NCBI GenBank assembly: GCA_021527695.1
Contig: JAKFAO010000003.1
Location: forward strand, 1,178,001 to 1,242,000
DNA: 64,000 bases
From: Naematelia aurantialba
Taxonomy: Eukaryota > Basidiomycota > Tremellomycetes > Tremellales > Naemateliaceae
Direction: 5' to 3'
Numbering within the stretch: the first letter of the stretch is position 1; every line of letters starts with the position of its first letter. The notes beneath the pieces are model-generated. The model was not told the origin of the DNA and made no database searches. It was given only the letters and a program-made list of their open reading frames with translations. Positions 1 through 64,000 of this stretch are shown here, one piece after another. A program made the translations under genes and the position numbers.

Positions 1-3000
1 CCTGAGTCTCCGGCTGATGCAGCCCAAGTCACCCCGTTGAGTAACATGATGCGCTGGGTGACGGGCTTCCACGATGTGTTCGGACTGTACGGCCGGCCCG
101 GAGGGTATATTTGGGATGAAGGGGATGTTAGGAGTTTGATGTTTGCTTATCCTCGTGGGACGGACCGAGAGGTGAGATCCGAGACTCCTTCTCTCCTCCT
201 GGTTCCTTCCCGCCTGCTCGCTCCTCGTCCGTTTATGTTCTCCTCGCCTTCTTCTGCATTTTCTCCTTCTCCTCTCCTCTCCTTCTCCTTCTCCTTCTCC
301 TTCTCCTTCTCCTTCTCCTTCTCCTTCTCCTTCTCCTCCTTCTCCTTCTCCTTCTGCTCCTTCCTCTCTCTGTTTTCTCCCTGGACCCGCTCTACCACCT
401 GCTCCGCCAGCTGACCAAATCAGAACCTCTTCCTCACGCTGGACGAGGCAATGTCCTCCGACTTCCGAGCGAACCAGCTCGCCGTCATCCGCTCACAATA
501 CACCAACCTCATGCAGCAAAAGCAGACGGCCGTGCCCGACGAGGCATATCTCCCTGATGGCGAAGACGTCCCGACCCCTCGACTCGACGCGTACCGCCTC
601 CCGCCTCTGCCATTCGCCTCCAGCTCTCCCCAGGCATCCGAGCAATCCGGTCCGCGTTCTCTCACCCCAATCACCGAGCAGAGCATCGATATTGGCGATC
701 CCTCGAGGCAGAACAGCACGCGCACCCAGAAATCCAGCTTCTGGGTCGAACGTGCTGGCAGTGGCAGTGGCAGTGGCGGTGGTGGCGGCCACCAGGCGCA
801 GAAACAAAGTAGCGGCGGATCCCTTCGCCTCGCGACGATCGCGGACGACGGAGGCGAGCCGTTTGGCCAATTCACGGATGAGCCGCAGCATGAATCGACA
901 GTGACGACACCAGGGTCAATATCGGCGTCAACAAATGAGACAAAGCACACGGCGTCGTCAATGTGGTCTCAGCCTTCGGCACAGACAGCGATGCCAGATC
1001 CAGAGCATCAGGTAAATCGTCCTGGAGCGATCATACCGGAGCCTCAATCTCGGTCACCCTCACAGCCTTACGGTGGCGGCCAATCCGCGGTGTCGTTTGG
1101 GAGTAGGCATCAGTCGCCTGTACCTTTGAGTGCTTCGCCGGCGGTCTACCCCCATACGGACAATCAGCAAACATCATTTATTTCGAGTACAGGGGAACCA
1201 GCAGCTGCCCAGCAGCGATCCCCACCTACTCAGTCGTCGCCACCTGCCCAGAGCGCCGTCTCGAGACAGCCGCAAACTCTGCCAGAGGTCGTGGTTTTGT
1301 CTGGTAGTCGCGTGCAACGAGAGCCTCAGAGTCAGCCAACTACATCCCGACCCATCGACGAAAATGACTCTGGCACAGCCTATTCTTCGGTCACGCCTGT
1401 ACAACCTGCGCCTGTCGAAGCACCTTCTCCCGCTTCGCCTCCACCAGTCGAACCACTTGTGCTTGCGCCACCGGTCAGTCCGCCCGCGGGTGGTCCCCGA
1501 GGGGTGCTGTCACCTACTCCACGTCGGGTTTCGACCGGCGAGGCGGCTAGCCCTGCTCAAGGTGCACTGCACGAAGAGCCCGCAGCTATGTACCTGATGA
1601 ACATGGTGGAAGACGACGAGCCACGGATCGCAGATACCTTGGCCTCCCGTGCCCGTCTGGCGGATGCCACTGACATCAACGGCGACGGTGTCAAGCCCTC
1701 TGAGAGCCTGGGACGTAAACCTTCTGGAGCGCGTGCACCCCCGCCGAAGAAAAGTTCCTCTGGATCACGCCACCTTGAAGCGATCAGCGACGAACCCCAG
1801 CCTCAACCTGAACCCCACCTGCCAGCGTCCAGCACGCAGACAGATCTGGGAGAAGACGCAACGGCATTCATGGCTTATGCCGAGCAGCCCAGTCCGGCCA
1901 AGCCGGTTGCCCGAGAAGTACAGCCACTGTCGCCCCCTGAGCCTATCAAGGAGGAAGAGATGCGATCCTCATTTGCGCCTTCTCGGGCTGCTGCTGAGCG
2001 CCGAGCCAAGGCTGAGCAATTCATTGCCGAGCAGCAGAATGCGAGGAACGTGCCTGGAGGCGGAAAGCGGACCGGCGGGACTCAGACGTGGAGTGGAAGC
2101 GAGGACGAGGACGAGGACGATTCGCCAGTACAGCAACGGGCACGACCGATCGCCGCGACCCAAGCGTCGTCCGAGCCTCCTATCCAGAGAGCCATGTCAC
2201 AGACCCGTGCTCTCCCTCCTGTGCCTCGGCCGTCCAATGGCTACGACTCTCGACAGTCCCAGTTACAGTCCTACATGGTGCCGCCTCAGTCTGCTGAGCG
2301 ATCTCGTTCCCGAAGTCCCGCTGCTCCGGCAATGGTGCCCGGAACGGCACAACGGCAGCTGCCGCAACAGCCTCAGCAGCAGCAGCAGCAGCCGCCTCCT
2401 CCTGCCGCGCGACAGACCGTGTGGAACGCCAACTTTGCAGCGGAACATGGGATGCCGGAATCCAGGTCAGGCAAGTTTGTCGAACTGGACGAACCGGCGC
2501 ACTTGACCGCAGCGTTCGCGCCACATGGGTTATTGCAAGCTGGCATCCAGGACAAAGAGGACCGATCGGCCAAGAAACAAGAAGAGCTGGCGAGGGAAAT
2601 GGGCAGTAGCCTGATCAACGTTCCTGCGAAACCGCCGCCTCCGCAGACGGGCTTGTTGGGCGCCGTGACGCAGCATGAACGGGACAGGAAGAATGCGGGA
2701 GGTATAGGTGCGACACTTACTGATCGCGAGCGAGAGAAGCGCCTGGCCGTGAGTTGTCTGTTCTACGTCGTGTTGGCGGTGTATCCGTGATGGGTCATCA
2801 GTGTTGGTGCTCTGGTGGTGCAAGTGTTCTGGTTGTTCTGGGTGCTGCAAGTGCTCTGGGTGCTCTGTGTTAGGAAAAGAACGATTCAAAGCTGACTGAT
2901 CCCGGTAGGAGGAGAGGCAGCGCGATGTAGAAAAGATGCAGCGGCAGCAGATGGAGCACATGAGGCAATTTGGCGATCCGAACATGATGGGCATGTATGG

Positions 3001-3764
3001 GCAGCAGCAATACGCTCCCTATGGGATGATGGGTATGCCTCCGCCGATGTCTTATGTGAGTTGGAGTCTCTTTCTCCTCTCTCTCCTGGGTGTCTGCGAC
3101 CTGGAGCCTGTTTTCTCTGGCCGTCCACTGAGCATATATTCCTGTCGCCTATAATCCAAACTAATCCGAGCAGCCATATCAGGGATCATACAATCCGTAT
3201 GCGCAGCAACACGCCATGATGGCAGCCCAAATGGCGTACCAGCAAGCCATGATGGCCATGTCGCAGTCTCCGCCGCCGCCTCCAACGCAGGGGCACGATG
3301 ACCGTGCCCATTCTCCGGGTGGTTCGGCGAGCCCGGCACCATCTTTGCCGCCGTTTGGGGGGACAGGTAGCCCAGCGCCATCTCAGTTCGCCATGGGCAT
3401 GGGCATGGGTATGGGCGGGTCGTCACCTTCGCCATATGCAGGCCCCGGAGGATTCGGGTACGGCTTCCCGTCTCCTGTACCGGGAATGCCGGGCATGCCA
3501 TCGTTGCCGTCGATGCCTGCCATGTCCGGCATGTCTGCGATGCCTCCCTATGGGATGTGGGGATCGCCAGCACCGCCGCAGCAACAGCCACAGCCACAGA
3601 GTCCGTGGATGTACCCTGGTCCTGGGGCCAGCAACGCGGGGCCAAACGCGAATGGGAACATGAGCTCGTTTGTCTCCACCCCCGCAGGAGAGGAGATGCC
3701 AAGTCGGTTGCAGAGCATGAACCTGGGCGACCAAGACCCTCAGCAGTACCGGAGGGCGAGTTGA
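1..3764 (+). CDS. Pro/Gln/Met-rich protein, 5' end outside window
   Basis: This is the 3' part of a gene that starts upstream. Exons are <1-171, 424-2748, 2909-3055 and 3174-3764, and the reading frame stays open and in phase across all three introns. The visible part is 1077 residues. The first ~70 residues (PESPADAAQV... then NLFLTLDEAMSSDF) look folded and charged. The rest is low complexity: Ser/Pro-rich, a poly-Q patch near 2370-2395, a charged segment with EDEDEDD, and a Met/Pro/Gln-rich end (MGMGMGM, QQHAMMAAQMAYQQAMMAM). The ATG at 451 could be read as a start, but the upstream exon joins it in frame at a good acceptor, so I treat 451 as internal. I do not recognise the family. The prion-like tail suggests a cytoplasmic scaffold or RNP-associated role, which is only an inference. 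Confidence 0.75.
262..358 (+). repeat. CTTCTC hexanucleotide microsatellite in intron
   Basis: Repeated CTTCTC/TTCTCC units, almost pure pyrimidine. They lie in the intron at 172-423 of the first gene, upstream of its CTGAC branch site and CAG acceptor. They extend the polypyrimidine tract far beyond normal length. Confidence 0.9.
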
Positions 3765-4707
3765 CCCTGTTGGTCGTGACGGAGGCGGGCCGGGTAGAAC
3801 AAGAGTAGCCGTCGCTTTCCGACAGACAGGCGGGATACTGCGGCGGGAGCAAGAGCAGAGCAAGAGCAGAGCAAGACAAGAAAAGACAAACAAGACAAGA
3901 TCAAGGATGGAGACAAGATGTTACGTGGCCGGACATGGTATGTGTACGGGTAGTTTTGATGTGTGGCAAGGACAGGAACACGATTGTTGCAAGTGACGAG
4001 CGAGGAATCTAGGCGGATGGACAGTGAAGAGGCACGAGTAGTCATGCACGCTATAATGATTTCGCTGGTCGCGTTAGACTTCGACGTATGAAAATGGCCT
4101 CTGCTTGCTTTCACGCTAGACGCCTTGATTTGGATTTGGCACGACACCTGATCCGACAGGGATCCTTGTAGCGAGAGGGGGAGGGTAGTTGCATGCTGTG
4201 GGCGTTGTGAGTTGAGATGGTACGGCTGTACGAGTGGGACCGTTGTGTGGACTCTTGGATGCTCCAAGTTCTTGGGATCCTTGTTTCCAAACCTGCGAGA
4301 TGCTGTATTTCCAGGCCTCGGTCATTCCAGGACTCAGTCAGCCAGCAGCTATACAGCCGTTGCACTGGTCCTGGCGGGACAACCGTGCTCGTCCTGACAC
4401 TCGTCCCGCCTCTGACACACGCGGTGACTCGAGTCGGCGACTCGATATTCGTGATCGGTAATCATGCAATGAATCGGCAAGCGACCAGAGTATACAAACT
4501 CTCTACCCCGCTGCGTCTTCCAAGTCTCCCTTGTCCTCTCCCGCCTCTCTGTCCCTACCTGTCTGCCTCTCTGTCCCTCCGTCTCCGTCTCCGCCTCCGC
4601 CTCCGCCTCCGAGGCTGGTCCAGACGCCACGCCGCCCGCTCCATGTACTGGAATTGGAAACTACCGCCACCTGGCCGGAACCGCCTCCTCAACCCAGCCT
4701 CAGCCGC
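3765..4707. other. Convergent intergenic region
   Basis: This lies between the stop of the P/Q/M-rich gene (+) and the stop of RPL27 (-). It holds the two 3' UTRs, including a short A-rich AAGACAAGA-type stretch near 3880-3900. A CCGCCT/CCGTCT microsatellite sits at about 4565-4612. No coding potential could be supported. Confidence 0.6.
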
Positions 4708-6133
4708 TTAGAACCTCAGCTTGGAGAAGACTAGAGACTGTCAGCTGCGTGTTCCGTGCCGCGGAGCGATGAAGACCGGGGACGGCCAGGAGCAACCGTG
4801 AGATAACGGGGCCAGGGCGATAGGAGACGCGGGGTACAAGAGAAACGCGGGATACAGGAGAACGGAGAGAGTTGACGACATTCGCGCTCGTGAACGGGGT
4901 AGATGGCACAGCCGCAAGGAGGGAGGGAGGAATCAACTTCACACTCACACCAACGGTTGTGGCCGGCCGCGTACCGCTCCTCGAGAGCCTTCTTGATGGC
5001 CTTCTTGGCGTCTTCACGCTGCGTCGGCTCTTTGAAGGTCTCGCCCGAGACGGAACCCTTAAGGGTCTCGAGTTCGAGCACGTATCGGGTGGGCTGGGGA
5101 TGGCGTCAGCAGGGCAAGCGGCGGCGTGGGACGAGGGTGATGCGTGGGCCGGCGATTCCGCATATGAGCAAAGGCGGGGGACGTGCACAGGTATGGAGGC
5201 TAGAAGGAATGGATTGGAAGGCGGGTTGGGAGTGACGCTTGGGTGTGACGGATATAGCGGCAACACTTCAGGAGACGGGTGGACAGAGGTGTGAACAGAG
5301 AATGTCGGGATTCCTGGACGCAGCCAACTCACGAGAAGGTGGGCGTAGTTGACAACCTTGATGAAAGGCTTGACCTTGGAGCGCTTTGCGACCTTCTTCT
5401 TGCCCATCGACTTGGTGACTTTCAGGGGGTACCTGCTGGGGTCAGTGATTGCAAGGCAGCACATGCAAGTCTAGGAGAGAGGGACATGGGGGACTTGAAG
5501 ACGACGGTCCGGCTACATGGTTGCAACGACGTCTGCTGAACGACTCGCTCCGAGGTAGTTTAACAGCTCGTGGCGAGGGATAGGAAGGGATCGACGACAA
5601 ACGAGCAACAACCAGACATAGAAAAACCCAAAACTCACCTCTCAATGCCAGCAACGATGGCGTGGGGGTACGGCCGCTCCTTGGTCCCCTCATCTCGCTG
5701 TTGGATGACCACGACCTTCTTGCCTGCCTGACGACCTGAGAGGACGACGGCGACTTTTCCGGGCTTGTAGACTGTAGAATGGTCAGATAGCGTCCCCCAC
5801 CACCTAGAATCGCGACTGAGGACACGTCTGCCGTCCCAGTCCAGTCCCGATCACTCTGAATGTTCCCTAGTCCGCCCAGGCCTGTACACGACACCGCTCC
5901 TCGCAGTCAACGGCGACGGCACGGTTGCCTTCCATCCCGCCACAGTCCCAAGCCAGGCGCATCACAGCCATTCCCATATTCTGATTCCTCTTATGCGACT
6001 CTAGCAGACTGCATACAGCACGTCCCATCTCTTGCAGACTGCACGCAGCACGTCCCATCCCATCGACACAGCTCAAACCCCGGGCACTGGCGAGACCGTG
6101 GACACAATGAACGCAAGACTCACTCTTAACCAT
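4708..6133 (-). CDS. RPL27: 60S ribosomal protein L27 (eL27)
   Basis: This is a structural protein of the large ribosomal subunit, acting in the cytosol. Five exons: 6133-6124, 5771-5639, 5432-5333, 5093-4949 and 4730-4708. They give 136 residues, the family's usual length. Diagnostic segments are the N-terminal [20 protein letters not shown] (a KOW-type fold), [20 protein letters not shown], the basic [20 protein letters not shown], and the C-terminal AAGHNRWFFSKLRF, which matches the invariant WFFxKLRF end. The first exon is only 10 nt (ATG plus seven bases), which is common in fungal ribosomal protein genes. All introns are GT-AG and in phase. The 5' end faces a divergent membrane-protein gene. 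Confidence 0.97.
6004..6063. repeat. 30-bp tandem duplication in RPL27 intron 1
   Basis: Two adjacent copies of about 30 bp, each containing GCAGACTGCA and CAGCACGTCCCATC, differing at a few positions. They lie within the 352-nt first intron of RPL27. Confidence 0.85.
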
Positions 6134-6736
6134 CTACGCGGCGGGATCAGCAAACAGCTGGGAGCAGAATGGCACCTGGACTCACTTTGATACCTGGACA
6201 GTCAGAAAGGAAAGACAAACGAAAGCCAAGTCGAGAGAAACCTTCAAAAGCGTCGAGCGAAGCTGGCGGCGGAGAGAAAACCGCCAATGTCGAGTGAGTC
6301 CAGCGGAGTTTCTCGGCGTTTGGTGGATTCCCTAGGTTGCCGGTAGGCGCGCACGTATTCATAGGCGCGCACGTATTCATAGGCGCGCTCTGTTGTTTGA
6401 GACCCTGCAACGCCACGTGTTTCTGAATTCTTCACACGCGTCTGCGAGACGGATTCGGATACTGGCTCGTACTATCTTCTCATACTAAAAGTCGCTCGGC
6501 CAAGTCTTTTGAGGCGTTGTATCTCTTGGCTCTCTGCGAAGCCGAGGCTCCAGCAGCTCTGGCGTCGCAGCGGAGCGTCACTATCTCTATAGAAACATCT
6601 CTAAGCATCCACATTTCCCGCTTGACCGCTCCCTACATCTTCCCACATACGCCCACAGCCCAAAATTCATCTGACACCACTGCATTTGCCCAGCCTGCCA
6701 CGCTAGCATTGCATCACCCACTCACGCCTTGTCGCA
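6134..6736. promoter_or_regulatory. Shared promoter region RPL27 / membrane protein
   Basis: 603 bp between two divergent start codons. It contains 2.4 tandem copies of an 18-bp unit (AGGCGCGCACGTATTCAT) at 6345-6390. Just after these, at about 6412-6420, is a perfect CACGTG palindrome, an E-box type site bound in fungi by bHLH factors. The promoter role is inferred from the divergent arrangement. Confidence 0.6.
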
Positions 6737-7761
6737 ATGTCGCAGGACGAGCCCGGAACATCCCATCATCGGCCGTCCATGGGCCGCTCGCCATCCTTCA
6801 ACTCACTGGAGAATGGCGGCCCATCAGACCCCATCGTAGATATCTCCCCAACAAAGTACCCAGCAGGAGCGGGGCTCGCCGCGGCGTCAACAGCATCAGC
6901 GAGCACCATGGGAGGCGTGAGCTTCAAGTCGGTTGGAAGAGCTATTGGATCGAGAGTCATGAGAGGCGCCAAGCGCGGTAATCTGCCGTTCCTTATCGTC
7001 TTTCTCAGGTACGTTTCAGGCCGTGTGCTCGAGAGATCGCTGACGACGTGATTCTCTACATTCGATGGACCCTCATGTGCCGTTTTAACCCTCTTTCCCG
7101 TGTGTCCGCTCTACCCACCTTCTGCTATCCACATCACACTCGGCTCCTACAACTCACCAATCCTACGATATCCGCTATCGACTTGCCCGCGAATTCCTCA
7201 TCACAGCGCCCTGGTCATCTTCTTCTCCGCTCTCGCAGGGATCGGCTACGTCGATGTCGACGCCGACTCCTTCGCTTCTCCCTCCTCTAGCCTCTCCCCA
7301 GAGGCTGTCGAAGCTGCCGCTTTGGCAGCGGTCGAGTTTCAGCCTGGCTCACCGGTATTTGATCCGTCCGAGGATCAGATCGAGCTGGCACGGAGAAAGA
7401 AGATTGAGGAGCAGCGCGAGCTCGAGAGGCAGTGGCAGAAGAAGAAGCGGCCCAAGGATGTGAGTGTCTGTCGTTCTCCTTTGGTCAACATACCGCTACA
7501 GCGGCTCCCTTTCACTTCTGTGTTTATCAATAAGAGGCACACATTCCCGTTTTTGCTTGACTGGAGGTAGACACCCGGACGACGTTGATGCTGATCTGGC
7601 AGGGGGCGTGGATGCAGCTGCAGCGTGATGACAAAGCGGTGCGACGAGTTGCCGCCAAGTCGACGGACACGACCGAAACTACGAACGAGAAGCGCAGTCT
7701 CCCACTTCTGGAGCGTGAAGCTAGTCCAGAGGCAGCTGTAGAGGCAGAGAAGCTCGACTAG
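6737..7761 (+). CDS. Single-pass membrane protein, unknown family
   Basis: Three exons (6737-7008, 7207-7459, 7603-7761) give 227 residues. The first splice joins NLPFLIVFL to SALVIFFSALAGIGYVD, which creates one clean transmembrane helix at about residues 84-108. This supports the chosen acceptor at 7206 over the downstream CAG at 7238, which breaks the frame. The N-terminal ~80 residues are Ser/Gly-rich, with basic residues just before the helix (GRAIGSRVMRGAKRGN). After the helix comes a Ser/Ala-rich acidic linker, then a charged, probably helical stretch (IELARRKKIEEQRELERQWQ, then KKKRPKDGAWMQLQRDDKAV). By the positive-inside rule the N terminus should be cytosolic. I do not recognise a family. 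Confidence 0.8.
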
Positions 7762-8126
7762 GGAAGGAGTCTTTACGATTTGGGACGATGGTTGGAATTG
7801 CACGGTACTCTAGTACTCTATGCTTGGATATGCTAGACCCAGGACTTATGCTTGCATGTATGCTTGTGAGACGCAGCGCTGTGCTTGGGATGGAGGGGAC
7901 ATTGTCGACGACGATCACCTCGAGTCAAGACGGGCGTCGCACGTGGCTGAAGCCAGCCGATAATTCAGGACGCGCATTGGCTCTGGGCTCACTTTTTCCG
8001 TCCTCTCCTCTCTCTGTCTCTCTCTCCATATATATATATATATATCCCTCCCTATCTCTCTCTCCCTCCCTCCCTTACCCCCCTCTCCCCCCCTCTCTCT
8101 AGACGCAAGACGACGTCAGAGACTGA
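7762..8126 (+). promoter_or_regulatory. CT-rich / TA-repeat core promoter of the desaturase gene
   Basis: 365 bp between tandem genes. At about 8000-8100 an uninterrupted CT-rich track is broken by a (TA)n run of 16-17 bp near 8030-8046, which can serve as a TATA element about 80-95 bp before the ATG. CT tracts before start codons are typical of highly expressed fungal genes. The function is inferred. Confidence 0.55.
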
Positions 8127-10044
8127 ATGTCGTCCCTTTCCTCTGCGCAGCAGCTGTTCTCCCACACCAAGCCACAAGTCCGGCGGCGAGACACCGTCCA
8201 GTCGACAACGTCGACGCAGAGCCTCAGCTCGTCTCTCGCCATCTCTTCTGCGTCGGCGTCTGAGGAGGACACGGCGAGCGAGGATAGCAAGGCAGATTTC
8301 GAGGTGGGAGATGACGGCAAGGCGGATGTCGAGATAGGAGACGACAGCAAGGCAGAGGTAGAGGTGGAGGAGGACCCGTTTCCTGATTTTTTGTGGATGA
8401 CGACCGAGGAGCCGCATCGGTCTAGGCGGATCGCTATTATGAAGGCGCATCCCGAGGTGAGTACTGCGGAATGGCCAACGGGCGAGTATGATGGAGTTTG
8501 TACGGCGTTGGTGAACGAGGCGGAGAATTCAGGCGAGGATGTGAATGAGGACGAGAACGAGGACTATGTCTCCGTGAATCGCTCCGAGACAGCACCTACC
8601 TGACTGAGGTCGTGCTACTGGAACTGTGCTGCTAGTCGAGACATGGACACTCGAGGCTGACTCGCGACTCGCACAGGTCCGACGACTTATGGGTCCCACC
8701 CGCCTCACAGCGATCATCGCGCTCTCCGTCCTCTGCCTACAACTCACCATCGCCATCCTCCTCCGCTCGTCCCGCCCGTTCTCCCTCCCATTCGTGCTCA
8801 CAGCCTACATTATCGGCGGCACAGCCAACCAGAACATCTTTCTCGCCATCCACGAGATCACACACAACCTCGCCTTCAAGAGCATCAAGGCGAACAAAAT
8901 ACTGGCAATCACTGTGAATCTGGCGATTGGCGTGCCGTACGCCATGGCGTTCAAGGGATACCATATTGAGCATCACAAGTTTTTAGGCGAGGACGGGATC
9001 GATACGGATTTGCCTAGTAGGCTCGAGGCGATGGTGCTGAACAACGTCGCGGGCAAGACGTTCTTTGCGTGAGTGCTCTCTTCCACAAAGCGGTCCTACG
9101 TGTATACGTGGATACGTCTGCATCTGTATCTACACTCGGTACCCCATCCCGCCTCGACGCACACTACTCTCGAGTGCCAACCCGCTGACTCTTCTTCAGC
9201 ACCTTCCAACTCCTCTTCTATGCCATTCGGCCAGGCTTCATCCGCTCGCAGACTCCCACCAAATGGCACGCGTTGAACCTCATCGCCGTGCTCGTGTCTG
9301 ACGCGATCCTGGTCCACTTGTTCGGCTGGCGCCCGCTCGTGTACCTCATCATGTCGTCCTTCTTTGCTGGTTCGCTCCACCCGTGTGCAGCGCACTTTAT
9401 CGCAGAACACTACCTCATGGATGGACCGCTGGCGGTCGGCGATGGGGATGTCAAGGGGCTGGCGCAGGAGACGACGAGTTATTATGGCTGGTTGAATGTT
9501 TTGTGTTATAATGTAAGCTTACTTCTCGCCTCTTCTTTACTTCATTCTTCTCGCCCACTCGCCAGAGAGCGCTGACACCACGCAGGTAGGCTACCACAAC
9601 GAGCACCACGACTTTCCCTCTGTCCCATGGACGCGGCTGCCCGCTCTGCGCGCCCTCGCAAGAGAGTTCTACGACCCTCTCCCATCGCACGCCTCGTGGC
9701 CGTACGTCACGTGGAAATTCATCACGGACCCAAGCGTCGGCATGTGGTGTCGCGCCAAGCGGGTCGGGCGTGGCGAGAAGCTCGAGCCGATGGTCTGGGT
9801 CGCCAAATGCACGGACAGCCAGGGTCAGGGTCTGCAGCCGGACTCCACTGAAACTACTCTGAGCGCCGACAGCGAGTACTCGTATGTCCTGAAGACCAAG
9901 GTGGATAAGGCGGTTGTGGAGGATGAGGTAGATGAGGAGGAAGCCACGGAGAGGGGGTATGCGAGTGACCGCGACAGTGGGGTCGCGGCACGGCGTGGCG
10001 GTGCAGTGGGGAAGAAGGGCAGGGGCGATGCGAAAGTACTCTAG
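8127..10044 (+). CDS. DES1: Sphingolipid delta-4 desaturase (dihydroceramide desaturase)
   Basis: This ER membrane di-iron enzyme introduces the delta-4 double bond into dihydroceramide or sphinganine, on the route to glucosylceramide. Exons are 8127-8456, 8677-9068, 9200-9512 and 9586-10044, giving 497 residues. The N-terminal lipid-desaturase signature (FLWMTTEEPHRSRRIAIMKA) is followed by paired membrane segments. All three histidine boxes are present: HEITHN, HIEHHKF and GYHNEHHDFPSVPW. Unusual points are an acidic N-terminal extension with three imperfect 11-residue repeats (SKADFEVGDDG-like) and a ~75-residue charged C-terminal extension rich in E/D and G/R. Core family members are about 320-420 residues long. 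Both extensions stay in frame with the conserved core. Confidence 0.95.
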
Positions 10045-10552
10045 ACCCAAGGCGGGCACCTCGGCAGGTTTGCCTAGATCTGGTATCAGGCATGACGGAA
10101 CGGCGAGGATGGCGGTGGATGGGACGCCAATAGATGCCAATTGTACAAGTCACCTCTGCATGAACCATACCCTCGATCGTAGAGCACGCCCTCAAACTAG
10201 GAAACGTATCCTCCATCTCGGACCGGCCCCGATCTTGAAGCCATATCTTGATCCCAAGATATCTCAGATATCTCAGACAACTAGACGGCAATGACAATGC
10301 ATGATGTGAGATGTGAGATGCGACACGTGGTACAGGCCAACAGGCCTAGCCGGGACGTGCGAGATGTGCCGAAGACCAGCTGTTGCCTGTCATGACGAAC
10401 GAAGGTACTCCGTCTTCCCATCACCGTCCTCTACCCCGATTCCCGCGGTCCAGTCTACGCTACCTGTCCCTTCCCAACCGTCACTCCGTCATTACCGCCA
10501 CTCCTGCCACTCTGTCACTCTGTCACTCCGCCACTCCGTCACTCCAGTATTC
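10045..10552. other. Convergent intergenic region
   Basis: This lies between the desaturase stop (+) and the PPR-protein stop (-). It shows short tandem motifs: repeated AGATATCTC near 10255-10280 and repeated GTCACTC/CACTCCG runs at 10495-10550. Nothing coding is supported. Confidence 0.5.
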
Positions 10553-13500
10553 TCAGTCCCGTGCTGCTGTGGATTGCCTGTCCGCCGCGGTTCTCCCGCC
10601 GACATCCAGCAATGGCTTCCGCACCACCGGCGGCGAGACATGCGACGGCGACCTGATGGCCTTTGCCGCGCGCTTCCTCGCGTCCCACCCACCGCCCCTG
10701 CTACCGCTACCGCCACCGCCGCCACCACTGCTACCGGCCCTGCTACCGCTACCGCCACCGCCACCACCACCGCTACCGCCCCTGGTCCCGCTACCTCTAC
10801 CGCCCCAGCTCCCGCCACCGCCCGCGCCGACCCTACCACCCTTGATATTCGTCCTCACGAGCTCGGCTGCGCCTGGCCCGATCTGAGCAGTCGCCTTGAC
10901 CGGGTTCGGCGGCGGCCGCCTGCCTTCGAGCTTTGCGGTCTCGCGCGCAACGCCGACTCCCCGGCGGCGCCACTTCATCCGCGTCCGCAGTTCCGCCTCG
11001 TAGGCGGTCGTGACGAATTTGACGGTGCTCATGCCGCGGTAGTTGTCGTCGCGATGGCACCGTTCGTGCAGCAGCGACACGTCGGCGAACAGCAGATGGG
11101 GCGGCACGTCCGGCTCGGGCAGGTGCGTCTGCGGGGTCATGCTGAGCGCCAGCTTGGGCGCCAGGTACGGCTGGTACGACTGGGTGATGGCGGCGGGCGG
11201 GAAGGTGCGGTGGAATTCCGCGAGAAGCGCCAGCGCGCGAGGCAGGTCTTCGGCCAGCGTGAAGATCCGCACAGCGGCGCGCCACGCCCGCTCGACCTGT
11301 CGTTCCCCCGCGCCGCTCTTCCACCGCTCGCGCCGCTTGGTCGGGTCCGTGAGCAGCGAGGCGGCTTCCTGCACGTGCAGCGAGGGCACGCCATCTTTGC
11401 CGCCCGTTGAGATCGCACTTCCCTGGCCGGAAAGGACGCTGAGCGCATGCGAGTAGGCGGATCTGTCGTCCTCCGACCAAGCGCGGTACTGGTCCCATAC
11501 CTCCATTCCCCACGAGTTGGCCACCACGCGGTCTTCGCGCGTCATGCCCCATCGCTTGCCCGTCCCGCATCGTTCCAAGACAAACAGGTAGCTCCATCCG
11601 TTCGGCCGCGCAGTGCCCGAAACGGCCGACCAGACTTCGGTCCACTTGTCGCGCGCCGCACTGATGGACGGCGCGTGAGCTAGCTGGACCGACAAGTATG
11701 AATTGACCAGGCGCGTGGAGATTCGCACGTCGCGGAACGGCGCGGTCGTGTAGTCGCGATCACCATCGCCCTCGCCATGGCCGTCGTTGCAGATCCGGTC
11801 GTGCAGGATACGTTCAAACAGCGCATCCGCCTCGCGAATCGCGTCGGCACTTGTCTGAGGCTGGTACGCCGCATTGCCACGTGAGACAGAGCTCCCAATA
11901 GCGCTCCCAGCCACATCTTCCAGTACGTTGACGTCCAACGAGATCGACTCTTCTCCCTCTGTCGGGCTGCTTTTGCTCTCGCCAGTACGGCTAGCCGCGT
12001 CGGTGACTTTTATCGCGCCTTTCCGGACGGGCGGTACCCACGCCGCATACGTCATGAAGACTCCAGTCATGATTTCTGTATCCGGACCCATGGGCAGATC
12101 ATGCCCTGCAGCGACAGACGCACGAGCGAGCCGGACGAGCTCGCTCAGGATCCATCTCGCGCGATACAGCTCGCCGGCTCGCTTTGTACCCTCTAGCAAG
12201 GCGGCAAACGTCTCGATGGTCGGCACGTAGCGGGACCACATCCTCGCCGGGTCGTCTGTGAACGGCACGAACGTCGCGTCGAAGTGGCGGGCGAGCATTT
12301 GACGGAGCATGTCGAATGCCTCGAGGTACGTTGCAGTGGTGGATGACAGCGCGCGGACGATCGCGTCGTATTCTTGCCGCTGGGGATCGACCTTGTCCCC
12401 CTCGTTGGTCATTTCGATCCAAAGATCCCGCGCCCGCTCGGGCTGCGGGTCCCGTGCATCGCCGCATGAGCGGATCATGGTGTTGTACACTTCTCGGGAC
12501 GGGATGGGGTGCGCCATGAGCCGCATGTGGGAGAACAAGTCCCATGCCAGGGCGCGCGAGCGAGAATCCGGCTGGAAATTGGCAGTAGGAGTAACGAGAC
12601 TCGAGAGAACAATGTTGTATGAGGACTGGGGAAGTGGCGGCCCGAGTGACTCGAATTCGCGCAGATAGGTGATGGCGGCGTCGGGCTTCGGCGGTCGGTT
12701 GCGGAGGAGAGACAGAAGAAAGGCGTCGTGTTGCTTCTCGCTAAGCTCGAGCCCGGCTATAACAGAATACATGAGCATGCGACAAGTGACACGAGGGAAC
12801 GCCGTCCAGAATGCAACTCACACTTCAGCCGCTCCGCACTGAGCCGTGCGACCTGCTGCGATTCCCCCCGCTCAGCATCTAGCGCTTGGATGGCCTCGAC
12901 GTATGCTGGAATGCGTGGCATCCCATGGTTCTGCGAACAGGATCAGCACCCAACGAACGGACCAAGGTGGTAGATAAGACACCCACGTCCATGACTTCCA
13001 GAAGAGCCTCCGCACCTCGTGCGTCCTTGCGCTCAATCTGAGGTCATTGTCAGCTCTTTCCGGCCTGCCGATAAGCTGCGTGGGCGTACGAATTCCTCAA
13101 ACAGGGCGTTCCACTCTGTACGTCCGACGAGCCCCATGGGAAGGCTTGCGAAGCCCACTTGGTCTCGCTCTTTCCCTTTGGCAGATGGCAGTGCGATCGC
13201 TCTCAGCACGCTGGCCAGTCGCAGATGGTTGATCTCGTTATCGCTTGTGCTCGGTGGCGCTGACGCTGCCGGGACGTCATTGACCTCCTGGCCAATCTCC
13301 TCAGAGGCGGGCGTAGGCGCGGTGGATGATATGGGCGCCGTACTGGACCCGAACCCGGTCCCAGTCCCGGAACCGATCAACCGATCTTCCAACGCTGCCA
13401 GGACCTCTCGCCGTCTCTCCCTCCCCAGCTTGACGCTCCCATCAGCTTCCGCCCCTTCGTGCCCTGTGATCCTGCCCACGCTCTCGCCTTCGTTGTTCTC

Positions 13501-13893
13501 CAGTCCCGACTCGACGAGCGCGACGTAAAACTTGCGCAAGTCGGTCTCTTCGAACGCCGGTAGACCTTCCACGGCCGTTACCGTAATCTCGCGCTTCATC
13601 GTTCGTTTCGCACGCACTTCCACCTCGTGCGCCGTCTCGGCACTCTCAGGTTTCTCGGGATGGGAACCCTGCTTGAGATGCACAGGCACGCCGCGCGAGT
13701 TGCGCTCCACTTTGGCTGGAGGATAGAGGGGGAACATGCGCGAGTGCTCGTCTGGCGCCGCCAGCGGTGAGTTGGGCGGAATGAGCGGCAGACCATGGTG
13801 GTTGTGTTGTGCTGGAGCGGCATAGGATCTCTCCCATGAGCGTCTAATACTCCTGGCGCGAAGTATGCGCCGCGCGATAGACGGTACCAGCAT
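10553..13893 (-). CDS. PPR-type protein, probably mitochondrial
   Basis: Exons are 13893-13090, 13037-12987, 12930-12822 and 12756-10553 (1055 residues). The chosen start (MLVPSIARRILRARSIRRSW) is rich in Arg, lacks acidic residues and looks like a matrix-targeting peptide. A longer reading from 14061 would add a hydrophobic stretch, but it overlaps the upstream gene's end. The middle contains helical-repeat segments of pentatricopeptide character: QSSYNIVLSSLV, SREVYNTMIRSCGDARDPQP and RQEYDAIVRALSSTTATYLE. Such proteins bind organellar RNA in processing or translation. The C terminus is a Gly/Arg/Ser-rich tail of about 90 residues (GGGSWGGRGSGTRGGSGGGG), unusual for a PPR protein and reminiscent of RGG RNA-binding regions. 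The specific target is unknown. Confidence 0.75.
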
Positions 13894-14076
13894 GTCGTCT
13901 GAGAGATGTTGCCTGGACAGTTCGAGCTCTTGGACGGTCACGATCAAAATTATACCAAAGCACGGAAGCAAAAATAAATACGTAATCACTCGGTGGCGGC
14001 TGAGTTTGCGGACAAAAATGCGCTGGTTGCATGACAGATATATAAGTCTCACAGATACCAAGGCAAGACGCTGAGA

Positions 14077-17000
14077 TCATCTACCGACAGCGATCCCATG
14101 GCTAGGAATGTACTCTGGATCAATCTCTCCCGGTCGGAGATGTTCAAGGAGATGCAGAACAAACCTGCTCTCGAAACCCGAGTTGGTGAACACCGTCGCG
14201 AGCTCTTTGCTCTCTGTCCGAAGGATATTCGGCGCGAGGACCAGAGCAAGATTCTGCGGCGTCATCTTGGTCTCTTCGATGACGGATTCTTTGCAGAACA
14301 GCTGGAAAAACGAGATGACAAACAGCAATACTCGGCGGTGGAGTGCTGGTAGGTGCCGGATGAACGCGATGGTGGCGGCAGGATCGCTCGATGCGCCTAG
14401 GGCGGCGTTGTATTCGGCTGCCGGGACGATGGGGTTTTCCAATTCCCTAAGCCAGAGCTTAAAGAGCGACGAGCCGACGTGTGGATCATCGATTCCGCTC
14501 TGATATCACCATTGGCATCAGCTACTGCGCGTCACGGGTGCAACCGCTAGCTGACCAGCTGGTAATGACCGCGATCGATCCGGCTCTTGAGCTCGGACAC
14601 ACTGTCGGCGTCCCCTGGCACCCGAAAGATGCCCTCGCTTTGCAATCCGCCCAGCGCTAGGATACCGTCTGCAAGGAAAGGCAGGATCACGGGGACCTTG
14701 AGGTCGGGATACGACGTCGCTTGGAGATCCATAATCCGATCGAGGGATTCGCCGTAGACCGAGGGATAGAAAGCAGCATCCTAGTGCTTCGTCAATTGAA
14801 TCCCGAGCTGAACGGGACACTGACCGAAGCATGCTCAATCTCGCCTACGGTAAGAGTGCGGCCACGGCCTCCCTTGGCGGACATGAGATCGAGTTTGGAT
14901 ATACAGTCTGAATTGGTCAACAGATATACCCTCAAGGCGTTTAGAGCCACTCACACTTCGCCATGATGCCAACCCCCTCCTGTGCGATGCCGGTATGCGA
15001 CCGGAGAAAACTCTTGACAAATGGCTCAAAGTTCTTGCTCGGACCAAAAGCATTTACGAGGATGCAAAACAGCTGGAATCCGAGCACCAACGCATCACTA
15101 TCACGGCTGTCAGCCTGTTTACCTCGCTGCGGGAGAGAATAGTCACTGATCAGGTGTCTTGGTCAACTGTTTCACGAGCTGACAGAACACCTCGTCCCGC
15201 ATCTCGCCGTTACTGACAGCAACGTGAATCATCCACCTTATCTCCTCGAGCACCACGATCTTGTCATTCTTCCCCCCGTTCACATTCGCACGATCCTTGG
15301 CGAGCGCAGACGAACTGGAGGGGATCGCGCGAGTCCCTTCGACCGGCTTGTCCCGCTCACCCATTACATGCTGGATCACCTTGAAGGTCACAATGGCTTC
15401 CTTGGCCGATGCCTTGGAAAGCACGAGAAGGGGAGACGAGATAGGCTGTCTTTGGTGCTCCATGATTCGCTCAAGTGGGACTTTGCCACGCAGTAAGCCT
15501 GACCGTTTAGTCGCGAAATACTTGTTGGCAAAGTCTTCCGTTTGGAACGAGTGAATCTCAGTTGAGATGTCTGATGGGAGCAGATGATGCAATCTGTACA
15601 TGATCAGCGTCGTTCGAATGGCCCATCTGAAGGAGCTGGCATACCCTGTCGACAAGCGTCTTGTGTGCACAGAAGGCTCGACGTGTATTGGACCGAACGG
15701 CTGTGGTATTGTTGTCGCTACTAACCCTTGCGTAAACTGCTCAGATGGGGCATGTCTGGATTCCGGCCTTGGCACATCCCCATCATAGCCCAGCTCGCCA
15801 CTTTCCTCGTCCAGCGCAGCCTCTCGACGTCTGCTCTTGTGCCTCACAGGGCTGGCGAGCCTTCGCATGACGTCTCTTGACTTTCGCCTGTCCCACCAGC
15901 CCGCCACGACCGATCCAGAGGTCTCACTACCTTCGTCTTCATCCACGATACTCAGTGGCGTCCGAGGGACGGTGGTGCTCGGCGTCGCAGGGTCTGAGGG
16001 CCCGGCCCGTCCGGTCGCGGCTGTATCTTGGGCCGTCGCTGGAACTGGCGCCGGACCTGGTTCGGAAACCCCGACCCGCTCGTCAGGCGTGGTAGGAGCC
16101 GTACCGAGCGAGACCAAGACCGACTTCTTAGGGGACGGCGGGGGATGAGGAATGGGACGATGTTTCGTGGGTGTCAAGGTGAATATCGTAGATGTACGGG
16201 AGGAACGAGGGGTGAGATGAACATCTCGCGTGCCAGTAGATCGAGGTGGAAGACCGTTGTTCTAAAACCTTCAGCAAGCATGCTAGAATGGATGGAGCAG
16301 GACGGACCTGAATCAGGCCAAGGGGAATGACAAACGCGTCTCCGGTCGGGCGCGTCCATTGCGTCTTGCCCGTCAGCGTATCTGCGGCAAGCGTCAGCAC
16401 GTCTGAGAGAGTTGGAATGGGGGCCAGAGTGAGGGCCAGAGCCGGCAGAGTGAGGTCTCGAGTAAGGACGCACCCCGGGCTCCGTTGCTGTGAGGGAAGG
16501 GGGGAGGAGGATGTGCGGGCAGAGAGCGGGAGGAAGATGGGCCTCACTGTAGTAGTAGCTGCGATTCTTGCGAGTGACATCGGCGAGCTCCCACCATTCT
16601 CCTCCTGGCATGCGGGGTACGACAAACGCTCCGACCGGAGGGTCCCAGCTGCATTGCCCTGCGGACTGTCAGCGAGCACCCTCTGCATCAGCACGTCAAC
16701 TGACCTGACGCGGGACAGGCAAAGAACACACTCCCATTCTGGTCAATGTCAGCCCACTCCTCTTTGTGTGCTGTCGGGAACTCGCAGGATGACTCACGAC
16801 TGGATCGGCAATGGTCACCCAGAACTGCAGGCTCCATCCGAGCGAAGGATCCTCGCACTTCGCCAACGCCTCGCGCACATCCATCCCGTCCGGCAAGCCG
16901 CTACTTGGGCCCAAAGTCGGCTTCGTCTGCCCAAACCCACCCGCAACACCTGTGTCCGGGGTCGTGCTCGGACCCGCAGCGGCAGCGGCAGAGCTGGTAG

Positions 17001-17277
17001 CGCTGGCGTTGCCCGCGCGATCGATGGCTCGCTCCGCACTGCGGTGCTGCTGAACGATTGTCGGCTGTTTAGTGATGCTGGGCTGTTGAGTGATGCTCGC
17101 AGGAAAGGCGGCAAGGCCTTGCTGGCGATCACGAATCGCCTGCTTGTCGTTGTCCCGCCGAGACTCGGCTGACGCGGAAGGCGGATCGCGCATGGCCTCG
17201 TAGCCCGGGGACAAGCTGGCAGGGGACGCAGGGGACGCAGGGGATGCAGGGGACGCAGGGGACGCAAGAGCCGACAT
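14077..17277 (-). CDS. WW-WW-MyTH4-RhoGAP protein (ARHGAP39/Vilse-like)
   Basis: This is a GTPase-activating protein for a Rho/Rac/Cdc42-type GTPase, probably at the cortex or cytoskeleton. Exons are 17277-16798, 16738-16705, 16658-16548, 16381-16308, 16261-15147, 15097-14955, 14907-14825, 14780-14556 and 14499-14077; all junctions are in phase (895 residues). Order: Ser/Ala-rich N terminus with SPASPASPASP repeats; WW-like unit 1 (LGWSLQFWVTIADPV, then GQCSWDPPVGAF); WW unit 2 (GGEWWELADVTRKNRSYYYN, then GKTQWTRPTGD); a disordered linker; a MyTH4 domain (LHHLLPSDISTEIHSF to FEPFVKSFLRSHTGIAQEG); and a C-terminal RhoGAP domain. The GAP has the arginine finger in SEGIFRVPGD, LWLRELENPIVP, and NLALVLAPNIL. 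This domain order is that of animal ARHGAP39/Vilse. The gene is 183 bp upstream of the PPR gene, same strand. Confidence 0.9.
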
Positions 17278-17891
17278 GGACAAAGTCGCACTGCGTGAGG
17301 GGTGAGGGGTGAGGGCGAGGGTGAGGGGTGGATGTGCGGGTCCGAGCGAGAGTCAGCGGTCGGTGCGGCCGGGAGCCAGCGAGTGGCTTGTCTGATGGGC
17401 CGGTGACTGACGGCACCTCCTTTTGCTGTCCGGGGTCCAAGGACAGCACTCTTACTGCGCCATGGGCTGTGCTCCAGAGGTCTCGTTTGGGAGTGCCAGT
17501 GTCGAAGCAGACTACATGCTCGGCGGTCAAGGAGGGTAACAGCGAGTATACAACGCGGCCGTGCGCGTCGCTTTGGCCGATACGCCGCCGCCGTTTTGGA
17601 GGTCGACGTCGTACATGATCAACGGCATTCAAGCTGCCAGGGTCCATGCTGGGTATGGTCCTGCTCGCCATCGTCTCACGCGTCGATGTCGCCAGTGCGA
17701 TGCTGTCGAGATACATCTGCATGTCTCGTCCACGGCGGGTGAATCGGCCGACAGTGCGAGAGCGACATGCTATGACGTGGTCGAGGTTTGCCACTCGAAT
17801 GCCAAGTCTTTATAATGGACGCCTGCGAGTCGAGCGGTAATTCTTCAAACTCGCACAGCGCATCGCACGCATCGCACGCATCGCAGACCTC
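17278..17891. promoter_or_regulatory. Shared divergent promoter, RhoGAP / sulfiredoxin
   Basis: 614 bp between the two start codons. I saw no obvious TATA box and no clear AP-1 (Yap1-type TTAGTAA) site, which might have been expected upstream of a sulfiredoxin gene. A G-rich GAGGGGTGAGGG repeat lies at 17296-17330. Confidence 0.45.
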
Positions 17892-18619
17892 ATGGCGGAA
17901 TCAGCAACGACGTCGTGTCTGCCACCTGAACTGCAGCCAGTCCAGGCCGAGAGCTCATCGGCCTCGACCGCGCCTTCAGCACCCCCTGCGCCACCGGCCT
18001 CGGCGCAATCCTCCTTGCAAGGCGATCCCGACCGCCCTTCGTCGTCCATCTTCTCGCGGGGCGAGGATGCACCGGTCCACTCGGTGCCTATGCGGGTGAT
18101 ACATCGGCCTCTCCCGTCTGAGCTGGACGAGAGCAAAGTGGAGGCGTTTATGGAGGAGATGAAGGTGCGTTGAGCCTTCCTGGTTTGTCTGTGTCGCCCT
18201 CTATCCCTTCCTTCCTTGCCCTGTTCTTGCACGTCTCTCCTCCCACGTCTCTCCTCCCTCTCACCTCCCACGTCTCTCCTCACCCCTCACCTCTCGCTCT
18301 TCGGGTCCTCTCCCAAATATCAGCCCGGTAACGGAATGCTCGACGCACGTCCTGGGCCGCACGCAACACGGCTCGGCGCTCAGCTACTGACTCGGCGACG
18401 CAGGGAGGCGATATCTTCACACCTATCGAAGTAGTCAAGGTCCGAGCGCCGCTCAAGACCGACCCAACCAAGACGGTCCAGAACTTTTACTTTGCCATGG
18501 GCGGCTGTCATCGGTACGAAGCGACCAAGCGCCTGGGGCTCGAGACCATCCGGGCGCGGATCATCGAGGTCCCGCCGAGTCAGATGCGGGTGTATCTGGG
18601 TGCCGGAAGCCCGTTCTAG
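17892..18619 (+). CDS. SRX1: Sulfiredoxin
   Basis: This cytosolic enzyme reduces cysteine-sulfinic acid in hyperoxidised 2-Cys peroxiredoxins, using ATP and a thiol. Two exons (17892-18164, 18404-18619) give 162 residues, somewhat longer than the ~110-140 typical, owing to a Ser/Ala/Pro-rich N-terminal extension. The catalytic signature is clear: NFYFAMGGCHRYEATKRLG holds the GGCHR active-site cysteine. It is preceded by MRVIHRPLPSELDESKVE and followed by IIEVPPSQMRVYLGAGSPF, the conserved C terminus. The splice joins EEMK to GGDIFTPIEVVKV in phase. Peroxide induction would be expected but is not visible here. Confidence 0.95.
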
Positions 18620-18680
18620 CTAGGTGGGACGTGGGATGGATGGACATCGGCAAGTCAGCTTTGACTAGACGGTCTAGAGG

Positions 18681-18757
18681 AGGCAACAGCATAGCTAGGC
18701 AACAGCATAGCTAGGTAGCAGCATAGCTAGGCAACAGCATAGCTAGGCAGCAGCATA
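18681..18757. repeat. 16-bp minisatellite downstream of SRX1
   Basis: About five tandem copies of a 16-bp unit (GGCAACAGCATAGCTA) with small variants (GGTAGCAGC..., GGCAGCAGC...), starting about 60 bp after the SRX1 stop codon, probably within its 3' UTR. Confidence 0.9.
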
Positions 18758-20999
18758 CCCGGCAACAGCTTAGGCTCGGCAGCCACACGGCGTGACACAA
18801 GCATCAATCAGTCGCAGTGCGTGCAGTAACGTAGACCATAGACATAGAGCATCCCGCCCGTCAGGCAAGCATCCGAGACCACTTATGTATCCAAGCGCCG
18901 CCGTGACGACTCTCATTACACCCAAAACAAGGCACCCGCCTTCCCAGGCTCGGCAGCGCCAAGAGTCGACGCTGTACGAGTCCCAGCGCCAAGTCGACGC
19001 CGAGCTGGCCGAGCCCAGATCTGACGAGCCGTGGCTCTAGGCAGCGGGCCGGTGGGCCGGTGGGATTCTGAGCATGCACCCATGGCCGTTGACGGTGGCT
19101 TGGTAGAATACGTATGGTACTGGAATGCTGCGCCGGGAACGAGGGCCGTGGCGGAGCGACCCGAGACAGTCACCACGCGCCACTGGCCGTTTTGGGACCT
19201 GGTGCCGACTCCCAGTCCCGGTGTTGTTCTGGGGAAACGCTGCGTCCGCTGCGTCGGTGGGCGGCCACGTCGTCTCGAGGCTGGATCTCCGGAGCCACCC
19301 CGGTCACCCTGGACTGCGCGCTGCGCTGCGAGGCACAGTGGGAATCGGAGTATCGTGGGACGCAGCAAATAGCCACTCGAGCAATAGAACATAGTGAGGC
19401 AGAGGCGCTAGGCTGCAAAGGGTGACGCTGCTGGTACCTTTTCTCACGTATCCGCATCATTGTGTCGAAGACAGTCCTGCCGATCCGCAACGATGCTCCG
19501 ACAGACGCCGCAGGCTGCGTAGCATATGCGTGTCCTGTGTGCTTGCCCAGAGTCGCGGGGATCGTGGCGGGTGCGGGCTACTTGGGAGCAAGCACATTGA
19601 CTGTCGCTGCCGTCGCTATCACATCGAGGGGCACCCGTGCCACGGGCACGCAACACAAACACAATGCATGCAAACATCTTGCAGTCGGACGGGAGATATA
19701 TGCGACGCGCCTGCTGGGTGGTACCTGCTTTCCCACGTCACCTGGGAGAGAGAACTCGGGACGATTAACGTTCGCAAGGAATCAAGACCAGCGAGGACGA
19801 GGCAGGACGGCAGCCAAGACTGAGGACCTCACACGGACGACCAAAGACGCCCAAGCGCCACTGCCGAGTCCACACATCCGGCGCACCGCGGCTGGGGTGC
19901 CCTGATCCCGTGGTCATGAGCGAGCCAAACCTTGTACATTTGCATCCATGGTGATCCTGCCATCTTGGGGGACTGCCTTGTGACCAAGCCACCCCGCGTA
20001 CCCAAATCCTCCTGCGGGGGGCAGCAGCAGAGCAAATGGGCAGCTGGGAGATAGAGTTTGGGTTTCGGTTCGGCATAATGAAGACGCACGACCAAGTCCA
20101 AGATTTCCCTGTTCCGGCGCACGGAAAACGTTTTTGGTTTGCACAGAGGCGCATTGTCCCAAACACTTGCAACGCTCTGCCGGGTGAGACAGCGTAAACA
20201 ATGAATACTCCGACCCAAGCAGTGCTGCAGCGAGAGGAGGCAGCGGGCCAGCTCGCGCATCACGAGCCCATGAGCAAGCTGGGTTCGGTCTGTGGCCGGA
20301 CGGGTGAGACAGCCCTGTAGGACCACTGACGTGATACGCTTCTTTTGATCGGCATAGGGTTGGCCGGGCCGTAGCGTGCAGCAGTGTACGCAGGCAGGCC
20401 AGGAGTATGTCGTCGTGGTTAACCAACAGAGGCAGTTGTTGTGACGTGAGACATTCCGGCCGGATCCTGTTGCCCCCTCTCTGTCCCCTCTGGCCTCCTT
20501 GAAGGCGAGCAGCCGAGACCTCGCCCCTCCTACGGCTCTCTTTCGCTCGCTCGCAGCTCCCCCCGTACACTGCTCATCCTCGCTCTGCTCAACTGCCGCG
20601 CAGGTGCAACGGACGATCCGGCACCGCTCAAACGGGACCGCGAGCGCCAGCCCCAATCCCCGCGAGTGCGCTGCCCGCGCGCACCTGCCCGTGCGCCTGT
20701 ACCTGTACCTGTACCGCCAATTAGAGTATACGGAAGCATCAAGCTCAAGACTAACCCGGTGCGACCACCGCCCACAGACGGCCAAGACCCGGACAACTTT
20801 ATGACAACAACAGTTGCCCTCGCGTAGACAGCCCCCATCGCCCCCGACCCCTCGTCGTCGCTCGCTGCCTGTTCGTCGTCCTGTAGTTGTACATTGTCTC
20901 CCACCAGCCCTGCCATCGTCCGTACTCGTAGCCCGCACGAGTTTCCGCACCACGTACGCCCCGTAGCGCGCGACTCGCACCTCGACCCCCTTCTTCCCA

Positions 21000-21092
21000 T
21001 CGTCTACCGTCAATCGTCTACCGCCAACCGTCAACCGTCAATCGCCAACCGCCAACCGTCAATCGCCAACCGCCAACCGCCAACGGTCCATA
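21000..21092 (+). repeat. CCGTCAA / CCGCCAA tandem repeats in TF leader
   Basis: About a dozen degenerate 7-bp units (ACCGTCA, ACCGCCA, TCGCCAA) in tandem, ending about 50 bp before the ATG of the Zn2Cys6 factor. They probably lie in its 5' UTR or core promoter. Confidence 0.85.
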
Positions 21093-21143
21093 GTCTACCG
21101 CCATCGTCATCGCCCAAGCACACTCAACCTTGGCTGCGATACC

Positions 21144-22672
21144 ATGGACACCTCACTATCGCCTCGCCTGAGGCACCTGTTGATCAAGGAGGACGGGCTC
21201 ACTGGCCGCCTTATCCATCCAGACAGCTACGCCCGTTCGCCCACACACGAAGGCTCTCCTCCCCTCTCGCCGCCTTCGTTCGGCTTCACGCCCTCGCCGC
21301 TCGAAAAGCCCATCGCGCTCCCCACCCCCCCGGCGCATGCGGCCACGCTCCCCCTCCCGCGGATGCAGCATGACCGCCGCCCGTCGCAGAGCATCTTCCA
21401 CCTCTTGAACGACCTGCACGTTGGTCCCTCGGCCCCCTCCGCGGCGCCGCCCTCCGCACCCGTCTCGTCCGTTGTGCGCTCCCAGCAGATCGCCAGCGCG
21501 TCCTCGCGCCCCCAGTACCCCCACCCCTCGGGCGGCCAGTACTCGCCCATCCACGCTCCCCCGTCGGCCGGCCTCCCACAGGGCCACCCGTCGTACGCCC
21601 CCAGCGCCGCCGACAACCCCCGACGATGGTCGCCACCCGTCGCGCCGAGGCCAGACCTGTTCCGCCGCCACACGTCCCATCCGTACGAGTACGGCGGCGC
21701 CCCGCCAAGACCATCCACGTCGTACCAGCCAAGCGACTTTGCGCCGGTCGTCGGCTCCCGCGCGCCGATCTCACGCACCACCAAGGCGTGCAACGCATGC
21801 AGGAGTCGCAAGGTGCGCTGCGATGCGGGCGGTTCAGCGACGGGCGAGCCGTCGACCTGTTCGCGGTGTCGCGAGTCGGGCGTCGCTTGCGTTTATTCTG
21901 GCGTGCAAAAGAAACGCGGTCCGTGCCCTGGGTGAGTCACCGTCTCGCGTCTGCACCCTGTGCCCCTGTTCTGTTTCTGCGTCCACAGCATGCCCACACG
22001 GGACTGGAAGAGCACACGGGAACAGCACAGAACGCAGGAACGAGGACGCAGAATGCTGATGGTGTCGGTAGGACGATGCGTCCGGTGCCGATCACCGTGC
22101 GCGCACGGCGCCCGTCGGGTCGATCGTCCATCAGCTCCCGCGACAGCATCATCACCCCGCCCGACGAGTACCCGCCGCAGACCCCGCGCTCATCGTACGG
22201 CTTCCCTCCGCCCGGGTCGGCATCGTCCGCCAGCGAGTGGTCGTCTGCCCCTCCGCGTCCCGGCTCCCATCCCGATCCCGACGCGACCCTCAAGGCGCGC
22301 CCAGGTGCCCCCAGGTCCATGTCGACCACCAGCATGGGCATGGGCATGGGCATGGGCGTGGGCATGAGCATGCGCGGCGCCCCGCCATGCGTCCTGTCGT
22401 GGCCGCAGATGGAGCCCGCCATCGAGGCTTACGACGAACGCGACGACCGCGACGACCGCCGCCGGCTCTTTGACGCAGACTACTCGGTCAGGGGCAGTGA
22501 GATGGTCGGCCGCGCTGGTCCGGGCGGTCATGGGGGTCATGGGGGTCATGGGGGTCATGGGGGTCCTGGTGTCGGCCCCCGCATGTCGATAGGACCTGGA
22601 GCGGATACAGGGAGAAGCTTGCCGCCGCTCAAGGTCGCCGTCGGTCGTAGAGAGTCGTATTATGATCCTTAG
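21144..22672 (+). CDS. Zn2Cys6 transcription factor
   Basis: This is a nuclear DNA-binding regulator with a Gal4-type binuclear zinc cluster. Exons are 21144-21931 and 22072-22672 (462 residues). The intron was set to end at TAG 22071 because it has a CTGAT branch site 14 nt upstream and restores the frame; the stronger-looking CAG at 21987-21989 does not. The cluster lies at about residues 213-252: CNACRSRKVRCDAG, then CSRCRESGVAC, giving the six-cysteine pattern. It is preceded by a long Ser/Pro-rich N terminus (HPSGGQYSPIHAPPS). Downstream are a basic segment, Ser/Pro-rich sequence, an MGMGMGMG run and a GGH repeat (22520-22566). No fungal middle homology region is visible. Targets cannot be predicted. 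Confidence 0.9.
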
Positions 22673-22799
22673 GTGCTCAGAAGTACATTGTATACAAGGA
22701 CGTCGTTGTAATTGGGATAGAAGACAGAAGATGGTAGACAAGGCTGAAAGAAGATACGAGATGAACACCTATTCGTCCGCTGCTTATCCAACTCCTCCT

Positions 22800-22910
22800 G
22801 CCTATCTGGCATTTAAGGGAGTCGCATGCGAGCCGCCTACCTACTCCCTACCATTCACGGGAATCGCTTGCGAGCTGCCTACCTGGCATTCAAGGGAGTC
22901 GCTTGCGAGC
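22800..22910. repeat. Three degenerate ~35-42-bp copies overlapping the methyltransferase stop codon
   Basis: Copies at about 22800-22834, 22835-22876 and 22877-22910 share GCCTACCTGGCATTCA and GGGAGTCGCTTGCGAGC. Read on the minus strand, the rightmost copy encodes the last codons of the methyltransferase (VARKRLP-stop). The other two copies lie in its 3' UTR. Confidence 0.8.
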
Positions 22911-24868
22911 GACGAGGTGGTAGAAGGCCCATGTGGGTTGGATACCTTCTTGGTCCACGGCGGCCAGCGCCTGCTCTCCCAGTCGATCGGGATCCGCCAC
23001 ACCGTGGTCCGCGAGCAGGATACGGACGCTTCTGCTGAATGCGTCGAGAGCCTGGCGGGCGTGACGTCCGGCGTACTTGAGTATGGGATCTGTCGGCGCA
23101 GCGAGCAGGAGCGTCCGAGCAGGTAGAGGGGGGGTGCAGGGTACGATCAGGCAGATTGGGAATGCAAGGGTGCGATCAGGCAGAGGGGGTGTGCAGAGTC
23201 CGAGCAGGAGGGGGGTGCAGGTGTGCAGAGTCCGAGCAGGAGGGGGGTGCAAGGTCCGAGTAGATAGGAGGAGGATGCAAGGGTGCGATCAGGCAGGAGG
23301 GGGATGCAAGGCCCGAGTCGATAGGAGGGGCATGCAAGGGTCCGAGCAGGCAGAGGGGGATGCAATGGGCGACAGAGGCCAGGGAAGACAGGGTCGACGG
23401 CGAGAGGTGATGGAGAGGTCGTTCGGTGTAAGAACAGAGCGGATGAGTGGCGTGAGAGACGGGAGATATCAGCAGTCGAGTCACGCCGTGCATGATCTCA
23501 CCGTCAGACCAGTCATTCCACGGCACCACCACTCGCTCGTGCGTGACAGACTCGAGCCGGGAGTCCTGCCGTGCGTAATCGCCGAGCTCGCGACCGACAT
23601 ACGGGTTGACGCCCCTTTCAGACAGTGCTCTGTTCATCGTCTCCCTTCGCCAAACCGACTCAGCATCTCATTCCCGGGAATCAGCAGACACCTACAGGAA
23701 CCTTTGTACTCTCGATCAGCTCAGCCCTTCCAGAAGTGTGTGCGTCGAGTGTTTGGAATTACTGCACTTACGTTGCCAGGCTTCCGAGGTACCGCTGAAT
23801 GTCGTCCGTATCCTCCAGCATCAATGACGGATCGGCATCAGGCTCTATGACCAACAACCACCCTCCCGGCCTGAGGCATCTGGCGCATTCCGCAAGCAAA
23901 TGGCGGTAGTCGTGTATCTGCGTCGGCTTGAGATGATCGCTACACATACGTCAAGACGTGCACTCACGCCTTTCTTGATATCGCAGATGTGTATCACGTC
24001 AAAGGACTCGTCGGGGTATGGGACGGTCTTGACAATGTCCCGGATCTCGAAGCTGCACGATTCGTTGAGTATCCTGGTCGCGCCTGGGAAACTTAATTCG
24101 ACTTGCGACAGGTTTTTGGGATACCTCGGTAATGGACAAGGAACGAGATCGATAGCTGTCACCTGGGTCCTCTTGTGAGTTGGACGATCGTCAAACTGAG
24201 CTACGAGGATCTACCTGAGTGCCTGGATATGCCAGAGCGACCTCGAGCGCCCTAGGCGTTGTCAGGACTAACGCGAGCCCGTGATGATAGAAGGATTCTT
24301 ACCAGATTCCAGTACCGCAGCCAATATCAAGCACTCTGAAAGGTACGCCCCGCTGCAATGTCTGGTCCAGCTCGGCTGCACGGTCACCCACCCTCCGTCA
24401 GTACACTCGACAAGAGTGGCGGTGAGTGCGCGAAAGGTGAGTCGACTCGGCTCACTCGGCACATTTCCAATTAGCGCTTTGTATACCTGGTGCAAGTGGT
24501 CTAGACGCTGCCAACTGTCAATTTATCGATGCAAAGGGGACGGAAGAAATGACAAACATCCAGCTCGGGGGGATGAGACGCTACCTAGTGGCGGTCCGTG
24601 CTGCTCAGCTTTTTTCTTTTACCCCCCTGCCAGGGGATGATCCGTTATTCACTCACGGGTAGGCAATAGTCGTCTTGCTTTTAAGTACCCCTCAGCCGTT
24701 ATGACCAGGTACGCGGGCGAATCACTCACCAGAGCGGCGAAGAACTGGACACGAGGGGTTGGATCAACATGACAGTCGCCAGTCAACCTCTGCCCCCGTC
24801 AAACTTACCTGGCCATCGTCGAAGCGCAGCGCTGACCCGCCCTCCAGCAGATCTCCGGGATCTGCCAT
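22890..24868 (-). CDS. Class I SAM-dependent methyltransferase
   Basis: Eight exons: 24868-24809, 24507-24456, 24375-24303, 24251-24215, 24162-23968, 23917-23772, 23629-23502 and 23089-22890 (296 residues). The Rossmann fold is clear. Motif I is VPFRVLDIGCGTGIW. The acidic end of beta-2 is in GTQVTAIDLVP. The FEIRDIVKTVPYPDESFDVI motif and HLLAECARCLRPGGWLLVIE (motif III) follow. A conserved basidiomycete-type N terminus (RLDHLHQVYKALIGN) precedes motif I. It resembles the UbiE/LaeA-like methyltransferases of fungi; the substrate is unknown. The boundary at 23629 is the least certain: a nicer-looking TAG acceptor upstream leads to a stop, whereas CAG at 23630-23632 restores ALSERGVNPYVGRELGDYA. 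The intron at 23090-23501 is filled by a minisatellite. Confidence 0.82.
23120..23375. repeat. Minisatellite inside methyltransferase intron
   Basis: About ten degenerate units of 20-30 bp built from GTCCGAGCAGGAGGGGGGTG-like sequence (plus strand), alternating GGTCCGAG / GGTGCGATC with AGGAGGGGGATGCAAG. They occupy most of the last intron. Confidence 0.9.
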
Positions 24869-25837
24869 TTTGCCCCGTTTCCTGATCCCAGGGTTTGGTA
24901 GGGCGGTTCCGAGTCTCCAGTCGGACGTATGTATCACACCCTGTGAATTAGGACCGCGCCTACCTCCCGTCCGCCTACTAGCCTGAGACACGACGACTCT
25001 GAAACGCTGGCGCTCAAACACACTCAACCCCCGATTTGTAGTTTCCCTCTCCCTAATCGCCACTCGAAATGCCACCGCTTCGTGTTTGCAGCGTCGACTA
25101 TTGCGTCGAAGCTTTGGAGCTGAGCAGTGATATTCTGTGGGTGATCAGGCTTTTGGACAGGGGAGGAGACGATCCCCAGGATCAGTTCGGAGCGCCCTTG
25201 TACTCGGCAGGATAGGGTGAGTAGGAGGCGGCCGGATCTTTGCATGGCGTTAAAGTCCAGAACTCTTGCCTCGGCGATCAGCGCGGGGGGGGGGGGTCAT
25301 TAGTAGAAACACCTCTGTTGTCCATGCACCCCCGACGCAACGCCGAGGCCCGATACATGCAAGGGGGGAAGGGGGTTCTAGGAGCTACTCTCCCTAGATC
25401 GTTTTGGTGGAGAGGTGAACGAGCCATACTCCTGCTTTCGAGGGTTCGGGCCACGTTTGGATCAGTGACCGGGCACACATGTCAAAGGATCCACCCTAAT
25501 GGACGGAGAGCGACAGTAACGCCGAAAGCTGCAGGCCCACCAAAGCCGGTAAACAGAATGCAGCAGGTAGCCGGACAGACAAAGAGAGGGATGAGCAGCG
25601 AGGCAGCGAGGCAGCAGGGAAGCATGGCAGCATGCTTGCTGGCGATTTCACGATAAAGGCCCCGAGCGCATCATCAACCAACTGGCGGGGTAAGCGCCGA
25701 AAGAGAATTGATACACTTACTCCCGGAACGCTTTCCCCAAAATGCCACGCACGTATCCTTCCCCCCCGATCTCTTTGCTGCCGGACTAGACGAGACATTC
25801 TGTGCTCTTTCACTATCCTCTATACCAGACTACCATC
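24869..25837. promoter_or_regulatory. Divergent intergenic region, methyltransferase / PAT1
   Basis: 969 bp between two start codons, containing both promoters. Visible features are a run of ten G at about 25285-25294 and repeated GGCAGCGAGGCAGC near 25600-25620. I see no further gene. Confidence 0.5.
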
Positions 25838-28800
25838 ATGTCAGGCTTCTTCGGCTTCGATGCCGCTCTTCCAGAGAGGCGCACGACAGATCGACAGGGC
25901 CAAGGCTTCCAACAGGGCCACACCGACCAGATGTTCGCGTTGCCGAGTGCCAGCGAGGAGGAGGACCTGGCAGTCTACAATTGGGGAGACAACATGGGAT
26001 CCAGTTTGATGGAAGAAGGCGACGACTTTAACGACGAGACTTTCGGTGATGCGGGTCCTATGGGTGAGCTGCCTGCCCCGAAGAAACGGACTCTGCAGGC
26101 TGACGTTTGAAGGACAAGACTTCCAGTTTGCTCCTGCTCCTGTCCCTGCTACCGCGCACGAGTCAAGATCAGCGGCCAAGCCTCGCGGGCCTATTGCTTC
26201 CACCGCATCTCGATATGGTCCAAAGAAGGCATTCGATCCGTTCGCTGCGTCGGAGGACGATTTCTACGCTCGTCCATCAACGAAGAGTAAGCGTCGGCCC
26301 ATTCCCGCCTCTAGCATTCGCTACAATCCCTTACATCACTCATTGGGACCAAACTGAGCTGACTGTCTCAGAACCTGCGAAAACATCGGCAAAACCCAAA
26401 ACAGCCCCCGCTCCTGCTCAAGGTGGATCGACGGAGAGTCTGTGGGCGAAACCTCCTGCTCCAAGTCCTTTGTGGGGTGCTACTGCCTCGACAAGTTAGT
26501 CGGACGTCCAAGTGCGATTGAGAGACCGCTGACCGCTCATAGCATCTCAACCGCCTGTGGAATCTCACCATGCGCAATCCGCTCACCCTCCACCGGGTCA
26601 GATCAAGTCCCTCGAGGAGATCGAGGCAGAGATGGCCAAGGTCGGCGTTCACGAAACCACGCAAGGGCCAACGGTTGTCTCCCTCGAGGATATTGAGCGA
26701 CAAATGATGTCCGGCAGTGAATCGCAGTCGATCGCCCTGCCTGATCTGCCGGCACCACCACCCAGAGAACATACTCCTATCGCTCCGGGTCTCGCGGGAT
26801 CAGGTTATGCCAACCAGCAAGCCTTGCTTGACAGCATGTTTCCTGAACTCGGTTCTATCCCGCCATCTGGACAACACACGGCTTCCTTCCCTCCTGGCGT
26901 TCATGGCGGGCCACCGCTCCAGCCATCTCCACAGCAGATCGAACAGATGGAAGCACTGCATCGCCACATCACTGCCAAGATCGAGTCCATGTCGAAGTAC
27001 AACAACCTCATGGGCTCGTCCGACAAGGACTTTATCACCCGCATTCAACTGTCGCAGCTCGCATCCCCCGATCCTTATGCTTCAGATTTCTATGCCCAGG
27101 TCTACACGGCTCTTCAGCGAAGCCGAATGCCGTCGTCGCGAGAGGGCGAAGATCAATCTGTAGTGAGGGTCTCGCAGAATTTCGGTCTCGGCGTTGGAGG
27201 GCCTACCGGAAATCGGTTTGGCAAGATGGGATCGGCTACAATGCAGAAGCTCTCGGGCCAGGTCAAGAGACTCGTGGAGAACAGAGCTTTGCATCAGAAG
27301 AATAGCAACACTGGTGCGTGTTACATTGTCCACTATGAAATGTGTGCTCAAGTGGGATAGCTGCCTTGCAAGGTGCTCTGGGTCGAGTCAGTAGGGGAAA
27401 CACTGCGGCCCCTCGACCTGTACTGGCCATTCCGACCGCGGCCAGAGCGGAGAACCGACCAGTCAATCAGCTCAACCAACAGACCGGGCCACGCCGCCAG
27501 CCTCTTACGCGGAAGCAGGTCCTGTATGCGCTGGAGGAGTTATACGACGCTGTGCTGGATCTAGAGCAGACGAGGCGAGACATGCCTCCTCCTACTGCCA
27601 TGGAAGAAGTGCAGCGCTGGAATGAGACGTGTGCGGCCCGAGTACAGGTCATCTGGCAAAGAGCCATGGTAATGGAGCCGCTTGATGTCAGGTGAGTCTG
27701 CGGATTCGTCACCAGACAGATCCAGTACGACGCATGCTGATGGCATCTAGCAACCCGCACCCCTTCATCTCCCTCATGAACGCTGTGAAAGGTCAACGCT
27801 TGTTCCCTCGACTCCTCCGTCACCTGCCTGAACAACAAGCTCTCACCCTCCTCACGCTCCTCGTCGCCACTTATTCACAGCTGGACGTCGTCGCTCGCGC
27901 TCCGCCGCCACCCGTCGCCGATGCCTCCCTGCTCACTAAAGCCGATCGTGTGGACCGTGCGAAACGCGAGGCCGAGACGGACAACTTTCTGCACTGCGTA
28001 GTCCCGGGGATCGACATGTTGATCAACCAGTGCAAGCTCGGTCTCGTTGCTGGCCTGCTTGGGATACTGCTGCAACGGTCAAACATCGCGCAAGTCGCCT
28101 CGACCAGGGTACGCTATTCTTAAGACGTGCAATTTATGAGCTATCTGACCAGTACAGCCCGGTGTTGCAATCTTGACGGCGTTGTTGTCGAGAGCCCAGA
28201 ATCTGATCCGAGTACCGGCGCCTGATCCGATGAATCCTCAGCATGCTCAGGTCCCAGAACCTCATGAGCTGGAACAGTGGTGCGCCGCGCTCGTCTCTAG
28301 TATACTTGAGAATGGACTGACAGGTGTGGCAGGAACAAGACTTATGCGTACCTCTTACAGACGTTGTTGCCCCACCTTGCGGACCTGTTCCCGTCTTCGG
28401 TCGCGCAGAAAGCGGCGTTTGGACCGGGAGCGTACCTCATGAGCGGTGCGGGCGATGCGCGGGAAGGCGTGGAGATGGAGCGTCGTGAAGCTGAAGTCTG
28501 GGGCTTTGCGGCTGCGTAAGTCACGTCACGCTTATGCTTCGAGGGCTGCCATACCCATTCTCTATTCTTCGAGGCGCTGCCATACCCATTCTTTCTTCGA
28601 GGTGCTGCCATGCCTGTTCTCTATTCTTCGAGGGCGCTGCCATAACCATTCTCTCTATTCTTCGACGCCACTGCCACGCCCCTTCTAACCAGGCAAGAGA
28701 CGTAATCTGACGACGGACAGGCTGGCTGTGAATGCTCCAGAAGACGAGCAGACCAACCTCGTCGGTGCGCTGCGAGACAAGGTGGGTACTCGACTCAGAG

Positions 28801-29039
28801 CTTGTAAACGATAGCTGACGGTGCACGAAAGATCCTACACACTGTGCAGGCGGCTCGCGATCCCTCGGCGACGCCGGAACGAGCGCAGATCAAGCTCCGC
28901 AACGTCAACATGTTCCTGAATGGCCTGGTGAGTCGCGACATGCCGATACCGCCGAGGTCTCTTCGGCCAGGGTGCCCAAGCGAGTGCGAGTGCGAGTGCT
29001 GATTCGGTGCAGGGGCTGGATGCGTCGATGATCGAGTAG
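25838..29039 (+). CDS. PAT1: PAT1-like mRNA decapping activator
   Basis: This cytoplasmic P-body protein links deadenylated mRNA (Lsm1-7) to Dcp2 decapping and Dhh1. Eleven exons: 25838-26063, 26113-26286, 26372-26494, 26543-27313, 27373-27691, 27751-28108, 28158-28279, 28333-28515, 28721-28781, 28832-28927 and 29013-29039; 819 residues, in phase. The acidic N terminus (MSGFFGFDAALPERR, FNDETFGDAGPMG) and the IKSLEEIEAEM / VVSLEDIERQM motifs are typical of Pat1. The Pro-rich middle leads to a conserved central part (RLVENRALHQKNSNTGALGR, TRKQVLYALEELYDAVLDLE) and the alpha-helical C-terminal domain (NPHPFISLMNAVKGQRLFPR, LPEQQALTLLTLLVATYSQL, EQWNKTYAYLLQTLLPHLAD). The 28279/28333 junction was chosen because it rebuilds that last helix; the ORF read through gives a frameshift. 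Confidence 0.92.
28530..28686 (+). repeat. Minisatellite in PAT1 intron
   Basis: About five units of 28-34 bp, each holding TTCGAGG(C/T)GCTGCCAT followed by ACCCATTCTCTATTC, with small length changes. They fill the 205-nt intron between exons 8 and 9. Confidence 0.9.
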
Positions 29040-29990
29040 GGGTGGAGGGACGAGATGAGCGACGATCTTGCTCGATGCGGGACGAGGCGTTGGACTTGTA
29101 CATCTGACGATGCATCTGACTCTGTACATCTCGGCGTTGCATCTGGCTGGAGCTGCAGCATGCCACAAGGGATCCGCAGTATGACCACGAGAGATCTTCT
29201 CCAGGCCCCAAGCGACTTTTACTAGTGCAACTCTGAGCGCGCTGAGGCAGGATTCGTATACCACACGCGCGTGACGAGCCTCCTTGCCGTTACAGGGCCG
29301 AGACGTGACTCGTAGATCCGGCGCGTCCTCGCCTCCGCCTCGCCCTCTTGCACGCGACGAGGTCGCCTGTCCCTGGGCCTGCACAGTACCTGCGAGGCGA
29401 CCTGTACCAGTATCTGCCGATCTGTACAAGAACCTGCTACCGAGGGTGCTACAGGGTAACGAGGGCCCAGACAACCACCTCCTCCACCACCTGCACCATC
29501 ATCAATGTCATCATCAGTGCGAGTGTCATCATCGTGTCAGGGTGGTAGAGCGTTGCACGTGAGCAGGAATATCCCGAAATCGCTTCCCTGTGGAGTAAAA
29601 CTCGAGCGCACTGCTCCCTGAGCCTGCAGTGCTCTCTTTGCATGTGGGGAGCTCTGGTACTTGAACGAGAGTATTAGTGCATGAGGGTATAATGACATCG
29701 AGTGTACTAGTACTAGTGGAGCGTATGCAGCGTGTGCGCGTGCAGCTGTAGCCCCGAGCCGTGGCTGGCATAGCACACTGGCACTTGGCTTGGTATTTTG
29801 CCGTTTTGAGGTGAATTGGCTGAAAAATTCTCCCCACATTTACAACGCGAACACACTACACCGCCTCGTCGGAGAGGATTTTGGTCTAGCCCTCCCGCAC
29901 CATTCACGCTTTTGCATCGTATAGATCGTACAGACGCACAGAGGAGATCGTGCACCCACGACCTGGATATACGAGCACCGTACGCAGCCA

Positions 29991-30021
<31 letters not shown>

Positions 30022-30610
30022 CCTCCTCCTCCTCGTCGTTCGCACACTTGCGCACTGGCGCATTGGCTGGTTTGCCCCATTGTGTACTGCGACGGCTCCT
30101 TTCTGCCCGAGACTCCCCGACTGTCCTTTGAGAGCCTCACGGCCAGCACTCGTCGTACCGACCTCGCTCGCTCGGCTGGCAGCCGCAGCGCCGCAGCGTA
30201 GACTGCACAAGGAACAAAAAGCATGTGTGAGTGACCAGACCAGTCGACCATCTGCATATCTTGGTATCGGTGCAACCTCGCACCCTCTCCTAGGGCGCCC
30301 TCGGTCGGCCCCGCGTGTCCCTTGATCCCACTGCCCTTCCCTCGAGGAACACGTCACGCCTTGCCTGCACGCACCCCCCGTCTACCCCGTCTGCGTCTCT
30401 CTCCGTCTCTCTCTCTCTCGCGCCGCAATCGCTCTCGTCGACCCTGCAGCGCTCGAAACGCCTGCGCCACGCAGCTTTTCCACTTTTTTCCCCTAGTCTC
30501 GATTCCTTCCGTTTCCCGAACACGCATCACTGGTCTCTCAACCCCACACGCATCTGCACCCATCTCGTAGCCATTCATTCTGTCTTTTGATACTCCTCTC
30601 GTAACCCACC
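29040..30610. other. Intergenic region between PAT1 and the Ser-rich protein gene
   Basis: 1.57 kb between tandem genes. It contains the PAT1 3' flank and a promoter/leader. A (GTC)n/(CTC)n trinucleotide run lies at about 29998-30040, and a CT-rich tract (CTCTCTCTCTCTCG) at 30390-30422, 190-220 bp before the next ATG. No coding frame is convincing. Confidence 0.5.
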
Positions 30611-32134
30611 ATGTCGAGCGTCTCTGGCGTCTCGGCCCCGTCCACCTCTACCACCTCGTTCCTCGACCCCGCATCCTCTGATCCAGCCTCAGCGTCAGCC
30701 GCGACCGACTCGTCCACCTCGCCGACCCAATCCCCCTCCTCTGTCGCTCCGTCTTCCACGGATCCGGCTTCATCCGCCTCTTCATCCGCCGCGTCCTCGC
30801 CCGCCCCATCGTCCGCCAGTCAGTCGTCGACGGCACCGCCGTCGTCTGCATCAGCGTCGCCTAGTGACTCGTCGTCTCCGACTTCGTCCGGATCCGACTC
30901 GTCCCAATCTGCGAGCAGCGCCGACGGCAGCACCTCGGCGTCGTCGACTGCTTCAGCCTCTGCCACCGCCAGTGTCACTCCCTCAGGCCTATCGACCAGC
31001 GCCTCGGCGGCGACCGCCTCCGCTAGTGCTTCCCCTGGGGCCTCCTCAACCACTTCCGCCGCTGCCGCCGACAGCTCGACCCTCGTCACCAGTGTGGTGT
31101 GAGTCGGCCCTCTTGTATCAACGTGAGAAGCTGCAGGACTGATCAGGTGACAGGACCGTCACCACCACCGACGCCTCGGGCAATGTCCGCACAGAGACGT
31201 CGGCCGTTGTCTCGACCCAAGCGGCCAGCACCTCGCATGGTACCAGTGGGTCGCTCGCCTGTAATTCCAGTTGAATCAGCTGACACCGAGCAGACACCGG
31301 CGCGATCGCGGGTGGTGTTGTCGGGGGTGTCGTTGGTCTTGCAATCATCCTCGCCTTGCTATTCTTCCTCCTCAGGAAGAGGAGAAGGTCGCACAGGGAT
31401 GACTTTAACGACATGATGGTGAGTCTCTCGCCCAGCTTACGCGGTGATCTCATCGCTGATCACAAACAGTTTGACCCGTCTCGCGCACAAAACTCGGCCC
31501 CGGTCGATCTCGCCGACGAGGGCAACCACACTGTGGAACCGTTCTACGCCCCTGGCCCCGCCTCTACTGCTCCCGGTGGTACCTCGCCCCAAATGTCTCA
31601 GTACCCCCGCTCGGCCGCCACGACGTCCGACGGCGGCTACCCCAACGGCGACCTCTCGCGCGGTCCATCCACTGCCACCTCGGCTGGCTTCGCTGGACGT
31701 GGCGCAGGCGCCGCATACGCAGCTGATCAGTTCCAGCCGATGCCTGTTCCACATCCTACTGGTGCTGGTGCTGCGGACGCCGCTGCCGTCGGCGCAGGTG
31801 TGGCAGGCGGCAGCGCCGGCGCGGGCACGGCGGCCGCCATGTCTGCCAAGCAGAGAGAGGCGTACCAGGAATCGCAGAGGTTCAGAGTGGCGAACCAGTC
31901 CCAGCCTGGCCCCAGCGTTCCTCTAGGAGAGCCAATGAGCCCGAATGGAACATCGGCGAGCGGGCCGGTGACGGTGCATGAGGATGCCGGGCTGGCAGAG
32001 GAAGAGCCAGTGTATGCGGCCGAGATTCCGCCGACGTGAGTGTTCTCACACGCACAATGCCACCCTGTCCATCCGCGTGGAGTGCGTGTTTTGATTCTGA
32101 CCGGTTGCACAGGTATGACTCTCTGCGTCGCTAA
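30611..32134 (+). CDS. Ser/Ala-rich single-pass (mucin-like) membrane protein
   Basis: Exons are 30611-31098, 31154-31239, 31294-31418, 31470-32035 and 32113-32134 (428 residues). The first ~200 residues are almost wholly Ser/Ala/Thr/Pro, a likely O-mannosylated stalk. They are followed by VTVTTTDASGNVRTETSAVV and a single transmembrane helix with glycine zippers (GAIAGGVVGGVVGLAIILAL, then LFFLLRKRRR). The cytosolic tail is ~210 residues, Gly/Ala/Pro-rich. The plan (stalk, one helix, basic stop, tail) resembles Wsc/Mid2-type cell-wall stress sensors. There is no signal peptide and no cysteine-rich WSC domain, so a signal-anchor topology or a missed upstream exon must be considered. The CAG acceptor at 31153 was preferred over one 7 nt upstream because it keeps the frame. 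Confidence 0.8.
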
Positions 32135-33249
32135 GCACGGCGCACGGCGCTTGCAGCGATACTCGTGTAGCGACCGTTTGCCCTCCTTTGCTATAGTTAT
32201 TATGTCCACCTCGCCATGCAGCCCTTTGAGCTCTCGCCGTCTGCGGTGGGGCCGCCAAAGGCAGTCCTGCGCTGGTCATGAGGCCGTGTCCGTGTAGAAT
32301 GGGTTTCTGGTGTCTGACGAGCGTTGCCCGCTGCTCGCTGGCTGCTAGACGCTGGGCGACTCGGGATGACCGAGCCAAAGGCAGGGGCAACAAGGGGGTC
32401 TGAGCTGCGGCGACGTGGGCGCTGCAGAGACAGTGCTGAGACATTGGGGTGCGATGCTGGCTGGGGTCGCTGGGGTCGCTGGAGTTACTGGTGTGGCTGC
32501 TCTGCATGGGCTGCATGCACCGATGCTGATGCAAGTGTCCCCCCCCTTTGGCGAATGGGCTGCGAATCCCTGAACGATTCTGGATGGACCGAGGTTGTTT
32601 GCAGTGTGATGTGTGGTCCGCGCGCGCTGCGGCCGAGGACGTTGATGTTGCACTTTTCACTAGACGTATATATACTCATATATATATATACCCTTGTCGT
32701 CCCAAGCGCTGTAGGATCAGTCCATCTCCCTTGCAATTTAGACGCATCTCGTCACGCATTCATTCACGCATCGTCCTAGCTGGCGTCGGTTTTTTGCCGG
32801 GCCTGCATGCTTCTCTCGATAGCTGGTCGGGCGTGTGGTGTGTAACGCGTTACACGGCTATTACCCCTCGAGGCGCATTTCACCGTCGCCTCCAGTATCC
32901 AGTATCCAGTACCGACCGACGACCGCCGACCGACGACCGACCACTGCCGGGTGGACAAACACCCACCACCGACCACTGAGTACCGGCTACCCACTGCACT
33001 GAGCCAGCTGGGGCAGCGTGGGTCGGGCAGCGCGGCTGTGCTGTCGTTCGCGCTCTCGGTTCTGGAGCGTGGGAGGAACGAGACGCAGCAAGCGCCGCGC
33101 CATCGGCGTACTGATTGCTCGTAGAGGCGTGCCAGGCGTGCCGCGCCGGTGGGAACGGACCACACGGACCACTTGGACAGTCTCGGGGTGCCGCGGTGGG
33201 CCAAGTTATCTGGACAACAGGTGGGACCACGTAGTGCGCGCGGTGCAGC
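32135..33249. other. Intergenic region with TA and CCGACC repeats
   Basis: 1.1 kb between tandem genes. It holds a TATATATA microsatellite at about 32665-32690, and short GACCGACCGACGACC / CCAGTATCCAGTATCC repeats at about 32890-32960. No gene is supported. Confidence 0.5.
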
Positions 33250-34792
33250 ATGTCGCTCCCGCCAGAATCTCAGCTCCATCTCCACCATCAACATCATCAA
33301 CAACAACAACAACACCAACACCAACACCAACACTACGAGCACCAACATCAACACCAATCACATTATCGACAACACCAACACCAACATCAACAACATCAAC
33401 CATCACACTATCGACACCCACACCATCGACAGTCGAGTGCAGGGCCCGAGGGGCTGCCGGGTTTGCCGTTCCCTGACACTGCTGGGCCATTCCCGTCGGG
33501 ACAAATAGGAGAGTCTGGGCAGCGGGACCAGCGAGTCCGCTCAGTCCAGCCGGACCAGTCAGTCCACCCAGACCACCCAGACCACCTAGTCCACCCAGAC
33601 CACCCAGACCACTCTGGACAGCTAGTCTCATCAGTCCAGCCAAGTCACTCTGGACAGGTAGCCCAATCAGTCCAGCCAGGCCACTCTGGACAGCTAGTCC
33701 AATCTGGACAATCTGGACAGGCGGAGCTATCGGGACACACGGAACAATCAGCACCCCAACGACCCATTGGACCGGACGCACCCGACGGCCCCAACGGGCA
33801 GCGCGCCCAAACCGACCAAACCCACCACACTGCCAACACTGTAAACGAGCCGGTCGACCCCGTCTCCAAGCCAAAGAAGAAGAAACGCAGGCCCGGGTGG
33901 AAAGGCTGGGTCGAGGTGATCGAAGACGAAGAGGGCAACGTTCTGGAAGTCCGAGAACGCGGCGAATCGCCTGTCAAGCAGCTCGAGCCGGCGACCGCGA
34001 ATACTGATAATGCGTCGGCTACCGGACACACCGCGACCACCGCGACCACGGGGGGCAGCGGTTCTCGTCCTTCGACGGGGACGACGTCGTCTGGCACGCC
34101 ACCGCTGGCGTCTCATGGTGCGTTGTCGTTGTTGTTTTGTTGTCGTGTCGATCTCAGCTCCTTGTTTCCCCCTATCGTATTTTCATCGCTCGGCCTGTGC
34201 GTGTGACGTATTCCTGCCTTGGAGGCGGGATGAAGAGAGATGAGAGAGAATAAACGAAAGGAGATGAGAAGAGAGAGAAGAGAAGAGAAGAGATGAGAGG
34301 GGTGAGGTGAGAGAGATGAGAAGAGAAGAAAAGAAGAGAGAAGAGAAGAGAAGAGGAGAAGAAGAGAAGAAGAGAAGCAGAAGAGACGGACCGCTGATAT
34401 ATCCTGGTTTCAGATTCGGCTGCAGCAACCACAGCCAGAACCACAGCAAGAACCAGAACTTCGACCCCACAGCCCTCGCATCACGTCACGATCACGACGA
34501 ACAGGTTGACGCCGGCAAGAGCTAACAAGAGCGCCAGTCCGAGACTGCCATTGCAGGTCCTTCCTGGTGAGTCTTGCGTCCGTCCTTGTTGTCTCTTCTC
34601 CGCAATTACCTCGACCACCTCGCATGGACCTTGATCCCTGTGCCCACTCCCACTCCTCCATCCTTGTTCCTCTGCACGCTTTCGTCCTCTGCACGCGGCG
34701 TGCACAACCAGGCCTCCTTTCAGCAAGGCATGGTGCCAGTCGAGCGTGACCGAGCGTGGGAAGGACCCGCTTTCGTGCCGATTCCTTTATAG
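33250..34792 (+). CDS. His/Gln-rich protein with internal repeats, unknown family
   Basis: Exons are 33250-34117, 34414-34566 and 34740-34792 (357 residues). Residues ~10-60 are almost pure H/Q/Y. Residues ~95-165 are repeats of the type SVQPxHSGQLVQS and HPDHPDHLVHP. A basic then acidic block follows (KPKKKKRRPGWKGWVEVIED, EEGNVLEVRERGESP) and looks like the only ordered part. The end is Thr/Arg-rich and closes with VERDRAWEGPAFVPIPL. The KKKKRR cluster could be a nuclear localisation signal. I recognise no family. The first intron (34118-34413) is strongly purine-rich on the sense strand. Confidence 0.65.
34228..34390 (+). repeat. GA-rich (AGAAG/AGAGA) low-complexity tract in intron
   Basis: About 160 bp of nearly pure purine (AGAAGAGAAGAGAGAAG-like) on the sense strand of the intron at 34118-34413, ending about 20 nt before the branch and acceptor region. 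Confidence 0.9.
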
Positions 34793-35022
34793 TCTGCTTT
34801 GGCTGCTTTCGTATTCGCCATTCAGAGTAGAACGTGGCTGACGGTTATATACTTTCCTACATCCTCCCTTCACCTGTGCTCGCATTCCATCATCCCTCGG
34901 TACTTTTCTCTTGCACACGACCACTCACTCACGCACCATCCCTTGTGCTCGGCCGTTCACTTGCACACCATCCTGTCTTTTTTGTAACCACTCCCAATCT
35001 GCACGTCTTGACTCGCGTGTGA

Positions 35023-36929
35023 ATGCCTCCGCGTCTCTTGCGTTCCTCGGGCCTTGCTATTGTACTACCAACTGCTTCACCATGCGCTCCGTCACCCTCT
35101 TCATCACGTCCGACGCCGACGCCGACTCCTCCCCGACCCTCGCCGTCATTCCGCTCCTGTACTCGCTCATCCGTCGCCTCTTCCTCGATCGAACGTCAAG
35201 CAGAAGAGAAACAACTCAACTCCAAGTCCCATCCGCGAGCTTCGTCCAAGGCTCCGAGCGACGCGCCTCTGTCCAAGCGGCGAAAACGCAATTCGCCGGC
35301 TGGTTCGGCCCCCCCACCACCATCTACCGATGCTCCCAACTCTATCACGACACAACCCGCTTCTCTCACGCCTTCTGCACCAACCAGTGCTCCCCTACTT
35401 TCACGCTCCAACTCGAACGGCGCGGTAGCCCCACGACCAAGAGGTCGGCCACCGCGAAATTCCCTGCCAGCCTCGTCCGCGCAAGCGCCGACCCGAGCTC
35501 AAGCAGCCGCTGCTCGAGAGGTACAAGTGCTCGCGGCTGCGGCATCTTCACGTGACGGGCGGACCAGCTCGAGAGCATCGCCAAGCCACGTGGTCCAGGA
35601 TGACACGCCGTTACCTGTTCCCCGAGCAGGCATGGGTGAAGGAGGGTATCCGGTCCCCAAGGAGAGCGATATTCGGTCAGAGGCTAGATTCCTCATTGAG
35701 GCTGCTGCAAAGTACGCCGAGGAGAGGCGGGCCAAGGGTCTCCCAGCGTTGGTACAGGATAAGGAGTCGGAAGATGGCGACTGGCAGCAGCTCACTCCTC
35801 CCCTGACAGCCGAGACGCCGAAAACACAACGCGTCCCAACTGCAAACGCCAACGCCAATGGCACTGGCACTGGCACTGGCACTGGCACTGGCAATGGCAA
35901 TGGTACTATCAATGGCAATGTCAACAGCAACTCTCAACAACTGCCTACACCGGTCACCGCGCCTGGCCCAAGTGCCAGCGCCAGTGGCGCTGTCGGCCCA
36001 TCGTCACTGCGCTCGACAAACGGCCACATGGCAGTACTAGAACCAGACCCGTTTACCGCGACGACGGTGTCTGAGCGCATTGGATCCAGAACCCCGGTCC
36101 AGGCGAAGGGCGAGTCAGACTTTGAAGCGCAGTTCGACGCTTCCCAGCGAGCATATAGTGCTAGAGACATGCAGGCACAGGCCAAGGCCGCCCATACGAT
36201 CATGTACGACGAGTACCGCCAGCCCCGATGGCACGAAGGCCAGAGGCTGCAGGTACAGTTGGCGCCGACGAGTGTGGCTAGGGCGCGGCCAAGGGATCGA
36301 CTGGATAGGCAGTATCAGGATGGGCTGGAGGGGTTGACGCCGGAGCTGGAGAGGGATGCAGAGGGGTTTGTGATGAATGTCCGCGTGAGTGAATGTCGGC
36401 TGCTTCCTCTGTCTCTTTCGGACTGCTCTGCTTTCTTTCACCTCACTGCTGCTTGTTTCTTTCAGAATGCTGGATTTTCTTCCAGACGCTTTTTCTTTCG
36501 GAAGATTATCTACCCATTCTCCCTCGATTGTCCAAATCTCCAAGCAAACTACTTTCCTTGCTTGGATTGCTGTGTGCGTTTGTACCAAGCTGTTCTATTG
36601 TCTTCATCTCTCAAAGCCAAATAATTTCTTCGTTTAGAGCCCTATAGCTGCGTTTGGAACCAAGGGGTTCCATTCTCTTCGCAAATATTCTCCCTGCTCG
36701 GAGCTGTACAGAGCTCCTACTCAGCTGTTCCGTCCCCTCAGGAGCCGCTGCACAACTTTTCGGAACTGTGCGCTAACATCGTGCGTAGGACAATATCAAG
36801 TCGATCGTAGCGTACCACTTCCGCCAGCCTAGTACGCGGCGAGACGCATGGCTCGAGGCGGTCGGCCGGGGGCTTGTCGACTTTGGATGGCAGCTCACAG
36901 ACAGTGGCGATGCCGCCATTGAGCGATAA
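35023..36929 (+). CDS. AT-hook-like disordered protein, unknown family
   Basis: Two exons (35023-36384, 36789-36929) give 500 residues. The N-terminal half is Pro/Ser/Thr-rich. It carries a basic cluster (PLSKRRKRN) and an AT-hook-like core, PRPRGRPPRNS, at about residues 136-146; both suggest a nuclear, DNA-associated protein. An alpha-helical segment follows (KESDIRSEARFLIEAAAKYA), then a GTGTGTGN repeat. The C-terminal ~130 residues look folded: SERIGSRTPVQAKGESDFEA, a helix with MQAQAKAAHTIMYDEYRQPR, and across the intron VRDNIKSIVAYHFRQPSTRR, ending LVDFGWQL. The intron is 404 nt, long for this locus. I do not recognise the domain. Confidence 0.75.
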
Positions 36930-37647
36930 GGCATCAAGCGATGAGGCTACCAGTGACGGTGGGAGTTTTGCGACTCACAGTGCTATCCATCCCGTCGCTG
37001 TGCATTTCGATAGCTATGTTGTGGACAGCTCGTAGACACGGTCGGAAATCATGTGGAGCGTTGGACCGCGTTGGTCGAGCGCCTCGGAGGGTGAGGAAGC
37101 GTATTGTGGCACGAGATAGTTGAGGTTGTCTTGTGAGGAATGCCGACGAAGCAAGAAGCGAAAGCAATGCACGATGACTGTGATGCTCTGCTACCCCCAG
37201 TCCAGCAAGAGTGGACACCGTGACACAATTGACGAAGCACCCAGGAGCTTTGGAGTTCCCGACTCTGCAGCACAGTGTGCCACAAGACGTGTTTGGGATA
37301 AATTCTCTAAACTCGCGCCATAAATAATCAAAATCCAAGCCCTCCTTGTGGACTTTTTGAAGCTTGCCAGCTGGGGTTTATTGTGGTCTCTCTCCAACAA
37401 CGGGGGTCTCGTAGCTGACCTCTTTACCTGTGTGCTTGTAAGGGTGGCTCGAGGCAGCGTGTCGTTGAAGACAAAAAGGCGGTCACGCAGCTTTTGCCTG
37501 GCCCCCCAGGCCTAAAGCGCGTTCGCTGCTCGGGTTGTCACTTCCATCTCCCTTTACCTCGAGTCCGCCTTCCTTCCTCGGTTCTTCCCTTCCCGTCGAC
37601 ATCAATCTCGCCATCTCACCTACCTCAGACGGGCCTCCACGCCCACG
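36930..37647. other. Intergenic region upstream of the nucleoporin gene
   Basis: 718 bp between tandem genes. The last ~150 bp before the ATG are CT-rich, consistent with a promoter/leader. No further gene seen. Confidence 0.5.
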
Positions 37648-40600
37648 ATGTCTGGGTACGAGTACGAGGCGGACAAGACCAGCTTGTCTCCCTTTTCTGG
37701 CGGGGCGTTGCGCGGTTCCAATCACCCCCGCCTTCATAGTGTCGCCAAACCGTATGCGCGACCAACGTCGATGCTGTCCAACGGCTCTGGCTATGGCGCT
37801 GGTGGGAGCCCTACCAAGTCGTCGGCAGCGACGGCGACGTCTTTGTCAGCAAAGTCCATGACACGCCTGCCGCGCTCGGGGTCCGAGGGGTCGCTGTTTT
37901 CAGGACTGAAGAGCATGCTCGCCAAGCCGCTGGCGTGGCTCGCGACTCCCAAGCGCGATGCGCCGCACGATGTCGATGCCGAGGATCCCGAGTCGCCGAC
38001 CGCTCGCAGAGAAGGCAAGCGGCCACGCGTAGGGCTGTACGATCCTGCGCCAACGCCGGATTTCCAGCCTCATCCACACGCCCGCGGAGAGACGCTCGAG
38101 ATCCAGGGTCGCGCCGTGTCAGGCTTCATGCTGCCCCCTCTACCACCCAACATCTCCCTCTCTGCGCGCCCCCATCATCCCGCTTCCACCGCTGCCAACG
38201 CATCCGCATCCGCCTCCGCCTCGAGCAACGTCGGACGCACGACCAATTTTTCCCGGCCGCTCCAGCCATCCCTGTCGGGCTCGCGCTCCATGCCGTACCT
38301 TGATCCGCCGAGCACCAACTTAGCCTCGCCGGCACGGCGCCCCGGTGCCCTCACCCGCTCGCGCAGGATGGAACTCGTCGCATTTGGGAACGAGCACGAC
38401 GATCCCGGCGCTGGTACTATTACCCGCAGCTCCAAGGGGAAGGAGGCTGAGCAGCAGCAGCAGCAGGCGGATAACTGGAGCCCCTGGAAGGATCGATACA
38501 ATGCCAATAGGCGCTCTGGCACCCCTCAACGAATGGGGACACCCCAGTCGGCTACGCGTCAGGCAAGTCACCCATATCCATATCCATAGCGAGCATCAGT
38601 GGAAACTGACCCGAGCAGCAATATACTCTTCCATCCATTTCACCGTTCAAAGCCCCCGCCTCGCCCTCTCATGGGCGACGCATCAGCACTTCAGGCTCTC
38701 TTGGCGGTCTGTCCCGCTCTAATACCATTGCCAATATCCAGCGTGCTGGCAGCGTGGCCTCGGACGTTAGCATGGGTCGGGAATCACATCGTTCTCTCAG
38801 GCGGACCGGCAGCATGATGCTGAATGGCGATGATGATGCGAGGTCGGATCGGATGAGTGTCGATGGAGAGACGCAGCGCCCGAAAGAAGGGGCCCCAGTA
38901 CTCGTGAGTCGAGGTCCCACATCTTCCACTGACTTATCGCAACGGCGCAATTGGGTATTGACTTGTTGGGCAGGACTGGTTCATGCGCGACCGATGGAAC
39001 GGGCAACGAGACAGCTCTCCCGCGTCCAGAGCGGCTTCGGCACGTCTCGGCTCTGTTGCCCCACCTACCAATGCTCCGCCCATTCGACGTGGTCAGATGG
39101 TATGGCATGCGGATCAGGGCTTTGTTCGAGAAAGCGATCTGCGAGCTGGTATGTTCGACTCGCACCATCTCCCTTCCCTCTTGTCTTCCCTCTCGTTGAT
39201 CCTTGGAGGAACGGCGGTCCTGACAGCTATGTAGCCGAAACACCTGCCCCTGTTCATGCGAACGACGCTGAACGGATCCTCTTTGCCCTCGAGTCGATTC
39301 GCAAGACGCCATTGAGTGACGCACGACGATCTGGCTCATCGTTCGGCTCGATACCGTCCGAGCTGATCGGATCATCATCTCGTACGCTCCGAAAGGCTAT
39401 CAACGTCCCCCTCGCCACTACACAAGCGGGCGATTCCGCCAGGGCACGCAGGGATAAAGACCGAGGCGAGGATCTGTCCGTCATGATCAGCCCGTACGGT
39501 AGGAGGAGGCAAGTGGACAAGGCGATCAGAGATGCACGATCGTCAGAGCCAGCTGGCTCCGGTACGTGAAGTGCACCATCCAACAAGCATGCACTGATCA
39601 AGTAGAATATGCTCCCTCGCGCAGTGCAAGTCAAGAGCCACGAAGCGATCGTTCCAGCCGTGCTGTTACGGATCACGATATGGAAATTTCGGAACGGGAA
39701 ACTACGCCACCACCCCAACCCACCCCAAGACGATCCTCACGACTGAAACGAGCAGACCAGCACGAAGAACAAGAAACACCCAAGGCCAAGAAGAGCACTA
39801 AGAAAGCCCCGACTACCGGGCGCAAAAAGATTGCCGACGCTGCGGTGGAGTCTACTACCCCAAAGCAGACGCCTCGTCGGACCCGTCGCGCGACTGCTGA
39901 GAAGGAAAAGGAGCCGTCTCCGGAACGTCCTGCAGTACCGTCTGTTCCAACCATCACAGAGACTGCGCCTTCGCCCGGAGACTCTGGAAGCCGGTCGTCA
40001 TCCACCTACCAGGTCCGGGACCAGGGCGAGGCGGGGCGGGGCGGCTCAAGCCTCCGAGCAAAGTCTGACCTCACCAAGCGACAGCATGTTGGCGCTGCCT
40101 CGCTATCCCGCTCGACAACGCCGGGCACAGGCCGATACTCTGCCCGAGAAGAGGATCTGCCGGAAATGGACGAGCTGGAGCAGACGAAAATATCTCTGCC
40201 GTCCTTTTCTGGCATCAACTTTGGCTCCATCGGCAGCCTCTCTGGCTCTACCACGCCCAAACAGCCTCCAGCAGACACTGTCAAGAACGATTCCTTGTCC
40301 GCGTCAGCTCCTCCCGCTTCATCGACATCGCCGACCAAGCAGCCGTCTCTTGGCTTGCCTTCGACCTCGCGAGCCACAGGCGGACCTCTATCCCGTTTCA
40401 ACACGCACAAAGCCCCGGTTCTTCGCTCGTCCTCCCCTCTGGCCTCAGGTTCGATCACTGCAGCAGCCGATTCCCCTCCCCGAGACTCTCCGTCCGAGTC
40501 TACGCCTCAGCCGACCGCCACGGGGTTTATCCCTCTCAGTTCCAATGGTGTCTCTAGTGTCTCTACAACACCTGCGAAAGAGCCTCCAGCTTCGCTGTTT

Positions 40601-42391
40601 ACTGGCTTGGCGCCGAAGACTGCAGAGAAGCCAGCGGATGGGCCAGCGAAGACTCTGGGATTTGGGTTCGGCAAGCCGTCCGCTCCTCCGTCGCAAACTC
40701 CAAAAACCTCAGAGAGCGGTATTCCCAACTTCTTTGGAGGCTCGACGAGCAACTCTGGAACCACGACACCGGTTGCCCCGGCACCCTTCCAGTTCGGGAA
40801 TCCTTCAGAGAAGCCTGCTGCTACCCCCGCTTTCTCCTTTGGGCAAACGCCGGCTGAGACTGCGCCGGCGCCGGCGCCTCCCACAAGCTCCACCCCTTCC
40901 TTTTCTTTCGGACAGCCCTCTGCTCAAGCCCCTGGACCTGAGAAGCCTGCCGAGGCCGCGACTTCCACTGATACCTCCGCCAAACCAGCGCTATCCCTGC
41001 TATTTGGGTCCTCTGTGCCCGAGGCCAATGCAGCTCAAATGTCACCGTTCTCATTTGGCTCTGCGACTCATTCGACCCCTCCTGAAAAACCCGCTGGGAC
41101 GGCTCCATTCTCATTCAGTGCTCCTAGTGCGTCTGCGCCTCCGACAGCGCAGAAGCCTGCGACCCCTTTCTCGTTTGGTGGTCCGGCGACAAAAGCCCCT
41201 GAAAAGCCAGCATCGACTCCTTTCGCTTTTGGCACTGCGGCGCCAAAGCCTGCAGAAGCGGCGGGGAAGTCAGCCGAGGAGCCCAAGTCCACTGCGGCCC
41301 CGGTGTTTGGTGGTTTCTCCAAGTCCAATGGTGATAGCGCGACGACCACCTCGAAGCCTGCTTTCAGCTTCGGTAGTGCGGCTGCACATGCGCCAACCAA
41401 ACCTGCAGAGGCTCCTGCTTTCGGCTTTGGCAATGCGTCTACACCGTCTGCGACTAATTCCGGAGCGACACCTGCGTTCAATTTCGGCTCGGCGGCTGCG
41501 ACATCTGCCGCGAAGGCTTCAGAGGAAGCACCAAAGAGCTCGTTCAGCTTTGGAGCGCCTAGTGCGAATGTCAACGGTACCCCTGGCGCCGCGACACCGG
41601 CTTTCAGCTTTGGCAAGCCAGCTGCGGACTCGCCCAAACCGGCCGTGGCGGGGCCGACTTTTGGATCGGCTGCCACGCCATCCGCGACACCGGCATCGAC
41701 CCCGTTTGGTAGCAGTACTGGGATGGCCGCCACAGGATTTGGTGCCAAGTCCAACGGGTTTGGCGGTGCCTCTCAAGCGAACGGTGTCTCTACCGGCGGA
41801 TTCGGGACTTCCAGTGGATTCGGCTCGTCAGCGCCCGCGGCTCAACCTAACGGTGCCGCACCCACGTTTGGTGGAAACACGACGCCAACTACAACCCCTT
41901 CGACCCCTTCGTTCGGATTTGGCGCTCCAGCCAACCCAGCTGGCTCTGCGCAGCCACCTCAGGCGAGCACACCCGGCGGTACCGGCTTCTCGTTTACGTT
42001 TGGGCAAACGAACCCTTCTTCTTCTCCAGGTACATTCTCCTTTGGTGCCCCGAGTCAATCGCAAGCCTCGGCTTCTGCGCAGCCCGCGCCGTCTACAGGC
42101 TTTGGCGGGAGCACCGGCTTCGGGGCGACAAGTGCGTCCATGACCCCGTCCTCATCATTTACGTTTGGGCAACCGCAACCCGCTACAAACGCGGGGGCAT
42201 CGCCATCGTTCGGTTTTGGCGCTCCGGCAACTTCGACCGCTGAACCGCCTAGATTCGGCAGCCCAGGCCCTGCGGCGGGCGCCGCTGCTGGAGGTGGGGG
42301 ATTCAGTCTTGGTCTAGGTGGGGAAGGGCCGCCTGGGAGTCCGGGACGGAGGCAGATCAAGCCCCTGCGCTCGAGGAGGGGTGGCAGGTGA
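37648..42391 (+). CDS. FG-repeat nucleoporin (Nup1/Nup153-like)
   Basis: This is a component of the nuclear pore complex, probably of the nuclear basket, providing docking sites for transport receptors. Exons are 37648-38562, 38619-38903, 38974-39148, 39235-39561 and 39606-42391 (1495 residues). Near residues 85-105 an amphipathic stretch (GLKSMLAKPLAWLATP) resembles the membrane-binding helix of Nup1/Nup60. Basic segments (RRSSRLKRADQHEEQETPKA, KKSTKKAPTTGRKK) follow. From residue ~700 on there are dozens of FG motifs, mostly FSFG, FGFG, FGxP and PAFSFGK-type, in Ser/Ala/Pro/Thr spacers. The C terminus is basic (GRRQIKPLRSRRGGR). The first intron uses GC instead of GT at the donor. Assignment to Nup1 rather than another FG-Nup rests on the helix and basic end and is inferred. 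Confidence 0.9.
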
Positions 42392-43542
42392 TTGGTTCAC
42401 GCATGGCACGGGCATGGCAGACCAGTGCGTTGGGGGCGGATGCGCGGCAGACAGGGTTGCCAGGACGAGTGCGCGTGGAAAATTGCGAGTTGCGTGTTAA
42501 GGATATCACGGGTAGGAGACGGGCTGTGGACGAGGTGCGACGACTGTGATAGTGCCAGTGACAGCGGTGGTAGGACGTGGTAGTGACGTGATAGGGACGG
42601 TGGAGAAAATCGGCGAAAGGAATCATTTGCATAGGTACATAGGAATAGGCATATAGTCTCAGGAGTCAAGAGGAGCGTATGACGGCGACGGTAACGAGGA
42701 CGGATGACGCAACGACGAGGGTTAGTGGGCGTGGGCGTGGACGTGGACGCGGCCATGGACAGCTACGAGGATGTGTGCGTACTTGGTCATAGTCACACCG
42801 ATGCATCAACTTGCCATATGCTAGACTAGACGAGGATGGCGGTGCTGGACAGGACAGTTGTGGTACTGGTACTGGTGATGGTGATGGTGACTGGCGATGG
42901 TGGTGGAAGCCGATGGAAGAGCGGGCGAGAATGCACGGGTTGATGAGCTGGGATACAGACGGCAGAAGCAGGCATGGCATACGGGCCGAAGGCCGACGCG
43001 AGGAGACTAGACGAGTGGGAGGACAGAGCAATGCCGATACGAGTAGGGACGAGATGGTGGAAACGGGGACACGACTAGCGCTACAATGTACAGTAAAGTC
43101 GACCGACCTTGCACCCCGGCAGACAGACGCATCCCACCACACCGTGCCAGGATAAGGACCAGAACGAGGACCAGGACCTGGCCATGCCGGCCAAACCAAT
43201 ACCACCAGACCCAGACCCAGACCCAGACCCAGACCCAGACCCAGACCCAGACCCAGAGCCAGGCAGAGGCAACCCCGACCCAGACTAACACCCAGACCCA
43301 GTGCCAGAACCGCGCCACCCCGCGTCTCCTGTCCACTCGTCGTCGCAGTCGCAGCGTATCGCCTACACTTGATGGACCTGAACGCCAGGGCGGTACGGCC
43401 GAGAGCCTGTCCCACTCCGTCCACGCCGAGCGAGACGCCGTTTCCACTCCGCTCAAGGCTGACTACAACGTCGGCGTCGACGTCGACGCCGAAGGGCGAA
43501 CAAGCCGGCGTCTATGCCGCATCGGATCGATGTCGGCTACGA
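42392..43542. other. Convergent intergenic region with CCCAGA repeats
   Basis: 1.15 kb between the nucleoporin stop (+) and the PEX39-like stop (-). It holds 3' flanks, a GGTGATGGTGATGG-type stretch at about 42865-42905 and a (CCCAGA)n microsatellite at about 43205-43260 that recurs in a weaker form at 43285-43300. Frames across it are repeat-driven and not credible genes. Confidence 0.6.
43205..43262. repeat. (CCCAGA)n microsatellite
   Basis: About nine to ten perfect tandem copies of the hexamer CCCAGA. Confidence 0.95.
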
Positions 43543-45253
43543 CTAGCCCGAGTGCGTGCTCCCTCCGCCCGATCCGCCCGAGCCGCCCGAGCCGCCGTAC
43601 CCGAATTCCGGACTGAGCTCCAACTTGATCTCTGGGCTGGTAGCAGGATCGCTACTGGGCGTGCGCAGCGCGGGCGAGGTACTCGACGCAGGGCGGTACG
43701 TCGGCTCTCCCTGGACTTGGGCTTGCGCGTAGGCGTAGGCCAGGGCGTGGTCCTGCGTGCCGAACGCGGACAGATCGTTGGTAAAGTACTCGCCTGCGTT
43801 GAAAGGTGTCTGCTGCTGCTGCTGTTGTTGTTGCACGGCGTGGAGGGAGGGAGAGACGAAGCCCTGGTACGGGAAATTCTGGTACGGGAAATCCTGGTAC
43901 GGGAGATCCTGGGGCAGGGGTTGCTGGTGATGTTGATGCTGTTGATGCTGTTGATGCTGTTGATGCTGTTGATGCTGTTGATGCTGTTGATGCTGTTGAT
44001 GCTGTTGATGCTGTTGTGGATACTGATGATATTGCTGTAATCGTTCTGGTGGAATTTGTTCTTGTTGTTGTATTTGTTGTTGTTGTTGTTGTTGTTGTTG
44101 TTGCTGCTGCTGGTACGGAGGCAAGAATGGCGAGGTCGTGTGTGGAGGAGGCACGGATGTCTCCCATGGTTTAGGAGGGGCTTGGAGAGACGACGTGGAC
44201 GGTTGAGCTTCCTGACAACACGTTAGTACATCGTGTTCGGCGACGCGAGGCGACGCGAAGCAAGTCGCGCACTCACATTAATACCCTCTGGCACGGTACC
44301 CACATCCACCTCGTCCGCCCGGCCTTCGCTGATCAACTGGCACAACATTGCAAAACTCATACTGCTCCCAGCTGCACCCGACGTCTCGGCACCGCCGTTT
44401 CCGCCCGCTTCATCAGGCATCATCATCCGCCGGGACTCGCACATCAGATTGAGCGCTGCGAGCGGGTTGGCCGGGGACGGCGTCGGCAGGTGGCGGTGCG
44501 GCGGCGTCGTGGTCGCTCCTGGGTCTGCTGGAGTTGGAGCGAAGACGGTATGGGCGGCGTGCTGTGCATAGACTTCCCATGGGATCTGGAGTTCGCGAGT
44601 CCTACCGCGAGTCAGTGGGGTCGATAAAGACACACGAGCAGCCGGCTGCAGGTTACCACGGAGTTGCCGTGATGACCAGAACACAAGAAAGTCAAGGAAA
44701 CGTTAATGAACGAAACCCAAGGAGACGGAGGAGAAAATCTAGCATAGGAAGAGCGCGACAGGCGAGAAGAAGCTTTACGCTCGCAGAGGAGCGGAACGGC
44801 GACACGAGCGGATCGGCACCACTGATCACTTACCTGTTAAAATAGTACCACTGAGCGCGGCCCATCATCTCGTCAATCTGCGCCGCCGAGCGTTTCGTCC
44901 CTCTGATAGCATCAATAACGAGCGGCAGTCCCGCCTGGACAGCCGTCAGCAAACCTCCCTCACAACGCCTTGCCGGCCGCGAAAGCTGTAAGAGGGGGAA
45001 ATGACAGCTTGCAGTTTGAGAAGGAAGGAAACGACGTCTTCCGCGCTTCAGGCTTGGGAATGGAGGCAGACGACACATTTTCCAGTGCTTCGAGCTTGAG
45101 AACGGGGGTCAAGGAGGGACGTACCGCGAAATTTGGGTCATCTGAAAATGGATACGACTCAAACTCGTCGAATATTGCTTGGTGCGGGTGTGGCCCTGGC
45201 CCTGCAGCCGGAGGCGAGCGCGAGCCGGACGACCTCGCCGGGTCGAAACTCAT
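43543..45253 (-). CDS. KPWE-motif protein, PEX39-like, with long poly-Q tail
   Basis: Exons are 45253-45125, 44958-44834, 44601-44277 and 44211-43543 (415 residues). N-terminal block: HQAIFDEFESYPFSDDPNFA, then GGLLTAVQAGLPLVIDAIRG and MMGRAQWYYFNRTRELQIPW. After a Pro/Gly-rich linker comes SMSFAMLCQLISEGRADEVD, VGTVPEGIN, then PSTSSLQAPPKPWETS. The layout 'hydrophobic helix - small Gly/Ile segment - PS(x)n - KPWE' is that of the peroxin PEX39 (yeast Yjr012c, human C6ORF226), whose K/R-PWE motif contacts the PTS2 receptor Pex7. That family knowledge is recalled, not searched. The C-terminal ~190 residues are poly-Q and QHQ repeats plus an acidic/Gly end, which the small known PEX39 proteins lack. 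Exon 2's acceptor (GAG) is non-consensus. Confidence 0.6.
43925..44115 (-). repeat. 9-bp (QHQ) and CAA/CAG coding repeats
   Basis: Ten or so tandem copies of a 9-mer (plus strand TGTTGATGC) encode QHQ repeats at 43931-44012. At 44060-44112 TGT/TGC triplets encode a run of about 16 glutamines. Both are inside the PEX39-like reading frame. Confidence 0.92.
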
Positions 45254-48200
45254 ACTCGTTTCGATGGTGCGACTGGAAGGCGGCGACGGCGACGCGGCAG
45301 CAAGCGGCACACACAAGGGGAGGCAAGGAGGCAGCGGCGGGGTGCGAGGCGTGCGGTATGGGCACACGGACGAGGTGCTGGAGGCAAGGGAGATGGGCAA
45401 TGTCACAAAGGGATTGCGCTGTTCGGGTGGATGGTGGACGATGCAGGTGCACGGTGCGCCGGCGGAGGTAAATAGTGTAATGGATGGTGTCGCGGTCGGC
45501 TCGGTCAACGCGAATGGCACCCTTTAGATCGCGCTGTAGGATGGTTCGGACAGTGTTCTGTTGTTCCCGCCGTTCCCGTTCGATGCACCCCCTGCCCGAC
45601 TCTTCGGGTTCGGTATTCGACAGGCGAAAGGAGCAGGCGTGCCGTGTGGAGCTCGCTTTCGGTGACGGCGACTCGAGTCGGCGTGAACAGCAAAGACCGC
45701 CGGGTGAGTCAGTGCACCGAGCGAGCTAGAGTGACGGGTGATGTGGATAGGTGAGGTGACGGTTGACCAGTCGAGTGATGTTCAGCCGCGGCTGCCGGAA
45801 ATGGCGGAGTGATTGGGTGGGGACGGGGCCAAGGGGGGAACACGACTGAGTGTCTGTCCGCCTTGATAGTGCCTGCGAGTCAGAGTCTATGACCAGAAGA
45901 CGAGATAAGAGGCGGCACGACGAGGCAGCAGTGGGCAAAATGGGATTTCGAGTTGGGAACGAGTAGGGGGGTGAGAGGCTGACGGGGAGATCGACTGACC
46001 TTTATAGCCTCGCGGCGTGTACCTGCAGACGTTTTCTCGTTTGGGTTTTATTTCGAATGGGGGGAAGCAGGGTACGCCGCGGATCCTTTGTGGGCAGTGC
46101 GCTGCGTCAAGAGGGGCTTGGGAAGGTCGCGGCAATGACGATCGAGGGCCGCTGCGGGCGGCAGAGCAAGGGCAGGGAGGTCGGTGGAGAGAAGGAAAAA
46201 GTCCGCCTGACCGACCGACCGGCAAGGCAGCGTGTGTCTCTGAGTGATTGATCGACGGCGGTGGTCTCGGCCTGTGTCGTGCCGTCCCTCCTTCCGCCGT
46301 TCGTGTGTCCGCCCAGAATGGGGTCCAAGGGCAAGGCGGTAAAGGAGACAGGCGGTCGACAGAGGGGCGACGCAGGCGAGAGGAGAGGGAGAAAGGCGGG
46401 TAGGGATGGTTGAGATCGACAGGGCACGCGTGCAAGATGAGGCAAGGTGATGTCAAGGCGGTGGTCCGTGAAGACAGACAACCGAGGCGGGGCGCAGATG
46501 AAACGTCCGTCTATGTTCTCCTTGCTCTTTTGCAGTCGGGACTCGCAGCTATGACGCGACGCGACACTGCTCTGACCGTGTTGACCGAAGGTCGAGCGGC
46601 GTTCTCGGCCTCTCAAAGGCGGGCGTGGTGCAATGTGAATTGCGGTTTGCGGTGACTGTTGAAGGATGGCGGCAGCTGCACCAGGGTCAGTCCGTTGGGA
46701 GAGACGTTCAAGGACCTTGAGAAAGGAGGTACGAGATGCACCGTGAGTCGCTCAACGGAGGGCAAGAACGGGACAATGGGACACGAGTGCAGCGAAGAGG
46801 GAGGCGATGAGACAATGTGGTCCTGGACCTGATCGTCAGGACCCCATCGTCACATCCATCAATGATCGCCCATCCTACATCATCGCCCTTGCCCTCCTCC
46901 TGGGGGTTGCCTTTGGGAAGCATGTGGCTCGGGAAAACGAAAGGAGGGACAGAGGGTGAAGGGAGGAATGGAACGATGGTCGACCTGTTGCAAGGCATCC
47001 AACGAGCTGCACAGCCGGACAGCCAGCGATGCCAGAGTTCACTCGAGGACGGTTGTCCTGATGCAGCGCCACCGCAACATAGCGATGCAGAGTGCAGAGC
47101 GGTGCAATGGGCAAAGGTGGTACGAGGATGCAACGAGGGCAAATGTGATGGATCTCTGACGTACCTGCACGAGGCACGACCCAGAGTGTCGGAGACGCCC
47201 GTCCAGCTCGGTCCTGTGATGATCGCACAAAGGGGGGAAGACTGGTAGCAAGGAGAGGAAAGACGAGACGCTGATGGTCCAGAGGGAGGCAGCTGCCGCT
47301 GGAACACACGGGGACACGAACGGAGAGGAGGGATTGACACAAAGGCGCCGTGCTGTGACGTGACGGCGACGAGTCGAGCCGGAAATGCGTCTGAGTCGGA
47401 TCAGACGATCAGAGGGAGAACCACGCGGTAGGTGGCAAAGTTGAAAACGGGTGTATGGGGGCAATCGGGTGGCTGAGCGGAGAGGTACAAGGGACGAGGG
47501 GAGAGGGCAAGGGGGCCTCGAGATCTCATGTTGGGAGGAGTGGGACCTGGACTTATACCCGCCGCCCAAGTGGGAGATGACAAAGCTGTGCCGAGGTCGC
47601 GACCGAGGGCCGAACCACTCCATCATACCCCTCCATGACGACTAGCTCGAGTCGCAGACTCGGTACCCGCCACTATCGACCACTCGCTCTGCACAACCGA
47701 CCCCGTCGCCTACCACTACCGGGGAGGCGACCGAGCTCGGTGTTGAGCGTGCCATCACCATCGTCTCATCGCCTCATCGTCTCATGTCATGGCATGATAC
47801 GTCCGTAACTCACACAGCAGGTGCTCTGCTGCGGGGTACAAGCGTGCTCTGGAATTGCCTGGCCACGCCAACCGGAGGCTAGCGGGCCTGGAGAAAGACA
47901 GGAACGCGCACTAGGAGATCGAGCGCGGTCTCCGGGAGACAGTTCCACTTTCGCCCACCCCGGACAGATGGTCGCATGACGCATGCATTGCATGTGGTGT
48001 CATGACTAGAGCCGCGAAGACCTGCGACGCGCCCTCGTACAGCGTGCAGCGTGCAGCTGCCGCATGCAGCAGAGCAGCAGTGCGTGAAGAGGGATGATCA
48101 TTTCACGTTCGCCTCGATACCGGTGAGAGCAGAGCCGTGCCGATGCGAGTCATTCCATCTGATCTGCGAGTTGCACAACCGTCCGTACACTAAGCGGATC

Positions 48201-50176
48201 ACTCGGAAGATGGGACTGCAATGCAGGTGCATCTAGACACAGCGCGAGGCGTGTACGCTGACACCTCTTCAGCCTGGACGATTCAGATGCCTACGCTGCG
48301 GGTGGACGCGCCGTGGTCTCCGAGATGTGGAGGCTTTATCAATTTCGGTATTGCCACGTCACCGATTCCCATCTTATTTGGTTTACGCCACGCCGCCCTG
48401 ATTTTGGACTGCGTAGGTTTACCCGATTCGGTTTGCGTCTTGCGAAACAAGACAGAGGGCGCCGTAGCTTGGGCTCAGTGCGGCATGCCGGCGGCGGGCG
48501 TTCCGACAGACCTGTTGACGCCATGCAATCCCTATGCCTAAGCTGTAAGTTCGGCGTTGACAATTAAACCGCGGCGCAGGGGAGGGTGGCAAGTGGGGAG
48601 CGAGAGCGCATGCAGGCGAGCTTGGAAGGGACGAGAGGACCGAAGGGAAGACGAGAGGTCTAAAGGGAAGATGAGAGGACTGAAGGGATGAAGGCCAACG
48701 AGAGGACGAAACACAAGGCTAGAGGGAAACCAGAGACGACCAGAGGGAAAGCCGCGGAGACTCGTAGAGTGGATAGGAAGAAACAAGGGACGAGACAAAG
48801 CGCAGGCATGGCTCTTTGGCTGGTCGAGGCGTTGGGGGCGCAGGGCGCCGGCATCATGCGCAAAGCCACGAGGCCCGTCCATACCCCTCCGACACAAGGA
48901 CCACCAGAAGGAAGAGTTGTCCTAGGACGTTATTGTATCCAACAAGCTCTCGTGGTCGCTCGTACCTCTCTGCCTATCTACCTATCTACCTCTGGTGTGC
49001 CCCTATCTCTATGCGTTAGACCTCTTGGTGACCACGTTCCCCGCGGACTAGCGCGCAGTCCAGCTCGTTTGGGAATCACGCTCCGCGAAGCAGTGAAATT
49101 CGTTGCTGCCATCGGAACAAGGTGACCCGGCCCGGAAAGGAGAGGACGGATCGCATCCCACCCACAACCCTCGACGTGCAGGCCGCGATTCTGGTCTGGT
49201 CTGCACGTAGGAGTGAGTTTCGTCGATCATAACAAGCTTCTACGACCTGGCGCGGTATACCTCGTCCGTCTGTCCAGCTGGTGAGTACTCGTTCGGTCTA
49301 GTTACAGATCCCGTTCCCCGCGGCCCAAACGCCAGGGGTATGTTTCCTTGCCCGCCGCGGCACTCTTCCCCCCCCCCCCCCCCCTTGCCATGGCCCCTGC
49401 GCTCCAACTAGTCCTGCGACACATTCTGCACCCTCCTGCGTTGCCCCCCCCCCCCAACCCAACCCACATATCCTTCTGGCAGCATTGTCCGACGCAAGGG
49501 GTGGCGCGAGGACCCACCATCTGCCGGCCAGGCACGGGTTGCCTGAAACATTCAGGTCCGAGTAACGCAGATTAAGGTTTACGATGCGCCCTCTCGTTTT
49601 GGCTTTTACCCTCTTGGATTCACTGATATTGTAAAGATTATTCACGACCGACTCTCGTTGCATTCCACCTATCACTAGTCACAAACCAACGTCACGTCGG
49701 CAGCAAAACATACCCCTCCCCCCCCCCCCACCCAACACCCGCTGGGCGAGCAGCAGCAGCAAGCGTAACAAGCGTAGCAAGAGCAAGCCACGACTAGTCT
49801 GGTCTCTTTTACGAGTTTCGGGGGTGCGCTCGCATTCCAACACAGAGTGACACTAGGAGAGGAAACGGGTCAGGAAGAAACAGTCTTAAAGCAAAGCCCG
49901 GTCGCTTTCCAGCTTGTGCATTGTGCGTCGGGCATAGCGAGCGAGTCTTGCCCAGCAGGTCAAGGCGCATCAGGAGGTACTGGCGTCACCGTCCCCGTCA
50001 ACGTCAGCGCCAACGCCGACACGGCAGACCAGCCTTGAGCTTGGGCATCCTGCGACCCCTTTGGTGAGTAGCACAAATTTCCGATGCCCTGCATGCGCAT
50101 GCTCCCGCCTGATGCCCTGCTTAAATGGGCTGATGCTGACCCTCATCGCCATGTCCTTAGATCAACCGCCGCCGCC
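45254..50176. other. 4.9-kb interval without a supported gene
   Basis: This is the largest gene-free stretch, between two divergent genes. All long open frames here are Ser/Pro/Cys/Arg-rich with erratic composition and no recognisable motif, and none gives a multi-exon model with a conserved block. Visible structures are CT/GA-rich tracts at 45900-47640 and poly-C runs at about 49370-49385, 49447-49456 and 49718-49730. Several stretches look like pyrimidine-rich leader sequence (about 50080-50176). It may hold long 5' leaders, regulatory DNA or a non-coding transcript; I cannot tell which. Confidence 0.5.
49368..49385. repeat. Poly-C homopolymer tract
   Basis: A run of about 16 C. Similar shorter runs occur at about 49447-49456 and 49718-49730. 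Such tracts are prone to length errors and to polymorphism. Confidence 0.9.
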
Positions 50177-53100
50177 ATGGCCGAAACCATTTCTGCCTCT
50201 GCCTCCACTGCCTCCTTCCCCTCGTCGATACCCGCCCGGTCACCCAACGCGATGCGTCCCTTCTCCCCGCTGGAACGGGTCATGTTCTCCCACTCCGAGT
50301 CGTCGTCGACATACAACGGCGCCGAGCCGAGCCAAAGTCGGACACGGCGCCACCGACGCGAGAGCAGCGTTGTCGACTCTGCGGTGTATGCCAGTCCAGC
50401 AGCCACAACAGTTCCGGAAAGGATGGTGCGTGCCGTTAACCACCCTGCCACATCGCCGGTCCTCCCTGACCCCGGTATCCCCAACCCCTGCCCCCTCGTC
50501 GGTAACTAGCGACGAGCTGGACTTGATGCTGACTGTCGTCGCTAGGCAACGCCAAATTCCTCGCCGAGACCGCTACCACCGTCGATCCTGCGGCGCACGT
50601 CCTCGTCAACCCTACCAGTGCATTCGGAGGTGGACAGCACGCCACCACATCTTCAAGCGCCGACGATGCGCCGGCGCTCGTCGCGCGTCCGCTTCTCCGA
50701 CGTCCCCCTTGGTCCAACCAACCCATGCCCCTCCCCCACCGGCACAAGCGCGTCCTCTACCAGCGCCAATGCCAGCTCTGCCTGCTCGAGTATCAGCACC
50801 ACCTCGACCGCCGGTAAACGTACCAGCAAGAGTGGTACCGAGGCCGCCGGGGCTGTTGCTGCGTCCGAATTCGGGGTTCTGCGGGAGTCTCCCTCGGCGT
50901 CTGCGCCAGATTACGGTATGCGCCGTATAGGATCTATCGAGCGGATCGGTCACTCGTCGGTGTTCTACCACACCCTGCTTGGCACCCCTCAGACCCTCTC
51001 TGCCTCGCTGCCCATCTCGTCGCGCCCAAGTCCAAGGCGTTCCTTCAGTGCGCAGACCCGCGTCCACAATGACGACGACGTGGATGCGTTCCAGCCCCGC
51101 CCGCTGCTGTATCCCAAAATGTCAAGACAACTCTCCCGCCTCAGCAGCGATACGCAGATCCATTCGACAACAGGTAGAACAGCACCAGCAACAGCAACGA
51201 CAATGTCCATGTCAATGGCGACACCACCGCGCAGCGCCCTGCCGTGCTCCCCACCGCCATCCTTCCCGCCGCCATCGCCGTTCGCCTCGGCCACTGAGAC
51301 GCATTCACACCGCGTGGCATACTCGCTCTCGCGGTCGTCATTGATCGCTGCTGGACCGAAGGCGCCCGCCCCGGAGCTCATGAACGGGCCCCTTTCGCCA
51401 TCTATCACCGTCACCCCGGACGACTCGCCGCTTGCGCTGCTGCCGTCCCACGTCTCGCACGGAAACGTCGATCGCGGGGACTGGCACGATATCGACCTCA
51501 GTGCTGGCGCCGGTGCTGGGCTGCCCAGCGTCCTTGAGTCGGAAGTCTTGCCTAGCGAGCGGACGCCTGGTGCTACACACAGACACCGGCGAAACGAGTC
51601 GACGCTCTCGGCTATTGCTGGCTTCCCTGTCCCTCCGGCCCGCGACCTGGCGATCGCTGGTCCCGGAGCCATGCGCGAAGAAAAGGAGACGCAAGCGGTA
51701 GACGGGCACGCGGCAGGCGAAGGAGAAGGAGACGAAATGGGCCTTCGACTGCCAGATCGCTTGATGGTCAGCCTCGACTCGCCGACTCCCGGCGCATCAT
51801 CTTTCCCGTGCACCTATTCTCCCGACGGGTGGTCGTTCGAGGCCGTGGCGCTTGACCAGCATGCCGAGCTAGACGAGGAAAGGATGTCGGGCGACGAGTC
51901 CACGCCGACGAACGAGCAAACGCCGGCACCGGGCTACGAGCAGCATTCGCTGCAGGAAGAACGGGGGTCCCGCTCGGTCAGCGCCGAAACCCCGTCGACC
52001 TCGACTGAGCAAATGCCGGATGAGGAACAAGGGATGTCATCGGACGGCCATTCCGAGCTCGAGAGCGACGTGAACGAGTGCGCGGTTTCCCATCCGACGA
52101 GCAAGGAGAGGGGGGTCGTTCGGTCGTCGAGCCCCGCGCTGTGCGAGACGATGCGTCGTAAACGGCCATACAGGCAACGAGCGTCTTCTGACGCCGATGC
52201 CGACGCCGACGCCAATACCGAGAGCTCAGAGTCCGAGCTGGGTAAGTCCATCTCGGCCCTTCCCCTTCCCCTTGTACTTGACACTCGGAGGTCGCTTGGC
52301 TAACGTACGCGCTCTTCAGACCTGCACGAGCCTCTATTGCTTTCTGCCGTGAAAAGCCGGATCGTGTCGCCGCATTCGCGTCTGTTGGCCAAGTCGCAAA
52401 CACCGGCGAGCGTAGCCTCGACGGCGGCTGGTTCTGGTTCTGGTACCGGTTCAACGTGCGGTTCTGGCTCGCCTGCCGCTCGGCGACTGAAACGACAGAC
52501 GAGTCTGGCTTCTCTGAGGGCGGGAGTGAGTCTTACGCGGGGACAAGGCTGGAGCGGCAGCGAAGCCGAGGAAGACGAGTACGCCGAGGCCGTGCGGCGG
52601 ATCGCTCTGCGCCGTAAACGGACAGCATCGCTGTCGTTGTCGTTGTCGTCGCCGTCGCTGTCTTTGTCGCTGTCTTCGCCACCTCACGCCGCTCATTCCC
52701 ACGAGCAAGGAAGCGAGTCGGCATCTGTATCGAGCGCGTCGTCTCGGCTGTCGGATGTGTCCAACCTGTCGTCCATCTCCTCGGGCTCGGACAGCTCGTC
52801 CGCGTCGTCACTCTCCTCGGCTCCTCCCGAGGCCGTCTCGCCCTGTCCTGGAGTTAAGCGCCACGCTCCGATCATCCTCAGTCCCATCCACGCACGCAGC
52901 GCTCTGCACACCAGTGCGAGCATGGGCGGCTTGCGCATGGGCATGAGCCTGAGCACGATGCCGCCGCGACCGCAGCTCATGCACCGCCCCTCGTCGGGCT
53001 CGACCAGCTCGCCGGGCGATTACCCGTGGGGCGGGAGTGCGCCAGGCTCGCCGGTGAAAGAGTACTTTTCTAGTTCAAGAGACGAGCCGAAAGGCGTCAG

Positions 53101-53749
53101 CCATAAGGGCCTGTACGAGGCGTTGGTGGCTCTTCCCTCGGCGGACACGACTCCGACGGCCACGACTCCAACCGCAACCACTCCAACGGCGACGGGTGCC
53201 ACTTCAGCTTCAAGTGCAGGGACAGGGACAGGGACAGGGAGCTCGACGTCGGCGTCCACGCCGGGTTCTACGTCCACGTCGGCGTCTGGGTCGACGGTCA
53301 AGTTCAACTCGGTGGCGCTGCCGGTGCCGAGAAAGATCGTCAGGGGCTGGGGAAAGCCCGAGGTCCTCCTTGACCAGCGATATCCGCAACGACAAGAGCC
53401 AGCACCTGGCCAAGGACACGGCCAAGTACAAGGACACGGCCAAGGACACGGCCAAGGGCAAGGGCAAGGGCAGCACGGACGAGGGGAGGCACGGCCTTTT
53501 GTCTGGGCGGACGATGCTCTGCCCGACCTCACGCCGCAAGCAGTCAGGGCGCTCGCGTCGTCAGTGCCAGTGCCAGTCGTGAAATCCGCAGTGCCGTCCT
53601 CGTCGTCCTCGTCATACCGGTCTACAGCGTCAGCGGGCCCAGCGGGGCCAGCGGCGACGGTGAAGATGGGTAGGGCCGTGCGGGGGGGCAGGGAAGCGCT
53701 GTTGAGGAGGCCTAGTACTGGTCGGTTTGCGAATATGCCGATGATCTAG
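50177..53749 (+). CDS. Large disordered protein with RVxF PP1-docking motif
   Basis: Exons are 50177-50425, 50546-52241 and 52320-53749 (1124 residues), with a CTGAC branch site 13 nt before the first acceptor. The start MAETISASASTASFPSS follows a Kozak-like GCCGCCATGG. Most of the protein is Ser/Pro/Thr-rich and probably unstructured. Conserved-looking islands are RRRSSRVRFSDVPLG at about residue 120, which fits the RVxF docking site for type 1 phosphatase; PSPRRSFSAQTRV; KRPYRQRASSDADAD; DLHEPLLLSAVKSRIVSPHS; and WSGSEAEEDEYAEAVRRIAL. Many RxxS and SP sites suggest heavy phosphorylation. A targeting subunit of PP1 is a plausible role but is inferred from the motif alone. Confidence 0.75.
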
Positions 53750-54325
53750 GCTCCAGTCGTGCAGCAGCGAGAAGCGAAACGAGGCGCGACAAGTGAGGGG
53801 CGATAATGAGGGGCACACAGCGAGCAAAGTGTAACACCTTTGGAGAGAGATAGACAGAAGGGGAAGGGTAACAGGAAACACCAAGGGGAGATGGATGGAG
53901 GCAGAATGTCATATATAGACAAGCCGTCTTGGGCAACGGACCACGGATGACGCTGTAGATTACGTGTAGATTACGTGTAGACTATGTGTCGGATTGTAGA
54001 TTGTACAGTAGCCTGTACAGCTGGTTCTGGCGTCTTGATATCGGTACCACTCTTATTTTATCTCATGCATAACACACGTATCTCTTGCCAAGGAAGTTCA
54101 GAGTGGCAAGTGTTAGAGTGTCAGTAAGAGTGTCAAAGGTCAGAGTGTCCGATGCCCGCCGCCTCGCAGCTCCACAAGATTGTACGACCTGCACATGTCA
54201 TGCTAGATGACCAGATACTATGCTACACTGGTCCCGTCAATCTCACCATCCATCAATCTCCATCGCTGCAGATCGTCCTTGAGCTTGATTTGCCCTTGGC
54301 GATTCTCGTGTTCCTCCCCAACAGG
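53750..54325. other. Convergent intergenic region
   Basis: 576 bp between the PP1-motif gene (+) and ACR3 (-), containing both 3' flanks. Short direct repeats (GTAGATTACGTGTAGATTACG, near 53955-53985, and AGAGTGTCA, near 54115-54150) are visible. No gene. Confidence 0.55.
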
Positions 54326-56693
54326 CTATGGACCACCAGGACCACCAGGACTACCAGGAACACCAGGACCACCAGGAACACCGGCAGCACCAAGAACACC
54401 AGGAATACACAACTCGCCGCTGCCGTCGACGCCGTCGCCAGTGCGCATACCACCATCGGCTTTCCCGGCCAAAGACGACCCAGCAACGCCGCCGTGGCCG
54501 CTACCGTCGCCTTTCGCAAAGTCGGGCTCGAGCTCGAGATCCGCAGCACCATCGTCGTCCTCGTCCGGGCCCCACCGCAGCCGCCTGCCAAGCCAGATGG
54601 CGGCACACGTCAACGCTAGCAAAACAGGCACCTCGACGAGCGGGCCAATGGTCGCTGCTAGTGCTTGGTCCGAGTCTGGTCCGAACACCGCCACCGCCAC
54701 GGCGATGGAGAGTTCCTGCACCGGAGTTAGCTGTGCTTTTGTGTCTTTTGGAACATTCGCCTTGAGCACCCAGGATGTGGAGCGAAGAAGAGAAGCAGAG
54801 GAGCACATAGTAGATAGGGGACTGACGAAATTGTTCGACGCCGCAGTGAAGCTTTGCACGCTCGCCTCCTTGTACCCCACCCTCCGCGCGCCATTCGGCA
54901 ACCAGCCAGCATTCCTCGGTGCACGAGACCACAGCCACATGGCCGTAAACGTCCCGCCGAACATGATGATAAAGTACATGACGAGCGGCACGAACGTGCG
55001 GAACACGGGCCCGAGGTGCGCGAGGATATGCCGCGCCTGCTGGGCGAAGATGACGATGATCGTGTACAGCAAGCCAAGGAGGGACAGCGGCGAGAAGATG
55101 GGGAGGAAGGTGGTTGAGAAGCGGGCACGACCGAGGGTAGGGAGGAGAATTAGGCGGGTGAGCAGGCCAAGGCCGAGTGGGATCCCGAGAAACTGCGGTC
55201 GTGGTCAGCTAAACAATTGATAAGAAGATGCCGAGGTGACAATATGTGTAAGAAGATGCCGAGGTGACAATATGTGCCGGAACGTTATATGCACCAGGCG
55301 ACGGAGAGAAGCCCCAACGGGGGTCAGGCGTGCGGATGACGAATGTTGAGACTATTGGGGGAAACAGTCAGGGGCAAGGGGATGAGAGGGAGAGCCGGCA
55401 CGTACGACCAAGACCGCAATGGCCGTCTTGCCATATTCCAACCCAATGTCACGTTCGTGCGAGATGACGCGGATAAAAAACACCGCCATGGGCGAGTACA
55501 GGACAATCTGCAGTGCCGAGTTGATAATGACCAGGATCGCGCACAGGTCGTCGTCTCCCCCGGCTAGGGTGTTCCAGATCATCACCATTGCGATACAGCG
55601 TGCTAGGCCGACGAGGATGATGCCGGTGCGGTAGGTCGCGAGGTCCGGCAGAGCCGCCCAAGCGCATGCTAGCATCACCTGCAGGTATCAGCATACGTAA
55701 GTACGGGCCGCCAGATTGCGTTCTGAGCAACAGCAGTCGAGCAAGCTAGAAGCTTTCTTTGTCAACTCACAAACGGCCCAATGAACCAGTTGAGGAAGAA
55801 CGACACGACAATCTGCTCCCACAGCCGCCGAGTCTTGAGCAGATCCGGTAACCGCTCGTACTGGACTTTGGTGAGGGCGGGCCACATCATCACGATCATG
55901 CCGACTACGAGGGCTGTTGCGAGTCAGCAGCGGTGCATGCGGTGACCCGAGTCTACTCGACAAGAATCCCATGCCGACAAGTGTACAGATGGCTGCGAAG
56001 TAGAATAATGGTCTTGGGCAGGAAAAACTCTCGATGGCCTGGATGCGCAAAAGTAGACGGAGCGAAGGAGCGGTGGAAGCAAGAAACAGAAGCAGAAAGT
56101 CAGAGAGGCAGAGAGGGGTATGACGGGCAATGACGCAAGGGTCGATGTTCAGTCAAGCCAGGAGTACAGTGATCAAGCCACTGCAGTGATCGCACCAGTA
56201 GCAGAGTGACCAGCCCGTAGCAGAATGATATACAACAACCACACAATGACTCACGGACACTAGTGCCAGCAAACTTGGCGCCGTTGAAAGCGGATTGCAC
56301 GCCGGGCGCATACACGCCAATCACAACGCCCAGTATCATCGCTACAAGCACCAACGGCGCCAGCAGCCTATCCAGGATCGTCAGAGATTTGACCAGCCCT
56401 GGGTCCGTCTATCAGCTCAAACTCCAACTGATCGCATGGCCGACTTTCTGTACTCGAGCCTCAGGAGTTGGCTCTGGAAGCTGAGGCATAGGGAGTGGGA
56501 CGGCGGGGGGCGGGCGACGTACCTAGCGCTGTGGATCTCTCTCTATCCTTCACGACAACTCGATCCTTCACGACATTCACTGGATCCGATCCCGACCGGA
56601 AGCATGGCTCACACCACCGTCCTTGCGCTCCTTGGTAGCGAACAGCCGCGTCCACGCCGACCCCCTGTCTTTCGACGTTTCCTCCACCCCCAT
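54326..56693 (-). CDS. ACR3: Arsenite efflux transporter
   Basis: This plasma-membrane carrier of the bile/arsenite/riboflavin transporter superfamily extrudes arsenite. Exons are 56693-56613, 56565-56523, 56398-56255, 55913-55771, 55678-55406, 55192-54827 and 54715-54326 (479 residues). Diagnostic blocks are [70 protein letters not shown] (with the conserved thiolate cysteine), and [20 protein letters not shown] followed by [13 protein letters not shown]. About ten membrane helices are expected. The N terminus ([16 protein letters not shown]) is the least certain part; an in-frame ATG at 56888 would extend it. The C terminus is odd: after the last helix comes a collagen-like [18 protein letters not shown] tail, not known in the family. 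Confidence 0.9.
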
Positions 56694-57291
56694 TGCCGCG
56701 AATGATACCTTTGCCTTGGCCGCTGGACTTTTGGCTGCCGCTGTTACGACCGGTGCTACTGCTGCTACTTGGCCTCGGGTGGCAGGCGGCCGTGTCGTCA
56801 GACCTGCGACGGGGCAGACGGTGTGGTCCCCGAACGACGATTCCCGCGACGTGATGATCCTCGGCGCCATCGCGCATGCTACCACCAAGACGTGTGCACG
56901 ACTCTCCCTGGGTCACCTTGTGGGTGTTTTCAGTGCGAATGGTGAATGCAATACTGGTCGTGTGCTGCTCATATCTCCTTGTCCTCTCCACTATATACTT
57001 TTTCTGCACAAACAGTTTGTAACCGACGATCGACGCACGTGTCACTGTACCTACACTGGGCAAAAATTGAACAGGTACAAGTCGAGTAGCGTCTCCAGGA
57101 CGGGCAGTGGCACGAATCGACTGCTTATGACGAATCAAAGCAGTGGTATCCAGTATGAAGCTATGCGGCAGCGCGACGGCTCCGTGCAGCGGATGTGATT
57201 GGGTTACATGCAAGCTACGAAACCCATAACCGACCCTCTCGCCGGTCCTCGCTGCCACCACCGCGTCTCGCGCACAACAAAGACACTCCGC
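56694..57291 (-). promoter_or_regulatory. Region between RPL7 3' end and ACR3 start
   Basis: 598 bp; RPL7 and ACR3 are tandem on the minus strand, so this holds the RPL7 3' UTR and the ACR3 promoter. I saw no Yap8/ACR-type TGATTAATAATCA palindrome. Confidence 0.45.
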
Positions 57292-58653
57292 TTAGACCAT
57301 CTGGTGGACGAGCTTGGACATGTGCTTCTCCCTGTCTCCAGTGTCACCACCCTCGACGAAAGTGATGAACTTCCTGGGCCTCCAGCCGCCAGTGGGGTTG
57401 GACAGCTTGAATGGCCAGAGAGCCGAAGTGGCCTGCTTGAAGTTGGGGCCGCAGGTGGCGATCTCGTGGACCAGGTCCTCAACGCCTGACGGAATGAATC
57501 AGCCATGGCACTCGGGCAAAGGCAGGAATGGGGACTCACAGATGATACCGAATTTGCCGAGTTGCTTCTCGATGATCTGGTTGTCGGTGATGGGGATGCG
57601 CTGGCCGTTGACCTTGGCGTATCCGCGCTTGTAGATGAGCTCGCGGATGGCCTTGAGGTTGACCTCGCCGTAGGTGATGTATGGTGCGACAAGGTGGAGC
57701 ATCTGCTGAGTCGCCTTGGTGACTCGGACAAAGACACCGTTGTTGATCTGGAGGAGTCGGAGGAGCTGCAGGATCTTCTTGGGCTTGGGGGCGATCTTGG
57801 ATATACTGCGAAGTATCAGCCCCTGCGGCTTTTTCGCTTCCAACCGGAACGGTAAAACACGATAACGAGTGGTCAAGGGAGGAGTGAAGACGTCAGTGGC
57901 TAAGAAAAGAAGCTCACCCCTTGATGCGGACGACAAAGAAGACTTTGGGTTGAGCGGAGACGTAAAAGTCTCCAGTCTTCCTCGCCTCTCGCTTGAGCCG
58001 GACCTCCTCCTTCTCGGCAGCGACGTATTCCTTCACGTACTCGTCGGCCCGCTTGAAGATGACTTTACGCTGGGCTTGTCGGTGCTATCGCTCTGTCAGC
58101 GACTACCCTCGCGCAGTGCAGAGAGTCAAGATGATGAAGTAGATTGCGAAGATTCAGCCCCGAAAGATGGTTAATTACAGGCAGCATCGCCGTTTGGCTA
58201 GCCGTGATCCGCGACAGCGGTGTTGTACATCATGATGAATGTGGAGTAGTGATGTGCAGCCCCGTCCCTTCAACGAACGTCCATCCTGATTCGATCCCTC
58301 GGGTTCTAGACACCGCCGCAGACTGTCTCTCGTCCAGCTCGTGCTCCCCAGGTCGCACCACACTTCGTCCGTGAAAGGGAGAATTCCAAATTTGCAAGAT
58401 GCAGTGGATAAACTCACCTTCCTTGCCTCGGCAGCAGCGGCAAGCTTGGCCTCACGAGTCGCCTCGTTGGTTCGGCGCTTCTTGAGCAGAGTCTCGGGGA
58501 CGGCGACCTGCTATGGGGGGTGTCAGTATCCTGATGACATCCTGAGTGTCTGTCTCCTTCAACGAACCTCGGCAGTGGGCACACTAGGTAGGGCGTCAGC
58601 AGTGTTACAGCTAGTTGCCTGTGACTCGAACACATACCTGGTAGAAGGCGCCA
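57292..58653 (-). CDS. RPL7: 60S ribosomal protein L7 (uL30)
   Basis: This is a structural protein of the large ribosomal subunit. Six exons: 58653-58637, 58583-58568, 58507-58418, 58084-57918, 57805-57540 and 57485-57292 (249 residues; yeast L7 is 244). Recognisable segments are the basic N terminus ([40 protein letters not shown]), [80 protein letters not shown] and [20 protein letters not shown]. The first two exons are tiny (17 and 16 nt). The third intron (58085-58417, 333 nt) is far longer than the others and carries a C/D snoRNA candidate. The gene diverges from RPP1. Confidence 0.97.
58148..58238 (-). ncRNA. C/D-box snoRNA candidate in RPL7 intron (snR39b/snR39-like)
   Basis: This lies in the 333-nt third intron of RPL7, sense to the host. 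Box C is ATGATGT (plus 58227-58233; one mismatch to RTGATGA). Box D is CTGA (plus 58154-58157). Directly upstream of box D the guide reads AACCATCTTTCGGGG. Thirteen consecutive bases of it are complementary to the conserved 25S rRNA segment CCCGAAAGATGGT. Counting five bases up from box D places the methylation on the G of CCCG, equivalent to yeast Gm805 (snR39b target), two bases from Am807 (snR39/snR59 target). In yeast, snR39 and snR59 themselves sit in RPL7A and RPL7B introns. rRNA sequence and yeast host genes are recalled knowledge. C'/D' boxes and a terminal stem are not clear. Confidence 0.72.
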
Positions 58654-58982
58654 TTTTGATCGAGCGAGACTTGATGGATGAGAGAGAAGAGAAGACTTGG
58701 AGAGAAGGATTTTGTCGACCGAGCAGCAGCAACGCTGGGGAGCGAGAGCGCTGGGTCGGGGGGAGCCCAATTTCGAGACAGTCGAAATTGCCGACAAACG
58801 CCGCGAGTCTGGCGCAGTTGCAGCGTTTTGGCTTGTGATAATAAAGCCACGTCATGGTTCCGCCACATTTGGGTTTCTCGAAACTGTCTCCGTGCCAGCA
58901 GCATGCCATTTCCTTGCAACTTGTCCAACCTTCATCGTCAGAAAGCGTAGTCCGCCTTTGGCTTAAATTGATTACCTTCACG
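58654..58982. promoter_or_regulatory. Bidirectional promoter RPL7 / RPP1
   Basis: 329 bp between the divergent start codons of two ribosomal protein genes, an arrangement that favours co-regulation. A CRE-like CCACGTCATGG lies at about 58846-58856, and an inverted pair TTTCGAGACAGTCGAAA at about 58773-58789. Binding factors are not known from the sequence. Confidence 0.65.
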
Positions 58983-59524
58983 ATGGTAAGTTGGCCTCTT
59001 GATGTAGGGGCGCCATAGCTGACAACGCCAGTCCAACGAACTCGCTGCTACCTACGCCGCCCTCATCCTCGCCGACGAGGGGATTGAGATCACCGTCAGT
59101 CTCTCTCTGTCTTTGCTTTCCTTCTCTCTCGTCTCATACGGGGACTGCGTCTACACTTAGCTGTATCGTATAAAGTAAAGCTGACATTGCACAGGGCGAG
59201 AAGATCCACTCCCTCACCTCCAAGGCCAACGTCGAGCTTGAGCCCATCTGGGCATCTCTCCTCGCCAAGGCCCTCGACGGCAAGGACGTCAAGGCCCTGC
59301 TGACCAACGTTGGTGGTGGCGGCGCCCCCGCTGCCGGTGCACCTGCTGCTGCTGCCGCCGCCGGTGGTGACGCCTCTGCCCCTGCCGCCGCCGCCGAGGA
59401 GGAGAAGAAGGAGGAGGCCAAGGAGGAGTCTGACGACGACATGGTGAGTCTTTCGACAGGCTTCGTCAGTCCAAAACGTGTGGTAGGCTGACCGGACTCT
59501 TAGGGCTTCGGTCTGTTCGACTAA
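58983..59524 (+). CDS. RPP1: 60S acidic ribosomal stalk protein P1
   Basis: This is a component of the ribosomal P-stalk that recruits and activates translation GTPases. Four exons: 58983-58985 (only the ATG), 59032-59094, 59195-59443 and 59504-59524 (111 residues, usual length). N-terminal dimerisation part: [40 protein letters not shown]. Then come an Ala/Gly hinge and the acidic C terminus ESDDDMGFGLFD, which matches the universal P-protein peptide. The last intron splits this terminal peptide between DDDM and GFGLFD. Splitting the start codon from the rest by an intron is common in fungal ribosomal protein genes. Confidence 0.97.
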
Positions 59525-59857
59525 GCGTCTCGACGCCTTCTGCCTGGAGGTTATCGTGGATTTGGGCCGCGGTCGACATGCAGTGATATCTTTATGCATG
59601 GCGATGCAGTCTATATCTTCACTACTGTCTGGCTCTTTCTGCGCGATGGCAGAGCGGCACGCTGCCTACCATGTGTATCTGCCAGTTCATCAGTCCCTCT
59701 GAAGCTGTCTGAGTGTGTATGAGCTTCTCTTAACTTGGTATCCAGGACGCTTGCCGAGACAATTTCTTTAAATCCTCCCCCGGATTGCCGCTTGGTGGAG
59801 GTGTTCCACCGTACAGGTTTTTTTTTGCGGTCCATTCAGTCCCATCCACAAGATACA
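59525..59857 (+). other. Region between RPP1 and RSA3-like genes
   Basis: 333 bp containing the RPP1 3' UTR and the short promoter of the next gene. A run of eight to nine T lies at about 59819-59826, 30 bp before the ATG. Confidence 0.5.
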
Positions 59858-60723
59858 ATGTCAAACGAGCCTGAATCATCCGCCCAGGCAGCAGCGGCGT
59901 CGCGGTCGCGCTCAAGGAAGCGCCGGCGCCGCCAAGCGTCTTATTCTGTCTCCTCTTCATCGGATGAAGATGCGAGCTCGGACAACGAGGCTGCCAACGC
60001 AGATGAGACGATGGACGTAGATGGCGCTTCTTCTGCTTCTTCCTCGGTCAGCTCGTCGGGCTCGGGCTCTTCTCCCACTGGCTCAAAGATTGATTCCACC
60101 TCGGGATCTGAGTCTGACTCTGACGACTCTTCGGACGACGCGGACGAAGCGGGTGATTCCGAAGCAGCTGCGGCTGGCTCAGCGTTGGTACCCACCAAGA
60201 AAGAACGGCCGCGATATCCCACCTTGTCTCCCTCGCCTCCTCCTACGTCGCTCCCGTCGTTTTTACCACTCCGACCGACGGCGGCCGAGGGTAACGCCCC
60301 AAAGGAAGGGGAAGAAGAAGATCGACGTACGAGGTTCAGACGGGTATATATGGAGAAGCTCGTCGAGGGCTTCGGCAGCGACCTCGATAAACTGAGAACG
60401 GTCAGTCGTTGTCCACAGTATACCTCATGCCCCAAACCAGCAGTGGTTGCATCAATCCATGCCTGCGGGATGACATGTTAGGAGGAAATGCTGATTGAGC
60501 GAATGTAGGAGGACGCAAGTCTCGGACAGTCAAAATTGCAAATTCTGGTTGATGCTCTAACTTCAGGTGAGCTTGATACTTTCTTTGTCAGTACCGACAG
60601 AAGACCGGCTGACGGAGTGGCATAGGAATCGACATCTTCAATGATCCATACTATGTGAAACTGGGACAGAGTACGCCGAAGGACGCAGTAGACGAGGTCG
60701 GTATCGTTTTGGGAGACCTGTGA
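59858..60723 (+). CDS. RSA3: Ribosome-assembly protein 3 (Rsa3)-like
   Basis: Probable nucleolar factor needed for early 60S assembly. Exons are 59858-60400, 60509-60566 and 60626-60723 (232 residues). The N-terminal ~150 residues are basic then acidic and Ser-rich (SRSRSRKRRRRQAS, SSSDEDASSDNEAANADETM), typical of nucleolar proteins. The C-terminal part fits the Rsa3 domain: RFRRVYMEKLVEGFGSDLDK, LRTEDASLGQSKLQILVDAL, TSGIDIFNDPYYVKLG. The match is to the pattern 'YM..l...F..DL..LR...l..l...L..Li.aL..G..iF' recalled for that family. Its position next to RPL7 and RPP1 agrees with a role in making 60S subunits. Confidence 0.7.
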
Positions 60724-61039
60724 TTGTTCAATCTTCCTAACCCCAATCTCCATACGTTTTCCCATCATGCCATGCACATTGTATCATTGCAACGGATCCG
60801 CAACGCATTCAAACATCGCCACCTGTTGTGCGGTGACGCTGTGGCTGGGTTTCCAGAATCGCAGACCGCCTCAACCCGCTCCAGCCGAAGCTCATCAACC
60901 GTCGCACGCTGGAAGGATACCCGAGTCACCCTGCTGATCTCTATTGGGGACAACAATCATCACACCTCGGTCGGTGAAACGGCCCATCAATGGACGAACC
61001 CGGCGCTCTCGCGCCGTTAAAGGACACTACAGAGGGGAC

Positions 61040-61563
61040 CTTTCATGCCGCCACCAGCGGTGAAATCTGTGGAGCGAGAGCACGGGGTTGACATATCTTT
61101 CATCCTTCTACATCATCCCCACCTCAATCAACGCGTACTTCATGACAGCATACGACCAGTCTGACAAGAAGCACACGATGAATGTTCAACTGCCGGCGCC
61201 TAGCACCGTGAGTTGCCTCAGTTGAAGCTTGATGGCTGTGGTCAACCGTGTGCCGTCGACAACATGGATTAATAAGACGACTTAGTCGTTGGCCGGTGTT
61301 GAATCAGCTGACAGTATGCACAGCCAACCTTCATAACGGTGAACCAGTCCTCGACCGGACAACCTCACTCTCGGACGAGGGCTCACAGCAGCGCAGATCC
61401 TCAATCCCCTCGAGCTGGAGATGATGATGACCACCATACTGTTACGTACCATATATTCGAGCAGAGCACCAATCGCATCACCACATCCCATGACGCGCAA
61501 GCAGACATCGACACGGTGTGGGAGGATCTGGTGCAGCAGGGTGCGTTGCTAGGAGATCATTGA
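61040..61563 (+). CDS. Probable small gene, 5' structure unresolved
   Basis: The last exon is convincing: after a CAG acceptor (61316) with a CTGAC branch site, YAQPTFITVNQSSTG through TSHDAQADIDTVWEDLVQQG to GALLGDH-stop (61317-61563). It joins in phase to a preceding exon ending ...DKKHTMNVQLPAPST at a GTGAGT donor near 61210. That exon reads LTYLSSFYIIPTSINAYFMT upstream, but its own start is unclear. A TGA closes the frame about 20 codons earlier, and no acceptor or ATG fits well. A competing ATG at 61045 (MPPPAVKSVEREHG) is in another frame. I recognise no family. The upstream stretch 60724-61040 probably holds further exons or the leader. A sequencing indel is possible. Confidence 0.4.
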
Positions 61564-61864
61564 GGAGATTGAGAAGGGATCCCATCCATTTTGGTCGCGA
61601 TCGGAACATGTGAGGTGATGGGGGTTAGTGGTCAGTCAGGAAGGCTGTGTAGCATGGCAGTCAGCATGTAATACTTGTCTGGACTTGGTTGATCCAGTGC
61701 GTTCAACATGGAAGGAAGAAGAAGACTCTTCTGGTCTGCCGAGTCGAAGATATCGATAACTCGGATTTACTTCCGTCGAAGGAAAGTTGGGCGAGTCGTC
61801 GATCTTACAGTCCATCTCTTCCATTGCAATCCTCCCATAGCGTTGCATGGACTCTTGACGCACC

Positions 61865-64000
61865 ATGTCTGAACACCTCAAACAAGTCTTTGCAGACAAG
61901 AAGGACAAGGTTCGTCTTCTGACTCCAGTGGATTATGGGACCTGGGATTGGAGACTTGTGCTGACTCTGGTATACTAGGATGAAGCGTTCGTGCTTTAGC
62001 CCATCCTCGACTCTAGATCTGTTTGAAACTGCACGGTCCAACTGACGGACTGACAGGGCCTTTGTGACTTTCCTTACTGCTGGATTCCCGACTCGCGATG
62101 CGACGGTCCCGCTCATGCTTGCTCTCGAGGCAGGCGGAGCAGATATCATCGAGCTCGGCGTCCCATTCAGCGATCCCATTGCTGATGGCCCGGTCATCCA
62201 AAAAGCGAACACTGTGAGCTCCCAGGTCCATAAATGGCGCACCTGAGCTCATATATATCGCAGGTGGCTATCGAGAATGGCGTACACTACACGGACTGCT
62301 TGGATTATGTGCGGGAAGCCCGCAAACAGGGACTTAAAGCGCCAGTCCTACTTATGGGTAAGCAGATCGCCGATGGGAATTTGGAAGCGCCGTTATGCTG
62401 AATCTGTCAAGGATACTACAACCCCTTGATCGCGTATGGGGAGGAGAAGGGTGTTGAGGACGCAAAGGCAGCTGGCGCAAATGGCTTCATCATGGTTGAT
62501 TTACCGCCCGAGGAAGCCGTCAAGTTTAGAAATATCTGTACTTCTTCTGGGTGAGCTGAACAGCCTCCCAATACTCCTCTGCCCTAGGCTGGTCATCCTG
62601 TCACGGATCTTGCTGACAGGCAATTTAGCATGTCTTACGTCCCCTTGGTCGCTCCGTCAACCTCGATAGATCGAGTAAAGTTCTTGTCCACCATCGCAGA
62701 TTCCTTCATCTACGTCGTTTCCAAGGTGTGTATCTCTCTGCGAAGGCCATTCGAATCGGGCTGAATGCATATAGATGGGCGTAACGGGATCCGCCGCTGG
62801 GACAGCAATGTCGGCCGGTCTGCCCGAACTCATCGCTCGCATCCGGTCGTTCACACCCGTTCCTCTCGCCGTTGGCTTTGGCGTAGATAACCGGACCCAC
62901 TTTGACTTTGTCACTGCCGCCGGAGCAGATGGTGTCGTCATCGGATCAAAGATCATCAAAATCATCTTCGAGGAGTCAAAAGTCAACAACGCTCCTCAGG
63001 CTCTGGAAGCATACTGCCGAGAGATCTCACTTAAGGGACAACCGAAGAAACCGCTCGGTCGAAAGACCCACAACGCGGATGACAATGGCCACCCCTCACC
63101 TATACTCCCCATTCCTTCGGACGATCCCTTGGCCAAAGATGCTCTGAAAGTCAAATCCCCCGGCAAATTGCCGTCGCGATTCGGGATATTCGGCGGCGCG
63201 TACGTCCCAGAGTCATTGGTGGACTGTCTGGCCGAGCTGGAGGCGGCGTATGTCGAGGCCAAGGAGGATCCATTATTCTGGAAAGAGTTTGAGGATATGT
63301 TTGGGTACATGAACCGGCCTAGTGAGCTGTATTTGGCCGAGAGATTGACAGCGGAGATGGGCGGAGCAAAGATCTGGTTAAAGTGTGTCACTTCTCTTGC
63401 TTCCATTAGACTGCCGGGATCTTTGCTGACTCTTGTAGACGGGAGGATCTGAACCACACCGGTTCACACAAGATCAACAACGCTGTGGGTCAGATCCTGT
63501 TAGCGAAGCGCTTGGGGAAGAAAAGGATCATCGCAGAGACTGGTGCTGGTCAGCATGGTGTCGCCACCGCCACTGTCTGCGCCAAGTTCGGGTTGGAGTG
63601 TGTCATCTATATGGGAGCAGAAGACGTTCGGCGTCAGGAGCTTAATGTCTTCCGAATCAGGATGCTGGGAGGCAAAGTCCGTCACTCTTATATCCTTGCT
63701 TTGACGTGTTGAAGCTGACTCTCCTAGGTGATTCCAGTCACAGCTGGGACGCAGACCCTCAAAGACGCCGTCAACGAGGCGATGCGCGAGTGGGTGACCC
63801 GATTGGACACGACACACTACTTGATTGGATCTGCCATTGGCCCGCATCCTTTCCCGACTATTGTGCGAGACTTCCAGCGTGTCATTGGCCGAGAGATCAA
63901 GAGTCAGTTGGCTGAGAAACGGGGGAAACTGCCCGACGCTGTGGTCGCATGTGTTGGCGGAGGAAGTAATGCCATTGGCACGTTCTATGACTTTATCGAG
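61865..64000 (+). CDS. TRP5: Tryptophan synthase, fused alpha-beta (3' end outside window)
   Basis: This bifunctional cytosolic enzyme carries out the last step of tryptophan synthesis; indole-3-glycerol phosphate is cleaved by the alpha part and indole joined to serine by the PLP-dependent beta part. Exons are 61865-61909, 61979-61986, 62057-62213, 62264-62357, 62412-62550, 62629-62725, 62775-63382, 63439-63676 and 63728->64000. Alpha part: [45 protein letters not shown] (catalytic Glu), [23 protein letters not shown] (Asp), [20 protein letters not shown] and [12 protein letters not shown] linker ([15 protein letters not shown]) leads to the beta part: [17 protein letters not shown] [38 protein letters not shown] (PLP lysine), [15 protein letters not shown] and [14 protein letters not shown]. 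The second exon is only 8 nt. The gene continues beyond the window. Confidence 0.96.

Follow-up and report, generated by a model that had tools for sequence, protein, structure and literature searches.

Box C/D RNAs of fungal RPL7 introns

In yeast, A807 is guided by snR39 and snR59, which occupy the second introns of RPL7A and RPL7B (PMC5295604); the preliminary description of this locus had likewise placed both RNAs in RPL7A/RPL7B introns and credited them with Am807. The published modification sites assign Am807 to snR39 and snR59 and Gm805 to snR39b. The intron position in RPL7 is conserved in 82% of fungi; all eight intron-poor species surveyed, among them Ustilago, Pseudozyma, Malassezia, and Meira, retain it, and in these the intron encodes a box C/D snoRNA (PMC8476143). 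Taxonomic lookup places Malassezia and Meira in the Basidiomycota. Ustilago and Pseudozyma are also Basidiomycota.

For Neurospora, four box C/D RNAs are named as already present in Rfam (snR39, snR52, snR60, and snR61), and Table 1 of the same paper has four starred box C/D rows with the yeast homologs snR61, snR52, snR39b, and snR60 (PMC2780460). Setting the four names against the homologs of the four rows, we infer that the starred gene CD47 probably corresponds to the Neurospora snR39 of Rfam. CD47 is listed with 26S-Gm785 as its target and a 16-bp box D guide, and Am787 is absent from that table; according to the legend, starred genes are database-annotated and not detected experimentally, and the CD47 row reads N, R (PMC2780460). 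Deletion of the debranching enzyme gene in Fusarium lowers intronic snR39 while the host lariat accumulates (PMC9606315), which supports release of the snoRNA from the lariat. Fungi can lack the RNA, since neither snR39 nor snR59 turned up in three species of the Candida group (PMC5033589). Chicken has separate RNAs for the neighboring G and A sites (PMC2653536).

The RPL7 gene and its third intron

The window (the whole stretch of 64,000 nucleotides that was analyzed) contains an RPL7 gene, whose features are collected in Table 1. The product is 90% identical over 100% of its length to the best of the 120 relatives listed, that of Kwoniella sp. CBS 6097; Kwoniella is a tremellomycete (taxonomy looked up), and the host genome is, to judge from sequence, that of a tremellomycete-like fungus. 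A protein search of the 21-Mb genome (15 contigs) returned four matches, each of which falls within this one locus. The introns measure, in order, 54, 57, 333, 112, and 54 nt; the third is therefore an outlier, in agreement with the preliminary description, which had named the long third intron as the host. Splice sites were placed from the sequence, a few junction choices being equivalent, and intron 3 presumably sits at the same position as the yeast RPL7 intron. Upstream, 328 bases (58655-58982) separate the RPL7 start codon from that of a divergent gene, which resembles acidic ribosomal protein P1; its first intron seems to follow directly after the ATG at 58983-58985.

Table 1. Features of the RPL7 locus and of the predicted RNA in intron 3 (window positions)
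Feature	Position	Strand	Description
RPL7 (uL30) coding region	57292..58654	minus	Six exons, 250 aa plus stop; open frame and homology
Third RPL7 intron	58085..58417	minus	GTGAGT...GATAG, 333 nt, after codons EARK; splice sites placed from sequence
Branch-like GCTGAC in intron 3	58100-58095	minus	From sequence
Predicted box C/D snoRNA	58149..58238	minus	Box C to box D plus 5 nt on either side; ends arbitrary
Box C	58227..58233	minus	ATGATGT, 6/7 to RUGAUGA; from sequence
Candidate box D'	58198..58201	minus	CTAG, start of the CUAGC common to the Rfam snR39 consensus; box name putative
Candidate box C'	58184..58190	minus	GCGATGC, 5/7; box name putative
Guide	58159..58171	minus	ACCATCTTTCGGG, 13 nt; 13 bp with 25S CCCGAAAGAUGGU, -24.5 kcal/mol
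Spacer	58158	minus	G, single base between guide and box D; from sequence
Box D	58154..58157	minus	CTGA, agrees with consensus; from sequence

Boxes C (ATGATGT) and D (CTGA), which had been described within 58148-58238, are both present there, as is the 13-base guide with one unpaired base before box D. The span from box C to box D, both included, is 80 nt. An overlapping ATCATGA likewise agrees with the box C consensus at six of seven positions, giving two possible readings of box C; variants of this 6/7 kind occur in known snoRNAs. In this class the guide is a stretch of about 10-21 nt, complementary to rRNA, that sits immediately before box D or D'; here 13 bp are followed by one spacer base. 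A terminal stem is lacking: flanks of 12 by 12 bases give +1.5 kcal/mol, and whole-intron flanks give -45.2 against a shuffle mean of -43.7, with 109 of 300 shuffles equally strong. Because many intronic C/D RNAs have no terminal stem, we did not treat this as excluding a C/D snoRNA. The 131-nt region around the snoRNA has no unusual fold either (z = 0.00; 96 of 200 shuffles fold as well).

The preliminary description had proposed an Rfam search of the intron. In such a search RF01197 (snR39) is the sole match at E values up to 10. It scores 24.8 bits, below the gathering cutoff of 40 bits; with the 333 bases searched against 4227 families, E is 0.024, and in 4 kb it is 0.29. Model positions 42-93 of 95 align, covering CUAGC, an AUG core, the guide, and box D; positions 1-41 have no alignment with the intron. 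Box C begins 32 nt ahead of CUAGC and would fit into the length of those 41 positions, though they are unaligned. No Rfam family reached its gathering cutoff anywhere in the window, and RF01197 found nothing genome-wide at E = 0.001. The RNA is thus a probable relative of RF01197, not a formal member.

Predicted rRNA target and uniqueness of the guide

The fifth base upstream of CTGA is a C, facing the G of CCCG in 25S under the D+5 rule. The 25S letters CCCGAAAGAUGGU are those we take to be conserved, the segment CCCGAAAGATGGT is presumed for this fungus, and the yeast coordinates of the segment, likewise assumed, put the predicted nucleotide at the equivalent of yeast G805. Such a placement agrees with the published Gm805 (snR39b) and Am807 (snR39 and snR59). 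The D+5 nucleotide is thus predicted to be that of snR39b and not the A807 of snR39 and snR59. Applied to the RF01197 consensus UUUCGGGGCUGA, the D+5 rule likewise points at G and not at A807.

The fungus's own rDNA was not found in the assembly by a 20-base pattern, a 172-base probe, or a 5.8S family search, the last of which gave matches in 9 of 14 (prokaryote) control genomes; the three empty searches indicate that rDNA is probably absent from the assembly. The exact pattern CATCTTTCGNNTGA for a separate A807 guide had no match genome-wide (three for the backward control). With up to two mismatches allowed, CACCATCTTTCGNNTGA occurs at 44 places, each of them carrying two mismatches, and its backward control at 28; 12 of the 30 places scanned have a box C of at least 6/7 within 110 nt upstream. 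Close reading of four of these 12 with their surroundings gave no convincing guide. One of the four, in L040 (about 1465-1600 of the reverse complement), is a weak candidate, with box C ATGATGA, a near A807-type guide, and CTGA downstream; box C is complete, but the guide has one mismatch and D' is poor. These pattern searches, with 30 of the 44 places scanned, suggest that a separate A807 guide is absent from the genome.

Among four window matches to ACCATCTTTCGGG with at most two mismatches, the intron 3 guide is the sole exact one; the 18-base guide plus box D matches seven genome places at the same tolerance (backward control, four), and only RPL7 intron 3 is exact. CCATCTTTCG followed by 0-4 bases and NTGA occurs at nine genome places (backward-pattern control, three), of which intron 3 is the one with GGG and CTGA; no box C of at least 6/7 lies within 110 nt upstream of the seven others covered (eight of the nine places, including the RPL7 intron). 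By our arithmetic, a single strand of 333 nt should by chance hold about 1e-4 occurrences of a 13-nt complement to any of about 5.2 kb of rRNA together with the spacer and CTGA, and about 3e-7 when the 27-nt rRNA segment alone is considered. A second copy of the 201-base snoRNA region was not found in the genome.

Three genome places (in L003 and L006, and G000:C12:1149887-1149904) share CCATCTTTCGAGACATGA, and around it L003 and L006 have 228 identical bases, resembling a dispersed repeat. The 18-base guide plus box D had no match in viral contigs, RPL7 searches of 84 genome-contig and 13 viral-contig stretches confirmed no relative, and an 18S pattern search found nothing. One IMG/VR contig, apparently a chimeric assembly, holds near one end a short eukaryote-like 25S piece containing GACCCGAAAGATGGTGAACTATGC (L002:3333-3356); it has no Rfam match at the gathering cutoff.

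Weighing the readings and comparison with known systems

Intron 3 of RPL7 is in all likelihood the source of a box C/D snoRNA akin to the snR39 group of fungi, with the G805 equivalent as its predicted target. Supporting this reading are the boxes, their spacing, and the guide; the sole Rfam match, to snR39; the unique combination of guide and box D; the intron position and C/D content common to RPL7 across fungi; the predicted Gm assignments of CD47 and of TRnc_2265 from Trichophyton; and the drop of Fusarium snR39 on deletion of the debranching enzyme gene. Against it stand the sub-cutoff Rfam score, the unaligned model positions 1-41, the missing terminal stem, the imperfect box C, the empty genome-wide RF01197 search, the failure to find rDNA in the assembly from which the target could be read, and that to find snR39 or snR59 in three Candida-group species. 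The sequence elements, host gene, uniqueness, and partial family likeness were obtained directly. A real snoRNA might instead methylate the A807 equivalent, as yeast snR39 and snR59 do, or both G805 and A807: the host gene is that of the two yeast A807 guides, and there are C/D RNAs whose unusual C'/D' motifs allow modification at more than one site within a target region. We regard this as improbable, since box D is a plain CTGA with a C facing G at the fifth base, there is no D-like box two bases nearer the guide, and Neurospora CD47 is listed with a G target alone (PMC2780460).

The imperfect box C, the missing stem, and the first 41 unaligned model positions would also fit a decayed copy in which guide and box D persist and the RNA is no longer made. 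Both of these elements are perfect, and neither a second exact guide with box D nor a second RPL7 locus was found in the genome to take over, which leaves decay highly improbable. Least probable of all, and barely credible, is a chance match of the intron to rRNA: the motifs are short and the region folds no better than shuffles, but the single exact guide with box D in 21 Mb falls in the very gene known to harbor such an RNA in fungi, and snR39 is the only Rfam match of the intron.

Under the snoRNA reading with the G805 target, expression, processing, and methylation are what we infer from these elements. Most likely the RNA would be freed from the spliced intron by lariat debranching and trimming, and would then assemble with the standard C/D proteins, which for a stable RNA of this class are fibrillarin, Nop56, Nop58, and Snu13. 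It would pair with 13 nt of 25S pre-rRNA adjoining box D, and 2'-O-methylation would be directed to the nucleotide opposite the D+5 base of the guide, the predicted equivalent of yeast G805. The third intron very probably carries a small guide RNA marking one rRNA spot.

More speculatively, and with considerable doubt, fungi may originally have used the RPL7-intron snoRNA to guide G805; a move of box D by two bases toward the guide in the Saccharomyces line would then have redirected this RNA to A807, with G805 left to a separate snR39b. On this view the present fungus would have no G805 guide other than the RPL7 RNA, and no classical guide for A807. We found no statement of such a two-base shift as a switch from G805 to A807 in the literature searched, in which subscription papers were mostly beyond reach.

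Novelty is small: C/D RNAs have been published from RPL7 introns of basidiomycetes, and a G target has already been predicted for RNAs of the snR39 type; with such RNAs already known in other fungi, basidiomycetes included (PMC8476143), the find is sound but ordinary. What it adds is a tremellomycete to a known case of conservation of host gene and guide. In compact form it also illustrates how the choice of the rRNA nucleotide to be marked would hinge on two bases between guide and box D, so that a target switch between fungi becomes testable; the known picture is unchanged.

Compared with described systems, the RNA shares host gene RPL7 and class C/D with those of the eight intron-poor fungi (PMC8476143). 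With S. cerevisiae snR39 and snR59 it has in common the RPL7 intron and the 25S neighborhood, whereas their published target is Am807 and Gm805 is predicted here. S. cerevisiae snR39b targets Gm805, the nucleotide predicted here, but its listed location class is M, where intronic RNAs have I, and so it is apparently not intronic. Neurospora crassa CD47, grouped with the snR39b homologs, resembles the present RNA in being intronic, of the C/D class, guided from box D, and assigned a Gm target; it differs in its match (16 bp versus 13 bp) and length (75 nt versus about 90 nt) (PMC2780460). Trichophyton rubrum TRnc_2265 is also intronic, assigned to RF01197 snR39, with a 25S Gm target predicted by Snoscan; it is listed as Gm808 in the numbering as published, and its row gives no host gene (PMC3890542). 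Reports of snR39-type RNAs whose predicted target is a G therefore exist for two filamentous ascomycetes, with an RPL7 host shown for neither. The prediction of the snR39b nucleotide, Gm805, is supported, while the surprise that the preliminary description implied is weakened by the published RPL7-intron C/D RNAs of basidiomycetes and by these earlier G predictions for CD47 and the Trichophyton RF01197 RNA. The broader proposal of that description, that host gene and target region are common to ascomycetes and a basidiomycete, agrees with the anatomy of the locus, the sub-cutoff snR39 match, and the literature on hosts and targets.
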